A stretch of 64,000 bases of DNA from Struthio camelus (lineage: Eukaryota; Chordata; Aves; Struthioniformes; Struthionidae), in the NCBI RefSeq assembly GCF_040807025.1, contig NC_090946.1:4630001-4694000 (forward strand). Reading direction: 5' to 3'. Shown piece after piece: positions 1-64,000 of this stretch. A model generated the notes under the pieces. The model saw only the letters and a program-made list of their open reading frames with translations, was not told the DNA's origin and did not search any database. Made by a program: the position numbers and the translations under genes. The stretch's first letter is position 1. Every line of letters starts with the position of its first letter.

Positions 1-343
1 TTACCATCATGAAATAGAATATTCTGAATATAGCACTGTGTCACTAATAAAACACTTTTAGACATTAGGCAGTCTTACAAACAAATTTGGAGTTCTGAAC
101 ATGAAGTCAAAAAGGTAACAGTACTGAACAGCCATCCACCTGCAACTCCTTGGCAAGTGTCACGTTACAAAAAATAAAGATATTTACATTCAGCATCTTG
201 CCTTTAACTTATTTATATGGCCCTTTGACAGAGATAGCTTGGAATCTGGAGAACCAGTTGATTACCCTCCTTAGAGCTGAACTGTACTCATATCTCATAC
301 ATAGCTTGTTCTCATTTTACATTTCATACCAGAGCATATTTTG

Positions 344-2580
344 CAGAATCACAGACTCATCTGAGGTTGGAAGGAACCTCTGGAAATTGTCTAGTCCAAG
401 TCCCCTGCTCAAAGCAGAGTCCCCTAGAGAGGGTTGCGCAGGACCTTGTTCCAGTTAGGTTTTGAACATCTCCAAGAATGGAGGCTCCACAACATGCCTG
501 GGCAACCTGTTCCAGTATTTGATCATCTCTAGAGTAATAAAAGCTTTTTCATTATGCTGAAATGGAATTTTCTGTATTTCAATTTGTGCCTATTGCCTCT
601 CGTCCTGTCACTGGGCATCACTGAGAAGAGTCTAGTTCTGTCTTCTTTACTCCCTGCTCCAACAGATACTTATATAGATTGATTAGATACTGTTAAGCCT
701 TCTCTTCTCCAGGCTAAACAATCCCCACTCTCTCAGCCTCCCTCCTAAGTCAGATGCTCCAATCCCTCAGTAATCTTTGTGGCCCTTTGCTGGGATCACT
801 GCAGTACGTTCACGTCTCTCTTGTACTGGGCGGCTCAGCACTGGACACAGCACTCCTGATGAGGTCTCACCAGAGAGAGAGCAGAGGGGAAGGATCACCT
901 CCTTTAAGCTGCTGGTAATGGTCCTCTTAATGCAGCCCAGAAAACCATTGACCTTCTTGGCCACAAGGGCACATTGCTGGCTCATGGTCAATTTGATGGC
1001 CACCAGGACTCCCAGCTCCTTCTCTGTAGGGTTGCTCTCCAGCAGGTCAGCCCACAGCCTGTACTGGTGCATGGGGTTATTCCTCCCCAGGTGCAGGACC
1101 CTGCACTTCCCATTGACCTTCATGAGATTGCTCTCCGGCCATCTCTCCAGCCTGTCCAGGTCCCTCTGAATGGCAGCACAGCCCTCTGGTTAATCAGCCA
1201 CTGGGAAGGTGATGGAGCAAATAATGCTGGACATCATTTCTAAAGACGTGAAGGACAAGGTTATCATGAGTGGATAGGATTTATGAAGGAGAAATGCCTG
1301 ATCAACCTGATAGCCTTCTATGATGATAAGACTGGCTTGGAGGATGATCACAGGACCTGGGATTCCTGAACACTGAACTTGCCAATAAAGACTAGAGGTG
1401 AAAAACAGCACTGAGTACCTCTGCTTTTTCTGTGTCCTTTATCATCAGGTCCCACCCCCCATTTAGCAACAGACCCATATTTTCCCAAGTCTTCCTTTTA
1501 TTGCCAATATACCTGTAGAATCCTTTCTTGTTGCCTTTCACATCCCACATCATATTCTACTCCAGACAGGCTTTGGCTTTCCTAGCACCATCCCTACATG
1601 CTTGAACTGTATTACTGTATTCCTGCCGGGTCATCTGGCCCTGCTTCTACCTCTTGTATGCTACCTTTTATATTTGGGTTTTATCAGGAGCTCCTTGTTC
1701 ATCCACACAGGCCTCCTGCTGCCTTTGCTTGATTGCCTGTTTCTTGGGATGGACCATTTTTGAATCTGGACGAGATGATCCTTGAAAAATCAACCAGCTG
1801 TCCCGGACCCCTCCTCTCTCCAGGGCCATATCCCATCTGAGTCTTCCATGCAGATCCCTGAGAAGGAACAGCTGCTCTCCGGAAGCCTAGTGTTGTGATC
1901 CTACCTAACGCCTTGCTCCCACCTCTCAGGATCCTGAACTGCATTATCTCACGGTCACTGTTGCCAAGGCTGCCCCCAATTTTCACATCCCTGATGAGTT
2001 CTTCCTTGTTTGTACAAATCAGATCCAGCAGAGCATCACTGCTACATTGGTCCTCAATCACCTTGATCACTGTGTCATGAAGTTATCATCAGTGCACTCC
2101 AAAAACCTCCAGGATTATTTGTGCCCTGCTATGTTGCCCCACCAGCAAATATCCATGCGGTTCAAATCCCCCATGAGGGCCAGGGCCTGCAGACATGAGG
2201 CTTCTTCCAGTTGTCTGAAGAAGGCCTCGCCTACTTCTTCCTGATCAGGTGGTGTCAATAGCAGACACCCACTCCAATGTCATCCATGTTGGTCTGTCTG
2301 CTAATCCTTAGCCATAAAGTCTCAGCTGGCTCATCAGTCATCCCTATGCATTCCTGTTGCTCTTTTACATAAAGAGTAACTCCCTCTCCTCACCTTCCTG
2401 GCCTGCCCTCCCTAAAGAGCCTGTGTCCATCCATGGCAGCACTCCAGTTATGTGAGCTATCCCACCACACCTCTGTGATCCCAATGAGCTCGTAGCCCTG
2501 CAACTGCACACAGGCCTCTAACTCTTCCTGTTTGTTCCCCATGCTACATTCATTAGTGTACAAGCACTTCAGAGAGGCAC
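344..2580 (-). mobile_element. CR1 LINE, 5'-truncated and rearranged
   Basis: Read on the minus strand, the right part (about 2580 down to 1405) encodes decayed CR1 ORF2 endonuclease and linker sequence, with recognisable pieces such as LICTNKEELIRDVKIGGSLG and GNKKGFYRYIGNKRKT. The left part (about 1190 down to 344) encodes the end of ORF2, including KCRVLHLGRNNPMHQYRL and the [11 protein letters not shown] segment. It ends in the CR1 3' tail, seen on the plus strand as GAGGTTGGAAGGAACCTCTG. Several stops and frameshifts make it inactive. Most of the reverse transcriptase domain is missing between the two parts, and a short reverse-transcriptase piece there is in the opposite direction (see 1195-1345). 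Confidence 0.9.
1195..1345 (+). mobile_element. CR1 reverse-transcriptase fragment, inverted
   Basis: The plus strand here resembles the sense strand of CR1 ORF2, with recognisable coding for ISKDVKDKV and, further on, CLINLIAFYDD. The CR1 sequence on both sides reads on the minus strand, so this piece lies inverted inside the copy. Borders are approximate. Confidence 0.65.
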
Positions 2581-5500
2581 ATTTAAAATGTCTTCATAAA
2601 GCCAGTTAAATAGAGAGCACGTGTCAACAGTACATCAAGTGCAGAAGCACACATCAACAGACGTAAGCGCACGTTCTGTTGAGAAGACTTCCCAGTCCAT
2701 GAGCGCAAAACTTCTCTGTTTTAAGCTGTCACTGTAAAACGCTACATGAAGAGACAGAAGTCAAAAGGGTTTCCCAGTAAAAGACCACAGTCATTTGCAA
2801 GGAAGACTTTTATCTTACTTACATTATTCCTTTTTTCAGAGCTGGACACCTAATTTCTCCCTTCCTAATTCCTATAGAAATTAAGCTCCTTGGCTATGTA
2901 TAGCTTTGAAAAATACACTTTTAGAATCACAGCTCTGAATTAATTTTGTTACTAGCCTTACTAGGCTAGTGACACCTCATGTTTGAAGGTGAACAATAAC
3001 CAAACCTGACTAAGGTTTTGAAACAAGACCACTTTGAAGCATTAGGTATGGGAGATAAAAGTCAAGGGTCCTAATCAAACACTTGGTAAATCAGTAAACC
3101 ACAGAAAGGAGAGTTGCATGACATTTAGCTTCGATCCTAGCTGACTTGATGAAAGAGTGAGGGTTGAAGGGACAGAGCTGACTGGAAGTAGTCATCTCTG
3201 GATACAGCCATGTACAAATACCCTCTTACAAATGTAGCTTGAACATCATCATTTCACCTTCTCATCACTGCCAATGGGTGTTTGTTGCCTCATACCTGCC
3301 AATGAAAGGGAATTTGGGAGCATTCCTGTACTTGCTCCAGGGAAAATCAGCAGGGTTAGATCAAATCTTCAAGAGTTAGCTGGGGATAATACCAACTGAA
3401 TCCTGTTGATTAGGAAGCGCATGTTCCCTTCCAGCAGCAGGACACTACGGATAATGGCTTCTTGGAGAGGGACAACAACAAAATAGCTGGGGGAATGGAG
3501 AAGGAGGAGGAGAGGAGAGGAACAGTAATACCAGATGTTTGCAAAACGAACATCTGTCAATCAAATTAACTTCTAAATACTGTGTAAAAAGTCTTCAGAC
3601 GAGACTTTACCTTCCAGTAGCAAATCAAAATCCAGTACTGATCCAAGTCTTCAGATTACTATTTTTCAATGACCTGAATTTATTTCCCTTAGAATAGCAT
3701 GTGGATTAGGTCATCTCCTTCAAGAAAATAAAGGAAGATCTCCTGTGGGCCAGCAGATGTCATATTGGTCTGATACTAAATCTTAATTAATTTTTTTAGC
3801 TATAGTCATGGAAAGGACTATGAATACTTCCTTACATCACATAACTGTGCTCCTGCTAAAAAGCAGCAGTCCTACCCTTTCATTTCCTCTGCTTTCTGCT
3901 GCTCACTCTTGTGTCCTCCTTTGCACCAGCACTAGCAATTTAGGCTGCCCTGCAGTGAACCACATTAACAACTGCTCTGCTTTAGCCTATGGCCTAACGA
4001 ACACTAATGACAACACAGAAGAGGGGCAAAAGGAATGGCAGGTCTCCCTGCAGTGGCACAGAATCAAGCCACATTAAACTGAATCAAAACTCAAGTTTAT
4101 GCTGCATACAGATTATTAGCTGCGTAGCATGATATTGCAAAACAGCCACACTGTGAAATTGGCCCAAAGCATACAAAGGGCAGCTTTGCCTAACAGATCA
4201 TATGGGGTTTGGGCAAGGAAATAATTTCAGGAAGGAATCTATGCTGCAGAATGGCAAAGGGTAAAACCAAAGGAATTGCAGAGAAAACATCAGTAATGAC
4301 AGGTCAGGTCAAAGTATACTTTGGCTACTTGAAGGAAACTTGACAATTCAGTCTTACTCCTGTAAATGCTGGGACACAACAAAAGGAGGAGAGCTGTTTG
4401 CTTTTTAAACTAGGAAATTTGAAATCTGTACATTTGTAAAATAGGTTAAAAAAAAGGAATAAAAAAGTATGCACACTGCACCTGTAAAAACTATGACCTA
4501 AATCAGATCAGCAAGAGGAAAGTAGAAAAATAAACCAACTGATTTTATTGTTGAATCTTTGCAGAACATCCTGGCCTCTGTTTTCAAATCAGCTCAGCCT
4601 TTCTGCATAATTTCGGCTTGCAGTTTAAAAACAATTAATATTCATCATCTTATTATTTCCAGAAGAAAGTGGACAGTTTACCAATACTCCAATTCTAATC
4701 AGTATCTAAGGTGGAAATATTTTTAAAACTATCATATCACTAAAATTGTTAGCCTGATGCTTAGGCCCAAAATCAAAACTGAATAACTGCTTTCTGCTTC
4801 CATGAAATTCCTCTCCTACTTCAGTCAGGTATGATTTGCTTCACATACTATCCCAAACTGTCAGTCCAACATTGATGCATTTCAATGATTGATAAATACT
4901 GAAAAACAAAAAATACATCAACCACAGTTCACTGAAGTTACATACACACCTTGATATTTCACTAAAAAAAATTATCACATAGATTTAAGTCCCATGGACT
5001 TAAAAGCAGTATTTAATTCTGAGAAATTCTAAAGACCAGAACTAACTTCTTTGTTTAACAAATGGAACCAGCACTTCAGGATTTTAAGTCTAATCAGAAT
5101 CTCTGTGAAGACAGCAGAATTTTTGTGCCTTCAAGAAATCTGAGTAATTAAGTTATACTTTCCAATTTCTACACACAGCATTTAAGAACACTCTGAGACA
5201 GAGGCAGGAGATGAGAAAACAGCTTTTCAGCTGGACAGTGGATGCTCTTGTACTGCTGAACAAAAATCAATTTCCAGCTGCTGCTGTGATGAGCTTCTTG
5301 GTTTCCAAGGTAATTCTATTGGCAGAAATTATGAAAAATCTTTGAATGTATTGCACTAACAGTAAAACTGAATTGGAAAGGGACACTAACAAGTCAAGAC
5401 CTTATATTTCAGGGACGGTGATACTAGAATTGTCACATCTAAGTACAATCCAGAAACTTTATCTATAAATCATGGCTAACGAAGTGTTCGAAAGTGCTTC

Positions 5501-5660
5501 TAAGTAGGCAGACCGCTAGAATGAGGAGAACTTTTATAAAAACAGTCCAACTAATTTAAGGAGCCAGGCTGCTATATACTGTGATCCTTATTAAGTAACT
5601 AGAGTTGTCCCATCATGAGTAAAGCTATTCCTTTTTTCAGCTAGTGCGAATTTACTTCTA

Positions 5661-9326
<3,666 letters not shown>

Positions 9327-10489
9327 TGTACCAGATATTCAGTACAGCCCTCTCTGGAAGAAAACCAAATAACTTTGTGATGCAACATACACCATTCAAA
9401 AGTTATACATGCAAAGTGTTCGAAAATATGTTAGCAGATCATCCAAAGTAATATGTGATAGTTTTCTCCCTAAATGTATCTCTTAAATTGTGATATGAGT
9501 GCTATGACAAATATCTTTTGTGTGTGTTCCATGGTAGTATAAACACTAAAAAAACCCAACCCAAACAACTCTTAGGGCATCTAATAAGAAATAATAAGAA
9601 GCTTAACAGAGAATTCTAGAATGTTTTTAGGAGTAAAATATTGAAGATTTCTTCACAGGATGGCTTGTTAATAAATTTACTCTTATTAGCAGAATCTCAT
9701 TTTAACACTAAGTAACACAGTCACCTTAGAAGGTGAGATATATTACTTTAACCTAGCACTTGGCATCACAGATTGATTATTTCTAGAAGACAGGCCTTGT
9801 GTCAACTACAAACACTAGTACCTTGCAGAAGCACAAAGGAGGCTCTAGATCCTCCCTCTGTACCCCTGCTAGCATTGTAGCGCATCTGCACTTCCCTTCC
9901 TAACACCAAGCAGAGGAAGGTGACAGAGGCCACAAGCAGCTAAGGGTACACTGCCATAGCGAAAGTTATACGCTCTTCATGCCGCGTGTCATTTAACTTG
10001 CGGAGTTGGTAGAAGCTAGATACTGAAGTCACTGAACAGCACCTGCCAGATGCAAGTCGTCCACGCAGAGTAAAAGAAGGCCTCAAGCAGAAATGCAGCA
10101 GAAGCAAGCACACAATATCGGAGGAAAAATCACCTTAGCCCTGGATCTTTTTACCAAGGCCAAACACCTCAAGAACAGGCAGCAGAAACCCAGGCCAAGC
10201 ATGTGTGCTATAACCCCTTTCCCACAGCTCATCCGAATCGTTGACGCCCAGCCCCTCCTCGAAGCGTGGCACTTCATAACCCTCCCGGTTTGCCCGTCGT
10301 TAAGGCAACGCTGCGTGCGCTTACGCGGGGCGCTCTCCGATTTGCCCCGTCCCTTTGAGAAACTCCCCGCGTCCTTGCCCTCAACAAGGCGACTGGGGGC
10401 GGAGGAGGAAGGTAACAACAAGCTCCGCAGTGCCAGCTCTTTCCTCCCGGCTTTATTTTTTTTTTTTGGTTTGTTTTAACGGACGGCGT

Positions 10490-10930
10490 CTTTCCTCACA
10501 AATTCGCCTCACGCAACGCCCCTCCCCCCCGCCCGCAGCCTCCCTCTGAGCTGAGCTGAGCTAGGCCGGGCCGGGCCCTACCGGGCCCTCGCGCACCACC
10601 GGAGGGGCAGAGAAACAGCGCAGGACGCAGGGCGAGGCGAGACGGGGGGAGGCGGCTGGGCTCGCTCCACTCCCTCCCTTCCTCACTCACCCGCGGCGGG
10701 GCCCGGCCAGGCCCGGCGCCGCTCCCGGCCGTTACGCGCCCGGCGCTTGCCGGTTCGGAGGAGCCCGCCACCGCGTCACGTGACGGCGCGCCCCGCCTTC
10801 TTCCTCGTCCCTCCCCACCCCCCGCCCCCAAACTCCCCGCGCGCGCGGAGCAAGGCGGGAGCGGGGGGCGGGGCTACGGAGCCCAGGGCCCCGCCCCCGC
10901 CTTAAAGGGGCCGCCCCCGGGAGGGGGGCC
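10490..10930. promoter_or_regulatory. RAD51: RAD51 CpG-island promoter
   Basis: This is a GC- and CpG-rich block just upstream of RAD51 on the minus strand. A good donor (CGG then GTGAGTGAGG, exon end 10691) marks the likely end of an untranslated first exon. A palindromic E-box GTCACGTGAC sits at 10775-10784, a USF/TFE-type site. No TATA box is evident. The start site cannot be fixed from sequence alone. Confidence 0.75.
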
Positions 10931-11065
10931 AAGGCTAGAAGGAAAAAAAAAGAATTTAAAGAATTGTTGAGAGGAGGGTGAGCGGCTTTTCGCGTGCCTC
11001 TCTGCTATCGGGGAAACACCTGAAACGCGGGTAACGGGTCCAGGACACGCAGCAGGTTCTGACAC

Positions 11066-11329
11066 ATGAAGCAAGTCCTGAAAAACAGCCTACGCTGGCC
11101 CCGAGCTTCTGTTCGGCCGCTGAAGAAATCACTTACTATTGTGCACAGTTTGGCGTTTGCAATTTGTACAACGATGAAAAGTAAATTTTTAGAGAATCTA
11201 CTGCCAAGCTATATCATCGACAGGCCTGAAAGAGAAGCTTGCAGCCATAGAGGAGCCCATCCCAGCAGGGTGCTGAGGATCACTGTCAAAGCTGTCAGGC
11301 GTACTCTGGCTTATCCCTTTGCCTGCTGA
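11066..11329 (+). other. Possible divergent transcript/ORF by RAD51 promoter
   Basis: An 87-codon ATG-started ORF lies on the plus strand about 140 bases beyond the RAD51 CpG island. I recognise no domain in it. Human RAD51 has a divergent non-coding transcript (RAD51-AS1), so a divergent RNA is plausible here. The ORF itself may be chance. Confidence 0.2.
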
Positions 11330-14300
11330 GCATGGCAGAAGGCAAAAAAACGTCTTAGCCATTACAGACACTACAAAATTAAAAAAAAAAAAAGAGGTTA
11401 CTTGGCCTTAAGTGATAGGGCATACACGTATCTGTAGTATGAACACCCATGTAAACACACACTCACAATACATACACACTGAGACTAGAGAGTTGTGAAT
11501 ACAAGCACTAGTTGCACAGTACATTTTATCATCACAAAGTCACAGCTAGGGGTTTAAGGGCCATACAGCAGCGAATGAAGGAAAAAAAAAATTTGTTTTT
11601 TCCTCCAGAGAGGGAAGTAGCTATCCTCACAACACAATCCTTCAGGAAACAATCCTAATTTTCTTCTCAGAAGCAGAAGAAACGCCAGATCAAGATGTCA
11701 ACACGTCACTGGAACGTTGTCTATGGGATGCTCGTCCTGAACTTTGCTTCTGGGTTAGCAAAAAGCCGAGAAACCAGCAGGCAATTGGCATTTGTAATTG
11801 AAATCCTGCCACCAGTTGTATTATGAGCAACCAGTAGGCCAAAAAAGGCTAAGAGGAGTTTACAACTGATGGCAGAAAATGGCTTTTTTATTCTAGAATC
11901 CCAGACAGACCTGAAGAGAGCTTCAAGTGACTTAACAGAACAACAGAGCCAATTCCTGATGAAAAATATCAAAAGAAACTTTTATAGATCTCTGCAGAAA
12001 TATAACTACAGTTAGATATCAAAGTGCACAGTATAAACTGAAATACATGGAGCACTTTAGCATCTCACAGCCAAGGAAATATTTTACTGTCCCTCCACTG
12101 ACTGAAATGGTCATTGAGTAGGTATTTTAAAATTTCATGAATAAAAGGTAGAGTATTAAAGTAACTGAGCTTGTGCCATAAGTACAAAAGTCTAAAATGT
12201 TAAAGGCAATTAAATCTTCCACAACTAATAGATGACTTGAATTTACTTGCCATACCTTCAGAGTGGCATGTCTGATATAAATACCCTACTTAGAGATCCT
12301 TTTCCCACTCAAGTCTTTTTCCCATAGTTCTTAACAGCAGTGGGATGTCCAGCTTCAGTGTTAACAGCTTCCATTGCTGCAAGTGAAGTGGCAGTAGAAC
12401 TGCAAGGAGAGAGGTTACAACATATATTGCAGAGTTCACGCTGTTTTAATAATATGAAACAATGATGTCCTTTAAAGAATCTGGGTTGCAAATGGTAGCT
12501 GCCCTGGACATGGAGAGACAGAGGTACTGCAAAAAGGTTGATTCAATATCTGAATTTGTCTTCAGTTTGAGCTAACTAAACACTTTTTTTAAGCGCTAGA
12601 TTATCTTTTCATCTTATTCTAAATTGCAAAACTGATCAATCACTCATTTTACTTCTGGACAGTCATTAAAGCATTGCTGTATGCTGCTTAAACAAATATG
12701 TTCGCTCACTAGTGTTTCAGTCCTTTGTCCAGATTTTGGGATGTTTCCCATGAAAACCAAGGTTGGGAACACGAAAAGTAGAATATTACTAATAGTGCAT
12801 AGTAACTGCATTGTCATTATTTCACCTTTTGCTAATCAAGCAATTTAATATGCACTTCCCTATGTACTTAATAAGACAAAACAGAGACCACAAGAGAATA
12901 AAGGCTTTTACATTTACATATACAGAAAGGTATCAGTCCAAAGTCAACAATACTGAAGATCATAAAAAATTGTTTTCCCGTAACACACTAAAACATGGAT
13001 ATAATTGACATTCTCTTGGCATTCACACTTACTCCTGGGCAACTCCTGCTCACGGACGATCTTGAAATTTCCAACAACAGGTGCTCTAAATTAAATTCAT
13101 TAAAACAATGCGTACTGTTATCAATGATGACCATAAATTAATCATTGAAGAAAGCCATATTCAAAACAACATTCCAACCATGTTAGTGGGAAAATATGAT
13201 AGTGCTCATTCTTTCACAGCTAATATTATATTACCAAATATGAAATAAATAAGAACTGTCATTTGTAAATTTTTTTCCCCAGAAAGTAAATTAATTTTTT
13301 GAAAGTCATTCATTTCCTCCCCTGTCCTTCCCCCCCGTCCTTAAAGAGGTATAGCCATACTTGGGATGCAATCCCAGCTTTACACCTTTAATCACAGTGA
13401 ATGGCTGAAAGAAATGAGAGTTGTATAAGATCTCCAGATTTCTCATTAAGCAATGGCTATAAGCAGCACTCTGTGTGAAAAGGTTTAAAAATTGAATTCT
13501 CATCAAAATTTGACTTGCAAAAATATAATTGTTGTAAATATATTATCTCTATGGAGATGTTAACAGTAATGCATCAAGTCTGAGGCACTACAAAGGTATG
13601 GGAAGTTAGCCTATAGATTAGCCTGTAGGCTTTAAATCCTGAAGCCCTTAGAGGAGGTTAAATAAGTCTGTACAGTATAAATTAAACATAAAATTGGAAT
13701 TGCTTAAGTGCTGCCACAGTCATTTTCTACTGCAGATGCCTGGTTTTTTTGTTCGTTTTGTTTAATCTGGTACTCTTGGAAACAGGCTGAAAGAAAACTT
13801 AAAAACAAAAAAACAGGATAATGCTTATGAAGTACTACTGGAGCACCCTCTACTGGTTAATAATACTTACAGAGTAACCTTAAGAAATTCGGAAATTATT
13901 TTAAGTATCATATTCAAGTCATTTGTGACTTTGGCACTATTTTCAAAAAAAAAAAAAATCTGTGAAAGTCAGATCATAGAAGACTAACACTAGGAAATGG
14001 GAGAAAAAAAATGCAAGTTCACATTATAAAAAGTCCTTTCAAATAACTACCAAAGGTATTTCAATAGTAGCAGGCAAATTTTCAGTCAAAAGTTTGGTTT
14101 TAATAGCGCAATTAATGATCACAATTGAAAAAAAAGAAATAGCAATAATTCAAAGTTTTAATGAACTTCCACCTTCCAAATAGAAGGAAAAAATTGAAAA
14201 AAGACAAAAATATATAAACACACACATGAAAACATTTTAAAATCAACATATTTTACAGAAATACAAAAACTGTCAGCTGCCTATGGAATGGAGAGTTAAG

Positions 14301-15283
14301 AATTGCTAGGCACTTCAACACCATAAACTCAGTTAGGCTTAGCTCAGTACCAGCAGCTCAACCTTATAGACTATACAAAAGCAGCCTAGACTGCACCAAG
14401 GATCTTACAGATATCTCCTAACTTTTAATAGCTCATTTTCCGCACTACAGTTCTAATTCATTACAAACTCAGGCAATGCACTAGAAACAAGAGACAGATT
14501 TATACTGGACAAAGAACTATGCATAGAAGATCAGAATACAGTTCTAACTGAAAGGGCTCACACGTTTTCAACTCAGTGGCTTTGAGCCTGTTGCACTGCA
14601 AAAGTCTCCGGTCAGGCACCTGGTTCTGTAGCCTTCATGACAAGTCTTTCCAACTATGACTGGCGAACTGGTTAATAATTCTACATTATTTGGTTAATCA
14701 GAAGTCAAAGTACAGTTTCTGATTTTTTGGACGAGATGTTCCAAGAAACTGATTAAACAATAAAAAAACCAACAACAAAAAACCCAAAATCGAATACGAT
14801 GTGGTATGTTATAACGTTGAGTAGTAGTGGAGTAATGAGAGTGAAAGAAGTAAATTCCAGACACACAAATTTGGAAAATACTGATCATTGTTTAAAACAA
14901 GAGCTTTGCAAATCAATGCAGAACAAAACTGACACGCTACTTCAGAAGACTCTCCATACTAGGAAAGACTAAAGAAGGAAGCAAAGATCAGCAGATTGGA
15001 TTAATAAAAGACAAAAGAAATTCTTCCTCCTTCACTTTATAGGGACATCTGCGTTTATCCTTTTGTCTGAAAGGGAAGCTTGGGGCTTACTGCATTTATC
15101 CTTTCGTCTAAAAGGGAAGCTTGGGGCTTATACTGAGCATCCTTGATATCAAACAGTTATTAGACAAGATTAATTAAGAGCTGAGAAGCTAATAGCATTC
15201 CTATTTCAGTAAGACAGCTGTAAATTCTTGTAAAAGTAGAGTCAAGGAATGTCCAGCTTGACACCTTCAGTCCTGTACGTGAA
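11330..15283. other. KNL1 3' region and RAD51-KNL1 intergenic
   Basis: This AT-rich sequence holds the KNL1 3' untranslated region on the minus strand, starting at 15283, and then intergenic DNA up to the RAD51 promoter. Possible polyadenylation hexamers on the minus strand (ATTAAA near 14425, 14157 and 14100; AATAAA near 11885) do not decide the transcript end. A 41-base tandem duplication lies at 15051-15133. No further gene was recognised. Confidence 0.6.
15051..15133. repeat. 41-bp tandem duplication (two copies)
   Basis: Two near-identical copies start at 15051 (GCGTTTATCC) and 15092 (GCATTTATCC). Both contain the shared stretch AAAGGGAAGCTTGGGGCTTA. The pair lies about 150 bases after the KNL1 stop codon, so it is probably in the 3' UTR. 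Confidence 0.9.
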
Positions 15284-15389
15284 TCATCTGGGATCTTGGA
15301 GCAGATGATGATGAATCAAGCTGACGATCCTCCGCAAATAGTGGTAACCAAGTGGTACCTTGGACAGAACAGCAGAAATTTCCTCCTCT
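15284..15389 (-). CDS. KNL1: KNL1 last coding exon
   Basis: This exon encodes EEEISAVLSKVPLGYHYLRR and then IVSLIHHHLLQDPR, followed by TGA at 15286-15284. The end is slightly different from the mammalian DCHFYH-type tail. Confidence 0.95.
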
Positions 15390-18300
15390 CTGGCAAAGAT
15401 AAAATTATCACATGAGTTTGAGAGGATATAAAACATTTAATTCACTGCCCTTTAACTTAAGTTATGTGGAGTGGTTCTTTTCGTTGAACTCACCCAATGT
15501 TCCCAATTTGGCTTTGGACAGTAAAAGGCAGTGAAGCAGATGGGTAGTTGGCAGACAGAGATAGGGTCAATTCAAACTTTGCAAAAGCTGTGGAAGTGGA
15601 GAACAAAAGCTTCACTCTGTACGAGAAATAAAAACAAATAAAATCAATACAAAATGTTCAAATGCACTATTACCTCTTTTGAATTAGGTTCCAGATGTGA
15701 AAACAAATGACATAACAGATGCAACAACCTCACTTGTTTCTAAAGAGTTCCAACATAGCCTAACCCTAACTTCATAGATAAGGTTAAAAGTACCTTTCCA
15801 CTCTGAACTGGAATACAAAACCCCAACTTTCCTCACAGATGAGGTTTCATACATAATTCACAGGAGAACCTTTCAAAAATTACGAAAAGAGAATATAGAC
15901 TAGTAACCAACAATGATTTGTAGCTAACACAAAAAGTATCTGAAACAACATTGATTCAGTTTCAATTCCATAATTCTGTTTCATAAATCCAGCACTATTT
16001 AAGTCAGGCCAAATTTCTATCTAGCCCAGTACTCTGCCTATGACAAGGTCTAGGAAAGACAGAGTTGAGTCTTACTGCAAATAAGGGATGAACTGTCACT
16101 GAGTACACAATGCTTAGGAAGTAGATGCATTGGGATCATGAAAAACAGGGCAAGCATACAGCAGGTCTTTTCTAGGTAAACATCCCACAATTTGCAACTG
16201 CCTGAGCACAAGCTGCATTGGCATCTGTTTTCCTGGCTTAACTAAACGTAGCTTTCACGGGACTTTGGGGAAGCAGTAAAAGAACACTCTTGCAAAAGGT
16301 ACTACAAATTTAGAACAAAACCTATGTGGACAGACACGGCATCAAGGCTTGCAGAGAAAGGGTTAACTGGCCACTCCTTAGGTAAGGATATACATCACTA
16401 ATAGAATAGGGATTCTGAGGTGAAATATTTATCTTGTTCCACTGGGGAATGCCACAAAACGAGGAAGTAGTATGAGAAAATGAAAACTAGAAAATTAACT
16501 AGTTTAAGCACGTTAAGCCTTCAAGGACTCTTTCTGCTTGGCTGAAGAAAACTGAAAATTAAGCCCATTATAAAAGCAACAAAGCTACAGGTAAACTCTT
16601 GGTTCTGGTTCCTCTGAATTGCTACACTCTGGCCTTAATGCTTTAGGTGAGAGATTTAAGTGAAACAGGAAAGCACCAAGTAAGGAGATATTATATAATA
16701 CTAAGGAAACTGGCTGAATCCAAGAACAGCTCAATTTCCAAGCATTTCAATATTATTGTCCAATTTTGTTTAAGAAAATACATTCTTTTAAAAATAGTTA
16801 CCCAAAATCTCAGTTTCAGGAAAACCAATTTGAAAATAGTTCAGTTTTGTGTGTGATTACCTACAGATACTTTTTGAAGGACCAGTGCAAATTACATATC
16901 AAGTTACTCACTTTGTGTCGTTGATATCTGTCTTTAGAAGATTAAATTTGCCACCCCATCTCTTCAGAAATTCAATCTCTTCTCCTAAGACCTTACAACG
17001 ACTCACAACCAAAGAGATGTCATGAAGCACCTAAGTGGGCAATCAGAAAAGCAATTACACTGGAAATCAGGCTGGTAAACCATACGACATCTTAAAATGC
17101 AGTTTACGCTAGAAAGTATACAAAAAGTGTAGTTTACCTGCTATCTCAGTTTGGATGTGGAAATGAAATTGTACGAGCATAACAACAAATAAACATTCGT
17201 TGTCCTAAGTTTCTCCCTCTAGTGTTGTCAGGAGGGGTACACAAGTACGCAGGAATGCCAGGTTTGGCTTGGCAATTTAAACCACTAATTCTTTAGGAAG
17301 CAGAATGGCATTCAGATCAGTTCTTTAGCTCCACTTGCACCAGTCACAAAAATGGATTTTAAAAATCACTAAGGCAGGCAGACATCAATACAGCAAACAC
17401 CGAAGAAACCATAGTTTAGAATCAATGTTCAAGTACAATCAAATGTTCTGAATGAATGGCAAAAGCACACTTAAATTACAGCTTTTAGGACTCCTGTCTT
17501 CTGGGACAGGTTCTTCCCCTCTCACCTCAGAATATTTATTCATTCATGAAGCTGATTTTGGTTCGCATTGATGAAGTGTTCATCAAGATGATTTTGTTCT
17601 CAACATCAGCCTTATTCTCTGTGACAGAAGAAATTCCCACTGTTCCAAAGCGCTATACGCTTTCCTAGAACATTACCTGGGGCAAGTAGTGCAGTGTGGG
17701 GCACCTTTCCTGCCAGCATCCCTGACTTTCAATAAACTGGAAGATGAGTCTTTGGACTAAACGTGAGGAAAGTGGAGCCTTTTCTTCTGTAACATAAAAG
17801 ACAAACATGTTGCTAGCAATCTTTTCAAAGCCAAGTAGTAATGCATTGGCAGATAAAACACAAATTAACAGGTATCTTCCCAAGAAGAGATAATCAGGGC
17901 AGCTATTTTCAAATTACTTGAAAAAAATCTTACCATCCAAGAGAGATTCAAAGCTCATGCTAACAATCTTTCTGCAGGGATTTTCACCGAAAACATCACC
18001 ATCTGAGAAGAAAAAAAAAAAAAGCATTTAGCAAGTAGTTATTTCCATATTTAGCTATAGAATCCTTTCAATTATTCAGTTTGAAATTTTAAACATTCAC
18101 AGCTCTTCCTCTTCAGTAACAACCGTTTAATACATACATTTCAAATTTTTATAGAAAGCACTGATATCCATATCCTAAGCTACAATTAATCACGTCGCTC
18201 AGTTTACATGCTTCCACTATATTTTGTTCTATTTCCCCTTAATGTCTTCACAGACTAAGCCTTTCTATTATATAACTATTTAACCTTTCAAATTCATAAA

Positions 18301-21300
18301 AAAAACTGTCAACTTTGCACCGTACCTATTGGTGATCCAAAGACTACTGTAAATTCAATAGAATCATAAAGAAAATTAAAGACTGCTTGCTGTTCACTCC
18401 ATTCACTAATCTCCCACTCAGTGAAGCTGAAAAGAAAAAAAAAAAAAAAGCTAAGTTTCAACCAAACAAACAAACTCAACTAAAAGATGAAGGTCAAAGT
18501 ATTAAGTGCACTTGCAGCTACTACATAATATACCAACTATCTTCTCACTTCCCAAAAGAACATAAAAATCTATGGGAAATATAAGCATAAAACTGTTGAA
18601 AGACTTGAAAAATTTTCTTAAAATGTTCATTTTGGAATATGAGGATATCAATATCCAACTGGATACAAAAAGACTGTACATGATGTGTCACTGCAAAATC
18701 CTTAATTAAAAGAATTAAAAAACTATGTGTCATACTGAAGTTCACTGAACCTTTACTGCTCATCCTAGGTTTCCTGTTGATGGGAATCCAAAGATGTGCC
18801 AAATTACATAAAAAGGAAAAACAAAACAAACAAACATTAACATACAAATGTGAGGACTCAGAACAATAAAAAAATAAAACCTGAAGGCCCTTTCCTTACT
18901 TGTATGCCTCCAGGAGTTCCTGGCAGCTTTTTTCTTTCTTCTGTAGACGGTTTATCTCAGCAAGCACTTGCTTGTTCTGAGTCTCCAGCTCCAACAGATC
19001 TCTGCCAAGATAACAACAATTACATTAGGTGCTCCTGAGAAAGCAAAGCACATTGATTAAAAAAAAGGAAAAGAAATCTCTAAAACTGAATGTGCAGTGT
19101 TTTTTTTTAAGCTTCTTAGATCCTTTTTAAGTCTTACCTTTGAAGCTCCTCTTCTTCGGCTCTGAGGGTTTCCAATTCTAGAGAAAGGAAAACAAACAAA
19201 CAAAAAAACCTATGACAGAGCAGCAGAGAAAAGCCTAACTTGCTGTGCTGTTCTTGTTCTTAGCAATATGAAAGAACCCAACCTGACGGCTGTTAATCCT
19301 ACTTGGATATAGATATATGGTCAACAAAGGTTAGTAATTTATTGAATGATCTAAGTGCTGGGTATAATAGCCAATACATACTCTTCAAGTCACACTGTTC
19401 CAAGTTCTAAATTCAATTGTTCTAGGGAAAGAAACCCAGCCCTTTTCATACTTTCATATCTATGTACTTAGTTGTACCCAATGGGGTTAAAAAAAAAAAA
19501 AAGTTTTTGCATTCATATCACACTTAAAGATGGAGGGGAGAGAGGGAGGGAAGCAGTGCAGAGCATCACCATATCTAAAATTTCTGAAGAAAAGCAGTTC
19601 AGTTGGTACCATTACCTTCCTCTAAATTTCTCCCTTTGGACTCCTGTTCTGCCATTTCATCATTGCAGTCTGCTTCACATTCCTCCCAGTCAGAATCTAC
19701 GGGAGAGAAATGTCCGAAGATTCCATTTTATTTGTCTCTGGGTTCTATAATTCTCAGAATTTGAAAACTAGCTAAGAGAAAACGTACAAGAAGCCAGGAA
19801 GGGTATCTATCAAATCCTCAGAAAGTACTAGATAATGATTAAAACTCATCTTATGATACAATTTCAAAGCTGATAAATGGAAATCAAATTGCACTGTAAA
19901 GCACTGAAAGAATATTCATTAGAAACAAACAAACAAAAAAAATACACAGAACATTGCTATGCTGCAGTCCCAAGTACTGACGGTAAGCCTGTGTGACCAT
20001 TGCTGAACAAGTTTTAACCACCCAGCTTTGATACTGAAAACAGTACATTCCTGGAGCACAAAGCTGAGCTTTGACTATCTGCCAGGGTCACTGGCAGGTT
20101 TTGCAGCCATTTTGAACTATGCGCTGCCAGTAGCTGTACTAGTGGATTTAGCCAACCAGGTTACATGTTCACAGGCTACAATTACAATTCTGTATTTCAG
20201 TGCAGATACGCTCCTAGTCTTTGCATGGTGTGTAAGAAATTCCTGTAAGACGAGTTTGCAGTCATGAATGAAGCTGATTAAACCTAACAAGTTACTTGTA
20301 ACACAGGAATTTTTAAATTCCAAGCAAGTACCAAACACAAGATCTTGAAGTCATCATTTAAATAGCAGCTCTACAGAAAAACAGAGAGACTGAAACAGAA
20401 AGCAGCAGATCAGTCACTGGTTGGGAAACACTTACCTGCTTCCAGAGCAGCAAGACAGCTATCTGCCTCCTTGAGAATTTCATCCACTTTTGCTATTCTT
20501 GACTGTAGTTTCTCCCATTGTTCCTAAGATGCAAAAATGGGACTATTTTGCAATGTGCTTTTACACAAGTCAATGGCATTTTTAAAAAATCTGCATGTCT
20601 TCTGGGACCACCACATGGATCTTTGCTTGCTAAGAGATTAATTAAAGGAGCTGATGCAATCTGTCATTAGAATGAAGAGGTAGACTGAGAGACATTAAGG
20701 CAGTAACATAAGAAAGTACATGAGAAAGCACAGGATATTTAACAATCTTTCTAATCACTTTTCTTGTAAAGGGATTAGATGAGACATGTAGCTAAATAAA
20801 TTTCTCAAACTTTTAGCATGTGCAAGTTTCTGGTATCTATCACAATACATTATTTTGCATTTACTTGTTAGGTATTAATACTGACACATTACTACAGTCT
20901 AAAGAGCTTGTTTCTTATAGCATTTCCCGTAACACTCCTGTTTTTCCCTACTTTGTAACTTCCCTGGACAAAACCCTTAGGCAGAAGGTTCCTATAGCAT
21001 AAGTGCAAGAAAGGAGTCACTGTCCTAATGTGTTTTACATTTGCATATCAATAAAAGGGAAATATGTTTAATAAGAAGGAAACTATCAAGAGAATGCACA
21101 CTTGCATACAATAATTATGCTTCTACACTTGATGGTTGTGGCTTATACTATTTTAAACATGGATGAAATATGGTAGAAATTCCTCTTACAAACCTAACCC
21201 TCTGCTGTCACCTGGCACATTACCTGTGAGCTCTGCAGCAATTTGCTATACAGTGTCACTTTCCCATTGTGAGCCAGAATTTTACTTTCCTTGGTGAAAT

Positions 21301-24300
21301 AGGATTTCATTTTGTTCAATTCTGCTCCAAAGCTCTTCAGCTGTAATGAATGGAAAATACAGACGATAAAGCAAACAAGAATGTGAAACAAAGATTGTCC
21401 AATCAACCTTTTAGATTCTTCTTCCCTTCTCTGCTGCCACTCCTCCTACCCTCATGTCCCATTTCTCTAGCAGCAATATTACGTGACAGTTGCAAATGAA
21501 ATCAAATTTCAATTCAGACAATCCCTAAACAGTCAACTACAAAAGCAATAGGTTTTCTTAGCAAAGATCCAACAGAATACCCTTTATTCAAATAGGGTGC
21601 AGCACAGAGAAATAGCATCAGATTTTAACAGCTCAAACAACTAAAGTAAAGATGCTTTCGGCACATGACAGAGCAGCTTCAGTATGTCAGATGCCTCTTG
21701 TCCCAGTTATTCAAGACAATTAGAACACTGTCCCATTAGGGTTAAGGAGGCTCACTGAAATGCTTACAGGAGTCCAGGCAATGCCCAAAGCAAGTGAAAT
21801 AAACTAAAAAAAGGTCACCTGTCTTAACAGATTATAGCTACAGATTACATCATTCAAAATTGTCTCTGATAGGGTCAATCCAGAGGCTGCAGAGGAAAGT
21901 ACAGAGAACTTTTTTCTAGACTATTTTAGATCTGCCTATTTCTACTAGGTAGTACTATTCTAATCTGAATATGTAGAGTTTTGCTTCATAACTTTTGAAA
22001 TTCGTTATCCTTAGCCAAAGGTTCCAGGTGCTTTTATTGTTCATAACTACATTCTTCCTAAATCCAATTACTATCCTATCCTCAGTGATGTCCTATACCA
22101 CAGAGGTCTGCAATCTAATTAAGAACTATGAAAAATAATCTTTTATCAATTTAGACTTTTTATTTTCATTGAATAGGCCTTTATTCTGGCCATTAAAACC
22201 AAGGAGAACAGAATCTTTTATTTACCTTCTCAATACTGTTTGGGGTATTTTATAATGTTTCTTGTTTTTAGATGCAAATGTTTTTGGAGTGCTTTTTGGT
22301 GCCCATTATCATTAGCATTCTTCTTTAAATACCCTCTGGCCTCACCATCTTCTGTTCTGGTACACAGCATCAGGGCTGAACCCCAAATTTTACATGCAGA
22401 GCAGCTTTATGTAACCACACATATCTTCTGTGCGTTATATGTCTTACCATTTTGCATACCTTTCTGAATTAAACGTGCATTTAAGGTAATGGACAATTCT
22501 GCTCCAATGATGAATCTACAGAGCCCTTACAGTAATAGTAGCTCATTTTTTTCCTTCCAATATTGCATTGTTTGCTTAGGCCCCTCTGAAATTCCTCTCC
22601 TCTTTTCTGTCTCCAACTAACTTAAATTGTCAATTTCAAGTTTTTCTGTTTTATAGCAACATATACCCTCTAGCATGTTAGAAAGGACACATGTCCTTGC
22701 CCTCAAGCCTTCTGCTGTATTAGACAGTAATACTTTAGTCCAACTCTCATAGAGGTCTTTCATCCACAAAATACTTTGCCTTGTATCTCCTGCCTACCTG
22801 CTGTTATTCGATGACCATTCGGGTTCTTATTTTATCTGAATGCCTAAATTAACCTTACTTCTTCATTAGGCAAGAGGCAATATTATTTCTTCATGCAATA
22901 TTACCTCTTCATCAGAGCAGGTTCTCATCACTTCCCACAAACTCTTATTCACGTTTACCAAGAGTTGATCCTGGACACTTGCATATGGTTTCAATCTGAA
23001 AAGTGAAGAATAATGAGAGCGAGAGCGAAGCAGCTTGTTGCAACTGCACTGGAAACATAAATAAGCACATTGGTGTTTGTGCACTTCATTCTTCTGCTCT
23101 AATTAGAACAAGAAAATGTGAATATTTTCATTTAGTAGGGTCTTACATCTTAAAGAGACCCTCCAAAGCCTTGATTATGTGGGGGCCATGTTTGTTAAAC
23201 TGTAATACATGATGCAATGTTCCCTTTCTATAGTCTTTTTGTCAAGGGCAGCTCTGAACACAAGGTTGAGAGTTAGAGGAATGATGAAATAGAAAGTGAG
23301 GGTAGTAATGGGGCTGGAAAAAAAATCTTACTATTGATTTTGCATTTTATCACAAATTTTGATTTAGCGCTTAAATTGTAGCAGACATAATGAATCAGAC
23401 TAGAAGTATCCACCAGATGAGAAAATAAACCATGATTAACTATTTCAGTCTAATAAATAATGAAAAATTAGAGCAAACAACAACAGATAGTAATCTGTTA
23501 CAACTCTGCTTCCTATATTTGATCATTTTTTGATAGAAAGTTTTACTCTAACTCATCTGATGTGCAACTGAAACGTAATATTAGTAAGAAATAAATTATT
23601 TGAAGAAAAAAAACAATAACAAACCAAATTTTATTATCTCCATAAAAACAACTCTTCAAGATTTTGCCCTATAAGCATATAATAAACTGGGTACTAGCAT
23701 AAAGTAGGCTACCTATCACTTTCTGTTTTTTCCCCCAAGAGCAATGTATTAACTTTCTTCAGGCCATTCTGCATGCAACCTGAGCTGAAAAAATAAAATT
23801 ACTAGCATATTCAGTAAATGAAAAAACAGACTTACTCCTCTATCATCTGAGAAAGGACCTGGCAATCTTCTTCATAAATACGCAGCTTGGGGCGATACAC
23901 ATATTGGCTGAAAATCAAGTCTTCTGGAGTAGGTGGTGTGCTCATTGCATACTGGGGGAAAACAAAGAGGGATAAAATTTTGGAGGAAAAGAATAAAAGA
24001 TGCATTCTTTTCAGAAACACTAGCCTCCAATCAATTCATATACAGAAGCCAGCAAGAGACTTGGAATATTTATTTTGCAGAACAGAAAAAAACTAATGGA
24101 GGCAGCCTGACCTACTAAAACCATTTTCTTCATTGTGGACTTGTCTTGTTTCATTCTGAGCTGCGTTAATAACACAGCCTTAAATAATTCATTTCATTTT
24201 TATGCCTCGTATTTCCTCACGTTTAAATATGGACTTCGTGTTGGGACATATGCCTCATCGCTGTTCCTCAAAAAACTAAATTGAGAGTGATCAACTTCCT

Positions 24301-25989
24301 TAAATGAAGACCTAAGAAATAGGTGTACATTATCCAGCTAACAAGAATGCTCTAGAATAAAACAAGATAACTATACTTGATTCAGAATCTGAGCTCCCAA
24401 TTTTCAACAAGTCTTAGGCAGAGCCAATAAATAGGACGGGAGTATTTCTGATAGTTACCCACGTATTTAAGCACATAGATTATTTATGCTAATTTCATCC
24501 CTTCAGAGAAAGCTTTCAGTTTTCTTATCAGTGATCAGACACTATAGAATGGCATCTGAGTTTTTGTAGGCTTGCTCAATATTTAGACACAGCTCAGTAT
24601 AAATACATTTGCCTAATCTAATCTAAACTGTAAGATATTTTTGTTTAAAGAGCTACCCAAGAGATTTAAAAACCAAAAGGAAAGCAATTTAATCAATACA
24701 ATTTGTATTCATTTAGCTATCTTTTTATCAGTTTATTCTTCTATATCAGAATTTTAAAGAACTTAAAAATTGACAGACTTTTTACATGAAGAGACTCAAC
24801 TCTTACGTGATCCTCACAGTTCCTTTCTCCCCTCAGCTTTTCAACCTTTCTCTTTAAACCTTGACACGGAACAAATAATACTTTTCCTGAGAAGACAGAG
24901 GACCATACCCTAAAGACCTCACAACCACCGTGTAATGAGCATAGCTTTCTTTGGAGGCATGTTCACCATTAATCACAGTTTGATCCATAATTTAAGAACT
25001 CTTTTGATCTCCTTGGTCTTGCTAAGTTGACTCACAGGTATTTTCTTCAGTTAGCAATGAAGGAAATGAACTATTATAGTGAACTATAGTGAACTATTTC
25101 ACTATTACATTTGTAACATACAGACATACTGAAAATCCCTGTCAAAAGAAAGGTCACACCACGCATTCATTCCTTTTAGAGAAGGAAGAACGAATATCAT
25201 TAGGACCTATTTAACATTGAACACAGTACTGGAAAGTTTTCCAGTACTGTAGAATAAGTATTGGCACTGAAGAATCTGCTACTTCTCAATTATGCAGAAT
25301 CTGCTTAGTTTTTTCCACTTTCCAGGATAGCTACTCTAAAGTCCCTGGCACACTGTTTACCATGACAGCAGAAATTGTACTAAGTTGCAGGAAATGGAAA
25401 TATTTGCGCTAATTCCCCATATACTTTGCTAAATAAATGCTACGCATTGCTGTTTTACAAATCAAACATTTTCTCTGTGTAAAACTTGAAATTTTTCCAT
25501 GTCAGCATAACACCTGCGTGTGGAAAACTAAACAGCTAATTCACAGCACTTTATTACATAATCTTTTAAGGAGTGGTACTTGTTTGTGAAATCTGGGTAG
25601 ATTAGAGAGAATAATTCCAGCATCCAGTTAGAAATTCAGTTTGCTACATAAATGTGTACAAATAAGTCTGAAATGCTAGTCTTCCAAGAGCTTAAGGTAC
25701 CTTTACTGAAACCAAGTACTGGCATAAAACTGTAAAATGTAAAAAATCAAACTGATTGGAAACACATATGCTATTAAAATACTGTACTAGGGCAGTTTTC
25801 TTCTCAAGTTAGAGGAAAAAAAATCAGAGAACGTCTTTTACCAATTTTTGAAAGTAAAGAGTTACAACTCAAGTTTGTGCAAAAATTCATACTTCGAATA
25901 CTTTCAGATTTGCAGTACAACATATAGATTATAGTGCTTATCCAAAGCCAAGGAGAGATTAAAAAAATTTAAAAAAAAAAAAAAGAGGG

Positions 25990-26030
<41 letters not shown>

Positions 26031-29000
26031 AGAGAATGAGAGAGAACAAACAAACTTCAGTAACTTGTTTAAAGATTTGCATAGCAAAGCTGACTGTCCT
26101 TGAAGATTCCTCTACTGTACTGCTGGAAGCCTGAAACAGACACTGTAATAAGGAAACAGTCTTAACTGGAGTTGCTGGATGAAATACTGGAAAGTTGAAA
26201 CACTCTGAAATTAAGCACGGTTCTTTCGATTAGGACAGTTTTTCCTGACGCTTTTCTTCCTCCTCCCCTCCCAAAACAGGAGAACTTAATTCTAGGTATA
26301 GAGTAAACTTAGCTGGAAGAAAGGGTCCTCATAATTGTGTGCAGACTGAAGCAATTCAGATACTAAACGAACAAAACCATGTTACAACTAAAGATAAGTA
26401 AGGTTTTTCCATAAATATCAAAATACTTTCAGAAACCAAGGACCAAAAGAGATATCAGAGGAAAATGTGGTAAAAAGTACCAGAATTGCTAAGGCAAAAA
26501 GGAAAACAAACTTCTTCTGGTGTTTGCTGTTATACATATGCTGTTATACTGTGAAGAGCAGAACTCAAAGTTACTGTTTTAACAAGAACAAACTGAATAT
26601 CAACCTTACGTTCCATTTACAGAATAAGAATGGGTTAAGCTATGGGTGAAGGGTTAAAGATAGTCTTAAGATTTAAGGTTTACAGCAAGAAATCCTGCTT
26701 TCAGAATTAAGTTCAGAATTAAGTTGCATGAGATGGATGAATAAAGGGCATCCCCCTGTCCCAAAATTGCCTCTCAAGAAAATCCCAACCTTCATTTCAT
26801 AGTTACCCCTTGCCCTGTTTTCAGGGTGACTGTACAGTAAGTAAGATTACTGCCTCATGCAGACTTATATACTGATCAAAGAATAGGGCAAATATGAAGT
26901 ACTTCATAAAGAGATTGAAATCTGTTCTACTTTTCAATAACGAGATAAAAATCCCATTAGACTTAATCAGAGGTGAACAGCAAAGAGAAAAGAGGAAGCA
27001 TCTGTTTGTTTAACAGGTTTGCTAAGGTGGAACTGACTTCTGTCTTGACTCATTTAATGGCCTTTAATCCAGATCAGTTAAAAACCAAAACAAGACAAAG
27101 AGGAATACAATTTAAGGTCAATGATACTATGCATTTGAGAGGACAGATACTCACATTGGCTGGAAGATGGCTCTGCCGGGGCTTCTGAATTGGAATATGG
27201 ACTTGGAGAAGCGTAAAAAACTCCCCAACTGTGATAACACCATTCTGAAATTTCTGCAAAGGTCAGTACAAACATAAAGATAAATACATTCTTTAAATAA
27301 GAATGCTTACTTGCATACACACACACAGATATTATTCCTGTTATGAAAAGAAGTTGGTATCTCTCAGCTATTTACATACCTCCCATAAATTATCTTCACA
27401 AATGCTATCTGTGAGAAGCTGAGACTCCATGTGACTGCTTCGCTGAACTAGACAAAAAGGAGATTGCTGTAGTTATAAATATGTATATGGAAATATGAAC
27501 ATAAAGTCATTAGCTCAGGGGAAAAAAAAAGCAATTTTAATGTAGCATTTGACCTTTATGTATGCCTCCAGTGCTGAATGAAGTTACTGAGGAAACAACT
27601 ACTCGGGATTCAGTTGACAAATAAAGAGGATTAGATCAAAAACGTAATGCTGGAATATAAATTGTGTCAGATTAGTAATGAAATAAGAGTTCACTTTTCT
27701 AAGGGTGAAAACCATGACTAACGAACTAAACAATAATAAATTGTTTTGTCTCTGTCTGAGAAACAGACTCCAATTAATTCATGTAGGGCCTCTTAAGTAG
27801 ATAGAGACCAAACAGCACCTGAGCTGCCAGAAGCTTTCAAGGTAAAAACATTGCTTTCAAGTTCTGAACCAGCAAGAGCTAGTTTCTCACTAAAAGGAAA
27901 AAGTCCAGCTTCTACTGGATAAGGTAGACATTTTCATGGCTGCAGGGGCAAAATTGGAAATTGTTTTGTAAAAGGAAGGTAAGACATCATTGATCAGGTG
28001 AGTGGCAGAATTGTGCCTCATTGTGAGGTATCAACTAATTGGCAAGAACTAAAACATGCAGGCCAATTCCATTTAAAGCGAGGTGGATGCCCCTGCAGCG
28101 CACTCAGAGGACTCTCTTTCCAAGAGTGCAGTGCTGAGACATGCAGATTGATTCTGCATAGAACCAGCCTAAGACAGTCAAGCAGGGTTTGAGCAGGGGC
28201 TTTGAACTGTGCTAAAGTACGTAAACTGCGTCTCCAGCCCATCCTCCCTCCTTGGAAACACAGCTGCTCTTTGGTTCTGCCACTCTCTTTCTCCCCATCT
28301 CAGGTTTCCTAGAATGGCTTGGCTTCTTGAACAGCCAGAACATAACCAGCTGGGCAGGAAGCCATAACACATACATTTAAGTCCTTCAGCTGACCAAAAA
28401 AAAAATCCCCAATAACACAACGATGTTAACTTTCCAAGATGAAATACATGCTACAAAGATGCTCTGACTTCATTAAGCCAAAAGAACTAAGGAGTTTTGA
28501 GATAATTACTATGAATAAAGTCTTACTAGTTAATTCTGTGTCAGCCTTAACAGAATCCAGAGAGCTGCTGGTGTTGGCCTGAGTACAATCAGGGCTTTTA
28601 GGTGACTGATTTGGAGGATCTTCACCTTCATGAATTTCTACCTGGCTTTGAGAGACAGTGCCAAAGGTAACCTAAAATTAAGTAAGTTAAAAAGAAAAAA
28701 GAAAACAAAAATAAATTAGCATAGTTATATGAAAAAATACAAGAATAGTATTTGTAACCAGCTATATAAACAGTAGCTGCTTGTTTCATATTTTGTTTCA
28801 ATTGTTCCATTTTTAGCATTTAACATTCCAATCAGCATGACAAACCAGTATATGGCTACTCAAGCCATTTCCTAGCCTGGCTTATAGGACGTGAAGCTCC
28901 AAAATCTTTCATTCGTTTCTCAGTCAGAGTAGTAGCCATCTCAGCACTTTTCCCCAGCTTTTGGAACTAGAAAGTTTCTACTGATTATGATGAAAATTAT

Positions 29001-32000
29001 TTTTAAAGTTAGATTAATTGTTCACATTTGCACAGATTTTCTTGTTCCGACAGCTATTTGTGCTGTCTACAATAAATCTAGTAAAGTTAGACTAAATGTC
29101 CATATTTTGATTTTAAATAATTGTTTTAGGCTGTACTCTGTCTTCCTACCTAAGGAACAACTAGCAAACAGTTCAGTTCAGAGGACTGCGAGTATTTATT
29201 CCTGAAAAGATTAACAGGGTACTATGGAGAGAATAACATAAAATTGATATATCCCTTACTCTGTCTGTTTTTAATGGTTCAGGAAAGTTCCACGCATCAA
29301 TGTAGTTCTTTTATTTCATGATGGCAAAATGAGAGAAATATTGAGGCAGACATAAAAAACAGATGGTTAAGATAAACAAGACAATCTACCAATATATCTG
29401 TATGCACCCCAAAATTTAAACAGAAGTCCTATTAGTGTTCACTACATCCCGATAATAAGTGATTAGCTCACCTGCAAATCTTGGCAGGCCTCACCATCCA
29501 AACATTCATCCCTTTTGAGCTTCTTCAGCTGTGGAAGATCCTTTTCATCTTGTTCCAAAGCTCTTTTCGGGCTGTTACAAGCTTTTGTCTTTTCAGATTG
29601 ATTCCTTTCATTGTGAGAGATTTCTTTTTTGTTCACCTCATTGCAGTCTCCTTCCAGTTCAGAACTTACAGATTCATTTGAATCCATTTCTTCTGGGCAG
29701 ACAGGAAGAAATTCTTCTGCTATGTACTGAGAAAGGCTTAGGTTCTGCCTACTAGAATTGTTGTCACCTGGGGTTTCCCCAGTGTCTGGGCTTACTTCTG
29801 AAACTGGTGCTTCTACTTTACCTAAAGATTTTGCATTTATGTCTTGCACACTAGAAACAGAAGGATTTCTTCTGTTTGGTAATTTAGGCAGAAAGATACC
29901 TAGAGGGACATTTATTCCTTGATATTTATCCTTTAATGCCCTACCTAAGTTTGCATCTATGGGAACAACTTCAGATTCAAGACATGCGTTCTGATCTTTA
30001 GCAGCAGTTTTTCCTAACCTCAAAGCATCCTCTGGCTGAGCTGATAGTTTAGACAAGTGGTCAACAGGTGTAGTTTCAGAAACAGAGACACCTGCAGATT
30101 TCCTTCTGATGTTTTTCAGCTTCGAACAAACATTTAAAATACCTGATAATTCAGGTGCAAGAGTGGGATCTATTTGATCTCTTGGAATGTCACTGACCAA
30201 AAATTGTCTGGTTTGTTCAGAGTTTCTTTGGAAATCTTTTGGAAGTTTCTCCCCTTCAGGGGATAGCTCCTCATTTTCATTTGATTTATTTTTAGAAACT
30301 GGAACAAGTCTGGATCTATCCATTGCTAAATCTGCAGCTAGATATTCAAGTCTAGATGAATCATCTTTCAAGACTCTGTTTCCTTGAGAACTAAGTGCAT
30401 CAGGAGCACTCTGTAAAGAATTTGACTGCTGAATGGGAAGTGAAACATGAGATACCAGCTCTTGATCTTCACTTCCTTCACTGCAGTCCCCGAGACCATT
30501 ATCTGGAAGCTTGAAAGACACTCTCTTTGATTTCAGTTTTCCTAGATGTACCAGGTCTTGATCATTTACAGAAACAGAATTATCCATGGGAAGGCCAAGA
30601 TTTTGTGGTGCGTGGACATCCAAATTGTCTTCTGGAAGTGAGACAGTATAAACAGAATCTGGTATTGCACCACTGTGGTCTTTAATAGTGTCTTTTTCAC
30701 TAGGAAATACTGAGACTGATGAAGCAGAACAGTCAGGCTTATCCTTAGATTTGATATGATATTCACCACTCAGGTCTTTTGTACAAGGAGAATACATTTC
30801 ATCTCTGCAAGAAGCTGACAATGCACTATGCAAGTGTGGTTGCTGATTGCTTTTATGTGACACTTCTTCTTTCTCAAATTCTTTAATATTGTTATTAAGA
30901 GCAATGGTATGAGATGCAGTTATTTCCATATCCTCTTGGCTGTGTGTAAGCACAATGGTTTTATCAGCAGGAATGGAAGAAATGACTGGAATGGACCGTC
31001 TATCCTGTAGATCAATTTCACCACTTAATATAGCTGTATGAGTTTCAGTGATCTCCATATCCTCAGGCAAAGTAAAGATAACTGTTTTGCTAATTGAAAC
31101 AGCCTTCTGTCCAACCTGCTTAGCCAGGTTTAACCTGTCCTGACATAAGACTCTTTCAATACTGTTATCAACAGGATGAGACTCTGTCATTTCCATGTCA
31201 GTCGGATTACTTGGAAACATAATCGTTTTATCAATGGAAGTTAAAGGAACAGACTGATTGTGCTGCCTACTTTGTGGAGAAGTTTTTTGCAAAGCTGCAT
31301 TATGGGTTTTAGTGACTTCCATATCATCCATAACAAACATAGCTTTGCTATTTGAAAGAGCTTCCTGTCCAGCTTCCTTATCCAAGTTCAGTTTATCATC
31401 ACATAGAACTTCTGCGATAATTTTATCAGCAGAGCAAGACTCGGTCATTTCCATGTTACCCTGGTTACCTGTGAACATAACAGTTTTATCAGGATGAAAT
31501 GAAGACAGCGAAAAAAGGGCTACCTTATCTTGTGAGGCAGTTTCATGGCCTATTGCAGCTGTATGGCTCTGTGTGATCTCCATGTCATTCTCCTCCTCAT
31601 TCAGTGAAAATAAAACAGTCTTTTCACCTGTTGCTCCCCTCAAGCTTTTTCTTCCAGGCCTGTTAGCTATGCTTAGCATCCCTTGAGATGCAGCCTTTTC
31701 CATAGATTTATCAATTACAACAGTATCAAGTCTAGTTATTTCCATGTCGTTACTGTATGTGAAAATACAAGTTTTATCCTCAGGATTTAAGGTTATGTCA
31801 CTGTCTGAACTTCTAGGCTGTAAAATTATTTTATTGTCTGCTGCAACTGTATGATTTCTGGTGATGTCCATATCAGCATCATCTGAAAATATGGTGGTTT
31901 TCTCACCCAAACGAGAAAAATGCTTTGTGTCAGTAACGGCTAACGTTTTCTTGGCAGATACCAAGGAGTTTGCGTGGCACCCAGACTGCTCCTGACTATT

Positions 32001-35000
32001 TACAGTCATTTTGTCCTCTTTTTTTAAGGATAATGTATTATTTTCATCTTGAACCACATGTCTGGGTACTGCTTTTCTTTCTGGTAGAACAGTATTGATG
32101 TTTTGATCAGGAACCTTTACTAAACAGCTTTCAGTCAAGTCCATGTTTTCATCAGAGGAAAATACAACTGACTTTTCCAAAAATGAAGGCAACCGGGAAT
32201 TTCCCTTAGGTGGTTCAGCTGTATTGGCTAGTAATGGCTCTTCAGCACATTTCAAGAGCCGACTATCAACTGAGTGAGGATTTTTCAAATCCTCTTTTGA
32301 AGAAACTGTTTTACTGGTCCAAAAATCTCTCCGAGAATCTACTTCACCTGACAACACTTTGTTTACTCCCTCCATAGTACGGGTTTTCTCTTGCTTGTCA
32401 GAGTTTTGGTAATTTGTGTTCATTCCTAATATTTTTCCAAGTTGTTCATCTCCTTTAATTCCAGGAGGAACAGGCTCATTACTGGAAATAAAAGAACCAT
32501 TTGGAGCAAAAGGAACAACAGTTGGCTTATCCGAGTTCATTTTGAAAACCCCGCATTCTATTGCTGCGGTCTGACTTATAGTGATATCTGCATCAGAACC
32601 ACCAGAAAACAGAAAGGTCTTGTTTTGCAGCTGTTTAGATATTACATTACTTTGACTATGATTATTCTCATGATCTTGCACAGTATTAATAGGAACAACA
32701 TCAAGGGCGGCAGTATGAGTTTTGGTTATGTCCATGTTTTGATCATCTGAAAGCATGGCTGTTTGATCATTTGTGCAGGAAAGTGAAGCATTCAAAGGGT
32801 TTTTTTGGAAAGACTGAGATACACCAATGTTTTGCTTTTGCGAAGACATAAACGCACAGTTGTTAGTGATAACATTCTTAGGGACTTCCTTCTTTTGCTC
32901 TTGGAATGAGCATACTTTCTTTGCACTGGAACTCAGAGCACTTGCCAGAAAGTTTGTTTTTCCAAGCTTCTTATCGACTACTAGCACCTCAAAATCTGTA
33001 GTATTCATTTCTATAGAATGGCGACTTTTAACATTCACATCAATATCCATTACCTCGACATTTTCGTTGTCCATATTAAAAGAATCTGAAACTTCTCTGT
33101 CATCTTTGTTCTCATTTTTACTTGGAATTATTTTATTATGCATTTGTTTTGCTTCTGCTCTTATCCCAGTGCTTTGATCATCAATGACAACAGCCTGGCA
33201 TTTAGTTATTTCCATTTCTTCCTGGTCATTTAAATTGGGAGAGGTAGATGTGATACCAAGAAAGTGAGGTTTGCAGGCAAAAGAACTGGACACACCAGCA
33301 GGAAATTCGTTTTCTACATTCCTTCTTTCATCCTTGAGAACACAAGTTTTAGTCAAGTCCATATCTTCTCCAGAAAAGATTACGGTCTTCTCACCTGGCA
33401 AAGAAACAAGCAGAGAGTTTGCTAGTCTGTGCTGAAGTCTACCCTTACAAATACCATTAGAAACTGAATTTGCATGTGAATCAAAGCCAACATTCATGGA
33501 AGCACTCCCGTGATCTTGGGTCACTTTTTCAGTTCTTTCATCTGAGCCAGAAAATAGTACAAGTGCACTGTTTTTATATGGCATAGAAGATCGATTATCA
33601 GAAGATACTAGACTTTTTGTAATGTCCCTATCATCATCAGGTGCTGGATGTGTGTTTTCTACTACTGAAGAGTTTGTATTGACTGTTTTTTCAATAGCTT
33701 TACTGCATGAACTGCTGATTTCCTTGGTACTTTCATTATCTATCACACCTGTATAATTCCCAGTGATTTCCATGTCATCACATGTAGAAAAAACAAGACT
33801 TTTATCACCTCGGAAGACAGTGTCAGAAGAAATAGATCCTGGAATCGCAGACATTGTCCTGGCCTGTTGTTCAACACTTTGCAGTGCTGGAGTATCTAGC
33901 CTGTTTTCAACATTTACTATTTTCTTGTCTGTACAAAGTTGGGGTTCCTCCTGAACCATTAACTGCGGATTAGATGGTCTCTTTAATATAGAATTATTAT
34001 CTAATTCCGTGGCTGGGAAATCCTTTTTGAAGTTTAAACTTTGATTCTCAACACCGGAGAAGGAAAAAGACATTTTTGCAGTGTGACTAATTGTCATATC
34101 CATACCAACATCTACAAATGCCTCAGTAACATCTGCACATACTAATTGCTCTGGTGGAGCCTCACAAATACCAGAAAATATAGTCTTAACATCAGATGCC
34201 TGACATTTTGTCATTTCCATCCCATCATCTTGCTCTCTAAAGATTTTTGTTACGTTGCAGGTGGCCTCTGGTTCATGGGAATATATATATTCCACTGATG
34301 CTCGTGCCATGTCTTCTGAAACTTGTGAAGGGACAAAAAAAAGGTTCTCTTTTTCTGGTCCTTCAGTAGGATTAAGCACCTTTTCATTTGACTTCAAGCT
34401 CATCAAAAATTCATTAAAATTTATTTTTTTTACTGTCATAGCATCTGGTTTCTCTTCAGAAGATGGGCATGAATGATTTGTAGGATCACAGAAAAAATGA
34501 AATTCTTTGTTCATTTCTGACTTTCCATTGTTAGTCTTTAACCCAGCCAGAAAAGATGTGATATCTATTTTCTCAGCTTTGTCAGTCTGATTGCTTTTCA
34601 GGTCACGTGTAATCACTGCAGTGTGACTAGCTGTCATATCCATTTCATTTTCATCTGAAAAGATAAGTGTTGTGTCATGCCTATTCGTTCTTTGAAAGGT
34701 GGTGTCTGCATCGTGCCACTAAAAAAAGACAAGAAATGACAATTACTGACACTTATCACAAGTGATACAACAGTTTATTCTGTTTAAAACAAAGCTCAAC
34801 TAATGTAGCCCTAAAGTTACAGCTCTGTCTTCTTTGAAGAAAGATATATTGCGTTGATTCTTCCTGGACAAGCAATAGCAAACACTTTCAAGGAAAGAGG
34901 GAAGATTTAATTATTACAGCACATTGTATTTAAAAGGCATGTTTTTTTAAAAAGAATTTGTCTCAGTTTTACTGTTAGGCAAAGACTTACATACACACAT

Positions 35001-38000
35001 ATCTTAGTAAGCATGTAACTGGATCACTCAGTCTTATGGATCAGTATTTTCCATTTCTCTATGATGTGGTTTGTGCCTTTTCTTCCTCACTGCAGGAGAA
35101 AACTGCTTAATTTAAGAGGCAAGCTTCCCAGAGCAGCAATGCAAGCTGGAAGTTTTAAAAGTCTTTCCCACCCCTGACTCGGAAGGTTTTAGTCTCCTTA
35201 AAGACAAAAATTGGCCAGTAACAAATATAATTCTATATCATATCAAATATCATGACCATATTGATCAAAATCAACTTTACGCTTACTTCAAATTACATAT
35301 GATATTTTATAATTCGTGAAATAAAGTACACTAGGAAAAGCACAATTGTACGTATTATGTAAAACAAGGAGAGCCAAAGTTTCAATTTGACCGCCATAGC
35401 CTCGTAGTATACATGTTCTCACCTACACTAGATTTGTTTACACTGCTTTTTAACTGCCTTTTTAAAACATGCTTTAACAAGGGCCAACATAGTTTTATAA
35501 CCCATCCCTTTAAACTCAGCATATAAGCCAGAAGTCATTGCAGCAAGGGAGACTGTTTTGGCAATTGCTTTCTTTGAGAAAGTAGCGCTATAACATCATG
35601 ACTGAAGTATAAGACTGTCCAGAAATTTTGTGCAACTGTGCCTGCAAAAGTCTCAACTAAAAAGTTTGGCTCTTATCACTTGAGCCAACCGAAGTTCTTC
35701 AGTTACATTCAGTGACATTAACGTCAATCATTGTGATTTTTCTAAACCTTCTAACGATAGGGTCAGAGAGTACGTTTGTATATATCTATTCTACAGCATG
35801 GACTAAAAACTACCCGAGCTTTAATAGCCAGACCTATTTGAAACATAAGCTCCTTTGCATATTCTTAGATAAGAGTTGGAAAGAATGGAGAAACTAACTC
35901 AGGGACTCAATTTAGCATGCAATTTTAAAAACACAGGTTCTCAGTATCACAGTATCGTGTTTACAGACTGATAAAATACTTGAAAATATAGATTCCCTTT
36001 CTGAGGAATTTGACATAACCACAATGACTTATCTTTTTAGGTACAGCACACAAAAATAAAAGCCTTCCTATACCTCAGTCTGCTGCACCAATGCCTGGAT
36101 AGGGGCATGAAGCAAAGTGTCCATCCCTGTCAAAAGAAAAGGAAATACTCCATTTGTTGAGCTCATTTTAGTATCATTCTATCCACTGAACTGAAGATCT
36201 ATATACTCATTTTACAAATATCACCTTCTGAGCAAGCGCAATTAAACCCAAACAGATCCTGAGATATATTTTCAGTAATCCTTTGAGCAGGTGGAGAAAC
36301 TACCCATACTTCTACAACACAAGGCTTGTAAACAGCTTTACAGGACAAAATGTGTTCATGTAACGGTTGTCTCAGTGAGGAATCTGTTCTGGGATATTAT
36401 TAGAAATACTCTAAGAAAATCAGTACTTTTTGAAAAAAATCATCATTTTGTTATTAAATCTATTTCAAAACTCACCAGTGATCTCACACTGAACAGCTTC
36501 AGGTTCTTCATTTCTGCAAAAGGTGGTTTAGGTAAACAGCTTGTTAAAAGATTTCAAATCAGAGGTCTTCAATAGCATAGTGAAAGGCAGAAAATTCAGT
36601 TGCTTAACGACTAAGGACTGTGCAGCAGATAAACACTGCAAATAAGTCTGCAATATATTCCAGTTGAAGCTGCAGTCTTACTGACCCATGAGAGCCTCTC
36701 AGCTTAGCATGCCATAAGCCATCAATCAATATAATAGTTGGCATTTTTCTTCCTCAGTAGCAAGTAAAGAAAAGAATGATTATTTATTTTTAACTCCAAC
36801 CTTCCACTGTCAGTTATTCCTTTCTCTTTGGGGAGCTGAAGCTGCATGCCTAAAGCTTAAGTTTGTTTCTCTGTACAATGAAAAGCCATGTATATTGGCC
36901 AATTTGAGTGGCTTTCAGCCTAACTTTTAATGCCTTCTGCTTTATTTTACCCTTTCGAGACCAAGAAACCTAGAGCACTGCTTTTTTAAAAATATATGTT
37001 ACTATATAGGTTTGAAACGTTTAAAAACATGAGTCAACTATAGCTGTACATAAGCTGTTTCCTTGCTATACATTTAAAATATAAGAAATTTCCCTTCACA
37101 CACAGAAGCTGTCTAAATCCGTTACTTTACTTGCCAGCTCATTTTAATTTTAAAAATTCCATCATTTTGTTTTATCTAGACAAGAGCTTTGAGGCTGGAC
37201 TAGCACTTTATCTTTGGGGGAGAAAGTTATGTTAAATAAACATTTAAGACTATCTCTAACAGAGATGGAATCTGGTAGGTGTTTCCTGGCAGACATTCAT
37301 AAACAATCAAATTTGGAAGGGGGACGTTTCAAGCCATAATTGTCACTTTTGGTGACAATCGCTATATGTATATGTGTGTGTGTGTATATACATATATATA
37401 TATATATATATGCGTGTGTGTGTGTGTATATTTTTTTTTTGCAGGATCCCTTCTCTCATAGATATAAAATTGTTGAGTACTTTTAATCAAAGATAAACAA
37501 GTATGTTGCATTTGTCTGTTTCTCTGACGAGAAGCATTTTAACAGTTGTATATCATGTAAAGAAATGTATTTGCAGGACAGAGCTCTAGAATCATGGGAA
37601 GTTTTTTCCCAAACTTACTGATTAAGCAGGACTTGTTTCCTTGTATCTGCTGCACACTCTAAAAATAATAAAAATTAGACATTAAAATGTGAGAAACAGC
37701 ATCAAAACATTCAAAGACAAGAATAAACTGCACAGAAAAAAAATGTCCTAGAGTTCTCACTCTTGATATGCCTTTCTATGAAGACAACAGCCTTGAGAAA
37801 CAGGGCAGTTGAAACTGCACTGGCTTTTCAGATCCCTCCTAGGTAATCTTTGACAGAGAGACCATGACATTCTGCTCAGCTTTTGTTTGATTCAAAATCC
37901 CAAACAATTTTTTTTTCCAGGTGTAGTTTGCCTAAAAAATAACTCCTACTCTGAGCTACAAGCTCCACAGTACTAGAAACTAACAGTTTCTCAGCCAGTC

Positions 38001-41000
38001 CCTTGTAAACAGCTGACTGTATCATCCCCTATCAGTGACTGACAAGCCTGCTACTTAAATTCAGGCTGAAATCATGTTGCTAATAGCCTATGCATCCTGT
38101 CAGGAGAAGAGAAAGGAGTTTTACCTGTATTTTCTCTCTCTGTCACATTAGTTTTAAGATCTCTCTGGAAGACTCTGCAGCTAAAAACAAAATAACCAGT
38201 TTTTGAAAACACAAGATAGTAAAGTTAAGAAACACACACACACACCCCACCACCACAACACACAAAACAGCCCTAGTTTCAGTCTTTTCCCACACTGTAT
38301 GTTCTGAAATCAGATGGTACTGAGCCCAACCATATTATCCAGTGGGAAGATGCCGTTTATCCTACTTAGGATGAAAATCACTAAAAAAGTTAATGGGAAG
38401 CAGTAATTCTTAATTACAGGAAATTCTCTCTTAACTATTTTTTTTTTCTAGCTAGGTATTAAAAATGAATTATGGCTCTCTTGGAACTCAAAATCTGTGA
38501 ATCTCAATATAACCACAGTCAACAGTTTATTTCCTTGAATACCAACACTTTTCTGCAAATAGCAATTTTAGAGGACACCAGATTATTACCTATAGACTAC
38601 CTCTTACGTTTAAATAAAGCATGTACATCTGCATTCTTCAGATCAAACTTACTTTATGGTGTCCGCAAAGCTGACGCGGCGAGAGTTTTTCCGACGTTTT
38701 TCCATATTGACATCCTGGCAATAAAGAACACAATGGTCTGATATACAGAGGATAGTTCCTATTCCACAAACCACAACAAGCATAGTTTTTCATTAAAAAC
38801 TGGGTAAAAAAAAAAAAAGAATACACACACACACATTCAGAGCCCAACAAGTACATATATTTATTTACCAGCTTCCTTAAACTACTTTATAGTTCTCCAA
38901 CTCCTCTCCTCCTGACCTTTAGATTCCCATCTCAGAAGAAGTAGGATCCAGAGAAGATCACTTTATAAAAACTACCCGGTTTCAGATACAAGCAGCAGAA
39001 TTTCAGTTACAAGGATTTTTACTCATATTGCCTTCCATACTAAGGAAAAATGGGTAATTGCTTAGCACGAGAGCTGCAGGGTTTTTTTTTCTTTAGTTTC
39101 CCATGACAAGAACAGGAAGGAAAAAATACGTTTGTCTTTATGAGAGAAAAGGAAGGATGCATGAAAGAATTAAAGCTACCGCAGATAATTTCTCTACTGA
39201 AACGTTAAGATGGTGTTACTGACTACACGATCACAGTAACGCAGCGTTACAAGGTATGTGAAAATGCACTATTACATATACTGAAAAGCTAACCCATCCT
39301 ATCACCGCTGTGCCGTTCTTTGCAATAACCTTCCTAACTAAGCAGTTCAGCCTCAGCACAAATGAGCACTCATTATTTAGGAAAAGAGTATCCAGGTATC
39401 AGGCCTAATACATGCACAAGACTAACAAGGCCTGTAATATACCGCAAACAAATTTTTAATAATGCCAACAAACAAGCAGTTATGAAGAATGTCAAATTAA
39501 TACCTCTGATAGTATTACATTGCTCATTAGCAATATTGTTCATCATTGTTAACAGATTATAGAAGTGAAGACTTGCAACTGTGCAGATAGTAAGTTATCC
39601 ACTTTTAATACTCATCCTAGTTTTGAAACAGGTATTGTGCATAAATATTTCAGGGTCATATTTCACATTCTGAAGAAATTACTGGAGATATTTTCACTGT
39701 TTTCAAGTTCTGTGATCAGCAACAGCTATATATATGAAGTAACCAGAACATTAGTCCACAGAACAAATCTTAAGTAAAAATGGTGTTAAAAATTCCAAAC
39801 TGAATAGCTCTATAGTCACAAGTCCTAAGAGGCAACAGGCACTGTAAACAAGAAATATATTCTGGATATAATATGTATATATATATAAAATATAATATGC
39901 AATATATGTAATATTCTGCATGTAATTCTGGAAGAAAATATTTATTTTTAGTTTTTATGTTAACTAAGGGTTGCAGGGTAATTTTTTTCAGATGTAAAAC
40001 CATCTTAATGACTTCACCGGTTTGAACACTAGCAAGTCAAACTTCAAGTCAAAGGGACTGTAGCAGAAGCAAATTACGCCTATTAATCTCTGGTTATTCA
40101 CCTTTTCTTAATGGAAGAAAATGTACAAAAGTATAAGATAAACTCAGTGTATTTCTTACATGTAATACTCCAAACATTATTCTCCCTAAGCAGCTATTAC
40201 TACAAGTATTTTTATGCTTGCCCTGTTCCAATGACACAATTTACTCAGCAACAAGTTAGAAGCAACTGCAGATGTTAAGAGCATCAGCAAGGAGGAATTT
40301 AACAGACCTACCTGAGTGAATTCATTCCCATTTCCAAGATCATGAAGAGGACTTCGTGGAGCCTTTAAAATCTAAAAGAAAATATAAGAGTTGAGAAGAT
40401 GAGCCATAACTACCACCAAAGAAAGTATCAAGCAGCAAGCAAATGGAGTAATAAGCTGTGGTTTACTCACAGTTATTATACAAGCAGTTCAAGATATCAC
40501 TTGTGCAGAAAAGAAAGTTACCATGGATTACCTGGCGTGACTTATAATTTGCTTTTACATTGGGCAATTGTCCCAGACTCTGGTCTTGCTTCACACCAAA
40601 TCATCCTACATAGGAATTCAGTTGGAGTTGTACTTTTTTCTGAGATTGCGGGAGCAAAAGATTAGAGAGATCGGATTTGGCATCTCATATAAGATGAAGA
40701 GGCTTTGTGTAAAAGAATGAGTAGAAGTCTCCGGCAAGGTTTGGCAAAAAAATCTTTTCTACCACAAAGATATTAATAGAAAAACAAGGGAGATAGAGGC
40801 ACAATGTTGGATCTTAGTTTAGGAGGTAACCTGCAGGGGGATAGCAAAAAAGGAAAGGAGCATGGGCAGCCACCCTATTCTCTGCCCTAAAGAGTAACAC
40901 ATCACAAAGTTAATGCCTTGTCTTTTCTTTGGAAATTAATTTGGGAATGATCGCCTTAAATAAACAAATTTCAAATTAAAAAAAAAAAAAAAGTGAATTT

Positions 41001-42208
41001 AGCCTAAAGGAAAAATGTGCAGATAACATTAGAAGAGAATTTTGTATTAGTAAACATTTGGAAAGAGAGCTTTAGAAAAACTACAGATAGAAGTTAATTT
41101 GTAAAATTCTTTTGAATTCATAACCAAACAGTTGTACTAAAAGAACACACTAGAAAAGCACGGTCTGCATTTACTAATGCATCTTCTTCACAACATTTGG
41201 GGTGGGGGGGAAATGGAGAAAAGGGTGAGTAAATCGTCTTTCTGAATACTGAGTTTGGTCACTTATGCCAGAAAACTACCAGTTGTATCCATATACACTG
41301 ACTTCAGGTGCTACTCTTTCAGTGCAAATTGCACCACCTTTTGTCATGGTGCTAGGTGAACAGCAAAGATTTCAAACTTGAATACATCAGCCAACCCACA
41401 CACCCACTGAACTGCTATTTCAAGAGAACTCAGAAAACTGATTATATGGCCAGAGAGAATTTATAAGACCCACCAGTACCAGTCAAAAACTCCCATAAAT
41501 CTAATCTTTCTTTGCTTTTGGAATGTTTCTCTTTAGACTGCGATAAGAAAACAAGTCTCTCTTTACAGCTTCCCTTTCTTTTCCTCACACACCCATATGG
41601 TTTTATTTTGGGAAACGCTTCAAGTTACTCACAGAGGAAAGCCTTTTCCCTCTGATGCGCTCGGTATTATCACTGGAGGAGGAAAGAAAAAGAAACGGAT
41701 ATTAGTCCATAACCTTGCACCAAGATGTATTTCTTGAACAATACTACCATGTTTTTAAAGTTAAACTGATTGCTCCATTATTTTTTAAAAATGTGAAATT
41801 ATATAAATTAAGCTTGCCTGGAATAGTTAATTCCAGCACCAGCTCCCAAAAATAAGATTTGGGAAATTCAGCAGGTTCCCCTCGATCCCCCATGGTTGGT
41901 TAGTCTCTGGACGATCCACTGTTATGAAATTTCCTCAGAGCTTTCCTATATACGATAAAAGCAACTCCCTGCTCTTCTTCACAGAATCATAGAATGGTTG
42001 AGGTTAGAAGGGACCTCTGGAGATCATCTAGTCCAACCACCATTCTTCCTCACAATGGACAATGCATTTCATTCCAGAGATGCTGAAGAGCACATTTGGA
42101 TTAAGCAACATTTCACCTTTAAATGACAACAATATTTATACCACAATAAGAACTGCATGAGGTTTCAACTTACTTTTCCATGTTAGGGTCTGAATAAGTC
42201 TTGTCCAT
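15284..42208 (-). CDS. KNL1: KNL1 (CASC5) kinetochore scaffold, full CDS
   Basis: KNL1 is the scaffold of the KMN network at the outer kinetochore. It recruits BUB3-BUB1/BUBR1 through phosphorylated MELT repeats, binds PP1 and anchors to the MIS12 complex. I joined 25 minus-strand coding exons whose phases all fit: 7,200 bases, 2,399 residues plus stop (human is about 2,340). The start at 42208 gives MDKTYSDPNMENDNTERIRG. In order: SILK PP1 motif at residues 25-28, RVSF PP1 motif at 58-61, first MELT-type MDMT at 152-155, KI motifs (KIDITSFLAGLK at 176-187; KINFNEFLMSLK at 224-235), about 19 MELT-like repeats, a second RVSF at 1525-1528, a coiled-coil region about 2050-2190, and the C-terminal tandem RWD region that binds MIS12. 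The leader exon probably ends at 45979. The repeat array is encoded by one 5.2-kb exon. Confidence 0.98.
15494..15616 (-). CDS. KNL1: KNL1 coding exon 24
   Basis: This exon encodes VKLLFSTSTAFAKFELTLSL and then SANYPSASLPFTVQSQIGNI. The YPS--LP motif is conserved in KNL1. Confidence 0.96.
16912..17030 (-). CDS. KNL1: KNL1 coding exon 23
   Basis: This exon encodes VLHDISLVVSRCKVLGEEIE and then FLKRWGGKFNLLKTDINDT, the middle of the RWD region. It ends in phase 2. Confidence 0.96.
17677..17786 (-). CDS. KNL1: KNL1 coding exon 22
   Basis: This exon encodes EKAPLSSRLVQRLIFQFIES and then QGCWQERCPTLHYLPQ. It ends in phase 0. Confidence 0.96.
17934..18002 (-). CDS. KNL1: KNL1 coding exon 21
   Basis: This 23-codon exon encodes GDVFGENPCRKIVSMSFESL in the RWD region, matching the RKIV-V-FQSLLD segment of mammals. 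Confidence 0.95.
18326..18426 (-). CDS. KNL1: KNL1 coding exon 20 (RWD start)
   Basis: This exon encodes FTEWEISEWSEQQAVFNFLY and then DSIEFTVVFGSPI. The EW--SEW---QAVF-F-YD pattern is the start of the tandem RWD domain that contacts MIS12. Confidence 0.96.
18900..19001 (-). CDS. KNL1: KNL1 coding exon 19
   Basis: This exon encodes DLLELETQNKQVLAEINRLQ and then KKEKSCQELLEAY, the last part of the coiled coil before the RWD region. Confidence 0.95.
19138..19177 (-). CDS. KNL1: KNL1 coding exon 18
   Basis: This 40-base exon encodes ELETLRAEEEELQ within the coiled coil. It ends in phase 2. Confidence 0.94.
19616..19696 (-). CDS. KNL1: KNL1 coding exon 17
   Basis: This 27-codon exon encodes an acidic segment, DSDWEECEADCNDEMAEQES, then KGRNLEE. 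The DW-E motif matches the EEWDSE segment of mammalian KNL1. Confidence 0.94.
20436..20523 (-). CDS. KNL1: KNL1 coding exon 16
   Basis: This exon encodes EQWEKLQSRIAKVDEILKEA and then DSCLAALEA with heptad-like spacing. It ends in phase 1. Confidence 0.95.
21224..21340 (-). CDS. KNL1: KNL1 coding exon 15
   Basis: This 39-codon exon encodes LKSFGAELNKMKSYFTKESK and then ILAHNGKVTLYSKLLQSSQ. It has a helical, coiled-coil type composition. Confidence 0.96.
22905..22995 (-). CDS. KNL1: KNL1 coding exon 14
   Basis: This exon encodes LKPYASVQDQLLVNVNKSLW and then EVMRTCSDEE, the start of the coiled-coil region. Confidence 0.96.
23836..23951 (-). CDS. KNL1: KNL1 coding exon 13
   Basis: This exon encodes YAMSTPPTPEDLIFSQYVYR and then PKLRIYEEDCQVLSQMIE. 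The TPPTPEDL motif is conserved. It ends in phase 2. The large intron before it (23952-27154) holds a GA microsatellite. Confidence 0.97.
25985..26046. repeat. GA microsatellite in KNL1 intron
   Basis: A pure (GA)n run of about 17 units is followed by two AATGAGAGAG-type interrupted units. It lies in the intron between coding exons 12 and 13 of KNL1. Confidence 0.95.
27155..27253 (-). CDS. KNL1: KNL1 coding exon 12
   Basis: This 33-codon exon encodes KFQNGVITVGEFFTLLQVHI and then PIQKPRQSHLPAN. It is one of the most conserved parts of KNL1 and begins the structured C-terminal region. Confidence 0.97.
27380..27447 (-). CDS. KNL1: KNL1 coding exon 11
   Basis: This exon encodes QRSSHMESQLLTDSICEDNL and then WE, matching the RSSQMESQ-type segment of the family. 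It ends in phase 0. Confidence 0.94.
28527..28671 (-). CDS. KNL1: KNL1 coding exon 10
   Basis: This 145-base exon encodes VTFGTVSQSQVEIHEGEDPP and continues to SSSLDSVKADTELT. The serine-rich SSLDS-KAD segment matches mammalian KNL1. It ends in phase 1. Confidence 0.92.
29472..34718 (-). CDS. KNL1: KNL1 giant exon with MELT array
   Basis: This single 5,247-base exon (1,749 codons, residues 127-1875) starts with WHDADTTFQRTNRHD and ends CQDLQ before GTGAGC. It holds about 19 MELT-like units of the form M-[DE]-[ILMV]-T, each usually preceded by a hydrophobic and acidic stretch such as VIFSGEDMDLT or TVMFTGNQGNMEMT. These are the MPS1 phosphorylation sites that bind BUB3. The exon also carries the KI1 and KI2 motifs, which contact BUB1 and BUBR1, and a second SKRVSFKLP motif. 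Some units are degenerate, for example one with VMDIDVN and one with RDITKS. The frame is open throughout, so the gene is intact. Confidence 0.98.
36074..36126 (-). CDS. KNL1: KNL1 coding exon 8
   Basis: This 53-base exon encodes GMDTLLHAPIQALVQQTE and ends in phase 0. The residues match the conserved segment just before the first MELT repeat. Confidence 0.92.
36476..36513 (-). CDS. KNL1: KNL1 coding exon 7
   Basis: This 38-base exon encodes NEEPEAVQCEIT and ends in phase 1. The CEITG segment across the next junction matches the family. Confidence 0.88.
37340..37440. repeat. Hairpin plus TG/TA microsatellite
   Basis: A perfect 8-base inverted repeat (ATTGTCAC, 5-base loop, GTGACAAT) at about 37339-37359 is followed by mixed TATG, (TG)n, (TA)n, (TG)n and a T run up to 37440. 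All of it is in a KNL1 intron. Confidence 0.85.
37619..37658 (-). CDS. KNL1: KNL1 coding exon 6
   Basis: This 40-base exon encodes ECAADTRKQVLLN with split codons at both ends (phase 1 in, phase 2 out). Similarity to mammalian KNL1 is weak here, but the splice sites and phases fit. Confidence 0.8.
38125..38174 (-). CDS. KNL1: KNL1 coding exon 5
   Basis: This 50-base exon encodes VFQRDLKTNVTERENT, matching the family after ADTIK. A second acceptor AG lies 6 bases upstream, so two in-frame splice forms are possible. Confidence 0.9.
38653..38714 (-). CDS. KNL1: KNL1 coding exon 4 (RVSF motif)
   Basis: This exon encodes DVNMEKRRKNSRRVSFADTI. RVSF at residues 58-61 is the PP1-docking motif flanked by basic residues, whose phosphorylation by Aurora B is known to block PP1 binding. 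Confidence 0.96.
40312..40371 (-). CDS. KNL1: KNL1 coding exon 3
   Basis: This 60-base, 20-codon exon in phase 0 at both ends encodes ILKAPRSPLHDLGNGNEFTQ. It supplies the ILK of the SILK motif. Skipping it would keep the frame. Confidence 0.93.
41633..41672 (-). CDS. KNL1: KNL1 coding exon 2
   Basis: This 40-base exon encodes NDNTERIRGKRLSS with the first codon split over the junction. Its last serine is the S of the SILK phosphatase-binding motif. Confidence 0.92.
41984..42046 (-). mobile_element. Short CR1 3'-end fragment
   Basis: The plus strand reads AGAATCATAGAATGGTTGAG and then AGATCATCTAGTCCAACCAC, the reverse complement of the CR1 3' tail. Only about 60 bases are present, in a KNL1 intron. 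Confidence 0.85.
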
Positions 42209-42243
42209 TTCTGAAGGATGTGTCTTTCCTATAGGATACAGTA
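42174..42243 (-). CDS. KNL1: KNL1 start-codon exon
   Basis: The acceptor is TTTCAG before 42243. The ATG at 42208 has context CAGAAATGG, with G at both -3 and +4. It encodes MDKTYSDPNME and ends in phase 2 before GTAAGT. Confidence 0.92.
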
Positions 42244-43077
42244 CTGAAATGCAAAAACATTAATGAACATTAGTAACAAAATTGCACACAATTACAAGTA
42301 GATATTATCCTCAGTTAGATACCATAACCTTTCTCTCCACCTTTCTTTAGTCACAGAAAGGCACTGAAGTTTGACAGGAGGCTTTCAGTCCACGTTTTCT
42401 ACAATGTATCATGATATTAAACAACTGGGCTAGGTAGTTCGATTCTTACTGCTTAGACGTTCTTTTATTTAAAGTTAAGATTCTGGTAACTGTTGGAGAT
42501 AAACGTGAGCAAAGTTTATAGAATGCAAAGTTTGCTAGTTTGCTGTGACACACAAAACAATTTTTCATTCACCACTTCTCCCCCCTCATCATATGTAGAC
42601 ATTCCCGCTAGCAGGGAGAACCAGAACACTTTTAAGAAGTTGCATAACAGGCTAGTGAGCTAAGTCTGTGTTATCACAGGCTTAATATTGTCTAACCACA
42701 ACAAAATTAAAGCCTTTGAATATCAAGAACATAACCTCAGTCTCCTGTGGACCCAGCTTAGGCCACACACACACACAGACACAAAAGTACCATAGAATCG
42801 AGGCTATAAAATCAATACATGCAGTTTTCTGTGCTTTTTCCTGTATTTCAGTGATGATATTTATCTATATGCATCCCCTCTTCTATCACTATGTAAAGTA
42901 TGCCTATATGGGGGCTATAAACAATCTGATAGCATGTATCATATCACTTTATTTTACCCTTGCTAAACCTCAACAAGCAGTGTCATAAGAAACCTTGCCT
43001 TAGGCAAGGACTAAGTGAATCGTAAAAATGTAGAAATGAAGAGCTCTGCACAGAATTGCTCAGCTTTTGCATTTCAC

Positions 43078-44262
43078 AGATCAGCTGAGGTTGGAAGGGA
43101 CCTTTAGAGATCATCTAGTCCAACCCTCCTGCTCAAAGCAGGGTCAACTAGAGCAGGTTGCTTAGGACATTGTCCAGTCAGATTCTGAACATCTCAAAAA
43201 ATGGAGACTCCAAGACATGCCTGGGCAACCTGCTCCAGTGCTTCACCACCCTCACTGCAAACAATTTTTTTCTTACGCTTAAATTGAATTTCCTGGATTT
43301 CAATTTGTGCTCATCGCCTCGTTCATTCACCATATACTGCTGAGAACAGTTGGACTCCATCTTCTTCACACTCTCCCATCAGATATTCATATACATTTAT
43401 AAGATAGCCCTTGAGCTTCCTCGTCTCTAGGCTAAAAAGTCTCAGCGCTCTCAGCCTCTCCTCCTCTGTCAGATGCTCCAATCCCTTAACGATCATCATG
43501 GCCCTTTCCTGGACTGTTTACAGCAGGTCCATGTCTTTCTTGTATTGGGGAGCCCAGCACTGGACACAGCACTCCAGATGTGGCCTCACCAGGGCTGAGG
43601 AGAGGGGAAGGATCACATCCTTCAGCCTGCTGCCAATGCTCTTCCTGATGCAGCCCAGAAAACCATTGGCCTTCTTGGCCACATTGCTGACTCATGGTCA
43701 ACTTGGTGGCCACTACGATCCCCAGGTCCTTCTCTGCAGAGCTGCTCTCCAGCAGGTCAGCCCTCAGCCTGTCATGACATTATTCCTCCCTAGGTGCAGG
43801 ACTTTGCACTTTACATTGTTGCCCTTCATGAGATTCCTCTCTGCCCTTTTCTCCAGCTTGTTGAGGTCCCTCTGAATGGCAGCTCAGCCTCTCCTCCTAG
43901 TTTTGTATCATCTGCAAACCAGGTGAGAGAGCACTCTGTCCCATCATTCAGGTCACTGATGAAGATACTAAACAATATTGGCCCCTATATTAACTTCTCG
44001 GGTTACCACTAGTGACTGGCCTCCAGCTGGACTTTGCATGCTGATCACAATCATTTGAGTCCAGCAGTTCATCCAGTTTCAGTCCACCTCCAATTTCAAT
44101 TCACCTCACTGTCCACTTATCTAGTCTGCGCTTTATCACATTGTCAATGAGGATGTCAACGAGGATGTTAGGGGACAGAGCCAAAAGCCTCAATTAAGTC
44201 AAGATAAACAACATCCACCGCTCTTCCCTCATCCACCAAGCCAGTCATCTCATTGTATAAGA
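43078..44262 (-). mobile_element. CR1 LINE 3' part, inactive
   Basis: The plus strand shows the reverse complement of the CR1 tail at 43078-43140 (GAGGTTGGAAGGGACCTTTA). It then runs back through the end of ORF2, with decayed reading frames and part of the reverse-transcriptase region up to about 44262. It lies in the intron between the KNL1 leader exon and the start-codon exon. Small deletions and stops make it inactive. Confidence 0.9.
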
Positions 44263-45119
44263 CACTTAAACCACAAATTGATGGCTTATTTTTCACACTA
44301 AATTAAGCCTGTTATATGGAATAAAAAGCTCTAGATTTATTTAAAACGCTAAATCACATAAAATGCTAGCATGTACTATTGAGGTACCGCTCATAAGGCG
44401 GAGCAGAGTTTGAATTGGGGGAGTGGGTGAAGGGGGGGAACAATCTTCTCTTCATTCCCTGTTTTTCAGAAATACCAGTTTGCTTAAAGACAACGTTTAG
44501 GCAGGGCAAGAAAGCATGATGAGAAAACTTAACTAATGGAATTTTTTCCAGTAAATTTCTGTTTGCTTAAACAGAAGAAAGTAGTATTTTGAAGACAGCA
44601 TTAAGCATGAGAGTATAATAGCTAGAAACAGAGACAAATTTCCAGAATGACACTTTACTTGTAAACAAAAAGCTAATTTGCCAAAAATAACTTTAATAAT
44701 TTCTTGCTTTATTTTTGCAAAATAATTCCCTTCATCATAAACCTCCCAAAGATGTAGCAGGTTTACATTGCAAATTTAGATTGGTTAAAACCGCATCCTG
44801 AGAGGCCTTGACTTTCAGGGTCTGCAGCTCTGGGCTGGAAAAACCAAGAAAATGCTTTCAGGCAGGCATCCCCAAAACTAGCTCCCCAGCTAGCAGCCTG
44901 AACATTTTGAATACGAGAGCTGCTATTCTACATCAGACTAAACATGACAAAGAAAGTGAAATAAAAAACAGGCACCCATACAGGTGTGTAGAGAAGAACG
45001 AAAGCACAGAGCATGGCTAGAGAAAGCCCCCCGTTTGGTGTGCCAGGAGTCTGCTATTAAGAGGTTTATTAATATGGAATTCACATCCCAATCAACACGT
45101 TCAATAGTCATTCTCTAGT

Positions 45120-45440
45120 GATACCTTTGACCTAATGCATGTGGCAGTGAAGTCCAATGCTTTTTTATTCCATTTGTGCAAAAGCACCTTTTTGTTCTTA
45201 TATCTTAAAATTAGGTACCCCATGGTTCCACACTGTGGGACAAAGTGAAGAATCATTCTCCGTTAACTTTCTTAAATTCATTCACAATCTTATAGACTTC
45301 CATCCATTCCCTCCTCAGTCTTCTGTTCTTCACCTTTAAAAGTGATAATTTATTTAGTCTCTCCTCAGAGAGAAATATTCCAGTATTTCTGATCATCTGA
45401 TAACCTTCTCGAGATGAGAACGACCGAACATGATCACAGC
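45120..45440 (-). mobile_element. Old LINE ORF2 remnant (CR1/L2-like)
   Basis: The minus strand encodes a decayed stretch with SEERLNKLSLLKVKNRRLRR and then EWMEVYKIVNEFKKVNGE, followed after a stop by FFTLSHSVEPWGT and later GIKKHWTSLPHAL. The order RRLR--MEVYKI then NxW-SLP is typical of the C terminus of CR1/L2-type reverse transcriptases. It is much more diverged than the other CR1 copies here, so it is probably an old insertion. Confidence 0.6.
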
Positions 45441-45978
45441 TATACGGTGGTTGTCTACAGTCAAAACTATGTTTCTGTTTTGTTCTCAATTTCTTTCCTC
45501 GCAGTTCCTTGCACTGCTTACTTCACACACACACCTCATTAAGCAAGGGGCTGACAGTCTCGGAGCACTATCCTGCACGACCTCCCAAAGCTAATTTAGA
45601 GCCCACCATTACTTGTGTCAGTGTTTGCCCAGCCGTGAACTCCTTCTTATGGGCCAACGCTGGATTTTATCAACCAGTTTATCCAGAGATCCCTCTCCCT
45701 CTGCGAGGGCGACGACCAGCACACTGAAATCTCCTCAGGCCGCCCCGACAACCCCTCATCCCTCCTCATAAGCGCGCCGGGCCTGCAGACAAGGTCTCTC
45801 CACCACCAGGACCCGCTTTCTGCTCCAGCCCTTTGTCTCCCCTCCCGTCACCAGGCGTTAACCCGCAGGAACCGCCCCGGCGACAGGCAACCGCCATCGC
45901 CTCACCCGGGCCCGGCGCCCCCAGCCAGGCCTTTTCTCCCCTCCGGGCTCCTCCGCGACCGCCCTCCAGGTGCCTCAC

Positions 45979-46230
45979 CCGCTGCTTCGGCCGCAGCCCT
46001 CACGAATGCCGCCGGCGGAGCACCGCCACCGCCACCTCCTCCTCCTCCTCTCCGCCACGGCTCTCCAACCCCTCAGCTCCCATCGGGCGCCGCCGCCTCA
46101 CGATTCAAACCTAACCGCCGCTTCCCGCGCGTGCGCCCCGCGCCAACCAGCCGCCGTGACGACAGCGGAGTGGGGCCCTACCGCGGTCGCCGTACAACAT
46201 GGCGCCCTCCAGCGCTCCGTACAACATGGT
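45979..46230 (-). promoter_or_regulatory. KNL1: KNL1 promoter and leader exon
   Basis: A CpG-rich block covers about 45760-46450. A good donor (CAGCGG then GTGAGG, exon end 45979) fits an untranslated KNL1 first exon on the minus strand. Two direct repeats, read on the minus strand as CCATGTTGTACGG, lie 27 bases apart (centred near 46198 and 46225). Each matches the YY1 core CCATNTT. There is no TATA box. The true start site is not fixed by sequence. Confidence 0.65.
46111..46227 (-). other. Candidate KNL1 upstream ORF (38 codons)
   Basis: On the minus strand, an ATG in the context GCCACCATG opens a 38-codon frame that begins MLYGALEGAMLYGDRGRA and stops at TAG (46113-46111), before the leader donor. 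The second copy of the repeat supplies a second in-frame ATG at 46200. It is a uORF only if transcription starts upstream of 46227. Confidence 0.4.
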
Positions 46231-46488
46231 GGCCTCTGGAATTAGCCCTGTGCCTGCCATTTCAATATTTCCCCTCTCCAGCACCTAAGGCAGCCGGAGC
46301 CGTGGGGCTGGCGGAGAGCGGCCAGCCTCGGGAGGGTCTCTTGGTTGCCGCATGATAGCCAGTCTGCATTATGCTTACGAAGGCCCGAGAGGCCGACGCC
46401 ATCTCGCAGAACGAGCCGGCGGTAGGACGCGGGTGCGGGAACAGTTGTTGAAGTTTCTTATAGGCTAGGCGAGAAGAAAGGTTCTCGT

Positions 46489-46570
46489 GACGAGGTGGCC
46501 GAGTGGTTAAGGCGATGGACTGCTAATCCATTGTGCTCTGCACGCGTGGGTTCGAATCCCATCCTCGTCG
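46489..46570 (+). tRNA. tRNA-Ser (anticodon GCT)
   Basis: This 82-base type II tRNA decodes AGC/AGU codons. The acceptor stem GACGAGG pairs perfectly with CCTCGTC (46563-46569), with discriminator G at 46570. The anticodon GCT is at 46522-46524, inside a stem closed by TGGA and TCCA. A long variable arm GTGCTCTGCAC follows, then the T-arm with GGTTCGAATCC (B box). The A box is TGGCCGAGTGG. A long T run starting near 46579 is a strong Pol III terminator. CCA is not encoded, as usual for eukaryotes. Confidence 0.98.
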
Positions 46571-46576
46571 GCAGCA

Positions 46577-46597
46577 GTTGTTTTTTTTTTTTTTTTA
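46577..46597 (+). terminator. Pol III terminator T run
   Basis: An uninterrupted T run starts about 9 bases after the tRNA-Ser 3' end and is far longer than the four or more T residues Pol III needs. Confidence 0.85.
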
Positions 46598-46599
46598 AA

Positions 46600-49500
46600 T
46601 CATCGTTTTCTTTCTTTTCCCGTTCGGCCGCCGGGGCGCTCGCTGCCGCCACGGGCGCAGGCTTATCGCCCGCCGGAACAGCATAGGGCGCCGCCGCAGC
46701 CGCGGCCAGCTCTGCCCCAGCCCTGCTCGGCCGCTGGGGCAGCCCCGGTGCCACCTGCATCCCGCGGGGAAATCCCCCTGGATTGTGCCCCAAATGGGCC
46801 TGTGTCCCCCAGCGATACCCCTCCTGCGTCCCCTAGGCTGTGGCCCTGGCTCTCTAGGGCCAGAGGCCACCTCTTTGTATTTAACACCTCTAACTTAACC
46901 TTTCCCATTCCAATCAACTTAAAAAAAGATTGGACGGGTTCATGCTTTAATCTCACTTGGGAGAGTATCAGCTCAGGGATAGAGGGGAGGGGGTATTTTT
47001 AAAGCAACTTAGCGTTTCAGACAAGGATTTTCTTTGCTAAATAAATCACTGTAGACACCTTCCCTTGCTCTCCTAGCTGGAGATAGAAACTCTTAGCGGA
47101 GTTTGGCTGCTGCCACACACTGTGTCCTTGCTGCTGGGGCCAGGGTGGGTTAGGAAAGCCCACCTGCATGCCCATCCCCACGTCAGACATCCCCTGGAAT
47201 TTACGTTTCACTGCATCCTGGTTCCCAGATCCTTGCGGGGCTAAAAGAGCAGCCAGATCTCTGCCTGCACAGAAGGTTAGGGAGAGGTCTGCGCATAACC
47301 TAGGACTCCTTGGAAGCAATCAGACCTGGAAAGGAGACACACAGCAAATAAGGGGCCTTCCATGAAGGAAAATGAGCATTTCTTCTGCTTATGATTTGGA
47401 CTCCTGGGCTCGGTGAACTGTCCAGGCTCTTAAACCCATTCCCTCTATTGGGTCCGATCCAAAGACCCTCAGAAATCTACCATGCTCTGAAATTGCAAGT
47501 AGTGAAGCCTTTGGGAACAAACAATTTATGAGTCTCTTTTGCAACCCAAACAGGTTGTTTTATACAAATTAACCTAATCCTTAGTAGGATCTCAGGATAA
47601 ATAGTATTTGCAAAATCAGGGGTTGAGGGGGTTCCAGCCAAATTAATCCCAGCTCCTCACTGAAAATTACATCAAGGCTTGCTTTAAAAAAGTGATTACT
47701 GCAATTGGCCTCATTTTTACTGAAGTTAAGATTTTAAAAGCATAATCTCAGAGACCAGAGCAACTGGTCCTCTTCACATAATCCACCAATAGTTAGTTTT
47801 TAAAAATTCAAAACAAGAAGTTAATGGAACAAAAGAGCCCCCTCGAGACTGTTCTGCTCAACAGCTTAAATACATAATTACAACTATTAAAAGGGACCTT
47901 CCACATAGTAATTCACTGGAACAGTTCTGCAAACCCTCCACGCAGACTTAACTACACTTAAATCCTTGCAGAAATTAGATTATATTTAAACCTATGCAAA
48001 GTATAGCCAGATCATGACTCTATCCCAGCAAATGCCCCCCCATAACGGGCTGGTTAAAACAAGGCTGCCAAGTGTGACCCCAAGGAAGACTAAGTCTCTT
48101 GGCCTTGTTTTGTGGGTTAATTCTGATTCAGTCCTACATATTAGGCTTCCAGCACAATGACTGGGTAGAGGCATAGCAAAGTTCCCAGGCAGGACACAGT
48201 ATTTACTACAGAACTGCTCTTCGATAGTTAAATCACAGGACATATCTAATAGCAACACTTTCCCTATTGCAAAATGCAAAACTGACTTCTCATGCACGTT
48301 CCTAAAGGCAAGCCATAGCACATACCAGCTGCAGAAATCTGGCTACTGTGCCATGTGGAACCACTGGCTTTGAATTCAAATGAAATGAAATATGATGCAA
48401 CTGCTAGCAGGACCCTTGTGAAATCGACCTTAAACTTTCACTAGTTCACTACTTTCACTAGCTCAAAGTATCTTGAAAACAGCAGTCACAGCATTTTTTG
48501 ACCAGTAAGGTGCATCACAGTAATTTAAAAGCAGCAATTATGCATTGCCCAAAAGAGTAAAACAACAGCAACAAGCTGCAGTTCCTTATTAGGCCCTTCA
48601 GCCATCCAATCTTCATCTGTTGGCACAACAGTCAGCAGATCTTTTTCAGAAGCTTGCTCCTTACACAGAGGATATAATTTGGGATGCATCACTGTATACC
48701 TCAAAGCCCCATTTAAAACTCAGTTGCCTCAAAACTTACTATCTTCCCCTGCTGCCTAAAGCTAGTAACAGCTGCACACAGCCTTATTTATATTCTGAAT
48801 GTGCACAAGTTTCATTTACACTGTTACATGAAGTATGTATTTTGGTGTATGAAAAAAATAGGCACCGAGTTTTTAGTGTCATCTCTCAGCCACAGGAGAG
48901 CTTTTACCTCGCTTGTTCAACAAGCTGCCTGCAATTAATACTAGGCTAGACCTTAATACACGGTGGCAGGGAGCTGTGGTTAAATTAAAATCACTAGAGA
49001 GCCTTGGCAGGATGTGGAAGAGTCTGAATGACTCCTACAGAAACCTTCAACACATCAGCAGGACAATACAGGGCAAAAATAAATCACTTGGTGACTTTGG
49101 GCTTTTAGCAGAAATAAGCAATGGTTTATTCGATTTTTGTACACAGGTCCCTCTACTGGTAACGTCTGTGGATATTGATAAGTGATTCTAGGGGCCTTGC
49201 CAAGGAGGAAGGTAGTCATTCCTGGAGGGCTGGCAAACCTTAGGCCTGGAGTGCTTGCTGTCCCCAGCACCCTACTCATGGGCACCTGTGAAGCCAGGGT
49301 TTCTTCCAATAAGCTGTATGAAATAGACTGCAAACTGGTAATAGAAGAGGTGTATAAAAAAAAAATGTGTCTTGCTGGGCTGAGATGGCTAGAGCTCCCT
49401 AGGACACAGCATAAGGAGAGAGCATCTGAGCCTGAAACACACTCCGGCAAGGCTGTTGCCCCACCCACTGAATACCACCAAGTCCTCCAGACTTTCCTAC

Positions 49501-50662
49501 ATCTTTAAAAATGTTTCTTTAAACATTTTAGAAATGCAGAACCCTGTGCAAGTACCATATGTAGAAATGGGTGTGCAGAGCTGTGGAAGCAGAACAACAG
49601 GTAGAGAGATTCCACTGTCTGCAGGTTGACCTGAAATACGATTCTTCCCAGGTAAAGGTTCTGATTGTCTGCTGCAGTCACTATAGCTGGTCATTACTAC
49701 TGACAATGCATAAGAAAAAAAAGGAACCTAAAACAGAATTATTATAACAACTCACTCAGAGGCCAAGAAATGACCCTATACACATAGATGAAAAGAGTAA
49801 CTATAGTGGTATTTATCATCCTGGAAACACATTACTACAAAGTGCTTAAAGAAAAGAAAAAAAGTCTCTCTTGGTTTGTAAAACTGCTTTTGTTTCTCTT
49901 TAAAACCTATTGTCACACTGAAGCATAGATGAAGCAACCCTTCAGCTCCTAATCTTAAGTAATTATTTGAAGGAATTCTGAAAGAGTAACTTCAAAGCAA
50001 AGTCTATCAAAAATGGAAACACTAACAGAAGAATGGGAACATTACAGACAATAACCATACACTAAAAAACATAATGCTATGTACACTTCAACAAGAATTA
50101 TCTTGCCAGGAATGAATCGGCTTCACGGTGCTTTGGTTTTACCTTATTTTGTCCTCAGTTTTAATGTTTTGGTTTTAAAACAACCTGACAAATCAAAGTA
50201 GAAGCAATTTTCTGTACGACATGATATCCATGAAGTGGAACAACATTCCAGCAGTTCTTATTCTAAGATACAAGAACATTACATATGAAGATGGAAGGAA
50301 ATCAGCTCTTGATTTTAAGTGTATGCACTTTATCTGTGTGGGTAACTGAAAACAGACCCAAAATACATTGGAGCAGGAGGGGAGGAGACGAATTTCAAGC
50401 ATACCAAGTGATGATTGTGATGACTGTTGCACAGAAATGTTAGTTAACTAAAAGGAAACATAATTCTAGCATTGTAGCCCTGACTTCCTGCTCATCTTTT
50501 AAGTACCTATCAGCAGTCAGAACAGTTCTCAGGCCTCAACAAGTTTTTCCACCCTATCTCAAATAGAACTGTTACTTTTACTATCAAGCATACTTAGGTC
50601 TTTGCAAGACACTCTCTTCTGGCCATGCTAGAACAGTGTCCATAGATGTCAAAGTTCCTCTG
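46600..50662. other. Intergenic DNA and RPUSD2 3' region
   Basis: After a GC-rich stretch to about 46870, the sequence is ordinary mixed DNA with no recognisable gene. The right part should hold the RPUSD2 3' UTR on the minus strand, whose end I could not fix. Several 60-140 codon ORFs here show no family resemblance. Confidence 0.6.
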
Positions 50663-51454
50663 TCATTCCTCCCAGTCTTCCATTGCCCACTCAGGCATCT
50701 TGGAGCAATACTCAAATTCTGCTCCCTTATAGCGCAAGGCATGCAGGTACATCACCAGCTCCTTAGGAGATGGGTCCCGCCTTGTAATTTTACACTCCAC
50801 ACATAAAGGGTCCTTCTCTTCTGAACCTTTCTCTCCCACTGGCCCATCCCAAATCTCACACGAACTACTTTGTTTATTTTTTTCAAGTGTTTCCAGGTTG
50901 GTATCAGAGTTCTGTAGACAAGCTGGTATTTCACCTCTCTCTGGATCCTTAGTGTCCTCAGCAGGACAAGAGTTCCCATTTATAGGATCAACCTGCACAG
51001 ATTCCATGCAGTCACTTGAATTACCACATTCTTTATTTTCTGCATTGGGGCTCAAGTCCTCCTCTGAAATACCTAAAACATCCAGGCTCTGTTTGGAACG
51101 ATGTTCCTCTACTAGTGCCTTCAGGAGTTCTTCATCTGTTTTATCAATCTTGCCACCTTTGCCTCTTTCAGGACCCCAGGCTCTCATATTATAGATAGGG
51201 TCGTTGACAATAGGATATCCCAAGTACTGCAAGTGTACCCGGATCTGATGGGTGCGGCCAGTATGTGGAAGACACCTGACTACACTGGTTTTCCCGTTGT
51301 AACTGAGTCTCTGGAAGATGGTTTTGCAGGATTTCCCTTTGGGGTCCACACGACACACTCCCACTTTGTAAGAAACAACCAGTATGGGCTCTTCACAGAC
51401 CACTTCGTTTTCTGGAAACTCCCCCACCACACGGCAGACATACTCCTTTTCCAG
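50663..51454 (-). CDS. RPUSD2: RPUSD2 last exon
   Basis: This exon starts LEKEYVCRVVGEFPENEVVC and includes LSYNGKTSVVRCLPHTGRTH with the RNA-binding core. A poorly conserved, acidic and serine-rich stretch follows, then the conserved DPLCVECK and LHALRYKG segments before the stop at 50665-50663. Confidence 0.97.
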   Translation of the reverse strand: MEKEYVCRVVGEFPENEVVCEEPILVVSYKVGVCRVDPKGKSCKTIFQRLSYNGKTSVVRCLPHTGRTHQIRVHLQYLGYPIVNDPIYNMRAWGPERGKGGKIDKTDEELLKALVEEHRSKQSLDVLGISEEDLSPNAENKECGNSSDCMESVQVDPINGNSCPAEDTKDPERGEIPACLQNSDTNLETLEKNKQSSSCEIWDGPVGEKGSEEKDPLCVECKITRRDPSPKELVMYLHALRYKGAEFEYCSKMPEWAMEDWEE

Positions 51455-53381
51455 CTATGAGGAGAAACAAAAAAAAAGAGCGTTAGGAAAAACTCCTTAG
51501 AAAACATAACAGAAAACTGTCTCTATCCTCATTACATGGACTCTCATCCCATTTAGTCATCTCTTCCTCTTCACTGAAGTACATCTGTAGGCAAGCTATT
51601 CCCAGAGTTTTGGGTATTCCCAAAGCTGAACAGCAAAAAGGAAAAATCATCTATTTAAACCCAAGTTTCTCTCACTCTTTCTTTGTTCTCCAACCAGATA
51701 GGAATTCGAAAACGTAAGAGCCTGGCCTATTTTCCTCATTTTAAACTCAAGAGTCATCTCTCAGTGTGCTTTATTGTGACGTTTGTTTCACTGCCTTGCA
51801 GCAAATCCTAGAGGATAGCACCCCTCAGCTATGGTTCTTTCGGGTTGAGAATCACTGGAAAAATTAGGAAAAACTTGTAAATCTTTTAAAATTGAAGAAA
51901 GTATTAAGTGACTGACAGATTTCTAATGATAATTAAAACTGCCCTCTAACTAAGCCAGTTAGCATAATCCCTTTGGGAAGGGAGTCATTCAGTTTAGCAC
52001 TATCAAAATCAAGTAAGTTTTTGCTCAGTCTTTCCTTCTTGACACCGCCCATGCTTTCTGCAATAAGAACATGAGGATGACCAGAGGCTGCTCTGGGAAC
52101 TTGGGCTTGTTCAGACCAAAATGTAGCTGACTTTAGACCAAACCCATTTCAAGAAGGTGTCACAAAAGAGACCCCCCACAACCTTTAGTTCTCACCTGTC
52201 TCTGCCGAACCTGCTCATCAATCCTCTTGGACACCTCTGCAGTTTTGGCAAACATCAGTACTCCTGAAGTCATGCGATCGAGTCGGTGAATTGTATGCAA
52301 TTCCTTCAGATTATGCTCTTTGCCTAGGATGAAGATGACGGTGTTGTGACGAAACCTGCCACATGGATGTACTGGTAAGGAGGACGGTTTGTCTACAACT
52401 ACCACGCTGTCATCCTCCACCAAGATTTGGATAGGCTGGGCAGTGACTGGAGGCTCATGACGATGCACTGTATTCCTGAGAAAATCATTATTCTGCAAGA
52501 AAGACGTGATTAGAGTGAGTCTGCCCAACCTAACCACCCTGTTTGGCTACGCACAATAGAGATTTGAACTTGGGGAGCAAATGAAAGCCTAATTATCCTA
52601 GAAACCACTATTTAGTACAATGATTCAGCACGTTAACCCATTTAAATTCATGCGCCACGCCTACCATGTTCTCAAGATGCTGAGCAGGAAGCTATAGGGC
52701 ACTCTGGCTCCGTACAGCTGGCCAAAAGAGCAGAGCCACAGGGAACAGATGTATGTACTCCTGACCCCACTGGGATAAGGCTTCCCTAATTCCCTTTCAA
52801 CATCACAGCCTTTAGTACCGCCACGGGGTTAATCGCAACCTGCTGACTGAGGAAACGCTCCCTGCGGTTTTCCATTTCGGCATACCAGCAGCTCCCCAGG
52901 GTGCCGGGAGGTGCCCGACCCTCAGGCTGCGCCAGGCCCCCTCCGGGGGCCCGCAGCCCGGGCTGTACCTGGCCCTCGGGGGGGAAGGGAGGGCACCCAC
53001 CTTCAGCACGGTGTCCAGGTCGTGCACGGGCTGCTCGTTGAGGCGGAGGCGGCCGGCGCGGGCGGCGGCGCGGTAGTAGGCGAGGGGCTGGGCGCGGAAC
53101 TCGGTGCTGAAGACGTGCGAGAGGCTGCGGCCCACCCAGCGGCCCTTGCAGTAGGTGCGGAAGTCGAAGTAGTAGGGCCGCACCTTGCGCAGGCCGCCCT
53201 CGAAGTAGTACGTGGTCTCGGCGAAGTGGGCCGCGCTGAAGCTCACCCCCGAGTTCAGCTTCCGCGGCGGCGGCACGTAGCGCTCACCGGCCGCCAGCCG
53301 CCGCTTCTTGGGGGCCGGCGGCGCCGCCGCCGCCTCCTCCTCGCCGCCGCCCGGGTCCGAGCCGGGCCGCGGCTCCGTCAT
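50663..53381 (-). CDS. RPUSD2: RPUSD2 RNA pseudouridine synthase
   Basis: RPUSD2 belongs to the RluA/RsuA family, which converts uridine to pseudouridine in RNA. Three minus-strand exons are seen: 53381-53001, 52492-52196 and 51454-50663, all joined in phase 0. They give 489 residues from the first in-frame ATG (MTEPRPGSDPGGG). The conserved N-terminal domain has YYFEGGLRKVRPYYFDFRTY. The catalytic motif HRLD is at residues 196-199, with Asp199 the expected nucleophile. The family motif TGRTHQIRVHL is at 291-301. The C-terminal tail has a diverged acidic insert and ends MPEWAMEDWEE. Human RPUSD2 is longer (about 545) because of a longer N terminus. In this genome a 40-codon open stretch without an ATG lies in frame just upstream. 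Orthology to RPUSD2 rather than RPUSD1, 3 or 4 is supported by sequence and by the neighbouring KNL1. Confidence 0.97.
52196..52492 (-). CDS. RPUSD2: RPUSD2 second exon (catalytic HRLD)
   Basis: This 99-codon exon runs from NNDFLRNTVHRHEPP to IDEQVRQRQ. It carries the VVVDKPSSLPVHP segment and the catalytic HRLDRMTSGVLMFAKT motif. Confidence 0.97.
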
Positions 53382-53680
53382 TGCGCCGCGGGCCCAGCCA
53401 CGGGGCGCCCAGCGCAACGCCGCCGCCGCCGCCGCCGCGCGCAACCCCGCGCCGGCCGCCACGAGGCGCCGCAGCCAATGGGCTCGGCCCGCCGCCGCCA
53501 CGCGCTAGGTCGGCGCCGGAAGGCGCCCCCGCCCCAGTCAACGCCCGGCGCTCGCGCGGGGGAGAGGCGGCGGCGGCACAGCCGGCTTCTCGCCCGGGCC
53601 CGCACCCGCGTCCTCTGCCGTCCCGCTCAGCCCCCTCGCCGCTCCTAAGCGGCCAGGCGCCGAGGGGAGAAGCAAGGGGC
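52900..53680. promoter_or_regulatory. RPUSD2: RPUSD2 CpG island
   Basis: This very CpG-rich block covers the first exon and upstream region of RPUSD2. A CCAAT box (plus-strand GCCAATGGG near 53473) lies inside the open stretch upstream of the ATG. Its high GC content creates many long shadow ORFs. Confidence 0.8.
53001..53381 (-). CDS. RPUSD2: RPUSD2 first coding exon
   Basis: This exon holds 127 codons from the ATG at 53381 (context GCAATGA) to LDTVLK, before donor GTGGGT. An in-frame TAG lies at about 53505-53507, and the 40 codons between it and the ATG are open but have no ATG. Confidence 0.9.
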
Positions 53681-53699
53681 ACGGGAGGAGAAGGGCTGT

Positions 53700-54525
53700 G
53701 CGACAAGCCGGAGAAGGAGATTTTTCTTAATCCGCAGCGTTGGAGGAGTTCAGGGTTATGACCAGCGATTAAAGTAGTCGAGAAGAAAACACACTCTTGT
53801 AATTAAACTTCGATAAATCAGTTACAGCTTGTTTTTCTTCAAGCATTAGGTGAAGGAGGCAGTATTAGAGTATTTTTAGTGAGGTACCAATTGTGGAGTT
53901 TTAAGCATTTCTGTCTGGTTTGCAAATTCTCTGTAAATACATGTTATTTATAGTTTATCAAAGAGGATAATGGGACTTCCCTGATTCAACTCGCTGACTG
54001 GAACCAGACGTGCATTTCAAGAGGCTCTAGTTCCCTGGGAGAAATACCCTCTTTCTCTGTGCTTCTGTAACAAGCTCTTCAAAAGGAGAACTGCAAGCAC
54101 ATCCACTTATAAAGTTTCCATTAAAAAAAAAAGAGCCATACACATCTACAGTCCCTTTCATGAGCTTTCTGTGGTCACTTTAGACATATCCATCCGTCAG
54201 ATTTCATCCCTGAGGCAAAGAAAAACCAACAGTTACTATCACACATTTGCCTTCAGCTCAGTGACAAAAATGAATATAGATAGTGTTTTTGAAAGCAGGC
54301 AGATTCCAAAAGAGGCCTGAGCACTCAGTCTGCGATCCCTATCTAACACAGGATATATGCTACTCTCCTGCTGTGCCTTACCAGCTAAGCCTCTTTCTTC
54401 TGTCTTTTACAAACAGCATCTGCTAGGATTCCAGAAATCTGTCTGTCAGTAATGCCAGGAGTCTAAGAAAGCAAGGTCACAGGGACAGCTGTGAGGAGAA
54501 ACATTCCTCAAGGGAGAGCAAACTT
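53700..54525. other. 3' region of PCMT1-like gene / spacer
   Basis: About 800 bases lie between the RPUSD2 CpG island and the stop codon of the PCMT1-like gene. They probably contain its 3' UTR on the minus strand. No clear polyadenylation hexamer and no other gene were recognised. Confidence 0.55.
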
Positions 54526-54699
54526 TTACCGAGGCCACTGCTTTTCCTTATCTGTCAGAGGAACATAGATCACACCCATCAGTTGTGTTTCGATGATCTG
54601 CCCATCGCTGGTTTTGTCATATTGCATCAGAACTTGGTTTGCACCCTCGGGACCAACAGGCAATATTAACCGGCCTCCTGGCTTCAATTCATTCAGCAA
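54526..54699 (-). CDS. PCMT1-like last coding exon
   Basis: This exon encodes [20 protein letters not shown], then [20 protein letters not shown] and [17 protein letters not shown] before TAA. Human PCMT1 continues a few residues past this point. Confidence 0.97.
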
Positions 54700-57600
54700 C
54701 TGGCAAGCAGAGAAATCCGTATCAGCAGAGCCAAAACGAAATAACTCCCCCACGCCCTCAAAAAAGACAACAAAAATAAGCCAAGTTGTGAAGGTCATGA
54801 CACTTTCAAAGGCACAAGGTTGCCAGCTTCATATAAAGAGCTGGCACACAGAAAAAGGAAGATTCCTGTGGTTCCCCAATTATTAATCACAGGTACTGAT
54901 GATACCAACTGCAACAGACATCTGACACGATCATTCTTACCTCCTTCGGCACAGTTGCTGCTGCTGCTCCAACGTGAATGGCATCATAAGGAGCCTCTTC
55001 AGGGTATCCCTGCCTGCCATCTCCAACTACAGGTGGGGAAAAAGCATGCAGAATCAGGTAAGGCTGGATAAAGTGCAGATAACTCTACTCCCAAATAAGT
55101 CTTCAAATGAAAGGATACAGGAAAACTAGATGAATATTTTGTAGCAAGCTTGTGATGGCAACAGGAATTCCTAAATCAGAGCACTGACCTCTCTGCTAGA
55201 AATAGTGTTGGGTTACTTTCTAAAAAGGAGGAAGAGATTTCTGGAACCTGACCATGCTAGAAGAACGATTGTCAAAGCCAGGATGGCCTTTAAATAACAT
55301 GGTGACTTTGTGCAGACTTCCCATTCCAGGTACAGAAAAAATGGACCCAAGTTATCCAGAAAAGAGTATGTGTAGTCCTGTTCAAATACACTGAAAGCCA
55401 CATGTGGTATAACTAGTCTCCTCTGAAGAGGATCTCTTCCTGAATAGTCACTACACACTCAGAAATAAAAGTATGGCAAGACTACTCCTAGCATTAAACA
55501 GTTCTTGCTCAGACCACAGTGTTCTTAATCAGTACTACACAGTTCTTAGCCAATGGTTTCAGGCAACGTTGTGGCAAGCAGCTCAGACTTAACACAAACT
55601 AGAACTGCTTTGAGGAGTAGAGTTCTGCAGACAGGCAGAGCTAATGAACATTTACAGAAGGGAAGAAGCGTGAAGATCCCAGATAGCTCACCCACAAGTT
55701 TTACACGGCCAGAGCTGAGCAAAGTTGGATCATCTTCTTGGACATTTCTGATGGATTCATGTACCAGCTCCTTAATGTGTTCTACACCCACAGCTTTCCC
55801 TGTTGGGCCCATCTGAAAACAAAAAACAGCAAACATACATTATGCTATATGTACAGGGATGCATTTTATAGGGCAATCTACCATGGGTATTGGAGAATTT
55901 CAGGAAGAAATTTAAAAGCAGCATTTTTGACCAAGGTACAAGTCCTGTGCCACCTTGGTTTTAAGGCGGAGTAGTCCCAGTTATACTAGCTACTTAACAG
56001 ATACACAGGCATTTCATATGGGGATTCCTAGTATTCCTTCATTTCCAAATAAATGATTATTTGGTAGAATTGACAGCTTCCTTGGCAGACCCAGTTCTTG
56101 ACTAAGTAACCAGCCTCCTAAGAAGGATAATTCAATCCGCTTTCTAGCGCATTACAGAAAATGCACTGAGGAGTTTAGAAAACAGACTACTACTACTTAG
56201 GAAACAAAGTAAGAAACAGAACCTACAATGGGCTTGCACAGTATATTAATACACGCCTCTTGATCTGGACTGAGTTAATATACAACCTTTGGCAGATACA
56301 ATATCCATTTACATTCCAAAAATCACTGTATTTATTTTTACTGAGAGCTGGTAAGAGAAGAAAAGACAGACAGCCTGTTCAAGCTACCTGTCGTGATATA
56401 CATTACTACTTAGTAATGACACCCTGTGCTCAGCTTACCATCCTGGCGAAGCAAGCTGTAAGATATCCACTTCCAGACCCAATATCTAATGCCTTGGCAC
56501 CTTCCACAAGCTGATCCTTCAGCAGTTCCAGGGCATGGGCATGCTGTGTAGACAGTTACAAGAAGGTGTGCAGCACCGCATTTACATGAAGCTACATATC
56601 ATTTCTCACATATCTCTGCCATTTACACAGTTATTAGCTTCCTCCAAAAATTATTAGTTTCTTAACACTAAGCATTATCTGCTCTGATTTAAATACAGCA
56701 TGCCTACATTTTGTCTGACACATTCAAAGTGAAGTCCCAGTGTTTGATCAGAAACACTTTTTGCAGAACAGCATTTGGGAAGTGTTCTAGTAGTAGGATA
56801 GGAAATAGGAGAAAGGTCTCGTGCAAAAAACAAGACAACACTCATGGTTAGCCAGTAACACAGAATTCCTGCCTGAGCATAAAAAAGCCTCACGTGTACA
56901 GTGTCTAAAGAAACAAGCACAATAATCATGCACAGGAGACCTGTTTCACCTTTTTATTATAGTATTTAAGTAAAAAAACAAAACAAAAACCCAAAAAACC
57001 AATTCCCTCCATTTCCATTAAAAGTGGAAAGTTTCATCTCACCATATGCGGTGCACTGATTGTAGCCTTGTATCCTAAAAGGAAACCAGTGACAAAGTTA
57101 CATGCTGGTAAGAATGAAGGTGATAATGTCCAATTAATTATCATCTTCTCCAATGTAAGTAGTTTCTTATTCTTCTTTCCAGACCGCTAAAAATATCAAA
57201 AGGCTCTTCTCTTGCCTCACTAAAGCACTGCACTGACTTAAAATTTCCATCTGTCAGATTGCTAATGAGAGCAAGATAGCTTTGCAATGCTTAGTACCAA
57301 ACTGTTTCAACCTCCAAAGCTCTCCTGCCTCATTCATCAAAATGCTCTTCAGCTATCATAGCTTACTTTTGTTTCCACTCCATAAACATGATTCACAGCA
57401 ATCAGTGAATATTTTGGACTTGGAAAAGCTATATAGATCTTTCCTCTACACTGGCAGGAATTTACTTTTGCTTCAGTTAAGTAAGAAGAGCCAAAGAACA
57501 GTCCTGATATCAAGCCAAAAATACCTGTTCACCAAAACAACTGTTTAAGCTACCAGATGACGAAGCTGGGGCACAGTTGCGGACAAGTTTCAGAGCTAGA

Positions 57601-60123
57601 AATGAAGTGAGTTGTAAGGGGTATCCATCTGCTTTTTCTGTGGAACACATGCATAGAAACATTACTCATTTCTGCTGAGACATTCAGCAGAAAACTAAGA
57701 TTTCTGTACTGATAGCCAACTCTGGGGATAATTTCCAAGTCTGAGAGCCTCAGAGTTTCAATAGAAGGGTATAGCAGCCAGCCTTTTGACACCATGACCA
57801 CAGACTATAGAGAAATTGAGTTTTAGTTCTGAACACGTTCATGCCATATGTAGCTGAAATATTATCAGATACTTGCATCATTTTCACTTAAGTAATCTAC
57901 AGTTAACAACAGCTTATATGAACAAAGAAAATGCAAATTGCATCCACTCTCAAGAGACAGCAATTCCTGAGAACCCAGGAATCCCCAAGGGAAAACAGCA
58001 GGACCCACCCTTCCCTGAAACTGTCTAACCAATCAAAAAAATTTCCTAAAAATCAAACCCCTGAAGTCTGATGTAGCGCTCTGTGTGGTTTTAGCACATC
58101 TCAGGATTTTTCATCTCTATTACTACTTATATTAGAAGAATGGTGCTGAGAGAAAGTCTGATATTTCTTGCTCTTGTATTATTTCAAGTAAGTTTTGGAT
58201 CTAAAATCATTACTATGTTTCTGAGGATACCTGGGATTGTGCATCAGGTAGGGAAACACTGATTTTTTTTTTTTTAAAAGCATGGAAAGGGAAAACCAAA
58301 AACAAAGCATAAAAACAATGTATTTACCACCCTTGTTAAGAATGCTTCTATACATAAAACATAATGTTTATATTTGTGGGGGTGAGAAAAATCCTTGAAT
58401 GCAGAGGGTTGGCATCCCATTCAGTGGGACAGGAGCACAATTTAAGAAGAGGAACCACTCTCCTCCGTTTTCCAAATAAGTATTTTTGCCTCACCTCACA
58501 GGCTCCTGTTCAGTTGTTCTGAATACCCATAATTACTCCTACTAAAGTCAGTAAGATTAGAGCGTTCACCGCACCTACAACTCAAACCAACAGCTTTCTC
58601 AGCTCTGCAAGAAAGAATGTACTAACAAAGGCTGGACAGAAAAAAAAAAAATCTTTATTCCACTTGTCCTTATCATTCTTCAAAAGATGCTTTCTCTTTT
58701 AGGATAGTGGGAAGAATACAGTGCAAGTTCTAGCCTTTTACAGGCAGGTGCTTATTCAATTCTTCTGATGGAATTCACAAGTAGATCCAAGGCAGTTACA
58801 ACAGGTAACAGATCCCACTGTTGAAATACAGATGGAAGTTGATCTTACTTGAGTCATGTTAAAATTCTGTCACTGTTTTGAGGAGAGAACGTCTAGCATG
58901 GGGAACTCAGTCCCGCCAATCCATCTCAGGCCTCTCTTCACTGTGACTAGCATAGTCAATGCAAACACCATAAAAGCAATGATACCTTGTCTTAAGTTAC
59001 TCACCAATAGACTGAGGAGAATCCATATATGGGAAATACTTGATATAGTGACCTCTGTCAGTAGCCAATAATACATCAAAGACCCGCTGGGATTTAATTA
59101 TTCCTTTTTCTGGAAGAAAGAGGGATAAAGAAGAGACAGTCCTCAGGATTATAGCAAGAAGAGATTCAGAAGGGAACACAGTTCAGGGAGTTAGCAGTAA
59201 AACTGAAAGCTCCTTAAATAAGTGATCTGAGAACAGACAAAAAGCAGAACTGAAGGTGCATGCTTTTCAGTTTCTGGTACACAGAATGAAATCATTTGAT
59301 AGTCTCAACCATCAGCATAGCCTCCTACACAGAATGGTTAGTTACAACCACAATATTTCTGTGACTGTCAAATGTAATGAAAGATAAGTAGAGTCACGCT
59401 TTCACTCCTGAAAGTGGAAACTTTAGTCCAGGTTTAAGGAACATCGGCAGGGTAGATGAACTGAAGTTAAGAGCAACGACTGCAGAAACATTCATCATTC
59501 CTTTATTCCTCATCTCTGAGGGAACTCTTACAGGGGAAGACCAGCATGGCTTCAGCAGCAGAGGAAATTCAAAGCCACTTTTAAGCACGCTCCAGAATGC
59601 TGTCCAGCACAGAGTAGTAACACCAAGCATTACTCCAATCCCAGGACATCTATCTAGAGGTGACAGACTGCACAGAAGCTCAGCTTCTACAGGCTGACAG
59701 TGATGTCATCTTCTGCAGCATTTAAAAAAAGTTGCTACTCATTTATCACTTCAGGGGGAGTAGAAGGAAGGTCACAGATAGTCTTTCCTGCTACTTCTAG
59801 CATAACATCTTGTTTCTAATTATAAATAGAATAAGTTCAGACTGGGACAAATACTGAAATCCAGGCAGTTATCAGCTCAGACGCTTTGGAATGAACAGCA
59901 TTACAGTCTGTCACTGCATAACATTAAATACCTTTACACTAAAGTAATAACAAATTATCAGCCGTTTTTAAACATTTGCCTGGAATAGGAGCTTGTGTTG
60001 TTACTCACTGTACAGATTGTTGACTAGCTCACGATGCGTCTTTCCACTTGAAGTCCAGGCCATTGTCCTTGCAAACAGCAGTCCCATGAGTGTAAATATA
60101 GCACAGTACAGCAGATACCTCAT
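54526..60123 (-). CDS. PCMT1-like methyltransferase with signal peptide
   Basis: Protein-L-isoaspartate (D-aspartate) O-methyltransferase uses S-adenosylmethionine to methylate damaged isoaspartyl residues and start their repair. Seven minus-strand exons (60123-60009, 59109-59005, 57074-57043, 56543-56439, 55812-55692, 55026-54941, 54699-54526) join in phase to 245 residues. Motifs by residue: [10 protein letters not shown] about 65-74, [10 protein letters not shown] about 77-86, SAM-binding DIGSGSGYL 104-112, VVGDGR 160-165, [12 protein letters not shown] about 171-182, and [12 protein letters not shown] in the last exon, which ends [12 protein letters not shown]. From residue 21 ([13 protein letters not shown]) it aligns with cytosolic PCMT1, which is 227 residues in human. 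Before it lies [20 protein letters not shown], a hydrophobic ER signal peptide or anchor, with an in-frame TAG further upstream. No N-glycosylation sequon and no KDEL-like ending were seen. It is a PCMT1 paralogue; fish have a similar pcmtl gene. I know of none between RPUSD2 and CCDC32 in human. Confidence 0.93.
54941..55026 (-). CDS. PCMT1-like sixth coding exon
   Basis: This exon encodes [20 protein letters not shown] and then AAAATVPKE, matching PCMT1 motif II. Confidence 0.96.
55692..55812 (-). CDS. PCMT1-like fifth coding exon
   Basis: This exon encodes [20 protein letters not shown] and then [30 protein letters not shown] is the family's second SAM-contact segment. Confidence 0.97.
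56439..56543 (-). CDS. PCMT1-like fourth coding exon (SAM motif I)
   Basis: This 35-codon exon encodes [20 protein letters not shown] and then [27 protein letters not shown] is the glycine-rich SAM-binding loop. Confidence 0.97.
57043..57074 (-). CDS. PCMT1-like third coding exon
   Basis: This 32-base micro-exon encodes [11 protein letters not shown], the substrate-site segment of the family. Confidence 0.95.
59005..59109 (-). CDS. PCMT1-like second coding exon
   Basis: This exon encodes [20 protein letters not shown] and then [14 protein letters not shown]. It ends in phase 1. Confidence 0.95.
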
Positions 60124-60178
60124 CCCACAGAAACGCACAGTGGCCTTCCAGGCCTGGCCTGTCTATCAGAGATAGGCA
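60009..60178 (-). CDS. PCMT1-like first coding exon
   Basis: The acceptor is TTTGAAG before 60178. The first ATG is at 60123 (context TGTGGGATGA). A second in-frame ATG at 60063 has the stronger context GGACAATGG and matches the usual PCMT1 start MAW. The exon ends LVNNLY in phase 1 before GTGAGT. Confidence 0.88.
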
Positions 60179-60519
60179 CTTCAAATGAAAGAAAAAAAGG
60201 GGGGGGGTTATTGCTTGACTGACACCCCAAAACCTCACCTTTTCTCACTGTAATTTGAACTCACACTTATTACACTATTCAAAACACAGCAGAGTTTGCA
60301 TGCTCCAAGGGACAAGTTATCAGCCCCAGAAAATCAGCACCTCCGACTTGATTATATGCAAGAATTGGAAACAAGCAGCCACCAGCTAGCTACAGCACTC
60401 CATGTTTAAAGCCAAACAGCGCATTACACCTAAAGCGGTTCCTTCGGGCAAGATTAAAGTCCTCCAAAAGCCCCCAGCAATCCTAAGCAGGGCAGCCGCG
60501 GCCTTGCTGCGTAAAGCAG

Positions 60520-61220
60520 GGCCGAGAGGGCTCGGCCCCAGCTCAGGGCAGGTCCCGGGCACCGTGAGGCGGGCCGGGCCGGGCCGCTCCGCCCTCCCTC
60601 CCTCCCCACGGCGGGAACGCCGGCGACACCAGCCCCTCCGGGAAGAACAGGGCAACGGTAACGGCTGCACGTCTCTACACTCACCTGCGCAGCCACACTA
60701 GAGCTCCGCCTCCCCCAGCCTGTCGTTACGAGTAACAGCGAAAACCGCCCCCCGGGGCAGACACACTTCCGCCCTTCTCCAAGATGACACCGTAGCGAAG
60801 TCAAGAGCGCTCCCCCCCCCCCCCACCCCCGCGCCCCTATATCCCCGCCCCCCACTAGGCGGGGAGGCTAATAGGCGGCCTCCCGCTGCCGGCTGATTGG
60901 CTGCGCCTGGGTGCCAGTCGGTGCGGGGGGAGAGGTCATTGCGGGGTGCTCCGCGTTTACAAGCACCGATCAGTGGCTGAGGGCGGGTGCGGCCTCCAGC
61001 GCCCCGCGGAAGAGGGTCTTGGCGCCGAGCCGAGCCTCGGCGGCCGCGGGGGGGCGGCAGTGGCCGCAGCCTGCGGGGGGACGGGGCAGAGGGAGGCGAC
61101 CCGAGAGCCGGGGGCACCGCGGTGACGAGAAGGGTCGCTTAAGGAGCCTAGAGAGCAAAGGGGCCGGGGGGGGGGAGAGGGAGAGGAGTCCTGCTGTTCG
61201 TGACTTATTTCTGCCCGCAG
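60520..61220. promoter_or_regulatory. Bidirectional PCMT1-like/CCDC32 promoter
   Basis: This CpG island lies between two divergent genes. On the minus side, a donor (CAG then GTGAGT, exon end 60685) marks an untranslated first exon of the PCMT1-like gene. On the plus side, the acceptor CTGCCCGCAG at 61211-61220 precedes the CCDC32 start, so CCDC32 also has a leader intron. An inverted CCAAT box (GATTGG at 60895-60900) sits between them, near a long C run (about 60811-60830). Confidence 0.75.
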
Positions 61221-61476
61221 GGCTGCGTGATGAGAATGATCGAGAGCGTGGACGCGGTGGTCGCCAGGTCCGGTGAAGACCTCTGGGCTGAGATCTGCTC
61301 GTGCCTGCCCCACCCAGACCAGAAGGACGCTGGTGATGCTTTTACGGATTCCTTCATGGACTCTTATGCCGACAGAGGAAGCCTGGAGGATGTGTTGGAT
61401 GGTTCTTCCCATAAAAATATAAATCCGAAGCCCTGGGCACCCCTGAATGATTCGGAGATATATTTAGCGTCCTTAG
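61221..61476 (+). CDS. CCDC32: CCDC32 start-codon exon
   Basis: The acceptor CCCGCAG at 61214-61220 precedes nine leader bases and the ATG at 61230. The exon ends IYLASL in phase 1 before GTGAGT. Confidence 0.93.
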
Positions 61477-63824
61477 GTGAGTGGTAAGGCCCTGATTGCT
61501 CCACCTGCCTAGGTGCCTGAGGAGAGCTGTGGCTCCGCTTATGCGGCTGCTGTGATGGTGCTCACACCTCTGCTTGGAAGGTCATCGGACTTAGACCAAG
61601 CTACTGCAAGTGTATTGGTGGAAACGAGGGCGGTTGTTGCTGCTTTTCAGCTGAGGCACAGAAATGAACTCCTTAGCAAGTATAAACCAAAGAATTTATG
61701 GATTTTTATCCGCTCAAAATAAGTGGGGTGGGGACACTGCTGTCTTTGAGCAGCCTGTAATTCGACTCTACCTGACTTGGGGAGGGAAGATGTGTTCTGA
61801 ACTCATTTTAGTGCTTTTAGTGTTTTTGTGTTACCAGTATTTGTCCCGTTGTTTTATGGAGCCTCAGGAGATGCTTCTGAGTGCAAAGAGAGAAAAGTGA
61901 AATTTCTTTCTGAGGTTGTGTTTGTGGGGAGGGAAAAATGGATTATGGGAAAGAAAGTTCTGATGCTTTCCCCAATTATGCTTGCTAGATTCTCTATTTT
62001 AAGGTGACAGATTATGCAGTTCTTCTTAGGGGTCTGATTCTCTTAATTCTTGTATAATCTGCAAAGCCATAAATTGATTGTTAACAGTGTAACAGCTAAT
62101 TGAAACCCTTGATAGGGGGGTGATAATGTTACCGTTACTGGAGCCAACCTCCTAGCACAGTTAAGAGTAGCAGCCTTTGGCTGTAAGGCCATGGACTCAG
62201 CCGCCCTATTTTAAGGATTTCATCCTCCCACCAGAGGCCTCAATATCCATCCATGTTCAGCTGCAGGATGCTCTTATTACCTGTTAAGAGGAGCCTTTGA
62301 GGTCCCCTTGCCCTCAATGGTATTGGGCTGCCACTCCTTCCAGTCATAAGAAAATACTCTTTTGTCTCTCTTATTTCCCCCTTTCCTTCCCTCTGAGGAA
62401 TTATTTTTATCTTGAGTCAGTTTGCAGTCTGACTTGCAGTGCAGCCACACAGATAGTTGTACGGAGTTGTACAGGCCCAGGGTAAGGGGGACAGGATGGC
62501 AGAAGTGGTCTTTTAAGCTTTTATTCCTGCCAGAGCTTCCATTTTGCCCCAGTTATTGTTTTTAGACTGTTGCTTCACTGTACACTAAATAGAGCTCTTA
62601 ATATCAGATCAAAGGTGCCACAAATTGCTGCTCTTTTATTGCTTGATGTTGCAGTTCCAACTGGTTCAGAAAATACTATTGGTTATTTTTTATCAGCAGG
62701 CTTCAGACCAGATCAGCTCTGGGTCTGACCTCTCACAGCCAGGATGAAAACATAAAGCTAGTGTGAGGATTCTCCTATGTGTTCTGGCTCAGTCATCAGA
62801 AATACAAACTTGTTCTGGGTTTGTACATAGCCAGGATTAGTGGTTATGGTATCATAGTATGAATATGCTAGGGCAGATGTGATGTTTCAAATCTTGGGAA
62901 TTTTTGGAGCCACAGTTTTGACTTTTGGTGACAGCTCAATTATGTTACACAAGGGAACCTCTAAAAAGAGTTATAGCTGGGCCACAACATTGTGAACTAG
63001 CCCAGCTCAGCTTACGATGATGTGCTTCTTGATAAAAACTGAGTGCATGTCTATACCTGACCCAATGTAAGAAGTGTATTAGAGTGGGATTTTTTAACTG
63101 GAAGAACTCATGATATTTACTTTCTTACAGCATAGTGTATTGTAGCTGGATTACCCTCTGTCTGGAAGGAGTCTGTTTTCATTGTCCGCTGTGGCTGGGA
63201 AACTTGCAATATCAAATTCTGTTATGAGATATCCAATTAATAGTACTATTGCACTTGCTGCAATTTTTTTCTCAGTGTGGGCATTATTTGGAATTCACAG
63301 AACTGTTAATATGACTTATCTCATGCCAGTTTGCATGGAAATCTGGGGTCTTACTACCTGTAAGTTCTGTACCCTTTTATGTGATTTCATTGAAATTGAA
63401 TTTTAATGGTGAAAGAAGCAATAAGAAGCCATACGGTGGAGAACTGACTGTATAGGTCTTATTTTCTCAGATGTGTCACTAAAAATGCAAACATCTATAT
63501 GTGAGAAATAGTCAAGCAGACTTAAACTCTTCAAGGTTAAGTTGTATTTAAAAGTCAGTTATTTTTCCAGTATTTTATTTAACCTTTTTCATTTAAAAGT
63601 CCAGATACCTCTTTTTTTTCCCCCCTCAGAAAAACAGAAGAAAGACCCTTTCTTTGCCTCTTTACAGAGAGAAGACTGATGAGAATTAAAGGCTTATCTC
63701 AAGAGGTGACCTCCAAGGATATGCTGCGTACTCTTTCCCAAGCTAAGAAGGAATGCTGGGACAGGTTCTTGCAGGAGAAGTTTGAGTCTGAATTTTATGT
63801 CGAGGGACATGAATCTGATGAGAG
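61230..63824 (+). CDS. CCDC32: CCDC32, first two coding exons (partial)
   Basis: CCDC32 is a small coiled-coil protein reported to help assemble the AP2 clathrin adaptor together with AAGAB. In people its loss causes a craniofacial, cardiac and developmental syndrome. Two exons are seen: 61230-61476 (82 codons plus one base) and 63668-63824. The start gives MRMIESVDAVVARSGEDLWA, then EICSCLPHPDQ, which matches human CCDC32 closely. The second exon gives RRLMRIKGLSQEVTSKDMLR and then TLSQAKKECWDRFLQEKFES. The gene continues beyond the right edge, since the second exon ends in a donor (GTAATA). Confidence 0.96.
63668..63824 (+). CDS. CCDC32: CCDC32 second coding exon
   Basis: The acceptor CTCTTTACAG at 63658-63667 gives the conserved LERRLMRIKGLSQEVTSK junction. 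The exon ends VEGHESDE in phase 2. An alternative acceptor at 63628-63629 would give a frame with an early stop. Confidence 0.95.
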
Positions 63825-64000
63825 GTAATAAGCAAGTTGATAAGGAAGGATTACCACTTCAGGCATAATCATCTATATTGGCAAATAGATCAGACTTTAT
63901 TTCTTAAAGTAAAATAAGTTCTGGCCAGGAATTGTTTTAGGACATTATGACAAAAAATAATACTTCATTGCAACTTTGCTAAGATCGTCACAGCCTTTCT

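Follow-up and report, generated by a model that had tools for sequence, protein, structure and literature searches.

Does the locus between RPUSD2 and CCDC32 encode a second isoaspartyl methyltransferase, and is this enzyme directed to the secretory pathway? The window, i.e., the whole stretch of 64,000 nucleotides that was analysed, corresponds to positions 4630001-4694000 of contig C5 in a genome of 1.45 Gb, which places the gene at C5:4.68M. It was found that seven coding exons with GT/AG borders lie on the minus strand of the window between 54526 and 60123, and that the joined 738 nt encode 245 residues and a stop. The exons and the signals inside them are listed below in the order of transcription (a slash marks a splice border).

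60685..60800, minus strand: predicted non-coding exon 1, from a reading of splice sites, with donor GCGCAG/GTGAGT and 3′ end at 60685; 60800 is a nominal 5′ limit only.
60009..60158, minus strand: exon 2, the first coding exon, with an acceptor after CAG and coding from 60123.
60064..60123, minus strand: hydrophobic extension of 20 codons, whose AUG (context GGGATGA) is the earliest in the predicted mRNA.
60061..60063, minus strand: internal ATG in the context ACAATGG, where PCMT1 normally starts (MAW...), as aligned to human 1I1N and fly 1R18.
59005..59109, minus strand: coding exon of 105 nt, equal in length in PCMT1 of the same genome.
57043..57074, minus strand: coding exon of 32 nt with the substrate motif TISAPHM; length shared with PCMT1 of the same genome.
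56439..56543, minus strand: coding exon of 105 nt with the SAM motif; length shared likewise.
55692..55812, minus strand: coding exon of 121 nt; length shared likewise.
54941..55026, minus strand: coding exon of 86 nt; length shared likewise.
54526..54699, minus strand: exon 8 of the mRNA, the seventh coding exon, with the read-through end QWPR and TAA at 54528-54526.
54528..54529, minus strand: potential donor GT, CG/GTAAAAGT; PCMT1 of the same genome has AG/GTGGAAGTGA at the same place.
54197..54209, minus strand: last exon (the eighth coding one), CAG/GGATGAAATCTGA; if spliced, it would give a QWPRDEI end and 248 residues. The PCMT1 counterpart is CAG/GGATGAATTGTAA, which gives RDEL.

The first-pass annotation had described a complete PCMT1-like gene at this place, with a first ATG that adds 20 residues before the normal PCMT1 start. 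The intact exons, the match to the PCMT profile, and the neighbours identified with Pfam confirmed the gene, and the spliced translation confirmed its N-terminus. Two exons were absent from that annotation, namely the predicted non-coding exon ending at 60685 and the exon at 54209-54197. Exon 2 has a second possible acceptor, which would move the exon start to 60178. As for the neighbours, RPUSD2 (pseudouridine synthase domain) lies downstream on the minus strand, CCDC32 is on the plus strand and starts upstream of the PCMT-like gene, and KNL1-type MELT repeats are more distant in the window. The interval 60450-61200 between the divergent starts of the PCMT-like gene and CCDC32 is GC-rich (GC 0.70 and 0.63 in 500-base steps); the predicted exon 1 sits inside this stretch, which is common to the CCDC32 start and is probably a shared two-way promoter. 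Neither AATAAA nor ATTAAA was found within 2.5 kb downstream of the gene; the weaker hexamers TATAAA and GATAAA occur at 53952-53959, just ahead of the RPUSD2 start region. Elsewhere in the window, open frames at 767-1189 (minus strand) and 43408-43875 (plus strand) look like the end of a reverse transcriptase, presumably of a CR1-type LINE, as would be expected in a bird or a reptile.

Is the product an intact member of the family? The Pfam PCMT profile (PF01135) was matched from position 3 to 210 of 210 with an E value of 5.1e-78, and the best solved match was human PCMT1 (1I1N) with an E value of 4.6e-106; both values were obtained with a 247-residue join, which has two junction residues more than the 245-residue protein. 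The window protein is identical to human PCMT1 at 166 of 225 positions (73.8%). Among 66 columns that are invariant in four PCMTs (PCMT1 of this genome, human, fly, and Plasmodium), 63 are kept, and the departures are D26Q, M32L, and V85I in alignment numbering. Two such genes, pcmt and pcmtl (NP_957062.1), are described for zebrafish in excerpts of Soliman et al. (2021; PMC7859441), where both purified proteins methylate an isoaspartyl peptide. Since zebrafish Pcmtl is active and the conserved residues are kept, it is highly probable that the window gene encodes an intact PCMT-family enzyme with isoaspartyl methyltransferase activity. No relative was found in viral contigs, either by protein search or with a splice-junction DNA pattern, while the 48 loci matched in prokaryote genomes all belong to bacteria or archaea (30-41% identity), with no stray vertebrate contig among them.

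It was then asked how this gene is related to PCMT1. A profile search of the contigs found PF01135 matches on C3, C5, C2, and C18. The protein search of the genome gave 13 exon matches: six on C5, all of them in the window gene, five on C3, and weak ones with 33% identity on C2 and C18. The latter two genes are probably PCMTD1/2, judging from these matches. The C3 gene, read from 100 kb of sequence, is PCMT1, being identical to human PCMT1 at 210 of 225 positions (93.3%), while the window protein is identical to it at 167 of 225 (74.2%). This separate gene on C3 rules out that the window gene on C5 is the sole PCMT1 of the genome, a finding that would have gone against the paralogue proposal of the first-pass annotation. 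The internal exons of 105, 32, 105, 121, and 86 nt have the same lengths in both paralogues, and the first and last exons common to the two genes also agree in the length of their coding portions. The five equal internal exons thus indicate a duplicate made at the DNA level. A retrocopy or a pseudogene is ruled out by the kept introns and the intact frame. The window paralogue is not known from mammals. Excerpts of PMC9146343 contain the phrase 'single human PCMT gene'.

When did the two genes separate? With fly as the outgroup (216 columns), six quartet columns join the two PCMT1s against the window gene and fly, none supports a lineage-specific duplicate, and two support the third grouping. 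These columns, although few, favour a split of the window gene before the split of the two PCMT1s. The window protein and C3 PCMT1 share 119 and 126 of 216 residues with fly, respectively; thus, the window paralogue is not simply fast-evolving. In a maximum-likelihood tree of five rows, both inner branches are without support. The surroundings of the two genes were also compared. MANEC has two matches in the genome, at C3:81.93M (about 26-29 kb from the last PCMT1 exons) and at C5:40.81M. PP1_inhibitor matches lie at C3:81.89M, C5:40.80M, and also on C16; there are two DSL matches on C3 and two on C5; and TSP_C matches lie at C3:93.05M and C5:47.51M, with others on C26, C30, C40, and C41. These paired C3/C5 neighbours would fit two paralogous chromosome regions from an early vertebrate genome duplication, although the window gene at C5:4.68M is about 36 Mb away from the C5 partners. 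In human, RPUSD2 is presumably a near neighbour of SPINT1 and PPP1R14D, so that the distance seen here could be due to a rearrangement in this lineage. As a separate observation, the thrombospondin C-terminal exons at C40:44378883-44381870 and C41:63912310-63915302 have practically equal scores, and C40 and C41 could represent two haplotypes or, alternatively, a pair of sex chromosomes that have a long region in common.

It is therefore almost certain that the window gene is an intact old paralogue of PCMT1, as the first-pass annotation had guessed. Based on the equal exon lengths, the residue patterns, and the paired neighbours on C3 and C5, the duplication would predate the bird-mammal split and is probably early-vertebrate. 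A recent duplicate specific to this lineage, or a decaying copy of PCMT1, is very improbable. One vertebrate genome was searched, and nothing else is in favour of such an origin, which conflicts with the intact frame and splice sites and the introns that a retrocopy would lack, with the 63 of 66 invariant columns kept, and with a fly identity nearly equal to that of PCMT1 (119/216 versus 126/216). Moreover, PCMT1 differs far less between this genome and human (93.3% identity) than it does from the window gene (74.2%).

Is the hydrophobic N-terminus of the old paralogue a signal for the secretory pathway? In both predicted splice forms, no ATG precedes that of the leader, and an in-frame stop lies upstream of it. 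Its context, GGGATGA, has a purine at −3 and no G at +4, whereas ACAATGG at the MAW start is better under the usual Kozak rule. I examined 1,106 ATGG sites on both strands of the window and of 100 kb of C3. An open in-frame upstream ATG at a distance of 16-35 codons was found for 95 of them, and seven, including that of the window gene, have an equally hydrophobic upstream frame, i.e., about 6 in 1,105 by chance. The same count with a shorter look-back was 2 of 456. Among ATG-started open frames of 20 codons in the window, 14 of 758 are as hydrophobic as the leader. The strength of this chance test is moderate. The best 16 residues of the leader reach 2.09 on the Kyte-Doolittle scale. On a membrane-insertion scale, the best 16 residues score −1.38, which is slightly favourable, while the best 19 score +3.68, which is unfavourable.

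It was revealed that C3 PCMT1 has a comparable start. In its MAW exon, an in-frame upstream ATG is followed by an Ala/Gly-rich part and then by VSALEVVSFLGKLLCAVAALKAALYLLRRVCLA directly before MAW; the best 16 residues of this extension reach 1.87, somewhat less hydrophobic than the leader.

About C3:81,998,400 to 81,998,212, minus strand: hydrophobic extension of C3 PCMT1, 67-68 residues, in the MAW exon.

The extension of human PCMT1 presumably resembles it. Mouse Pcmt1 (NP_032812.2) was aligned from residue 59 in the excerpted part of PMC7859441; thus, mammals also have a reference form with 58 further residues. Excerpts of PMC7696048 describe a longest human PCMT1 isoform and others whose N-termini are shortened through alternative starts, as well as isoforms that end in RWK or in RDEL, and those of PMC8760697 report the detection of PCMT1 in cell supernatants. 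Thus, the premise of the first-pass annotation, in which a purely cytosolic PCMT1 served as the contrast, does not hold, given the extension of C3 PCMT1 and these published isoforms and supernatants. Its secretory or membrane form has less behind it than proposed: the leader does begin at the first predicted AUG, but the MAW AUG has the better context, equally hydrophobic frames arise by chance at about 6 in 1,105 sites, and PCMT1 shares the extension. An ER form of the window protein is plausible, and a secretory form is a possibility shared with PCMT1 rather than a distinguishing feature of the window gene.

A substantial possibility, though not the reading preferred here, is that the old paralogue is purely cytosolic or nuclear and that the leader is a chance open frame, which is translated little or not at all or is removed by another transcription start. 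This would fit the better context of the second AUG, the six or so other ATGG sites in 1,105 with an equally hydrophobic upstream frame, and the TargetP result given in excerpts of PMC7859441, in which neither zebrafish reference protein (Pcmt or Pcmtl) has a signal peptide. It is less easily reconciled with two features: no other ATG precedes the leader ATG, with its purine at −3, in the mRNA as predicted after splicing, and the PCMT1 paralogue likewise carries a hydrophobic extension that runs in frame up to MAW.

The C-terminus bears on the same question. In C3 PCMT1, read-through of the last donor gives QWSRWK, and splicing to CAG/GGATGAATTGTAA 7.5 kb downstream gives RDEL. The window gene has CG/GTAAAAGT at the same place, and read-through stops after QWPR. 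At 316-320 bases downstream lies TTTTTCTTTGCCTCAG/GGATGAAATCTGA, which would give QWPRDEI if spliced. Strict DEL or WK end patterns were not found downstream of the last shared exon; it was a broader acceptor scan that gave RDEI. On the two strands of the window and of 100 kb of C3 there are 1,597 acceptor-like sites, and RDEx followed by a stop is encoded after only 2 of them, namely at the PCMT1 exon and at the last exon of the window gene. The latter is thus strongly supported as the true counterpart of the PCMT1 RDEL exon. Both possible 3′ ends are present in the DNA, as are both start codons, and both paralogues carry predicted optional hydrophobic starts and optional ends resembling ER-retrieval signals. 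The human retrieval motif set is given as XX(DE)(FLM) in excerpts of PMC8276033, and Leu at −1 touches the receptor according to those of PMC8248988. The spliced end of the window protein is RDEI and not a KDEL-type end with Leu (or Phe/Met) last; therefore, ER retention would be weak or lost. This drift of the final residue to Ile would also suit a purely cytosolic enzyme.

In the reading of the first-pass annotation, the gene would be dedicated to the secretory pathway or a membrane and repair aged proteins that lie outside the cytosol; most of its product would then carry the leader. The hydrophobic leader at the first AUG and the retrieval-like RDEI end obtained through splicing are what such an enzyme might have. 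Nevertheless, this reading is rather improbable: the internal AUG is strong, the ER lumen is not known to have a SAM supply, and the paralogue has the same architecture, so that nothing marks the window gene as the secreted one.

The reading that I prefer, and hold with modest confidence, is that the window gene, here called PCMTL, is an old PCMT1 paralogue whose mRNA yields products with different starts and ends. PCMTL, like zebrafish Pcmtl, would initiate the repair of isoaspartyl residues by methylating them with SAM as the donor. Scanning ribosomes would reach the AUG of the 20-residue leader first, in its middling context, and then the strong MAW AUG. Leaky scanning may thus produce much ordinary cytosolic enzyme and some leader-bearing enzyme for the ER membrane or lumen. 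As for the C-terminus, QWPR would result from read-through of the last donor, and RDEI, a weaker version of the RDEL found on PCMT1 type II, from use of the last exon. The use of either AUG, the splicing of the last exon, and any targeting are predictions from the DNA. I lean slightly towards the leader-bearing form being made at all, while its presence in the ER or its secretion in vivo is a more doubtful matter. It is a speculative and rather unlikely extension that both vertebrate PCMT paralogues keep an optional hydrophobic start up to MAW and an optional RDEx end, and that these two pieces jointly mark out an ER repair enzyme, in the membrane or the lumen, in addition to the cytosolic one. 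If true, this would explain the old puzzle of RDEL on type II PCMT1, whose usually studied form is without a signal sequence, and in animals that retain PCMTL, this copy would have a leader that looks cleavable and a looser retention.

Is PCMTL the counterpart of zebrafish pcmtl? In excerpts of PMC7859441, pcmtl exon 4 begins after residue 53 and pcmt exon 5 after residue 99. In the window gene, the exon starting in codon 54 (MAW frame) is the fourth only if the predicted non-coding exon is counted, and the fifth exon of C3 PCMT1 (the MAW exon being the first) begins after residue 99. An extra upstream exon relative to PCMT1 thus appears to be common to the window gene and pcmtl. Because the exon count and the DEL-type end agree, the window gene is likely to be orthologous to pcmtl. 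The authors consider the zebrafish pair probable paralogues from the teleost genome duplication (excerpts of PMC7859441); if the window gene is a pcmtl orthologue, this published origin needs changing. The second repair enzyme would then be early-vertebrate, retained in this lineage and missing in mammals, where PCMT1 knock-outs have been studied.

The literature search found no paper on the window gene in birds or reptiles, and among the matches listed for 'pcmtl' as a whole word, only the zebrafish study concerns the gene. A PCMT paralogue, PCMT1 isoforms with long N-termini and with RDEL, and the release of PCMT1 have already been published. New here are the RDEI exon, the correspondence of the optional ends between the two paralogues within one genome, and the evidence that the pcmtl gene probably predates the teleost duplication. 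The paired optional ends make the long-standing question of an ER form directly testable.

As for known systems, PCMTD1 and PCMTD2 share with the window protein a PCMT domain, which lies in their N-terminal part (9oma, E 2e-12); the C2 and C18 matches, to which these names probably apply, have only 33% identity to the window protein. PCMT1 (human 1I1N or the C3 copy) shares the fold family, the motifs, the exon lengths, and the position of the last splice junction with the window gene, and the C3 copy has likewise an optional hydrophobic N-terminal extension and an RDEx end via the last exon. In contrast, 26% of the residues differ, and the ends are QWPR or RDEI in the window protein versus QWSRWK or RDEL in PCMT1. 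The leaders also differ: the window gene has 20 residues preceded by a non-coding exon, whereas C3 PCMT1 has 67-68 residues, Ala/Gly-rich at first, inside the MAW exon. Zebrafish pcmtl is a second PCMT gene beside pcmt, as the window gene is beside PCMT1. In excerpts of PMC7859441, zebrafish Pcmtl is about 69% identical to human PCMT1 and ends in GDEL, compared with 73.8% and RDEI for the window protein. A hydrophobic start is not described for Pcmtl in these excerpts, whereas the window gene has a predicted leader. Finally, the zebrafish pair was dated to the teleost duplication in the same excerpts, while the window gene, if orthologous, argues for an older origin.
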